IMG/VR virus record: IMGVR_UViG_3300017773_000104
Location: 1 to 27,365 of that record
Reading direction: 5' to 3' (one strand)
Origin: a virus
DNA length: 27,365 bases
Of this stretch, positions 1 to 27,365 are shown piece by piece; within the stretch, counting starts at the first letter, position 1, and each line of letters opens with the position of its first letter. The position numbers were made by a program, and so were the translations under genes. The notes beneath the pieces were generated by a model. That model had not been told where the DNA came from, ran no database searches, and saw nothing but the letters and a program-made list of their open reading frames with translations.

Positions 1-1
1 A

Positions 2-226
2 TTAAAACGATTTCCACCTGGTGATAGATGGACACCCGCTGATTCTGAACAACCCGTATTTTCAAGTCTAACAGAGGGAATTGAATGGGTTTTTCAATCA
101 ACACAAGCAAGAGATTATTTAATAAAAGCAGCAGAAGGCCAAGTTTTTGTGTATTGTGAAAATGAAATAGCAGAACCTGAACCAGAACCAGTAAAAACAT
201 ATAATTTATATGGAGAATATGAGTAA
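2..226 (+). CDS. Partial hypothetical protein (3' end only)
   Basis: Reading frame 2 is open from the left edge to a TAA at 224-226 and gives 74 residues, so the 5' end lies outside the window. The visible part includes TEGIEWVFQSTQARDYL, then a short acidic Pro-Glu repeat (AEPEPEPV) and an ordinary C-terminus, LYGEYE. No family is recognised. The stop overlaps the start of the next gene as ATGAGTAA, typical of translationally coupled phage genes, and this supports the frame being real. No function can be assigned. Confidence 0.6.
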   Translation, partial: LKRFPPGDRWTPADSEQPVFSSLTEGIEWVFQSTQARDYLIKAAEGQVFVYCENEIAEPEPEPVKTYNLYGEYE

Positions 227-836
227 AAAAATAGGATATGTAATTGTTATGATATTTTGGTTAGTAACATTAACTATATTGTCTGTAATGACAGGATGTT
301 ATGTTACATCTTATACTCCAGATCCTATATATGAAGATCACCCACATACAACTGAAGTATATTGGTATACTGATTATGAATTAGGAGGCACACCATACTT
401 TGGGTATTGGGATAGTTTTTATTATTATTATGGGATTCCTCATTTTTACCCATGGTGGTATTATTATCAATTTATTCCTCCTTACCATTATTACACACAT
501 TCCCACATACACATACATTGTGATAATGGTCATTATGTATATGGACATAGAGGACCTACACTTAATAATAATATATCAAAAGATTTTACACCAACAATAA
601 AAATAAAAAATAATAAAGATAAATCATTTGTTTTTCCTAGAGATTGGAAATCAAGTAATTCAACCAGAATTAATAAACATAACAATATTAATAAAACGTT
701 TGATTATGGAAATTTTAATAAAAATAATAATAAGCGTAATAATAACATTAATTTTAATAAAAATAACAAAATAAATAAAGGTAATAATGGATCTACGAGA
801 CCAAATAAAACAAACACTAGAAGAAAACCAAAATAA
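219..836 (+). CDS. Tyr/Trp-rich putative lipoprotein with Asn/Lys-rich tail
   Basis: The protein begins MSKKIGYV, has a hydrophobic segment (residues 7-24), and then a lipobox-like V-M-T-G-C with the candidate lipidated cysteine at residue 27. I chose the ATG at 219 over an in-frame ATG at 210 because it overlaps the upstream stop (ATGAGTAA) and gives a tighter signal peptide. Residues about 50-110 are extremely rich in Tyr, Trp, His and Pro (for example YYYYGIPHFYPWWYYYQF). The last 80 residues are low-complexity Asn/Lys/Arg. It is probably exported and anchored in a membrane; the function is unknown. The Asn/Lys tail comes from an AAT/AAA-rich tract and overlaps the next gene by 50 bp. Confidence 0.7.
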   Translation: MSKKIGYVIVMIFWLVTLTILSVMTGCYVTSYTPDPIYEDHPHTTEVYWYTDYELGGTPYFGYWDSFYYYYGIPHFYPWWYYYQFIPPYHYYTHSHIHIHCDNGHYVYGHRGPTLNNNISKDFTPTIKIKNNKDKSFVFPRDWKSSNSTRINKHNNINKTFDYGNFNKNNNKRNNNINFNKNNKINKGNNGSTRPNKTNTRRKPK

Positions 837-1008
837 AAGTAAAGGTTTTGGTGACACATTTGAAAAATTCACACGTTATACTGGTATTAAACGTTTAGTT
901 AAATGGATTTATGGAGAAAAAGATTGTGGGTGTGATAGAAGACAAGAGTTATGGAATAAATGGTTTCCTTATAAAAATAGTCCTGGTTGTAAAGAACCTT
1001 GTGATTAA
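787..1008 (+). CDS. Small conserved phage-type protein with CGC motif
   Basis: This 73-residue protein overlaps the 3' end of the lipoprotein gene in another frame. Its composition is ordinary, unlike the low-complexity frame it overlaps, which argues that it is genuine. The N-terminal half is amphipathic (DQIKQTLEENQNKSKGFGDTFEKF). It is followed by TGIKRLVKWIYGEKDCGCDRRQELWNKWFPYK and a C-terminal C-x3-C. The Cys-Gly-Cys-x2-Arg pattern before a Leu/Trp-Asn-Lys helix resembles small uncharacterised proteins I recall from marine phages. The four cysteines could bind metal, but this is inference. The function is unknown. Confidence 0.65.
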   Translation: MDLRDQIKQTLEENQNKSKGFGDTFEKFTRYTGIKRLVKWIYGEKDCGCDRRQELWNKWFPYKNSPGCKEPCD

Positions 1009-1028
1009 TTAAAGACTTCCGCAAAAAT

Positions 1029-1068
1029 ATTTGGAGAAGCAAAATATCTTTCGTATCTTATGGTATAA
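1029..1068 (+). promoter_or_regulatory. Repeated 40-bp promoter-like element, copy 1
   Basis: This element matches positions 1651-1690 at 38 of 40 bases. It contains TTTG (1030-1033), a 20-base spacer and TATCTTA (1054-1060), a layout like the Bacteroidetes -33/-7 promoter (TTTG and TAnnTTTG). The core TTTCGTATCTTA is at 1049-1060. It ends about 15 bases before the ATG at 1084. Its conservation in two intergenic gaps, against unrelated flanks, supports a regulatory role. Confidence 0.6.
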
Positions 1069-1083
1069 TTAAAATATGAAAAT

Positions 1084-1251
1084 ATGAAAAGAGCTATTAG
1101 AATCTTAGAAACACCACTTTATTTATTAACTATTGCATTAGCGTGTTTTGAAATGAAATTATATGGAACATCAATATTTTTAGTTGGAGTTTCTGCCGTT
1201 AGGTTATATATAAACCACATCACAGATGAATCTGTTTATAAAAATAATTAA
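1084..1251 (+). CDS. Small two-helix membrane protein
   Basis: This 55-residue gene starts MKRAIRILETPLYLLT and is preceded by the promoter-like repeat. Two hydrophobic stretches (about residues 11-22, LYLLTIALACFE, and 28-41, YGTSIFLVGVSAVR) suggest a small hairpin membrane protein. The C-terminus is hydrophilic (INHITDESVYKNN). I chose the ATG at 1084 because it is the first in the frame and follows an A/T-rich leader; a nearby upstream ATG at 1076 is in another frame. Small hydrophobic phage proteins may be holin-like or alter the host membrane, but nothing here decides the role. Confidence 0.6.
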   Translation: MKRAIRILETPLYLLTIALACFEMKLYGTSIFLVGVSAVRLYINHITDESVYKNN

Positions 1252-1274
1252 AAAGTAAAAAACAATAGTATGTA

Positions 1275-1303
1275 TTTGCGAAGTTTAATTAAATTTTATA
1301 TTA
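1275..1303 (+). promoter_or_regulatory. Weak promoter candidate before the GNAT gene
   Basis: TTTG at 1275-1278, an 18-base spacer and TATATTA at 1297-1303 follow the same layout as the 40-bp elements but without their shared flanks. In AT-rich DNA such a match can be chance. Confidence 0.3.
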
Positions 1304-1327
1304 TCGACTTTGCAACCTATATCTATT

Positions 1328-1651
1328 ATGCATATTCCCCCTTCGGGAACCACTCAGCATACATTACATGCTTGGGTAGCACATATAAGTAATATATGTG
1401 TAGGTCACATTCATCTTCAAAGAGAATCAAATAAACGTATTAAATTTTTAGACGCTTGGGTCCATCCTAATTATAGAAGACAGGGTATATATAGAAAACT
1501 ATGGGATACTCGTTGGATATATGTTAAAAAACATTTTAATAATTTTACATGTTATGCCTGGGCCAAACCAATGTCTTTACCTTTATTAATTGAAAAAGGT
1601 TTTAATCAAGGAGATACATGTGTTTATGTTGAAAAGAAAATTGCAAAATAA
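1328..1651 (+). CDS. GNAT-family N-acetyltransferase
   Basis: This is a short GNAT-fold protein, about 107 residues from the ATG at 1328. The diagnostic motif A is present as DAWVHPNYRRQGIYRKLWD: the beta-strand followed by an R-x-Q/G-x-G/A acetyl-CoA pyrophosphate loop (RRQGIY). The preceding strand carries VGHIHLQ and the C-terminal half has CYAWAKPMSLPLLIEKGF, the usual strand and helix near a conserved K-G-F in GNATs. It should transfer acetyl from acetyl-CoA to an amine; the substrate is unknown. A TTG at 1310 could extend it by six residues, but a promoter-like box sits just upstream, so the ATG is preferred. Phages use such enzymes to modify host proteins or nucleotides; which applies here cannot be seen. 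Confidence 0.8.
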   Translation: MHIPPSGTTQHTLHAWVAHISNICVGHIHLQRESNKRIKFLDAWVHPNYRRQGIYRKLWDTRWIYVKKHFNNFTCYAWAKPMSLPLLIEKGFNQGDTCVYVEKKIAK

Positions 1652-1690
1652 TTTGGAGAAGCAAAATATCTTTCGTATCTTACCGTATAA
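1651..1690 (+). promoter_or_regulatory. Repeated 40-bp promoter-like element, copy 2
   Basis: This second copy differs from 1029-1068 only at two adjacent bases (CC for TG at 1683-1684). TTTG is at 1652-1655, TATCTTA at 1676-1682, and the core TTTCGTATCTTA at 1671-1682. It begins on the last base of the acetyltransferase stop codon and ends 13 bases before the ATG of the VWA gene. Confidence 0.6.
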
Positions 1691-1703
1691 AAATGTATAA
1701 AAT

Positions 1704-3521
1704 ATGAATAATTCAAACTTTTGGTTAAATAGTGATATAAAAGGTACACTTAATTTATTAGAATTAGCCAATACCCAAAAAGCTATTACAAATTTTGTAA
1801 AAATCCTTACAGATAAAGAAATCCCAGTTGAATTTTATTCAAATAATGATGGGGATTCTATGACAAATGGTAAAAAAATCACATTATCATCATCTATATC
1901 AGCGAACACCGTAGATAGTGTGGTAGGTACTGCACTTCATGAAGCAGCTCATTGTAAATATACTAACTTTAATGAATTAAAATATTTAAATAATACATTA
2001 GCTCCTAAAAATTTAATGTCTGGTAAACATACTATTAATATTTTATTAAATTTCATAGAAGATAGACGTATTGATGATTTAGTTTATAATGAAGCACCAG
2101 GATATCAAGGATATTATAGAGCAATGTATAAAAGATATTTCTACAGTAAAATAGTAGATAAATCATTAAAAGGACCCGAATATAGAGAAGAAAATTGGGA
2201 ATCTTATATATTTAGAATTATTAACATTTTTAATAAAAACACAGACCTTAATGCATTAGCTAAATTACAACAAATTTATGAGATAATTGATTTAAAAAAT
2301 ATTAACAGACTAATTAATACACATGAATCTTTATTAATTGCTGTTAAAATATATAAATATTTATCAGACCATTTTGCATCAATGACTCCTGAAGAACGTA
2401 AATCACAAGTTCAACAAAATAAACAAAATGTTAGTAGTAAATTTCCATCTAAGGAAGAAACTAAAAAAGCATTTAATAAACAAGAAAATTTTATTAATGG
2501 TGAAATTCATAAATCATCTATGTCTAAAAATGAACGCCAACAAGTAGAAGCTTTATCAAAATTAAATATTAAAAGTAAAAAAATAAAAACAACTGACTTT
2601 AATGGGGTTAAAAGAGATAATATAAAAGTACATGTGATTGATGGAATTAATAAAACATTAATTAATTCTAATTTATATGACATTTTTCATATATCATCTA
2701 TATACAACAACACAGCAAATAAGGGTATATCTTTAGGAAAAAAATTATTAAATAAATTACAGATAAGAAACGAACAAATAACATTAGCATCCAAAAGATT
2801 AAAAACAGGTAAAATAGATCCTAGACGAATATATGCTGCTAATTTTGAAAATGACCTATTTTATAAAATAGATAAATCAAATTATAAACCTATTAGTATA
2901 CATTTATCTATAGATGGAAGTGGTAGTATGCAAGAAGATAATAAATGGAAATCTGTACTTACAAATACAATTGCCTTAGGTTATGTATCTTTATATATGA
3001 ATAATATAGATTTAAATATATCTATTAGAACTACGGGTAAAGATCCCAGGTTATCATCAAAAACTTCACAAATTCCCCTATTAATTTTGGCTTTTAATAG
3101 TAAAAAACACACATTAAAAGATTTAAAAAACTTAGCATATTATAATCCAAAAGGACTAACACCTGAGGGAATGTGTTTAAACACATTAAACGAATATATA
3201 CCTAATTCATCTTATTATTTAGATAGTTATTTAATTAATATGAGTGATGGTTATCCTACATTTGAAAGTAGGGGTTTTATTTATAAAGGTAAAACAGCAT
3301 TATTAGATACTACAAAAGCAGTTTATAATATAAAGAAAAAAGGTGTTAAAATATTAAGTTATTTCATTAATTCACCTACAAATGATTATAGAGAAAAAGA
3401 ATTAATAAATAATTTTAAAATTATGTATGGTAAAGAAGCATCATTTATAAATCCAGATAATATAAATGAAGTAACTAAAACATTAAATAATTTATTTTTA
3501 CAAAAAAATTTAATATCATGA
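1704..3521 (+). CDS. HExxH metallopeptidase-like plus von Willebrand factor A (VWA) domain protein
   Basis: This 605-residue protein has two recognisable parts. The N-terminal part has a zinc-binding HEAAH at residues 79-83 and a downstream NFIEDRRIDD (about 116-125), whose Glu/Asp could supply a third ligand as in gluzincin-like folds. The C-terminal part is a VWA domain: strand IHLSIDGSGSM with the MIDAS Asp404-x-Ser406-x-Ser408, then KGLTPEGMCLNTL (the MIDAS Thr region) and LINMSDGYP (MIDAS Asp). The middle (about 230-300) is charged and helical. The layout resembles the CobT/VWA partners of MoxR-type AAA+ ATPases, which some T4-like phages also carry; no AAA+ partner is in this window. 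A role in metal-dependent proteolysis or complex remodelling is inference. Its TGA overlaps the next ATG. Confidence 0.75.
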   Translation: MNNSNFWLNSDIKGTLNLLELANTQKAITNFVKILTDKEIPVEFYSNNDGDSMTNGKKITLSSSISANTVDSVVGTALHEAAHCKYTNFNELKYLNNTLAPKNLMSGKHTINILLNFIEDRRIDDLVYNEAPGYQGYYRAMYKRYFYSKIVDKSLKGPEYREENWESYIFRIINIFNKNTDLNALAKLQQIYEIIDLKNINRLINTHESLLIAVKIYKYLSDHFASMTPEERKSQVQQNKQNVSSKFPSKEETKKAFNKQENFINGEIHKSSMSKNERQQVEALSKLNIKSKKIKTTDFNGVKRDNIKVHVIDGINKTLINSNLYDIFHISSIYNNTANKGISLGKKLLNKLQIRNEQITLASKRLKTGKIDPRRIYAANFENDLFYKIDKSNYKPISIHLSIDGSGSMQEDNKWKSVLTNTIALGYVSLYMNNIDLNISIRTTGKDPRLSSKTSQIPLLILAFNSKKHTLKDLKNLAYYNPKGLTPEGMCLNTLNEYIPNSSYYLDSYLINMSDGYPTFESRGFIYKGKTALLDTTKAVYNIKKKGVKILSYFINSPTNDYREKELINNFKIMYGKEASFINPDNINEVTKTLNNLFLQKNLIS

Positions 3522-3877
3522 GAGGAAGACCTAAAGAAAATATTGAAATAAAAAGAAAATTTACCCGAACATATTATGATGTTCCCTCAAAACCAGAATT
3601 AGGAGGTAAAAGTGTTTGGCATTATGATTTAGACAAATTTTCCAATGGCCCTTATTTAGTAGAACATTTTGACCCTACCTATGATAAGTTAGAAAAATTA
3701 TACAATAAGTTAGAAAAATTAAAATTACCCAAATATCATGAATCAGGAAGAAAAAAAAGAACAACTAAATCTGACAAAGAAAAGATTAAAAATACAGAAA
3801 ATGCGTACTGGAAAGAACATTATAGACTCTTTCCAGAAGATGAACCAAAAAAACGTGGAAGACGAAGAAGAAATTGA
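3518..3877 (+). CDS. Basic hypothetical protein
   Basis: This 119-residue protein starts inside the stop of the VWA gene (ATGA overlap). It opens with MRGRPKENIEIKRKF and ends KKRGRRRRN; R-G-R-P and the terminal R/K cluster look like AT-hook or nucleic-acid-binding tails. The middle has a short internal duplication (KLEKLYNKLEKL, from a direct repeat of AAGTTAGAAAAATTA) and a FDPTYDKLEK helix. No family is recognised. DNA or RNA binding is a guess from charge only. Confidence 0.65.
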   Translation: MRGRPKENIEIKRKFTRTYYDVPSKPELGGKSVWHYDLDKFSNGPYLVEHFDPTYDKLEKLYNKLEKLKLPKYHESGRKKRTTKSDKEKIKNTENAYWKEHYRLFPEDEPKKRGRRRRN

Positions 3878-4025
3878 ATTAATTTTACTTGAAGCACACG
3901 CTTATGGTTTAAGAAATGAAGTAAAAGAATTTGCTGAAGAGGAATTAGAAAAAGCCTCTTTTGAGGGACGTTGGCTTTCAAAATTAGATGCATATGTAAG
4001 GGCATATAACGAATGGATTAAATAA
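3840..4025 (+). CDS. Small acidic helical protein
   Basis: This is a 61-residue protein beginning MNQKNVEDEEEIELILLEAHAYG. The frame is open upstream to an ATG at 3738, but that extension would lie wholly inside the previous gene; the ATG at 3840 limits the overlap to 38 bp and is preferred. The protein is predicted helical, with LLEAHAYGLRNEVKEFAEEELE and WLSKLDAYVRAYNEWIK, the latter aromatic-rich. No family is recognised. The location among tiny charged genes suggests an early host-modifying product, but this is only context. Confidence 0.6.
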   Translation: MNQKNVEDEEEIELILLEAHAYGLRNEVKEFAEEELEKASFEGRWLSKLDAYVRAYNEWIK

Positions 4026-4031
4026 CAAAAT

Positions 4032-4226
4032 ATGGGACATTGGGAAGATACATTCTGGGAAGTTACAGAATCAATTAATAAAAAAGGCCTTAAAAAAGAA
4101 TTTGATGCTCAATTAGAAAAAATGAGATATCAAGATAAACACCGTTATAAAGAAACTAGAGATAAATGGCGGTATGCTCATGATAAAGTAGTAAAAGAAA
4201 ATTCTAATGGAAGAAATACAAGATAA
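4032..4226 (+). CDS. Small charged hypothetical protein
   Basis: This 64-residue protein (MGHWEDTFWEVTESINKK...) lies six bases after the previous stop and follows AACAAAAT. It is rich in Trp, Lys, Arg and Glu, probably all helical (KKEFDAQLEKMRYQDKHRYKETRDKWRYAHDKVVKE), with no Cys and no membrane segment. No known family is recognised. It overlaps the next small gene by 20 bp. Confidence 0.6.
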   Translation: MGHWEDTFWEVTESINKKGLKKEFDAQLEKMRYQDKHRYKETRDKWRYAHDKVVKENSNGRNTR

Positions 4227-4371
4227 AATCGAAAACCTTATTGACGATATTGAAAGAGACAGTACATTAACAAACACAGATATCATAACAATATTATATC
4301 AAATAAAAGAACAAATAGAAGATTATAATTTAAACAAAAATGAAGGACTACAATGGGAAGATTTGGATTAA
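4207..4371 (+). CDS. Small acidic hypothetical protein
   Basis: This is a 54-residue frame beginning MEEIQDKIENLIDDIERD and ending NEGLQWEDLD. It overlaps the end of the previous gene by 20 bp. The heptad-like spacing of Ile/Leu suggests a short coiled-coil. The N-terminal acidic helix and the tight packing with neighbours support a real gene, but its small size makes the call moderate. It ends 25 bases before the first helix of the tmRNA locus, so the RNA genes may be co-transcribed from upstream. Confidence 0.5.
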   Translation: MEEIQDKIENLIDDIERDSTLTNTDIITILYQIKEQIEDYNLNKNEGLQWEDLD

Positions 4372-4395
4372 TAATTTCTATTTTATATAATTAAA

Positions 4396-4457
4396 TGAAT
4401 CGCTAGTATTTATATTAGCTGCTATTTTGGACCCGGGTTCGATTCCCGGCATCTCCA
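4396..4457 (+). ncRNA. ssrA: tmRNA acceptor piece (3' half)
   Basis: From 3' to 5': discriminator A at 4457, acceptor strand CATCTCC (4450-4456), T-arm CCGGG-TTCGATT-CCCGG (4433-4449), and the conserved tmRNA sequence TTTTGGAC (4425-4432). The P2 strand then runs back to about 4396. The bases after the discriminator are CTA, not CCA, so the CCA end must be added after processing. The 5' end is inferred from the last helix with the coding piece (TGAATC with GATTCA). Confidence 0.85.
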
Positions 4458-4461
4458 CTAG

Positions 4462-4535
4462 GGGGGATTAGCTCAGATGGCTAGAGCGCTTCGCTTGCAC
4501 CGAAGAGGTCATGAGTTCGAGTCTCATATTCTCCA
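4462..4535 (+). tRNA. tRNA-Ala (anticodon UGC)
   Basis: The cloverleaf is complete: acceptor GGGGGAT (4462-4468) with ATTCTCC (4528-4534); D-stem GCTC/GAGC with loop AGATGGCTA; anticodon stem CTTCG/CGAAG with loop CTTGCAC (anticodon TGC at 4496-4498); variable AGGTC; T-stem ATGAG/CTCAT with loop TTCGAGT. The discriminator is A4535. The G3-U70 pair fits alanyl-tRNA synthetase identity. CCA is not encoded (CTT follows). It lies between the two halves of the tmRNA, so RNase P and 3' trimming of this tRNA would also separate the tmRNA pieces. Confidence 0.96.
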
Positions 4536-4546
4536 CTTTAATGATA

Positions 4547-4768
4547 GGGGATGACTGGTTTTGACAGATAGTAAGGATATAAAGAAGATTCAATGCAACA
4601 ACTGGCAAACAAGTTGAAACGGTGAAAGCAGGTATTTTTGCTTCATTAGCAGCAATCAGATTTCTGGCAACAGAAACTGTAGCTACTGAAGAATCAGTAT
4701 TTGCGATGGCTGTCTGATAGGGCACTCAACACCAACGGCAAACAAGGATCAAGTCGTAAAAATCCTAG
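4547..4768 (+). ncRNA. ssrA: tmRNA coding piece (5' half) with tag reading frame
   Basis: It starts GGGGATGACTGGTTTTGACAG, closely matching the conserved tmRNA 5' end (CTGGNTTNGACAG). After the P2 strand, CAACT/AGTTG (4599-4603 with 4612-4616) is a candidate first stem of PK1; its second stem is not resolved. An open frame ends in the double stop TGA-TAG at 4715-4720. If the resume codon is GCA at 4667 (after ATTTCTG), the tag is ATETVATEESVFAMAV; GCA at 4649 or 4652 would lengthen it. The two stops sit in the loop of a 4-bp stem (4711-4714 with 4721-4724). Only about 45 bases separate this from the terminator, so the usual PK2-PK4 array is largely missing, as in other two-piece tmRNAs. The 3' end is approximate. 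Confidence 0.83.
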
Positions 4769-4795
4769 AGAGCAGCTTAGGCTGCTCTTTTTTTT
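4769..4795 (+). terminator. Intrinsic terminator of the tmRNA locus
   Basis: AGAGCAGC (4769-4776), loop TTAG and GCTGCTCT (4781-4788) form a perfect 8-bp hairpin followed by an unbroken T-run to 4795. It is the clearest GC-rich terminator in this AT-rich window and insulates the RNA genes from the secreted-protein cassette. Confidence 0.93.
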
Positions 4796-4805
4796 CTATA
4801 TTTAT

Positions 4806-4829
4806 TTTCGTATATTATAATATCCGTAT
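4806..4829 (+). promoter_or_regulatory. Promoter-like core TTTCGTATATTA
   Basis: TTTCGTATATTA at 4806-4817 shares 11 of 12 bases with the cores of the two 40-bp elements (1049-1060 and 1671-1682). It lies between the tmRNA terminator and the ATG at 4830, where a new promoter is needed. The upstream TTTG half is not conserved here. It would start the four-gene envelope cassette. Confidence 0.5.
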
Positions 4830-5885
4830 ATGAAAAAGATTTTTTTAGTAATTTTAGCGTTATTTACGTTAAATGCTTCCGCCCAAGAATGGAAACCTAA
4901 ATTAAAAAAGGTTTTTAAATATTCAACGTTTTATGGTGCCGTAAATGGTGGTAATTCTATATCTGATGTAGATGTATTTTCTATAACAAATGGATTAGAA
5001 ACAGAAACAATAGAAACACCCTTTGATTATTCATTAACTTTTGGTGTTAGAAAAATAGCAAGGTTAGGATATGAAAATAGAGCAAATACTTTTTATAATG
5101 GTACCGAAAATTCTTTTTCAGACGCTGCTACTATAGGTAAAATTAAAGGATTTGAATTTTTATTTGAATTAGATTATACAAGACAACAAGGTATTAATTT
5201 CTTAAATCAACAACATTTTTTAAGATATGTTGCTAATAAATGGATAGCAAAAATAGAATATATCCAAGATGGTTTTGCAGACATTGAATATTTTGAAGCT
5301 TCAGAAAGATACAGATTAAAAATAGGAAATAAACTTTCATTTAATGTAGGAGCGGTACAAAGATTATCAGAACCTTATGGATATAATCCTTTAGAAGAAT
5401 GGATGTTATCAAATGGTAATTTACATTATTCACAATTAGCATTACAAGAAGGATATTCAGTTACATTTGATGGACAAGGTGGTACAGAATATTTTGATCC
5501 ATCAAATAATTCAGTCGCAACTAGTACAGAAGTTTGGGAAGCAGTTATTATACCCCAAGCACTAGCAGATTATACAGAAAAAAAAAGAAACCAATTAAGC
5601 CAAACATTACAACACTCTTTAGTTATAGGATTTGATTATTATCATTTTACAGATGATTTTTGGGTTCATAGTTGGGGAAATGTAATGCCTTATCATTATA
5701 ATAATAATGGAGAATATTCATATCACAAATTTAATGATGGACAGTGGGTAGATTATTCAGGTGGTTTAATATTTGGTTATAGATTTAATAAAAGTTTGGG
5801 AATATTTTTAGAAGGAAAATATAATAAGTATTGGAATCGTAACTGGCACGATTTTTCATTTGGTTTAAATTATGTAATATATTAA
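4830..5885 (+). CDS. Secreted, outer-membrane beta-barrel-like protein
   Basis: A clear Sec signal peptide (MKKIFLVILALFTLNASA, cleavage after Ala18, before QEW) precedes about 330 residues of alternating polar/hydrophobic strands rich in Tyr, Phe, Trp and Gly: for example GKIKGFEFLFELDYTRQQ, NKLSFNVGAVQRL, YSGGLIFGYRFNKSLGIFLEGKYNKYW and a final strand WHDFSFGLNYVIY ending in Tyr. This pattern and the aromatic C-terminus suit a Bacteroidetes outer-membrane barrel. No specific family is recognised. It is first in a four-gene cassette of exported products. A surface-remodelling or superinfection-exclusion role is inference. Confidence 0.7.
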   Translation: MKKIFLVILALFTLNASAQEWKPKLKKVFKYSTFYGAVNGGNSISDVDVFSITNGLETETIETPFDYSLTFGVRKIARLGYENRANTFYNGTENSFSDAATIGKIKGFEFLFELDYTRQQGINFLNQQHFLRYVANKWIAKIEYIQDGFADIEYFEASERYRLKIGNKLSFNVGAVQRLSEPYGYNPLEEWMLSNGNLHYSQLALQEGYSVTFDGQGGTEYFDPSNNSVATSTEVWEAVIIPQALADYTEKKRNQLSQTLQHSLVIGFDYYHFTDDFWVHSWGNVMPYHYNNNGEYSYHKFNDGQWVDYSGGLIFGYRFNKSLGIFLEGKYNKYWNRNWHDFSFGLNYVIY

Positions 5886-5888
5886 AAA

Positions 5889-6173
5889 ATGGCAAAAGAA
5901 TTAAACGAAGACACATCATTTAAAATAAGTTTAAAAACATTAGGAGGAATAGCAGTATTAATTTTTACACTTGTGGGAATGTGGTTTACATTACAAGCAG
6001 AAATTACTTTAGCTAAAGAATTACCAACCCCTCCAAAACCGGATGTTACTAGGATGGAATTTGATATGAAAGATAAAAATATTCGATTAACAATCGAAAA
6101 TACTCAAGACGATGTTGAAGAGATTAAAGAAGATTTGAAACGTATTGAAGAAAAAATAGATAGATTAAAATAA
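5889..6173 (+). CDS. Single-TM coiled-coil membrane protein (holin-like?)
   Basis: The 94 residues comprise a charged N-terminus, one transmembrane helix (about residues 17-36, TLGGIAVLIFTLVGMWFTLQ), a Pro-rich hinge (ELPTPPKPDVTR) and a C-terminal coiled-coil (about 60-94, TIENTQDDVEEIKEDLKRIEEKIDRLK). I recall closely similar small proteins recurring in uncultured marine phages. The topology would suit a holin, spanin-like or membrane-tether protein. It sits three bases after the barrel-like gene and five before the thioredoxin-fold gene, so the three are very likely one operon. No enzymatic motif is present. Confidence 0.7.
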   Translation: MAKELNEDTSFKISLKTLGGIAVLIFTLVGMWFTLQAEITLAKELPTPPKPDVTRMEFDMKDKNIRLTIENTQDDVEEIKEDLKRIEEKIDRLK

Positions 6174-6178
6174 ACAAT

Positions 6179-6526
6179 ATGAAAAAATTATTATTATTAT
6201 TAGGCTTAATATCGATTTCAAGTCTTACTTTTGCACAAAAATCTCCTTGTAAATCAGATATATGTGTAGTACAATTTAACGCTGGATGGAACTCATCAAA
6301 TGATGTAGAATGGGTAAACGATTTAGGTGATTGTGGTGTAAAATATATAGATATAGCAACAGACACAGATTCACAAGACTTATATGAAATAGTAGTTGTA
6401 CCAACAATTATAGTATTCAATGGTAAAGAAGTTAAAAGATTTCAAGCTGATATTTCTTTTGCTATGAAAGCAACAAAAAAAGATGTTCAGGAGGTAATAG
6501 ATGAAATCCTAATGGATCAATTTTAA
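6179..6526 (+). CDS. Secreted thioredoxin-fold protein lacking the CxxC site
   Basis: It has a signal peptide (MKKLLLLLGLISISSLTFA, cleavage before QKSPC), then a thioredoxin-like core: strand ICVVQFNAGW, helix, CGVKYIDIATD, and VVPTIIVFNGKEVKRF with the cis-proline loop (Pro75). The active-site WCxxC is replaced by W37-N-S-S-N41, so the usual disulfide chemistry is missing; the remaining cysteines (24, 29, 52) lie elsewhere. It would act in the periplasm or outside the cell, more likely as a binding or adaptor protein than as an oxidoreductase. I recall similar proteins in marine phage contigs, which supports a phage rather than a host origin. Confidence 0.75.
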   Translation: MKKLLLLLGLISISSLTFAQKSPCKSDICVVQFNAGWNSSNDVEWVNDLGDCGVKYIDIATDTDSQDLYEIVVVPTIIVFNGKEVKRFQADISFAMKATKKDVQEVIDEILMDQF

Positions 6527-6538
6527 AATTATAAATAT

Positions 6539-9532
6539 ATGAAAAAGTTATTATTAATATTGGCGTTATTGCCAACAATGTTATTAGCACAAAATAGTTG
6601 GATAAACATACAACTATTAACAGATAATTATCCAGGAGAAACTTCTTGGCAAATAACACCTCCAGGAGGTTCACCTATTATTATAGGTAATGATTCAATT
6701 ACTGAATCTAACTTCTTATATGATACTATTATTCCTATAGGAGGAGATATAATTGTATCTATATTTGATTCATATGGTGATGGGTTAGGTGCTTCACAAT
6801 GGGGAGGAACAGATGGATGGTTCTTAATACAAAATGATTGTCAAGATACAATTATGTATGTCGCAGGGGATTTTGGATTATCATATATAGATACATTAAC
6901 AATTGCACCGTGTGCACCACCTGCACCAGATGTATTTGGATGTATAGACATAAATGCATTAAATTTTGACTCACTAGCAACTGCAGATGATGGTAGTTGT
7001 ACATATCCTGCCTGTGGTGGGATTTTATCATCTAACGCATATCAAAATTGTTATCCAGGAGGTCAAGCATTAGCTATATTTGAGTGGACTACAGAAGCAT
7101 ATAATCCTTCATGCGAAACTGTTAAGGTTTGGTATACAAACGCCGAAGGTGTTGGACCATATCAATATGGTGTACCACCTAATGCAACTAATTTTGCAGT
7201 TAATGCAGGTAATGGTCAAATGCCCCCTAATTGGAGTGTAGAACACTATTTACAAGTAGAGTTTGCAGATGGTACTATGTCTGATACCATTACTTATACT
7301 CCTACTCCGTGTATTGATGGATGTACAGACCCAACACAAATATCTTATAATCCTTGGGCAACAGAAGATGATGGTTCATGTTCTGGAACTACCTGTGATA
7401 CTTCAAACCAATATCAAATTACAATGGAAATTACATTTGATAATTGGCCTAGTGAAACTTCATGGATAATGAATAGTTTAGGAGTTATAGATGAAGCTAT
7501 TGTAGGAACATATGATTTTAATGATATAGGACAAACATATACATATAATTTTTGTGTAGATCAAAATGCAGGATTTGAATTAATAGTTAACGATGATTAT
7601 GGTGATGGCATGGCGGGTTCTACATCAGGTGGAACAATGGATGGCTCAATTATTATATATGATTGTTCAGGAGATACTATTTGGTATATGGATAATCCAG
7701 GATTTGGAGACACTTTATATTCAGGGGCCCAATCAGCAACCCCATGTTCTACTATCCCCACAATAGATGGATGTACAGATGATGATTATCAAGAATTTAA
7801 TCTATTAGCAAATAACGATGATGGTTCTTGTATTAACTTACACATATATGGTTGTACTGACTCTAATGCATTTAATTATGATCCAACAGCAACAATGATG
7901 GACTTGATACCAGATTGTAATTATGAATTATGGATTGGAGATGCAGGTGGTGATGGATGGGGTAATTCATATATAGGAGTTTATCAAAATGGTATAGATT
8001 TAGGAACATATACAATGGGTCCTGGAAATTATCAACAAACATTTAATTTAATTTTAGATCCAGGGATTCCAGTAGAAGTATTTTATTTTGAAGTAGGAGG
8101 ACCACAACAACCCCCACAAGAAGTACAATTTCAAACATGGCATAACTCATTTAAATTAACTAATGCTAATGGTGTTGAATTAATGTATGAAGGTCAGAAT
8201 CCTTTTGCAAACAATGGTCAAGGAGCTTTACAATCATTTGACTCACCATTTTTTACAAAATATACAGCAATACCATTTTGTGGGACAACTTGTATCCCAA
8301 CAGTTGAAGGTTGTATGGATATAAACTCATTTAATTATGATTCTAATGTAAATGTAGATGATGGATCATGTATAGAATACATTTATGGTTGTACAAACGA
8401 ATTTGCCATAAATTATAATCCATTAGCAAATGTCGAAGACAATTCATGCATCCCTTTTATAAATGGATGTACAGATCCTATTGCTGATAATTTTAATCCA
8501 TTAGCAAATTTTGATGACTTTTCATGTTATTATATTGGATGTATGGACAATACAGCATGTAATTATAATTCAATAGCAACTATATCAAATGGTTGTTTAT
8601 ACCCCCCAACATATTATGATTGTTATAATGTCTGTTTAAATGATGTTGATAGTGATGGGGTTTGTGATGAATTAGAAGTATTAGGTTGTACAGATCAAAC
8701 AGCACTTAATTTTAATATTAATGCTACAGATAATGATGGTTCATGTATAATGCCTATATATGGTTGTACTGACCCTGTAATGTTTAATTATGACGCAACC
8801 GCAAATACAGATAATGGTTCTTGTATAGAATTTATTTATGGATGTACTGATTTAAATGCGTTTAATTATGATGCAACAGCAAATACTGATAATGGAACTT
8901 GTGTAGAAATTATAATAGGATGTACAGATAATATAGCATTAAATTATGACCCATTAGCAAACACATTAGATAATTCATGTTGTTATATTGCGGGTTGTAC
9001 AGATTCAACAGCACTTAATTATGATTCAGATGCATGTTTTGATGATGGCACATGTGTTGTAATTATAGAAGGATGTGCAGATCCTAATGCATATAACTAT
9101 GATCCTTTAGTTAATTTACCTGACAATACTACTTGTTTATATAATGCAGGATGTTATGGAGGACCAGGAATTCCATATTGGTTAAACGATGGATGTTATG
9201 CTTGGGTAATAGATATAGATTCATATTGTTGTACGGATGATTGGGATACAAGTTGCCAATCAATGTATGATTATTGTCAAAATGGTTGGCCAGTATCAAT
9301 AGAAGAATCTGAATCAGGAACAATTATAGTATATCCTAACCCAACAAATGATATTTTAAATATAGATACACGATTAGAAATTGATGTAGAAATATATGAT
9401 ATGATGGGTAAATTAATAATATCAGAACAAAATACAAAAAGAATAATGCTTAATTATATTCCAAAAGGAATATATAATTTAGTCATTAAGCATGATAAAT
9501 TAAGAGTAACTAAAAGAATAATTAAACAATAA
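6539..9532 (+). CDS. Giant Cys-rich repeat surface protein with T9SS type A sorting domain
   Basis: The protein has 997 residues and a signal peptide (MKKLLLILALLPTMLLA). Three Gly/Asp-rich segments resemble one another (DSYGDGLGASQWGG near 78, DDYGDGMAGSTSGG, DAGGDGWGNSYIGV). About 14 copies of a 20-24-residue repeat, GCTDxxAxNYDxxANxDDGSC, run from residue 134 to about 866; the Asp-rich loops suggest calcium binding and the paired cysteines suggest disulfides. A Cys-rich IDSYCCTDDWDTSCQSMYDYC segment follows. From about 921 the C-terminus is a T9SS type A sorting domain: IVYPNPTNDILNI, VEIYDMMGKLI, LNYIPKGIYNLVI, KRIIKQ. Such domains send proteins across the outer membrane to the cell surface of Bacteroidetes. 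In a phage this implies use of the host T9SS. Function unknown; adhesion, receptor masking or exclusion are possible. Confidence 0.88.
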   Translation: MKKLLLILALLPTMLLAQNSWINIQLLTDNYPGETSWQITPPGGSPIIIGNDSITESNFLYDTIIPIGGDIIVSIFDSYGDGLGASQWGGTDGWFLIQNDCQDTIMYVAGDFGLSYIDTLTIAPCAPPAPDVFGCIDINALNFDSLATADDGSCTYPACGGILSSNAYQNCYPGGQALAIFEWTTEAYNPSCETVKVWYTNAEGVGPYQYGVPPNATNFAVNAGNGQMPPNWSVEHYLQVEFADGTMSDTITYTPTPCIDGCTDPTQISYNPWATEDDGSCSGTTCDTSNQYQITMEITFDNWPSETSWIMNSLGVIDEAIVGTYDFNDIGQTYTYNFCVDQNAGFELIVNDDYGDGMAGSTSGGTMDGSIIIYDCSGDTIWYMDNPGFGDTLYSGAQSATPCSTIPTIDGCTDDDYQEFNLLANNDDGSCINLHIYGCTDSNAFNYDPTATMMDLIPDCNYELWIGDAGGDGWGNSYIGVYQNGIDLGTYTMGPGNYQQTFNLILDPGIPVEVFYFEVGGPQQPPQEVQFQTWHNSFKLTNANGVELMYEGQNPFANNGQGALQSFDSPFFTKYTAIPFCGTTCIPTVEGCMDINSFNYDSNVNVDDGSCIEYIYGCTNEFAINYNPLANVEDNSCIPFINGCTDPIADNFNPLANFDDFSCYYIGCMDNTACNYNSIATISNGCLYPPTYYDCYNVCLNDVDSDGVCDELEVLGCTDQTALNFNINATDNDGSCIMPIYGCTDPVMFNYDATANTDNGSCIEFIYGCTDLNAFNYDATANTDNGTCVEIIIGCTDNIALNYDPLANTLDNSCCYIAGCTDSTALNYDSDACFDDGTCVVIIEGCADPNAYNYDPLVNLPDNTTCLYNAGCYGGPGIPYWLNDGCYAWVIDIDSYCCTDDWDTSCQSMYDYCQNGWPVSIEESESGTIIVYPNPTNDILNIDTRLEIDVEIYDMMGKLIISEQNTKRIMLNYIPKGIYNLVIKHDKLRVTKRIIKQ

Positions 9533-9551
9533 CTAGTCTCCAAAATAATTT

Positions 9552-9563
9552 TATATTTATATA
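9552..9563 (+). promoter_or_regulatory. AT-box TATATTTATATA, candidate late promoter
   Basis: It sits in the 50-bp gap between the T9SS-cargo gene and the next gene, 20 bases before the ATG at 9583. The core ATATTTATA recurs at 15365 and 19078 in gaps before starts. T4 late promoters are TATAAATA-like boxes read by gp55; whether this AT-box is the equivalent is inference. Confidence 0.35.
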
Positions 9564-9582
9564 GGAATAATACATTACAATA

Positions 9583-10719
9583 ATGGCAAATAATAAATTT
9601 AACGGATATTCACCAAAGCATGCTAAACCATCTGGAAAAGAAGGAACAATATATTCAGGTGCAGAAAAAGGAAATACATATGAACATTTAGGTGATAGAT
9701 TAGATAGAGTAAACCCATACGAATTTAGAAAAGGTATGGATTATGAACTAACAGCCATTGGTTGTTCAAGATTAGCAGAATCAACAATTGAGGAAAGAGA
9801 AAAAGCAACAGAATCCGTTCTTAAAAACTTAGAAGAAGTTTCAAATTATTACACTGCTATAGTTACTTATGAAACTAAATATAGAAATACTCAAGGTTCA
9901 AAACCTTCATTTAAATCATGGTTATCTGAACAAGATGAATTTAAAATGAAAGAAGTAGATCAAAACTTTAAAAATGATAAAATGACTGAACCAAAAACTC
10001 AAAATTTAGAAGTGTCTACAAAAGCTGACATAAAAATGAAAGCTTTAAAAGAAAATATAAAAACTTTAGTTAGTCAAGCTTTAAATGAACAAGAAGATAT
10101 AGATTTAGATGATGAAAAAGCAGACAAAGCAGCTTCAAAAGGAGCTAAAAAATCTAAATCTAACAGATTTGATTTAGAAAAAGATGCTATAGAAAATTTA
10201 TTATATAGAGGTAAAAAAGGAAAAGAAAGTGAATATACAAAAGATGAACCATCTCCTGAAAGCATTTTAGCTAAAAAAGATGAATTATTAGACGTATATA
10301 AATCTAAACTTAAAGGAAAAGAAGGAGGAGCAGATGACTATAATGAATTACTTAAAAAAGCAAATGAAAAATTTAAAAAACAGTTAGAAAAACACGTAAA
10401 AACCTTTGGAGCAGATGGAAAAGGAAATAACGTTGTTTTAAATGATGTATTTGGAGCTACTTTACCAGAAACTATTAAAGCATTAGGAGTAAGATTAACA
10501 TCTATCGCAAAAGAAGAAGAAGACGACCTATTAGAAAAAACAAACGAACGTTATAAGATAGCAGAAACAGATATGACCCGAGAACAACATATTAAGCTTC
10601 TTGAAATATGTAGGAAAAATGGTGCCAACTTAAGAGAAGGAGCTATGGGGGTTAGAATGTATTATGAAATAGCAAAAGAAGCATATTTAGAAGGTTTAGC
10701 TAACGGATTAAGATTATAA
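9583..10719 (+). CDS. Highly charged hypothetical protein, possibly virion or assembly protein
   Basis: The 378 residues contain no recognisable domain. The N-terminus is Gly/Ser/Lys-rich (MANNKFNGYSPKHAKPSGKEG), followed by DRLDRVNPYEFRKGMDYEL, then long Lys/Glu-rich helical stretches (about 130-270) and a more globular C-terminus with EICRKNGANLREGAMGVRMYYEIAKEAYLEGLANGLRL. There is no signal peptide or membrane helix. It opens the long gene series that continues into the tail block and follows a candidate late promoter, so a structural or scaffold role is plausible but unproven. Confidence 0.65.
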   Translation: MANNKFNGYSPKHAKPSGKEGTIYSGAEKGNTYEHLGDRLDRVNPYEFRKGMDYELTAIGCSRLAESTIEEREKATESVLKNLEEVSNYYTAIVTYETKYRNTQGSKPSFKSWLSEQDEFKMKEVDQNFKNDKMTEPKTQNLEVSTKADIKMKALKENIKTLVSQALNEQEDIDLDDEKADKAASKGAKKSKSNRFDLEKDAIENLLYRGKKGKESEYTKDEPSPESILAKKDELLDVYKSKLKGKEGGADDYNELLKKANEKFKKQLEKHVKTFGADGKGNNVVLNDVFGATLPETIKALGVRLTSIAKEEEDDLLEKTNERYKIAETDMTREQHIKLLEICRKNGANLREGAMGVRMYYEIAKEAYLEGLANGLRL

Positions 10720-10721
10720 AA

Positions 10722-11072
10722 ATGAAAAACAACAACTTAAATAAATTAAAAATGTCAAAAAAAGTATTATCAGAAAGATTACAAGAATTAGCAGGTATTA
10801 GATCTTTTGAATCAGTAAATGAAACACCTGAAAAAGCCGATGAAGGTAATAAAAAAGATATGATGAACGAAAGTATCTTTGGTGCCGTAGCAGGAATAAT
10901 GGGACTATTTGGTACTGCTGGTATAATGGTTGCATTAGAACAAGCAGCAGAAGATCCAGAATTTAAAGAAAAACACCCTAAAGCAGCAGAAACTTTAACA
11001 AAAATCTTTGGATTTTTACGTGATATAGGAGGTGCAGCAGGTTCAGCAATGAGACGTGAAGGTGAAGAATAA
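10722..11072 (+). CDS. Small protein with Gly/Ala hydrophobic segment
   Basis: The protein has 116 residues. After a Lys/Asn-rich start comes MSKKVLSERLQELAGI, a phrase common at the N-termini of small phage proteins; an internal ATG at 10752 would start exactly there and is a real alternative. A hydrophobic Gly/Ala stretch (about residues 52-68, IFGAVAGIMGLFGTAGIMVALE) and a second amphipathic helix (LTKIFGFLRDIGGAAGSAM) suggest membrane insertion or helix packing. It starts three bases after the previous stop. Function unknown. Confidence 0.6.
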   Translation: MKNNNLNKLKMSKKVLSERLQELAGIRSFESVNETPEKADEGNKKDMMNESIFGAVAGIMGLFGTAGIMVALEQAAEDPEFKEKHPKAAETLTKIFGFLRDIGGAAGSAMRREGEE

Positions 11073-11089
11073 AAATTAAAATTAGTTAT

Positions 11090-11335
11090 ATGAAAAAAAT
11101 AAAAAGTTACTTTAAAAGATTATGGTCAGCTCTTTGGGCATCAACAGATTTAGATGAACGAGCAGCAGAAGCCATACAAGAAGCAAAACAACGAGTTAAA
11201 GTGATGAAATCAGAACTTGTTGATGTTAAAAACGCATTAAAGAATGCTGCAAACCAAACAAAAGATGTTTTTGATGCAGCAAAAGGTAAAAAAAGAAGAG
11301 GAAGAAAACCTCAATATAAAAAAAGAAAAAACTAA
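11090..11335 (+). CDS. Helical protein with strongly basic C-terminus
   Basis: The 81 residues consist of an amphipathic aromatic N-terminus (MKKIKSYFKRLWSALWASTDLDERAAEAIQEAK), a heptad-like coiled-coil (about 30-60) and a basic tail KGKKRRGRKPQYKKRKN. The tail contains R-G-R-K-P, close to an AT-hook. It could bind nucleic acid or coat an acidic partner; the next gene encodes a very acidic protein. That pairing is inference. No family is recognised. Confidence 0.6.
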   Translation: MKKIKSYFKRLWSALWASTDLDERAAEAIQEAKQRVKVMKSELVDVKNALKNAANQTKDVFDAAKGKKRRGRKPQYKKRKN

Positions 11336-11353
11336 ATAATTAAAAATAAAAAG

Positions 11354-11689
11354 ATGAACTTAACTGAACTAAAAAAAATGATAGCTGAGGAATATACAGC
11401 TTTTCAAAATGAACAAGCAGAACCAGCAATTGATGTAGCTCCAGAAGATATTGATGTTGATGGTGGTGAGGATTCAGAAGAAACATTACGTCAAATTTAT
11501 GATATGTTAAAAGATTATTTCGAAGGAGATGATAATGCAGATGATAATGCAGACGATAATGAAGACGCAGATTCTGATATGGGTGATATCCCAGGTGATG
11601 TAGACGGAGACGGTGATGTAGATGGAGATGACGCTGCTGAAGCACTTCAAGAAAGATTCCAAAAATTAGCGAATATCATTAAAGGTTAA
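11354..11689 (+). CDS. Very acidic protein with Asp-Gly repeats (Ca-binding-like)
   Basis: The protein has 111 residues. The N-terminal helix MNLTELKKMIAEEYTAFQNE is followed by DEETLRQIYDMLKDYFEG-type helices, an Asp/Asn repeat (DDNADDNADDNED) and then DVDGDGDVDGDD, which resembles the DxDxDG calcium loops of EF-hands and dockerins but without a full EF-hand pair. The C-terminus is helical (EALQERFQKLANIIKG). The acidic tract comes from short tandem DNA repeats (GATAATGCA at 11530-11560). I recall similar small acidic proteins in marine phages near head or tail genes. A scaffold or calcium-sensing role is possible; nothing decides it. Confidence 0.6.
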   Translation: MNLTELKKMIAEEYTAFQNEQAEPAIDVAPEDIDVDGGEDSEETLRQIYDMLKDYFEGDDNADDNADDNEDADSDMGDIPGDVDGDGDVDGDDAAEALQERFQKLANIIKG

Positions 11690-11693
11690 ATAT

Positions 11694-12809
11694 ATGACTC
11701 TTGATGAGTTATTATTAGAATGGTCTTATAGGTCAGATAAGGGATATCCGTCATTGGATAACCCTTCTGATGTCTTATTATTAGAAGATATATTAAAAAA
11801 ATTAGACTTACCTACTGAAGAAGTTATATTTCATTTACAAGAACAAGTATCAATTTCTACTGACGATGAAATTCCTGATGAAGAAGAACCTATAGATGAT
11901 TTAGAACCTACATCCACTGAAGAAGAACCCCCAGGGGAAAAGGATAATGATGATAATTTAACACAAAAAGTAGGAGGATCATCTGAATATGATGAACTTA
12001 TAAAAAGAAAATTAGGTGTTGATACTATTCCCATTTCTAAAAATTCATATAAATTTACTAAAGGTACTTTTGAAGAACAAGTTAAAAGTGATGATTTAAA
12101 AGTTTGGCGAGATTTATGGGAAGCAAAACCAGAAAAGAAAACAGAAAAAGGAGTTGAAACTGCGGGTGTAGGTAAAGGAGAAGTATCATTATATTGGTTA
12201 TATCATTATTCAAATTCAAATATAAAAGTAGATGAAGGTAGAAGTGGTGATGACCCCGATTTATTTTTTAATGGAGATGGTGTTGAAGTTAAAGCATATA
12301 AAAGTCATAACTCAAAATTATCTATTGGAAGGTATGGTGCTGATAAAGAAAATTTAAGATTGTTAAGTGTTATATTTGGTATATCTACTTTAGCTAGAGT
12401 TTTTGGAGCAGAAGGGGCTAAAGACAAAACAATAAACCCAACAAATTTTGCGGGAACAGATTTAATAAATGCTTTTGATCATGTAATAGCATTTTCAGAA
12501 GTAGATTTAGATCAATTAGCAAACATGTATCCTGTTTTTAGTCAAATAAAAAAGAATATAGATTATTTAGATTCAATGATAGAATATACTACTTCTAAAG
12601 AAGGTGCCTTTGCTATGGCTAGAAAATTTTTAAAAGATAAAATGTCAAGAAAACCAGGAGACGGTAACCATTTAGTTAATTTAAAAAAAGATGGTAATAT
12701 GAAATTCTTTGGTATTTCTTTTAGTGCTTTAGATTCAAGTGATGATTTATTAAATCAGATGGGTTCTTCACAAAGTGCTATGAAATTTAATTTTAGTAAA
12801 ATCTTTTAA
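11694..12809 (+). CDS. PD-(D/E)XK nuclease-like protein
   Basis: The protein has 371 residues. The N-terminal 100 residues are acidic and low-complexity (DEIPDEEEPIDDLEPTSTEEEPP). The core has a G-x-G-E motif (GKGE, 160-163), then DDPDLFFNGDGVEVKAY with Asp187/Asp189 and Glu198-Val-Lys200. This is the spacing and sequence of a PD-(D/E)XK catalytic site (Glu, Asp, ExK), as in restriction-type and MutH-like endonucleases. A helical C-terminal half follows. It would cut DNA with a divalent metal; the specificity is unknown. Its position among probable virion genes suggests a packaged nuclease or a DNA-processing role at the head, but this is inference. Confidence 0.6.
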   Translation: MTLDELLLEWSYRSDKGYPSLDNPSDVLLLEDILKKLDLPTEEVIFHLQEQVSISTDDEIPDEEEPIDDLEPTSTEEEPPGEKDNDDNLTQKVGGSSEYDELIKRKLGVDTIPISKNSYKFTKGTFEEQVKSDDLKVWRDLWEAKPEKKTEKGVETAGVGKGEVSLYWLYHYSNSNIKVDEGRSGDDPDLFFNGDGVEVKAYKSHNSKLSIGRYGADKENLRLLSVIFGISTLARVFGAEGAKDKTINPTNFAGTDLINAFDHVIAFSEVDLDQLANMYPVFSQIKKNIDYLDSMIEYTTSKEGAFAMARKFLKDKMSRKPGDGNHLVNLKKDGNMKFFGISFSALDSSDDLLNQMGSSQSAMKFNFSKIF

Positions 12810-12831
12810 TAAAAATTAGGTTTTATTAAAA
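12804..12831 (+). terminator. AT-only 11-bp inverted repeat, possible 3' end
   Basis: TTTTAATAAAA (12804-12814) and TTTTATTAAAA (12821-12831) are exact reverse complements around the loop ATTAGG. The stem overlaps the TAA of the nuclease-like gene. It has no GC pairs, so it would be a weak terminator; it may stabilise a transcript end instead. Confidence 0.3.
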
Positions 12832-12851
12832 AGAATTATTATCCCCTAAAT

Positions 12852-13229
12852 ATGGAAGAAGAATATAATTCAAAAAATATAGATAAAGCCTTACAACGAA
12901 TGGAACAAGCTGATGAATTAAGCACTGTTACTCGTTCATCAACTAATATATTTCAAGTTTTTGATGAAATTGAAGAAGAAAAACAAATTTATGAACTCGA
13001 TTATGCTTCTGAAATTAAACGAAATAAATATTTACAAAAAATAAACAAACTACAAAAACTTATTAAAAAACATGGGAATAAAGATGAAATAACCCGTATA
13101 ATATCAATAGGTGCTTTAGTAGAAACAACTAATTTTAATAAATTAGATAATAATCGTAAAAAAATATTAAAACAAAATTTAATTTGGTGTAATAAAAAAT
13201 TCAAAAAATATTTGGATTCCCCAAAATAA
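12852..13229 (+). CDS. Hypothetical helical protein
   Basis: The 125 residues are mainly helical and charged: MEEEYNSKNIDKALQRMEQADEL, then STNIFQVFDEIEEEKQIYELDYASEIKRNKYLQKINKLQKLIKKHG (a likely coiled-coil, about 37-75), then ISIGALVETTNFNKLDNNRKKILKQNLIWCNKKFKKYLDSPK. There is no membrane segment and no catalytic motif. It lies after the AT hairpin and before the small gene at 13262. No family is recognised. Confidence 0.6.
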   Translation: MEEEYNSKNIDKALQRMEQADELSTVTRSSTNIFQVFDEIEEEKQIYELDYASEIKRNKYLQKINKLQKLIKKHGNKDEITRIISIGALVETTNFNKLDNNRKKILKQNLIWCNKKFKKYLDSPK

Positions 13230-13241
13230 TTTACTATACGT

Positions 13242-13249
13242 TATAAATA
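13242..13249 (+). promoter_or_regulatory. TATAAATA box, candidate late promoter
   Basis: This is an exact TATAAATA, the T4 late-promoter consensus, in a 32-bp gap 12 bases before the ATG at 13262. A gp55-like sigma factor is encoded nearby. The resulting leader would be only a few bases, and the motif is easy to get by chance in this AT-rich DNA. Confidence 0.3.
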
Positions 13250-13261
13250 AAATAAAATTAC

Positions 13262-13480
13262 ATGAAATACGCAAAACAAGCACAAACAGCATTAGATAGA
13301 ATAGATCAAGCATTAGCTCAATTAAGAACCCTTATTAAAAGAGGTGAAAATAAAGAAGCTTTAAAATTTATGGAAGAGGGATTATTAAAAGAACGTTTTG
13401 AAGAAATGCAAAATATAATCACTCTTTCAGATACAGGAAATATGGGACCTAGAGGGATTCAAAATATACGTCCCCTTTAA
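13262..13480 (+). CDS. Small helical hypothetical protein
   Basis: The protein has 72 residues. The N-terminal two-thirds form helices (MKYAKQAQTALDRIDQALAQLRTLIKRGENKEALKFMEEG), probably a helical hairpin, and the C-terminus is a Gly/Pro/Arg tail (TGNMGPRGIQNIRPL). It is soluble and unrecognised. It follows a TATAAATA box and precedes the HD-domain gene by 12 bases, so the two are probably co-transcribed. Confidence 0.6.
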   Translation: MKYAKQAQTALDRIDQALAQLRTLIKRGENKEALKFMEEGLLKERFEEMQNIITLSDTGNMGPRGIQNIRPL

Positions 13481-13492
13481 TAAATAAAAGTT

Positions 13493-14275
13493 ATGTTATC
13501 AGCAGAAAAAATTCAAAAAAATTGGGATCGTTATATTAATGAAATCACAGATTCATTTACTAAAGAAAGAACAGATATACTACTTCCCTTTTTAGAAAAA
13601 TACCAAGAAAGAATGATGATGATGCCTGCTTCAAGCAAAAATTGGCACCATTCAGCATTTGCAGGTGGTTATACTGACCATGTTTTGCGTGTCTTTGATT
13701 GTGCTAATAAATTATATGAAACGTGGAAAGACATGGGGGGTGATGTTTCCACATATACTGTTGAAGAAATGCATTTCGCCGCTTTATTCCATGATTTAGG
13801 CAAGATGGGCCAACAAGAAGGCGAATACTACCAACCAAACGACTCACAATGGCATGTTGATAAATTAGGTATGGTTTATAAATTCAACACAGACATCCCC
13901 GCAATGAAAGTGCCAGAAAGATCATTATTTATACTTCAGGAAATTGGGTGTAAATTAACCCAAAATGAATTTATTACAATTAAAATTCATGATGGTTTAT
14001 ATGATGAATCTAATAAATTTTATTTTATGTCTAGTATGAAAGAAACTAGACTAAGAACCCATTTACCTTTATTAATGCACCAAGCAGACCATATGGCTGC
14101 TCAAATCGAATTTGAATTATGGAATAATGCATCTAATAGTGTTCCTAAATCAAAACCAGCTAATGCTACTAAAGGAGATAAAACACTTAGAGCAGCTAAA
14201 AAAATAAACACAGAAAATAATCCGAATCTATCAAAAGCAACTATTGATGTTATAGATTCATTTTTTAAAGACTAA
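13493..14275 (+). CDS. HD-domain phosphohydrolase
   Basis: The 260 residues carry the HD superfamily metal ligands in order: His63 in GGYTDHVLRVFD, the His100-Asp101 pair in ALFHDLGK, His166-Asp167 in TIKIHDGLYDE, and HQADH at 196-200. It should hydrolyse a phosphoester (nucleotide, dNTP, cyclic nucleotide or RNA end) with bound divalent metal; the sequence does not reveal which. The C-terminal 50 residues are a basic linker plus a short helix. The start follows AAAGTT and gives a full domain. It lies directly before a membrane coiled-coil gene and the late sigma factor. Many T4-like phages carry HD hydrolases tied to nucleotide metabolism or host signals. Confidence 0.85.
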   Translation: MLSAEKIQKNWDRYINEITDSFTKERTDILLPFLEKYQERMMMMPASSKNWHHSAFAGGYTDHVLRVFDCANKLYETWKDMGGDVSTYTVEEMHFAALFHDLGKMGQQEGEYYQPNDSQWHVDKLGMVYKFNTDIPAMKVPERSLFILQEIGCKLTQNEFITIKIHDGLYDESNKFYFMSSMKETRLRTHLPLLMHQADHMAAQIEFELWNNASNSVPKSKPANATKGDKTLRAAKKINTENNPNLSKATIDVIDSFFKD

Positions 14276-14277
14276 AT

Positions 14278-14559
14278 ATGAATACACTTAATATAATATT
14301 GATTGCTACATTAGTAATTGTTTTAATACTTATTTTTTTTATAATTAAAAATTTATTAAACCAAATCGAAAAATCAGAAGACATAATCACAGAATATGAA
14401 AATTTTATTATTAAACAAAGTGAAGCTATAGAAGCCTGTAATATAAGGTTAAATGAAGTTGATAATAAAGGCATATTTAAAGCTGATGATGAAATAGGTT
14501 GGATGTTTAAAGAATTTACAAAAATCCAAGAAGCACTAAACGAATTTACATTAAGATAA
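14278..14559 (+). CDS. N-terminal TM plus coiled-coil protein
   Basis: The protein has 93 residues: one transmembrane helix at the N-terminus (residues 4-24, LNIILIATLVIVLILIFFIIK), then a cytoplasmic coiled-coil and the C-terminal phrase KADDEIGWMFKEFTKIQEALNEF. I recall small proteins ending with a similar D-E-x-G-x-x-F-K-E pattern next to gp55 genes in T4-like marine phages. It starts two bases after the HD gene and ends nine before the sigma-factor gene, so the three form a tight unit. Function unknown; it might tether a partner to the membrane. Confidence 0.65.
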   Translation: MNTLNIILIATLVIVLILIFFIIKNLLNQIEKSEDIITEYENFIIKQSEAIEACNIRLNEVDNKGIFKADDEIGWMFKEFTKIQEALNEFTLR

Positions 14560-14568
14560 AATATATAA

Positions 14569-15357
14569 ATGTCAAATAAAACTAAATACGCCCCCCTACC
14601 CCCAATAGATACTACTATTGATTTTATTATAGGAACAACTGAAGTTTTAAAACCAAAAAGAGGAAGAAAGAGAACAAAGAAAAAACAATACTTTACCCCA
14701 GATACAGATAGAGCTATAGCGGAATATTTATCAACTTCAAATCAAAAAGAAAGAGACTATATATTCTCTACAAGAATACATTACGCCTTTTACAAATTAG
14801 CAGAAAACCTCATCCATACATTTAAATTTTATTATACAGAAGTAGATGATTTAGAAGATTTAAAACATGAAGTAATTTGTTTTCTTTTAGAAAAATTAGA
14901 TTACTTTAAACCTGAAAGAGGATCAAAAGCATTTAGTTATTTTAGTATTGTAGGTAAAAACTATCTTATACTTTATAACAATAATAATTATAAGAAGAAA
15001 AAAGCCAAAGTAGGCCTTGAAGAAGCAGATGAAGATGATGGGGTAATACGTCAATTAGGAAGAGATGGACGTAAAAAAGAAATGAAAGATTTTATAGATT
15101 ACCTCACAGAATATATTGATAAACATATGTTTACTATGTTTAAAAAAGATAAAGATAGAAAAGTATGTGATGCTATTAATATATTATTTAAAAGAAGAGA
15201 AAACTTAGAAATTTTTAATAAAAAAGCATTATATATCTATATTAGAGAAATGACTAATGTAGACACCCCAGTTATTACTAAAGTAACTAAAAAGTTAAAA
15301 ACAGTATATAAAACACTATATGCCGAATTTGATAAAACAGGATATGTAAGAATATAA
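14569..15357 (+). CDS. gp55-like late-transcription sigma factor
   Basis: The protein has 262 residues; T4 gp55 has 185, so there are extensions. Residues about 66-142 resemble sigma-70 region 2: an N-terminal helix IHYAFYKLAENLIHTF, then DDLEDLKHEVICFLLEKLDYFKPERGSKAFSYFSIVGKNYLI, with the acidic D-L-x-x-E helix that binds the RNA polymerase clamp and the aromatic F-SYF-x-x-I-V-K-N-Y segment typical of region 2.3-2.4. Basic patches (residues 29-40 and 141-147) could contact DNA. It should direct host RNA polymerase to late promoters with a sliding-clamp co-activator. No clamp or gp33 gene is recognised in the window. Confidence 0.85.
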   Translation: MSNKTKYAPLPPIDTTIDFIIGTTEVLKPKRGRKRTKKKQYFTPDTDRAIAEYLSTSNQKERDYIFSTRIHYAFYKLAENLIHTFKFYYTEVDDLEDLKHEVICFLLEKLDYFKPERGSKAFSYFSIVGKNYLILYNNNNYKKKKAKVGLEEADEDDGVIRQLGRDGRKKEMKDFIDYLTEYIDKHMFTMFKKDKDRKVCDAINILFKRRENLEIFNKKALYIYIREMTNVDTPVITKVTKKLKTVYKTLYAEFDKTGYVRI

Positions 15358-15364
15358 AAACTCC

Positions 15365-15376
15365 ATATTTATAATA
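15365..15376 (+). promoter_or_regulatory. AT-box ATATTTATAATA, candidate late promoter
   Basis: It lies in the 26-bp gap between the sigma-factor gene and the next ATG at 15384. It shares ATATTTATA with 9552-9563 and 19078-19087. Its position fits a promoter for the tail block. Confidence 0.35.
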
Positions 15377-15383
15377 AAAATGT

Positions 15384-15761
15384 ATGGATTCATTAAATCA
15401 AATATTATTCGATGATAAATCTTTTTCTGATTTATTAAAAGAAATTCACGGTAATCAAAAGAAAAAAGCAAAACAATTAGCCTCTTTAATAGCTGAATTA
15501 CGCCCTTTAGTCCAATCTTTAGGTGATGCTACTGTTGTAGTTCCTTTAATTAAAGAATATATGGAAATTAGTGTTAAAAACGATGACCAGTTAATAAAAA
15601 TGGCGGCCATTGTACAACGTTTATCTACAAGTATATCTTCTAGTGGTGATGGTGGTTTATTAACTGAAGAGGAAATGAGTCAATTAATGGATGTTGCTGA
15701 AGAAATTTCAAAAACAGTAGAAAAACCAAAACAAATAGAAAATAAATCAAATGAGGACTAG
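15384..15761 (+). CDS. Conserved-looking helical phage protein
   Basis: The protein has 125 residues and begins MDSLNQILFDDKSFSDLLKEIHGNQKKK. The core LIAELRPLVQSLGDATVVVPLIKEYMEISVKNDDQLIKMAAIVQRLS looks like a small helical bundle, followed by a Gly/Ser linker and an acidic helix LLTEEEMSQLMDVAEEI. I recall related proteins in T4-like marine phages next to the late sigma factor, without a known function. It overlaps the next gene by 11 bp. A transcription-accessory role or a virion role are both possible; neither is shown by the sequence. Confidence 0.65.
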   Translation: MDSLNQILFDDKSFSDLLKEIHGNQKKKAKQLASLIAELRPLVQSLGDATVVVPLIKEYMEISVKNDDQLIKMAAIVQRLSTSISSSGDGGLLTEEEMSQLMDVAEEISKTVEKPKQIENKSNED

Positions 15762-17001
15762 TTTAGAAGCTGTAAGAGTACGAGAAGTTATTTTAAACAA
15801 CGAAACAAATCCTAAAAGATACAATGCTTTAGGGAAAAGTGACGCTGTTGGAACTATATTATATACTAAACTTAATACATCAGCCCCTGATAATTTTTCT
15901 ACTGATACTTTAAGCTTTGCAAAACCATTATTTTCTGGTATAAATCAATATCCCGTAGTTAATGAAATAGTATATTTAGTAAGAGGACCTTCAGAAATTT
16001 ATTATGAAGGGAATACCCGAAATACAGTAAGATATTATTTACCTCCTATTAAGATTTATAACCACCCTTTACATAATGCTTTTCCTGATATTTTAGTTAA
16101 TAATAAACCAGTTTTATCTAATGAAGAATTAGAAGCAGGTGCACAAAATTCCAAAAATGAATATTCTATTAATTTAGGAGAATATTTTAAAGAAATTGAA
16201 AAAATAAGACCTTTAAGACCTTATGAAGGAGATACTATTATTGAAGGTCGATATGGTAATTCTATAAGATTTGGAGCCACTACTTACAACCAATTAGAAG
16301 ATATAAATAGATGGAGTAATGAAGGTGAAATAGGTAATCCTATAACTATAATAAGAAATGGCCAAAAAGAAGAAGAAAACAAAGAATCTTTTGAACATAT
16401 AGTAGAAGACATAGACAATGATGATTCAAGTATATATCTATGTTCTAACCAACAAATCTCAGATTTTATACCTGCATCTTTATATCAATTATCTTTTGGT
16501 GCTAATTTAATAATCGAGGAAAAAATAGAACCTATAATACAAAATGAACCATTACCTGAAGAGGTAGAAGAAGATATACCTTTAGTTTCTCCACCTCCCC
16601 TTCCTCCAGAACCAGAAGAAATACCAGAAGAAATAGTAGAAGAAGACATAGCGGATTACGACATATCACCAACAGAAGCCCAAACAATATTCCCTGGAGA
16701 TGATTTAGGAGATTTACCAGAATCATATGAAAACCCTACAGGAATAGATGTAGAAAGACCTTTAGGACCCCAAGATCCGCCCCCTATACATGCGGATGCT
16801 GAAGAATCATATACCCCTGATTCGACTACTCCTAATTTAGTTAATGGTCCTTATGGTTTTTATGTAGTAACACAAGGTCCTAAAAATAAAATAGTAGTTA
16901 AAGATAAAGATATGATAACTGTGTATGATGGTCAAACTTCATTTACTGCATCAATTAGTATATTAATTCAAGAAGCAAAAATAGCATTAGGAATATTATA
17001 A
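15751..17001 (+). CDS. Baseplate/tail structural protein with Pro/Glu-rich linker
   Basis: The protein has 416 residues. The N-terminal half (about 1-260) looks like a compact beta-rich domain, including YEGDTIIEGRYGNSIRFGAT, a phrase I associate with OB-fold-like baseplate and spike proteins of T4-like phages, and DNDDSSIYLCSNQQI. A Pro/Glu-rich spacer (about 268-300, with VSPPPLPPEPEEIPEE) is followed by an acidic linker and a C-terminal domain GPYGFYVVTQGPKNKIVV. It precedes the M15 peptidase and spike-like genes, the order expected of a gp5-like hub unit whose lysozyme is replaced by a peptidase. The gp5 link is tentative. Confidence 0.6.
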   Translation: MRTSLEAVRVREVILNNETNPKRYNALGKSDAVGTILYTKLNTSAPDNFSTDTLSFAKPLFSGINQYPVVNEIVYLVRGPSEIYYEGNTRNTVRYYLPPIKIYNHPLHNAFPDILVNNKPVLSNEELEAGAQNSKNEYSINLGEYFKEIEKIRPLRPYEGDTIIEGRYGNSIRFGATTYNQLEDINRWSNEGEIGNPITIIRNGQKEEENKESFEHIVEDIDNDDSSIYLCSNQQISDFIPASLYQLSFGANLIIEEKIEPIIQNEPLPEEVEEDIPLVSPPPLPPEPEEIPEEIVEEDIADYDISPTEAQTIFPGDDLGDLPESYENPTGIDVERPLGPQDPPPIHADAEESYTPDSTTPNLVNGPYGFYVVTQGPKNKIVVKDKDMITVYDGQTSFTASISILIQEAKIALGIL

Positions 17002-17004
17002 ATT

Positions 17005-17592
17005 ATGGCGTTTAAATTAAAATCATATATATACAGTAGAGAAGCAGAAAATAGAGGCATTAACAACATGCCTGGAGTTGATGTGGGTTCAGATTCTAAA
17101 TTAACCCCTGAATATATTATAGGTAATTTAGAATTATTACATAATAAAGTTGTAGATCCTATAATGAGACATTTCAATAATTTAGAAGGTAGTAGTGGTA
17201 ATTCTATAGGAGTAACATCAGTATATAGGTGTAAAGAATTAAATGAAGTTGTAGGGGGTGTAGAAACATCCCAACATATACAAGGAATGGCTTGTGACAT
17301 AATATACACAGAAGGATTTGCATCAGAAGTATATAACTGGGCTATAAATAATTTACCCACCTGGAATCAAATAATTTGGGAGTTTCCTGAAAAAGGACAA
17401 TTTAGTAGTGGTAATACTGATTCAGAGTGGGTCCATGTAGCTTATAATGAAAATGATAACAAAAAAACAAAATCATTAGCTTCAGAAAAAGAAAACTTAC
17501 ATGAATACTATAAAAATAATGAATCTTCAAGAAGGGGTCAATATACTCATGATCTAGAAGAAGAGGCAAACCAATTAATAGTTTTTAATTAA
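17005..17592 (+). CDS. M15-family zinc peptidase (baseplate lysin or endolysin)
   Basis: The 195 residues include the peptidase M15 signature: VTSVYRCKELNEVVGG (Arg75), SQHIQGMACDI with His91 and Asp98, and EWVHVAY with His144. These are the zinc ligands of D-Ala-D-Ala carboxypeptidases and L-Ala-D-Glu endopeptidases. It should cut peptide bridges of peptidoglycan. It has no signal peptide. Its place between two structural baseplate-type genes suggests a virion-borne lysin opening the wall on entry; an endolysin for exit is the alternative. The C-terminal 40 residues are charged and Asn/Glu-rich, perhaps a docking tail. Confidence 0.88.
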   Translation: MAFKLKSYIYSREAENRGINNMPGVDVGSDSKLTPEYIIGNLELLHNKVVDPIMRHFNNLEGSSGNSIGVTSVYRCKELNEVVGGVETSQHIQGMACDIIYTEGFASEVYNWAINNLPTWNQIIWEFPEKGQFSSGNTDSEWVHVAYNENDNKKTKSLASEKENLHEYYKNNESSRRGQYTHDLEEEANQLIVFN

Positions 17593-17603
17593 ATTAATAT
17601 AAT

Positions 17604-18074
17604 ATGACTTACATACCAGAAGCCCCAGGAATATTTCAAGGAAATCAAGTAATAATAAATTCAGATAGGCTATTATTTAACGCAAAAAATGATAGCATTT
17701 TACTTTTTTCAGATAAAGCTATAGGTTTTAGCACTAATGGTAGTTTTCATTTTGATACTAGCCCAAATGAAGGAAGTAAATTTATAATCAATTCCCCCAA
17801 AATATATTTAGGGTTAGAATATGATGATACCCTTCCTACCCAACCAGCAGTATTAGGAGACGAATTAGGAGTATTATTAGAAGGCGTTTTAGATTTAATA
17901 GATGATGTAATAGATGATATATGCACTAAAGTAACATATGTAGTAACTCCCCCGGGGGGAATGACAGGCATAAACCCAGGTAATTTTTCAACATTTCAAT
18001 CAAGAAAAATAGAAATAGAAAGTCTAAAACAAGATATCCAAGATATAATGAGTATAAACACAAAATTAGTATAA
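17604..18074 (+). CDS. Baseplate spike-like beta protein
   Basis: The protein has 156 residues. The N-terminal region is made of short repeating strands (QVIINSDRLLFNAKNDSILLFSDKAIGFSTNGSFHFDT, then FIINSPKIYLGL). This Asn/Ser/Gly-punctuated pattern is typical of beta-helix or spike domains in T4-like baseplates. A helical C-terminal half (EGVLDLIDDVIDDICTKV, SRKIEIESLKQDIQDIMSI) would anchor it. It directly follows the M15 peptidase and precedes a coiled-coil structural gene by one base. Assignment to the central spike is inferred from pattern and order. Confidence 0.65.
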   Translation: MTYIPEAPGIFQGNQVIINSDRLLFNAKNDSILLFSDKAIGFSTNGSFHFDTSPNEGSKFIINSPKIYLGLEYDDTLPTQPAVLGDELGVLLEGVLDLIDDVIDDICTKVTYVVTPPGGMTGINPGNFSTFQSRKIEIESLKQDIQDIMSINTKLV

Positions 18075-18075
18075 A

Positions 18076-19068
18076 ATGTCTACAGCGTCAGTAAGAAATT
18101 TATTAAATAGTACAGTAACCCGAGTTATTACAACATCGAAACAAAAGATAAAAGACCAGGGCAAAAAACAAGTTATTAAATTAAAACAACAAATCCCATC
18201 ACCCGCTGATCTTATAGATGAATTAAAATCAGATACAACAGAAGCTAATTGTACAGGTAAAGGAAAAGAAAAATTTGATAATAAATTAAATAAAATAACA
18301 AATAAAATAGATAAACTACAAAAAACAATAGAAAAATCTCTTGATAGTTTAGAAGCTGTTGAAGGTAAATTAAAAAAAATAACAGATGATTCAGGGGTTT
18401 TAGCTAAAATAAATGACATAGCTTCTGTATTACAACCTATTACAGCTACATTAGGTACAGCTGTAATCGCAGCTAAAATCATGATAAAAGTATATGGTCA
18501 TATTCCTCTTCCCCCTAATGGAGCGGGACCCCCTTCGGGACCTATATTTTTAGCTAAAGAATTAGCGGATTTAGCAGGGGGAAAAATAGCAGAATATTCA
18601 GCTTTAGTATTAAGTTTAACAATTATGGTACAACTTTATACAAAAAAAGTAAATAAAATCTTAGATTTAATCCAAAAAGCTATTATCCCCTTAAAATCAC
18701 TAAAAGATCAATTAGATAGATTAGTAGCTTTAACCTTATTTATGAAATTAGAACACGAAAGTAAATGTGATCAATTATTAAACCCAAACAGCCAAAATGC
18801 AACAGGTACGGGAACAGGAGACTCCAGTGGTTTTAGTAGTGAAGGGCTAAATGTAAATACAATAAATGGGGATAATATAGCATCTTTATCTGAAGGTATG
18901 AATCTTGAAGCTCTTATAGCGTGGTCTGAACAAAAATATGGTATGATGTTAGCTGAATTACAGGCTCAGGGAGATACTAGAGCATTAGAAAGAATATCAG
19001 TTTTACAAAAAGAAACTAAAGAATGGGTATTAAAATACAATATTAGTTTTAAAATAATTAATATTTAG
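18076..19068 (+). CDS. Coiled-coil virion protein, probable hub or tail structural
   Basis: The protein has 330 residues. A strongly basic N-terminus (NLLNSTVTRVITTSKQKIKDQGKKQVIKLKQQ) and a coiled-coil (about 65-100, NKITNKIDKLQKTIEKSLDSLEAVEGKLK) precede an Ala/Ile-rich hydrophobic segment (ITATLGTAVIAAKIMIKVYGHIPLPP, about 119-145) and a second hydrophobic helix (about 170-195). The C-terminus is soluble, with DGLNVNTINGDNIA-like turns and EALIAWSEQKYGMMLAELQAQGD. It is too short for a full tape measure. It lies between the spike-like gene and gp25, a place where hub proteins occur. No family can be named with certainty. Confidence 0.6.
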   Translation: MSTASVRNLLNSTVTRVITTSKQKIKDQGKKQVIKLKQQIPSPADLIDELKSDTTEANCTGKGKEKFDNKLNKITNKIDKLQKTIEKSLDSLEAVEGKLKKITDDSGVLAKINDIASVLQPITATLGTAVIAAKIMIKVYGHIPLPPNGAGPPSGPIFLAKELADLAGGKIAEYSALVLSLTIMVQLYTKKVNKILDLIQKAIIPLKSLKDQLDRLVALTLFMKLEHESKCDQLLNPNSQNATGTGTGDSSGFSSEGLNVNTINGDNIASLSEGMNLEALIAWSEQKYGMMLAELQAQGDTRALERISVLQKETKEWVLKYNISFKIINI

Positions 19069-19076
19069 AAAAAATT

Positions 19077-19088
19077 TATATTTATAAC
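19077..19088 (+). promoter_or_regulatory. AT-box TATATTTATAAC, candidate late promoter
   Basis: It lies in the 35-bp gap before the ATG at 19104, 16 bases upstream of it, and contains the same ATATTTATAA as the box at 15365. It would start the gp25-gp6 unit. Confidence 0.35.
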
Positions 19089-19103
19089 AAACAACAAATT
19101 AAC

Positions 19104-19565
19104 ATGAAAGCAAAAACTTTTGAAAATCTAATTAGAAAAGTAGTTAGAGAAGAAATAGATTATGCGTTACGCAGAGAAATTAAAACACTTAAAGAAGATT
19201 TACGTGATGAATTAAAACCTACTATAATAGAACATAAAACAAATTTAGTAGAGGTATCAAATGAAAATCCTACAACTCAACCTGTATCAAAGCATTCTTT
19301 AAGAGAAAAAATCATGGGTACTAAACCTATAAAACAAAAAAGAAATTTTGTAAGTGATGGAACCTTAAATGATCTCTTAAATGAAACAGCAATGGGGGAC
19401 ACAAACACACAATCATCGAATTCACCCGTAAGTTTATCAAAACCTTTTGCCTCAGGAGCTCCTATGTCTATGGATACAACAGGTATGCCTCCTGAAGTAG
19501 CAAATGCAGTTACAAGAGATTACAGTAGTTTAATGAAAGCAATAGATAACAAGAAAAATAATTAA
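19104..19565 (+). CDS. Hypothetical virion-associated protein
   Basis: The protein has 153 residues. The N-terminal 45 residues form a charged helix (KTFENLIRKVVREEIDYALRREIKTLKEDLRDEL) that could be a coiled-coil. The rest is a Ser/Thr/Asn/Pro-rich, probably disordered tail with SLREKIMG, DGTLNDLLNETAMGD, and GMPPEVANAVTRDYSSLMKAIDNKK near the end. Similar N-terminal helices occur in several uncharacterised phage proteins. It is two bases before gp25 and after a candidate late promoter, so a baseplate-assembly or linker role is possible but unproven. Confidence 0.6.
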   Translation: MKAKTFENLIRKVVREEIDYALRREIKTLKEDLRDELKPTIIEHKTNLVEVSNENPTTQPVSKHSLREKIMGTKPIKQKRNFVSDGTLNDLLNETAMGDTNTQSSNSPVSLSKPFASGAPMSMDTTGMPPEVANAVTRDYSSLMKAIDNKKNN

Positions 19566-19567
19566 TA

Positions 19568-19981
19568 ATGGCCATAGTACAAGGAATAAGAAAAGACCCA
19601 AGAGATCTTAATAATATTAAGATAGGAGTAGCTTTCCCCTTGGACGAAACAAATTTATTTGCTAGCACAGATACTCTTACAGAACAAGCAAAATCTGATC
19701 TTATTAATGTATTATTAACATTTCCTGGTGAAAGAATAAATTTACCTGATTTTGGCGTTGGGTTAAAACACTTATTATTTGATCAAAAACTAGATTTAGG
19801 ATCTTTAAAAGCCAGAATAAGAACACAAGCAGATTTTTATGTACCTAACATTCAGGTAGTAGGTGTAAATTCATCAATGTCTGAAGATAACCAAACATTA
19901 TTTGTATCTATATCTTTCGTGTCTTTATTAAGTGGAACATTAGATTCAATACAATTAAATTTACAAACCGGTAATTACTAA
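19568..19981 (+). CDS. Baseplate wedge protein gp25
   Basis: The protein has 137 residues, close to T4 gp25 (132). The family signature is present: LTEQAKSDLINVLLTFPGERINLPDFGVGLKHLLFDQ, the P-G-E-R ... F-G-x-G-L ... F pattern of the gp25/lysozyme-like baseplate fold, followed by an extended C-terminal beta region (ANIQVVGVNSSM..., VSISFVSLLSG). In the contractile baseplate it binds the first sheath ring and the gp6 core of the wedge. Its stop overlaps the ATG of the gp6 gene by one base, and gp25-gp6 adjacency is the conserved order in contractile phages. Confidence 0.95.
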   Translation: MAIVQGIRKDPRDLNNIKIGVAFPLDETNLFASTDTLTEQAKSDLINVLLTFPGERINLPDFGVGLKHLLFDQKLDLGSLKARIRTQADFYVPNIQVVGVNSSMSEDNQTLFVSISFVSLLSGTLDSIQLNLQTGNY

Positions 19982-21873
19982 TGGCATATTCAAAAATAAC
20001 AAATAAAAACCAAGATAGAGAAGTTAATTATTTAGCTAAAGATTATAATTCTTATAAAGCCAAATTAATAGAATTTACAAAAACATATTTTCCTAATAAT
20101 TTTAATGATTTTAGTGAAGGTAACCCAGGAATGATGTTCTTAGAAATGGCAGCATATGTGGGGGATGTATTATCTTATTATACTGATACTCAATTAAAAG
20201 AATCAATTTTATCTTCAGTACAAGAAAGAGAAAACTTATATAATATAGCTCATACTATGGGTTACAGACCTAAAGTAACAACAGCGGCTTATGTAAATTT
20301 AGAAATATCCCAATTAGTACCCTCAAAAATAATAGATGGGTCCTATGAGCCCGATCATGATTATGCCTTAAATGTAAATTCAGATTCTACATTTTCTTCT
20401 ACAGATGGTACTACTTTTTATATAACAAAAGATGCTAGATTTGGTTTTTCATCTAGTTTTGAACCTACAATAACAAGTATATACCAATATGATGGCTCAG
20501 ATAACCCAGAATATTTTTTACTTAAAAAAACAATACCCGCCATTTCTGCCAAAGTAAAAAAACAAACATTTTCAGTTGGAACCTCACAAAGGTATTTAAC
20601 TATAGACTTATTTGATTCTAACATTATTTCAATAGAATCAATTATAGATAGTAGTGGTAATGAATATCATGAAGTTCCTTATTTAGCCCAAGATACTAAA
20701 TTTGAAGAAGTAGAAAATAAAGCAGCTAATGACCCTGAATTACATCAATATAACCACCAAACCCCTTACTTACTTAAATTAAAAAAAGTACCTAAAAGAT
20801 TTACTACAAGAATAAAAGCAAATAATAAAATGGAAATCCAGTTTGGATCAGGTGTAAGTGATAGAGCAGACGAACAAATTATCCCCAATCCTGATAATAT
20901 TGGTTTAGGGATTTTAGATGGAAGAAGTAAATTAGATGTATCTTATGACCCTTCTAACTTTTTATACACTAAAGCTTATGGAGAAGTCCCAGCTAATACA
21001 ATATTAACAGTAAAATATTTATCAGGAGGGGGTATGCAAGCTAATGTAAATTCAAACACAATTGTAAATTCAGGAGAATTAAAAATCACACCAAAACCTA
21101 ATTTAAATCAAGGTATGTTAAATTTTGTAAAAGCTTCAATCCAATCTACTAATATAGAACCAGCAAGAGGAGGGGGAGGAGCAGAATCTATAGAAGAAAT
21201 TAGGATGAATACTATGGCTAATTTTGGAGCCCAACAAAGAACTGTTACAAGAGATGATTATTTAATTAGAACTTTATCTATGCCCCCACAATTAGGAAGA
21301 GTAGCTAAAGCATATATAGTTCAAGATGATCAAACTTCACCTTTAACAAATGAACCAGGTAGAATACCTAATCCTTTAGCTCTAAATTTATATACTTTAG
21401 GATATGATATTGATAAAAAAATAACAACCTTAAACACAGCAACTAAAATAAATTTAGCTAATTATTTAGAACAATATAGAATGCTAACAGATGCTGTTAA
21501 TATTAAAGATGCATTTGTAATAAATTTTAGTATGGATTTTGAAATCACAACATACAAATCTTATAATAATCAAGAAGTATTATTAGCTGTTATCACTGAA
21601 CTTCAAAATTATTTTAATATAGATAAATGGCAAATAAATCAACCAATTATTATTTCTGAAATAGAAAATCTAATAGGTGGAGTAAAAGGAGTACAGACAG
21701 TAGAAGATGTTAGATTTGAAAATAAAAGTGGGGAAGAATCAGGGTATTCAAAATATAAATATGGTTTTAAGGGAGCAACTAAAAATAACGTAATTTATCC
21801 TTCAATGGACCCTAGTATATTTGAAATAAAATATCCTAATGCTGATATTCAAGGACGTGTAACAACATATTAA
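19981..21873 (+). CDS. Baseplate wedge protein gp6 (J-like)
   Basis: The protein has 630 residues and matches the gp6 core: VNYLAKDYNSYKAKLIEFTKTYFPNNFNDFSEGNPGMMFLEMAAYVGDVLSYYTDTQ near the N-terminus, then QERENLYNIAHTMGYRPK, and a C-terminal part with GGAESIEEIRMNTMANFGAQQRTVTRDDYLIRT. These are hallmarks of the wedge ring subunit that forms the iris-like inner baseplate and transmits the contraction signal. T4 gp6 has a similar length (660). It shares one base with gp25 and is followed at once by a beta-structural gene. Confidence is high. Confidence 0.95.
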   Translation: MAYSKITNKNQDREVNYLAKDYNSYKAKLIEFTKTYFPNNFNDFSEGNPGMMFLEMAAYVGDVLSYYTDTQLKESILSSVQERENLYNIAHTMGYRPKVTTAAYVNLEISQLVPSKIIDGSYEPDHDYALNVNSDSTFSSTDGTTFYITKDARFGFSSSFEPTITSIYQYDGSDNPEYFLLKKTIPAISAKVKKQTFSVGTSQRYLTIDLFDSNIISIESIIDSSGNEYHEVPYLAQDTKFEEVENKAANDPELHQYNHQTPYLLKLKKVPKRFTTRIKANNKMEIQFGSGVSDRADEQIIPNPDNIGLGILDGRSKLDVSYDPSNFLYTKAYGEVPANTILTVKYLSGGGMQANVNSNTIVNSGELKITPKPNLNQGMLNFVKASIQSTNIEPARGGGGAESIEEIRMNTMANFGAQQRTVTRDDYLIRTLSMPPQLGRVAKAYIVQDDQTSPLTNEPGRIPNPLALNLYTLGYDIDKKITTLNTATKINLANYLEQYRMLTDAVNIKDAFVINFSMDFEITTYKSYNNQEVLLAVITELQNYFNIDKWQINQPIIISEIENLIGGVKGVQTVEDVRFENKSGEESGYSKYKYGFKGATKNNVIYPSMDPSIFEIKYPNADIQGRVTTY

Positions 21874-21874
21874 A

Positions 21875-23101
21875 ATGGCATATTACTTTTTATTTCCGGA
21901 AAATGACGCTACATTGTATAGCCACCCTGATCGTACAAATATGAATACAGGAGGGGATGAAATACTTGAACTTGTAAAAGAGAGAGGAACAACTGACCAA
22001 TATTTTTATCCCTCAAGAATTGTAGTTAAATTTAAAGAAGAAGAAATATCATCTATAATACAAGATATTATAGGGGGTAATAGTGGATTCGGTACTGGTT
22101 CTAAAGCAAATCTTCAATTAACTTCAACTCAAGCTAAAAATTTAACACAAACCCATATACTACAAGTTTATGCAATTTCACAATCATGGAATGAAGGTAC
22201 AAATAAATATTTCAATTTACCTTCAGCTTCAAATGGGGTCACCTGGAAGTTTAGAGATAATTCTATAGAAGCTACAGCATGGACAACTTCAACTTTAGGA
22301 GGAATAGGAACATCTGCAGTAGAAGAAGGATTTGTAATAGATAATTATGAAACAGTAACAGGAACAACAGGATCTATAGTAAGTTCTTCATTAGTAGGAG
22401 GTCCTATAACACCGGGGGGAGGAGTTTGGTATACAGGTAGTGGGTTTCAAGCAAGCCAACAGTTTTTAGGAGGAGATGATTTAGACACAAATTTTGATGT
22501 AACAGATATAGTTACAAAATTTAGCCAAAGTTATTTTAATGGAGCTAATTACCCAACAGGAATTTCTAACCAAGGATTTTTAATTAAACAAATAGATAGT
22601 GTTGAATCTAATGTATCTACTAGTTTTGGTGAATTACAATATTTTTCCCAAGATACCCACACAATACATCCTCCTAAATTAACTTTTAAATGGGATGATA
22701 GTACCCATAATTATCAATCATCTGCTAAGTTAGAAGGAGAATTAAATGTTTCTCTTTATAGAAATAAAAAAGAATATAATCAAAATGATGAAGCTCTTTT
22801 TAGGATTCATGTAAGAGATAAATATCCTACAAGAACTTTTGTTACAAGTTCTAATTATTTAAACACAGGATATTTTAAAGAAACTAGTTATTATAGTATT
22901 AGAGACGCTTTTTCAGAAGAAGAAGTAATCCCTTTTGATGATAACTATACAAAATTAAGTGCTGACAGTGAAGGTATGTACTTTAAATTATACATGAAAG
23001 GTTTACAACCAGAAAGATATTATCGTATATTATTTAAGCATGTGAATAATGATGGCACAACTATTTATGATGACGATTATTTCTTTAAAGTTGTAAGATA
23101 A
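21875..23101 (+). CDS. DNRLRE-like beta protein of the baseplate or fibre
   Basis: The protein has 408 residues. The opening DATLYSHPDRTNMNTGGDEILELVKERG, then SRIVVKFKEEEISSII, then ANLQLTSTQAKNLTQTHILQVYAISQSWNEGT, GVTWKF, AWTTSTLGG and DVTDIVTKF follow the pattern of DNRLRE-type beta-sandwich domains known from secreted surface proteins. The C-terminal part (about 285-408) is a second beta domain: RNKKEYNQNDEALFRIHVRDKYPTRTF and ERYYRILFKHVNNDGTTIYDDDYFFKVVR. It directly follows gp6, so it is probably a peripheral wedge or fibre-attachment protein, and a sugar-binding role is possible. The domain assignment is from pattern memory. Confidence 0.6.
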   Translation: MAYYFLFPENDATLYSHPDRTNMNTGGDEILELVKERGTTDQYFYPSRIVVKFKEEEISSIIQDIIGGNSGFGTGSKANLQLTSTQAKNLTQTHILQVYAISQSWNEGTNKYFNLPSASNGVTWKFRDNSIEATAWTTSTLGGIGTSAVEEGFVIDNYETVTGTTGSIVSSSLVGGPITPGGGVWYTGSGFQASQQFLGGDDLDTNFDVTDIVTKFSQSYFNGANYPTGISNQGFLIKQIDSVESNVSTSFGELQYFSQDTHTIHPPKLTFKWDDSTHNYQSSAKLEGELNVSLYRNKKEYNQNDEALFRIHVRDKYPTRTFVTSSNYLNTGYFKETSYYSIRDAFSEEEVIPFDDNYTKLSADSEGMYFKLYMKGLQPERYYRILFKHVNNDGTTIYDDDYFFKVVR

Positions 23102-25044
23102 TGGCAAAAGAAAAAATAAAATTAGTAAAAAAAATAATTAGTAATAAATTATCTAATAAACTTCATAATAAGTCTTTTCATAATTTAACTAAATCTACTC
23201 CCCAAATAAATGATGAATCTGTAAAAAATTTATATGATACTTCATTTTATATAATACCAAAAAAAGGAAAAAACTCCCATGAATCTATTATAAAAGAAAG
23301 CACAGATTATTTATACCCCCAAATAAATAAAGTTTTAGATGACCAAATAGAAAGTTTAGTAGACGAAATAGAAGCAAAAAATGAAGAACTAAACAAATTA
23401 AAAAACCCACGCCCATCAAATTCTGAATACCCTAATGGGTCTTTTCTAACAGCGGGGGATGATAATGGTCAATTTCAAGGTATGGGAACAGTTTATGTTA
23501 TGCAAGACGGAATGAAAAGAGCTATTGGAAGTGGTGGTATGTATCACTTAATTAGAAGATCTCTTAGAACCCCGGGAGAAGCTTTTAGTGAATTATATTT
23601 TTTAAGTATTGATGAATTAAATCAAATCCCTGATGGAGTTACAATAGACTATCAATGGCAAATGTCTATGCCTAGTTTTGCTGCAGAATATGGTCCTATA
23701 TATCAAAGACTTCCTTATTTTGAATTACATCTTTTTTGTGAAGGTAGAGAAGTAGATGATTCCTTTGATTTAGTTGAAGGAGATTTTTGGTTAGAAGACG
23801 ATAATGATGATGCTTGTACTGTTACTTATATCAAAAATACATTTGAAGGTGATCCCGAACAATATTCTATAGAAACTGAAACTATTAATGTAGGAGAAAA
23901 GAAAATAATAGAATTTGCAAGAAATGACCATGAAAGGGGAATAATGGGAATACCACACCAAATAAATAGAGACGTATATAACACTTATTATGATTACAAT
24001 ACTGATATCCAACAAACAGGAACAAGAGAATGGGGGTGGGGTAAAAATTACTCAGGAGTATTATTAGCAGAAGGTCGTATTTGGATAGGGAATGACAACC
24101 AAGGAAGAATGTTCAATACAAAAACAAACCAATCTATACTTGCAGATTTAAGATTTGATGAAGTATATGGTAATTGTAGAAAAATATATTCTAGTTGCAT
24201 GCAATTAGATGGAACTTTTAATGATACTTGTTATGGGGCTTTAAACCAAGATGATGAATTAGTAGAGCATTTTAATAATCCAACCTTTAAATATTATGTT
24301 CGATCTATAACGGTTAGTAGTGACACTATAAAAGATAGTTATGGCACATCTAATTACGGAGTATCTACTATATATGGTGAAATTCATAATAGAAATTACC
24401 CTATATATGGACAACCTATACTAAAAGTCGGGGGAGAATATGTTGTTTATTTAAAATCAATTATACATATAATTAACGCCCATCTCAATAATCCATCTAT
24501 ATATAGACATCATCATTTTTACAAATTAACTGATAATGCTAATAATGGTAAAAAATTAATGTTAGTTCATGATAACGATATTCATGTTATAATGAATACA
24601 AATAGTACAGCTTGGACAACCCAACAATCAATAATTCAAAATGCATTTTCATATTCAGTTATTTTAAAAGGAGCAAAGGGATATGGGGACGATAGATTTA
24701 ATTGGGAAGCTGTAGATACAGATAAAGTAAAATTTATAGGATTAACAACACTTTCAGATAGTGATTCTTGGGATGATAGAGTAAGATTAAATGGTTTTCA
24801 TGTTGGTAACGGAGTAAATTATTTTAATCCTTATGGTATGGGGGGGAGTAATTATGGTTTATCAGGAGAAATTCAAGAAATATTATATTCACATTATGAA
24901 AATGAAGACTATAATGATTCTAGTGTTCCTGATTTTTGCCCCTTTACTGAGGCCCAACTACAACAATTTGCTCTTTTATCTATACCTGTAGGGACTGGTG
25001 ATCTTCCTTTAGGTTGTACTTTTCAAAACTGTTTAGATTGTTAA
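23101..25044 (+). CDS. Large baseplate-type structural protein, paralogue A
   Basis: The protein has 647 residues. The basic N-terminus and coiled-coil (about 75-100, DQIESLVDEIEAKNEELNKLK) are followed by YPNGSFLTAG, YVMQDGMKRAIGSGGMYHLIRRSLRT, then a long globular region rich in Tyr, Asn and Asp with paired cysteines, ending GDLPLGCTFQNCLDC. The N-terminal third has the same order of motifs as the next gene. It overlaps the previous stop by one base (TAATGG). The position after gp6 and the DNRLRE-like gene suggests an outer baseplate or host-contact protein. The last 400 residues are unlike anything I can name. Confidence 0.6.
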   Translation: MAKEKIKLVKKIISNKLSNKLHNKSFHNLTKSTPQINDESVKNLYDTSFYIIPKKGKNSHESIIKESTDYLYPQINKVLDDQIESLVDEIEAKNEELNKLKNPRPSNSEYPNGSFLTAGDDNGQFQGMGTVYVMQDGMKRAIGSGGMYHLIRRSLRTPGEAFSELYFLSIDELNQIPDGVTIDYQWQMSMPSFAAEYGPIYQRLPYFELHLFCEGREVDDSFDLVEGDFWLEDDNDDACTVTYIKNTFEGDPEQYSIETETINVGEKKIIEFARNDHERGIMGIPHQINRDVYNTYYDYNTDIQQTGTREWGWGKNYSGVLLAEGRIWIGNDNQGRMFNTKTNQSILADLRFDEVYGNCRKIYSSCMQLDGTFNDTCYGALNQDDELVEHFNNPTFKYYVRSITVSSDTIKDSYGTSNYGVSTIYGEIHNRNYPIYGQPILKVGGEYVVYLKSIIHIINAHLNNPSIYRHHHFYKLTDNANNGKKLMLVHDNDIHVIMNTNSTAWTTQQSIIQNAFSYSVILKGAKGYGDDRFNWEAVDTDKVKFIGLTTLSDSDSWDDRVRLNGFHVGNGVNYFNPYGMGGSNYGLSGEIQEILYSHYENEDYNDSSVPDFCPFTEAQLQQFALLSIPVGTGDLPLGCTFQNCLDC

Positions 25045-25045
25045 T

Positions 25046-25663
25046 ATGAAAAAACTAATATTAAATAAAAAAGTATACAAATATAAAGATGTAGAAAATC
25101 TTTTAGGAAATGATATGGGGTTTTCAAGTTTAAATCCAAAACCAAAATCATCAAATGCTTTTTTTAAAACATACAATGAAAATTTCTATGATTTAAAAAA
25201 ACAAACCCATAATGATTTAGTAGTAAAAAGTACAGAATACATTGGACCTTTAGATAATCCAAGAACAGTACAACTAAATAGTTTAAAAAAAGACAAAGAA
25301 AGAATCCAATTACAAATAGACTCAACAGACAGAGAACACCCTTATTTTTCTAATGGAACTATTTTAATGCATAAAGATTATAACCAATCACATGTGTCTG
25401 GTTTTGGGGGTATTAGCTCAGAAGGAGATATTAAAGGTCCTAAATATTATATGCATTCAGGAAAAAAAAGAAAAATACCTGATGATTATCTTATTTATAG
25501 TAAAATAAAAAATAGATTAGGAATGAAAGATTTAAAAGACGCAGACATTATTATTTTTTTATGGTCTGGGGGGTTAGACGCTATATCAGATGGACCCCCA
25601 ATTACAAGACTTCAAGATTTATTTATATCGTTTTATGAAGTTAATATGTATAAACCGACTTAA
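25046..25663 (+). CDS. Baseplate-type structural protein, paralogue B
   Basis: The protein has 205 residues. It shares with the upstream gene the sequence of features: F-Y start, H-x(2,4)-(I/V)-K-x-ST-(D/E)-Y-(L/I) (here NDLVVKSTEYIGP; there ESIIKESTDYLYP), a short charged coil, NG(T/S)-x-L (FSNGTILMHKD; YPNGSFLTAG), and Y-x-M-x(2)-G-x-K-R-x-I (YYMHSGKKRKIPD; YVMQDGMKRAIGS) followed by a helix with (R/N)RLGM or RSLRT. It lacks the large C-terminal domain of its neighbour and ends with a short WSGGLDAISDG region. Gene duplication with divergence is likely. A virion role is inferred from context. Confidence 0.6.
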   Translation: MKKLILNKKVYKYKDVENLLGNDMGFSSLNPKPKSSNAFFKTYNENFYDLKKQTHNDLVVKSTEYIGPLDNPRTVQLNSLKKDKERIQLQIDSTDREHPYFSNGTILMHKDYNQSHVSGFGGISSEGDIKGPKYYMHSGKKRKIPDDYLIYSKIKNRLGMKDLKDADIIIFLWSGGLDAISDGPPITRLQDLFISFYEVNMYKPT

Positions 25664-25668
25664 TATAA

Positions 25669-27365
25669 ATGGCTAGATCAACAAAAAATAATAATAAATC
25701 TAAATTATCAACATCCCCCGTTGTAGATGATGACAAACTACTTGGGGCAAATGAGTTAGAAGAAAATCTAACCTCACCCGATAAAGAAGAAACAACTATA
25801 GACCAAATTGAAGACAATGTTGATTTTGAATTAGATGAAACAATTATATCAAAAACTTTTGGTAGGCCCGAAGATGTAATAGAATTACATATATATAGCT
25901 TATCAAATGAATTACTTGTATCTGATTATGATTTTGAAGAATATGAATTTCCCGCAGGTAATGAAGCTCAAACAACCTCAGAATTACTAATAGATTATGA
26001 AAAAGTTTTAAACCAAAGAGGATACATATCTGGCAAATATAAATTAAAATTCAACGTCCACAGACATAAAATTTTCAATACAGAATTATTTGATGCAGAT
26101 AAAGGGATGGCTATTCCTCAATATCCCTTTTACATCAAAGATATTGATTCAACAAAAACAGAAATAAGATCAATATCTAAAAAAGCAGAAAACAAAGAAT
26201 TAGACACAGCTGTAAATAGTTTTATTTCAGAATTAGGAAGCTCTGTATATTTTAAGGAATTTTCCTTAAATTTTGGGAATGATGTTATTATACCAGCAGT
26301 TAATGTTCTTTTAAATAAAGACACTTTAACACATGAATTATTAATAAGGACTTTAAACCCCCTTCCTAACACAATTAAAAAAACCTCTGAATTTAAAGTA
26401 GTTGAAGAAATAATAGATGGGTTTTTTGTTGAAATTGATTTAGGTAAGTTAGAAATAATAGAGGACACTATAGAATTAATGGGTCCTAACTTTAAAATAG
26501 ATACTAGACAACATAATTCTATACCTTCTGCGTATAAAACATATAATGACTTATTAAAATATAATGTATCTTCTTCTTATGATAGACTTTTAAATAAATT
26601 AGAAAATAAAGAATTACCTAATATAGAATATGATTATATAAGACCAGTATCATCAAGTACAGAAGACACAGACATTCCTTATCATTTTGAAAACTTTGTA
26701 CATTTTAGTAGCGCAGAAGAACGCTTAAATAATTTTAAATATAAATTAGAATTAATAGAATTATACCAATCTCAATCAGGAGAAATAAATTCAATAATAG
26801 GATCTACCTCAGGGTCTAGGTTTGTTTTAGAATCAAAAAAAGAAATAACAGACAAAATTCAAAATGTAGTAAGAAACTTTGATGGGTATGAACAGTTTTT
26901 ATATAACACAACAGGATCAAATATATACACCTGGCCAAAAATAAACAGTAAAGAAGAATTATATTCAGTTTCTTCTTCAGAAGCTAAAACATGGTTAGGT
27001 AGTAATTTTTCAAGTCCTAATTCTTCAGGACAATTATTATCTGCTTCTTTATATGATAAATCTAACCCTTATAACTTACATAAATTAATACCCGAACATA
27101 TAAAAAATAACACAAATAATAATTTATATGTAGGTTTTGTTAATATGGTGGGTCAACATTTTGATTATTTATGGACTCACATAAAACATATAACTGAATT
27201 AAATAACCACCATAATAAAAGAGGTATTTCACAAGATTTAGTTTATTTCCAACTAAAATCAATAGGATTAGAAACTTTTGATCAATTTGAAAATGCTAAT
27301 TTAATAGAATATATTTTAGGAGAAGGCACATTAGATCATTCAGTAGGAAATTTAATAATAGGAGA
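25669..27365 (+). CDS. Large structural protein, 3' end outside the window
   Basis: The ATG at 25669 (after TAATATAA) opens a frame with no stop to the right edge, at least 565 residues. The N-terminus is Ser/Lys-rich and acidic (MARSTKNNNKSKLSTSP, then ELEENLTSPDKEETTIDQIED), followed by beta-rich segments (DVIELHIYSLSNELLVSDYDF, YISGKYKLKFNVHRHKIF) and later helical parts such as NNLYVGFVNMVGQHFDYLWTHIKHITEL and GISQDLVYFQLKSIGLETF. I recall similar very long baseplate or tail proteins after gp6 in marine Bacteroidetes phages; no precise family is assigned. It follows paralogue B by five bases and completes the visible tail block. Confidence 0.7.
   Translation, partial: MARSTKNNNKSKLSTSPVVDDDKLLGANELEENLTSPDKEETTIDQIEDNVDFELDETIISKTFGRPEDVIELHIYSLSNELLVSDYDFEEYEFPAGNEAQTTSELLIDYEKVLNQRGYISGKYKLKFNVHRHKIFNTELFDADKGMAIPQYPFYIKDIDSTKTEIRSISKKAENKELDTAVNSFISELGSSVYFKEFSLNFGNDVIIPAVNVLLNKDTLTHELLIRTLNPLPNTIKKTSEFKVVEEIIDGFFVEIDLGKLEIIEDTIELMGPNFKIDTRQHNSIPSAYKTYNDLLKYNVSSSYDRLLNKLENKELPNIEYDYIRPVSSSTEDTDIPYHFENFVHFSSAEERLNNFKYKLELIELYQSQSGEINSIIGSTSGSRFVLESKKEITDKIQNVVRNFDGYEQFLYNTTGSNIYTWPKINSKEELYSVSSSEAKTWLGSNFSSPNSSGQLLSASLYDKSNPYNLHKLIPEHIKNNTNNNLYVGFVNMVGQHFDYLWTHIKHITELNNHHNKRGISQDLVYFQLKSIGLETFDQFENANLIEYILGEGTLDHSVGNLIIG

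Follow-up and report, generated by a model that had tools for sequence, protein, structure and literature searches.

T9SS type A sorting domains have already been described in the products of phage genes. For the Cryophage (Bellas et al. 2020, PMC7468147) it was suggested that such cargos exploit the host system so that the phage can secrete proteins, compete or exclude superinfection, and gut phages encode tandem-repeat proteins (the crAss-BACON/T9SS sorting-domain ORFs), one of which has a T9SS sorting domain, with the T9SS cargo lying near BACON-repeat genes (PMC6949934). Also known is the curli (type VIII) module that pelagiphages carry, a multi-gene surface-adhesin/outer-membrane module which moves between unrelated marine phages. 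It was proposed to serve sibling capture or the defence against superinfection (PMC9599517, PMC9004378), and lysis timing was argued as well (PMC9004378). In pairs of a protein with a type B C-terminal sorting domain (CTD) and PorP/SprF, the adhesin gene adjoins an outer-membrane barrel gene (PMC12618676, PMC9143113). As for substrates with a type A CTD, PorV carries them from the SprA translocon, and they end anchored on the surface or released (PMC12618676).

The locus studied here lies in a 27,365-base IMG/VR virus fragment (hereafter the window), in which baseplate wedge genes at 19568-21873 indicate a contractile-tailed phage. An earlier, sequence-only reading presented a T9SS cargo as unexpected for a phage, but such cargo has precedents in the reports mentioned above (PMC7468147, PMC6949934). 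It also treated the cargo alone and overlooked three partner genes which travel with it. Our best reading is that the cargo forms the surface part of an envelope module of four genes, together with W08, W09 and W10, the localisation of these partners being inferred. The module genes and the parts of the cargo are located in the window as follows.

4830-5885, + strand: W08, a 351-aa secreted outer-membrane beta-barrel-like protein, called the barrel below (homologue alignment, structure model, fold search)
5889-6173, + strand: W09, a 94-aa protein that has a single TM segment, a coiled coil at its C-terminus and an i-spanin-like layout, assigned to the inner membrane (alignment, neighbourhood comparison)
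6179-6526, + strand: W10, a 115-aa secreted thioredoxin-fold protein without CXXC, with a Val-Pro-Thr motif of the cis-Pro type (alignment, profile against PDB)
6539-9532, + strand: T9SS cargo, a 997-aa Cys/Asp-rich multidomain adhesin-like protein (ORF call, NCBIfam, homologue alignment, pattern scan)
6539-6592, + strand: signal-peptide-like segment of the cargo, MKKLLLILALLPTMLLAQ (inspection; same segment type in aligned homologues)
6593-6913, + strand: variable N-terminal beta domain, residues 19-125, swapped among phages (alignment A3; mean pairwise identity 0.32)
7847-8293, + strand: conserved middle domain, residues 437-585, GDAGGDGWGNSYIG...VQFQTWHNSF...NPFANNGQGALQ (near-invariant columns in A3)
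8309-9139, + strand: main GCTD repeat array, residues 591-867 (A3, pattern scan)
9146-9313, + strand: strongly conserved pre-CTD domain, residues 870-925 (A3; mean pairwise identity 0.65), consensus GCYGGPGIPYWLNDGCYAWVIDxDxYCCTxxWDxxCQSMYDYC
9329-9529, + strand: T9SS type A CTD, residues 931-997 (TIGR04183, 43.4 bits; Foldseek to 8glk_D)

The C-terminus of the cargo is matched by TIGR04183 over its full length (43.4 bits, E 2.5e-11; curated cut-off 23 bits) and by PF18962 with 46.9 bits (cut-off 27 bits), and the placement of a type A sorting domain at residues 920-997 in the earlier reading was about right. The match goes far beyond chance, the same CTD being present in all 21 aligned cargo homologues (TIGR04183). 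The CTD as predicted by AlphaFold2 superposes in Foldseek on 8glk_D, the solved, T9SS-bound CTD of the T9SS substrate NucA (target TM 0.79, rmsd 2.1 A, 29% identity), and thus has the Ig-like fold of such domains. A type B CTD (TIGR04131) was not found in the cargo, as the NCBIfam scan was significant for type A only. At the other end of the protein, the N-terminus (MKKLLLILALLPTMLLAQ-NSW) resembles a Sec signal peptide by inspection only, and a helix spans residues 2-16 in the AlphaFold2 model; on these grounds we agree with the signal peptide proposed previously.

Between the two ends, a pattern scan counted 14 GC[MTAI][DNE]...C units, including two short ones, which fits the previous estimate of about 14 GCTD-type repeats. 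The cargo contains 52 Cys, 98 Asp and 91 Asn, with only 16 Lys plus Arg. The AlphaFold2 model of the whole cargo is of low confidence (pLDDT 68.6, pTM 0.33), and the multi-domain Foldseek matches of the cargo body (fibronectin, contactin, GhpA) were set aside, with a query TM near 0.1. Pfam revealed no enzymatic or toxin domain in the cargo, only the CTD and, in some members, bacterial TSP3 repeats; as the latter are matched by 4 of the 21 cargos, calcium binding is suggested. As far as its sequence can tell, the domain architecture of the cargo is that of an adhesin. One could suppose that the cargo is secreted and has its target in the medium or in other organisms, being toxin-like, enzyme-like or a public good, since type A CTDs can free substrates into the medium (PMC12618676) and an endoglucanase, a GH39 protein and a PA14 protein are found among the cargos of the Cryophage (PMC7468147). 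However, the absence of an enzymatic or toxin domain and the adhesin-type architecture both speak against it, and we find this explanation improbable.

The sequence-only reading had noted that the stretch between 4800 and 9550 might be host DNA in a chimaeric contig. Here, we found an independent IMG/VR contig, L020, which is collinear with the window across the cargo (W00, W02, W04, W05, W08-W12, W15-W28) and thus has the same gene order on both sides, which supports a phage rather than a chimaeric locus. Pieces of the cargo are common among Bacteroidia genomes, which could be taken to mean that host DNA was misassembled into a phage contig, or that the cargo is a transient host moron gene useless to the phage. 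However, the module is repeated in dozens of independent viral contigs, its flanks are collinear in L020, and the barrel is nearly absent from bacteria, so that we give this idea next to no credence; a chimaera or host-DNA origin is contradicted by L020 together with those independent contigs. The TIGR04183 match and the collinear flanks jointly support, in silico, the earlier claim of a complete T9SS substrate inside a phage genome. From the CTD and the established knowledge of T9SS, surface display or release via the host T9SS follows; export of the cargo by T9SS is well supported in silico, while export itself, including its dependence on PorV and SprA, is inferred.

Some further genes of the window deserve mention. 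A lipoprotein-like protein of 208 aa is encoded at 210-836 (+ strand), with the lipobox SVMTGC and a body that is first His/Tyr-rich and then Asn/Lys-rich; its product is a further envelope protein of this phage. A GNAT acetyltransferase gene occupies 1310-1651 (+ strand; Pfam E about 6e-6). Just upstream of the module, at 4397-4717 (+ strand), lies a permuted (two-piece) tmRNA, which matches the full Rfam model RF04321 with 67.6 bits (gathering 47), in agreement with ARAGORN. Two-piece tmRNAs are known from marine phages (PMC9004378). The intervening segment of this tmRNA encloses a complete tRNA-Ala(UGC) (4462-4535, 65.1 bits), an arrangement for which no report was found in the literature searched. 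RF04321 was found in 6 of 27 related records, and three of these six span 159-161 nt, which is too short for a tRNA insert.

The recurrence of the module was assessed in viral contigs. Searching with the cargo yielded 41 loci, the viral contigs concerned being up to 231 kb long, and the contigs that carry the module are marine and otherwise dissimilar in gene content. After removal of near-duplicates, and with at least 2.5 kb required on both sides, barrel and cargo were present in 42 of 42 loci, W10 in 41 of 42 and W09 in most. The commonest order is cargo-W08-W09-W10; we also found W08-W09-W10-cargo, W09-(x)-W10-cargo-W08 and orders interrupted by additional genes. A scan of IMG/VR with the barrel as the sole query confirmed at least 578 relatives in viral contigs; since numerous loci were found by the barrel alone, the association between barrel and cargo is not only a product of the cargo-based search. 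TIGR04183 scored above its cut-off in 39 of 46 module records, with one cargo per positive record. Among the seven negative records, L041 had entered by its repeats only, the cargo of L107 is cut by the contig end, and the remaining five have a shortened CTD-like tail (LLGRPTK...YSDGxVxKxxxKK), which leaves the export of these relatives uncertain.

Among about 85,000 bacterial and archaeal species genomes the barrel occurs in three MAG contigs only, and these are best read as phage contigs inside MAG bins. One of them (L044), from a Candidatus Nitrosopelagicus MAG, carries a module fragment and is best read as a misbinned phage contig. None of 294 other Bacteroidia genomes has the barrel, while pieces of the cargo (CTD, repeats, N-terminal domain) were matched in 219 of 295; thus, the cargo seems to be built of host-type parts and the barrel seems to be phage-specific. 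That the host is a Bacteroidota-type bacterium is inferred from the T9SS signal and from a phage-like contig binned in a Flavobacteriales MAG. INPHARED contains no relatives of W08, W09 or W10, and the cargo search there gave only weak repeat similarity to a tail-region protein of Marine virus AG-345-P14, which is not the module.

The barrel, W08, is the most constant marker of the module and shares 59-77% identity with its aligned relatives. It was modelled as an outer-membrane barrel with modest confidence (pLDDT 69), and its fold matches are generic outer-membrane barrels and porins only, the best being NanC (query TM 0.37, target TM 0.57). In a viral fold library one viral protein was matched (A0A516LKJ4, TM 0.64, 22% identity). 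A sequence search of PDB with W08 gave no match, and neither did NCBIfam or Pfam, TIGR03519 (PorP/SprF) included. An assignment of W08 to PorP/SprF was rejected, as hhalign of 28 PorP/SprF proteins against the W08 alignment (A1) gave 9% probability over 21 columns. For W10, the profile (A2) matched thioredoxins in PDB (best E 5.5e-8), and no Cys is present at the CXXC site in any of 17 aligned proteins. None of the four module proteins matched the PADLOC anti-phage defence models, and no curli genes (CsgG/CsgF/CsgA) were found among their Pfam, PHROG and NCBIfam matches. In three loci a second TM/coiled-coil protein (...DILYQDSMYTIIQNTQNDITEIKEDIVHILERLDY), perhaps a diverged W09 paralogue, is encoded between W09 and W10 (L012 9228-9572, L014 15136-15477, L020 7442-7780).

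Conservation is uneven along the module. Mean identity is 0.65-0.67 for the barrel, W09 and the pre-CTD domain, 0.32 for the cargo N-terminus and 0.38 for the CTD, and the number of repeats per cargo ranges from 6 to 33 across phages (loose pattern). A variable repeat number and N-terminus on a conserved barrel, W09 and pre-CTD domain form the pattern expected of an adhesin. Moreover, W08, W09, W10 and the cargo domains diverge in parallel (between genes, Mantel r is 0.19-0.50 with p at most 0.002), with r reaching 0.74 between the pre-CTD domain and the CTD.

GCTD repeats are not confined to the cargo. They occur as well in phage proteins without signal peptide or CTD, which are large ORFs of module-carrying phages, and a 514-aa GCTD protein adjoins tail-collar fibre genes in Marine virus AG-345-P14. 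The GCTD-repeat proteins without signal peptide or T9SS domain, for which PHROGs gave no match, are located as follows.

L156, 3504-6539
L158, 3416-6613
L159, 4263-9092
L160, 8154-12854
L161, 3050-7555
L162, 2599-4977
L124, 3598-5142

As the repeats are found in both the cargo and probable tail proteins, they give the impression of a binding module in general use among marine phages. Since phage proteins encoded within or close to structural and tail genes contain related GCTD repeats, one could also think of the cargo as a virion part, exported and then acquired by progeny at the cell surface. However, those proteins are the products of separate genes and lack signal peptide and CTD. The cargo possesses the two, for which a virion protein put together in the cytoplasm would have no use. 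We therefore regard a virion part as very improbable.

The reading to which we incline, though only by a little, is that of a phage surface-remodelling module which borrows the host T9SS so as to equip the infected cell with an adhesin. It is not backed by experiments, by expression data or by an isolated phage. What is observed is how the cargo sequence is built, its CTD, and the fact that the module genes occur together and are conserved among phages; the host phylum, the export, the localisation of each partner, the adhesion and the purpose are added by inference. The cargo would be made by the infected cell and moved by Sec to the periplasm, where its type A CTD would deliver it to the T9SS translocon of the host and to PorV as the shuttle, so that it would end on the infected-cell surface or be freed from it. 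W09 would be an inner-membrane coiled-coil component supplied by the phage; W10, as a putative redox-dead thioredoxin fold in the periplasm, could plausibly assist the 52-Cys cargo as its chaperone or adaptor; and W08 would be the outer-membrane barrel, plausibly an anchor or partner of the cargo. Acting as an adhesin-like coat, the cargo may alter what sticks to the infected cell. It may compete with, or mask, T9SS-exported surface adhesins which serve other phages as receptors, and it may also, or instead, clump neighbouring cells ("sibling capture"). The T9SS adhesins SprB and RemA are possible receptors of phages, and flavobacteria become phage-resistant through mutations in gliding genes (PMC13288928), which makes receptor masking plausible. 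Clumping of cells would be the other option, by analogy with what has been argued for the pelagiphage curli modules.

The strongest rival to surface remodelling remains a lysis or egress function. In such a case W09 would be spanin-like, and the barrel, the thioredoxin fold and the cargo would, as the infection ends, help to weaken or open the outer membrane or keep progeny from adhering to debris. In 36 of 65 loci, holin-like or endolysin-type genes are found at most three genes away from the module, and lysis-type families make up 14.7% of near genes in comparison to 2.0% of far genes (odds ratio 8.5). The families near the module are holin-like, GTA-type holin, M15 and amidase, of which M15, amidase and GTA-holin were assigned by Pfam and PHROGs. 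M15-related genes adjoin the module in other phages, and the window has a gene of this type as well.

17005-17592, + strand: peptidase M15 endolysin-type gene (PF08291, 43 bits, cut-off 23.2)

The layout of W09 fits an i-spanin (N-terminal TM segment, coiled coil), with topology unproven and a weak holin match only, and the module members map to successive envelope layers. However, the enrichment is inflated and partly circular, because some lysis families were chosen for recurring near the module, and the M15 gene of the window is 7.5 kb off. No small o-spanin lipoprotein partner constant in the module was found across the compared loci. Moreover, T9SS export requires time and an energised membrane, and a long disulfide-rich cargo suits the period before lysis better. 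A lysis function is thus unlikely in our opinion, yet it deserves to be kept in mind. A two-TM holin-like family of 71-78 aa (IFKDxNxxNEKxIVGFxAF...VVLGCFGIAGLEKF), without Pfam match, was seen in L005 (14691-14906) and about 25 other loci, where it usually adjoins the module directly.

Returning to surface remodelling, a bolder version can be put forward only tentatively, as possible rather than probable: a widespread, horizontally moving viral display system, in which a dedicated outer-membrane barrel of the phage, with helpers in the periplasm and the inner membrane, would load a hypervariable adhesin that the T9SS of the host delivers. Infected Bacteroidota cells in the ocean would thus receive a new coat, by which rival phages would be excluded and sibling cells captured. 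Single T9SS cargos of phages were previously known as oddities. Since IMG/VR contains at least 578 relatives of the barrel, and INPHARED none, the hijack of a Bacteroidota-specific secretion system would be a common strategy of marine phages, and the barrel is a marker for a large uncultured phage group. The module also offers a test of T9SS-based surface remodelling by phages, T9SS being at the same time the exporter of possible receptor adhesins.

No earlier report of the four-gene module was found in the literature searched, in which most subscription journals were not covered. The Cryophage differs in having three variable cargos with enzyme/PA14 domains in one phage, termed a unique occurrence (PMC7468147), whereas the present cargo is a repeat adhesin in a conserved four-gene module of many marine phages. 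The gut phage proteins carry BACON repeats, and no barrel, thioredoxin or coiled-coil partners were described for them (PMC6949934). Unlike curli phages, which bring CsgG/CsgF, phages with the present module would depend on the T9SS of their host for export, and the module proteins showed no curli match. In comparison to the type B CTD and PorP/SprF pairs, the CTD here is of type A and the barrel has no detectable relation to PorP/SprF. A phage T9SS cargo is in itself already known; the conserved module of four genes appears to be new.
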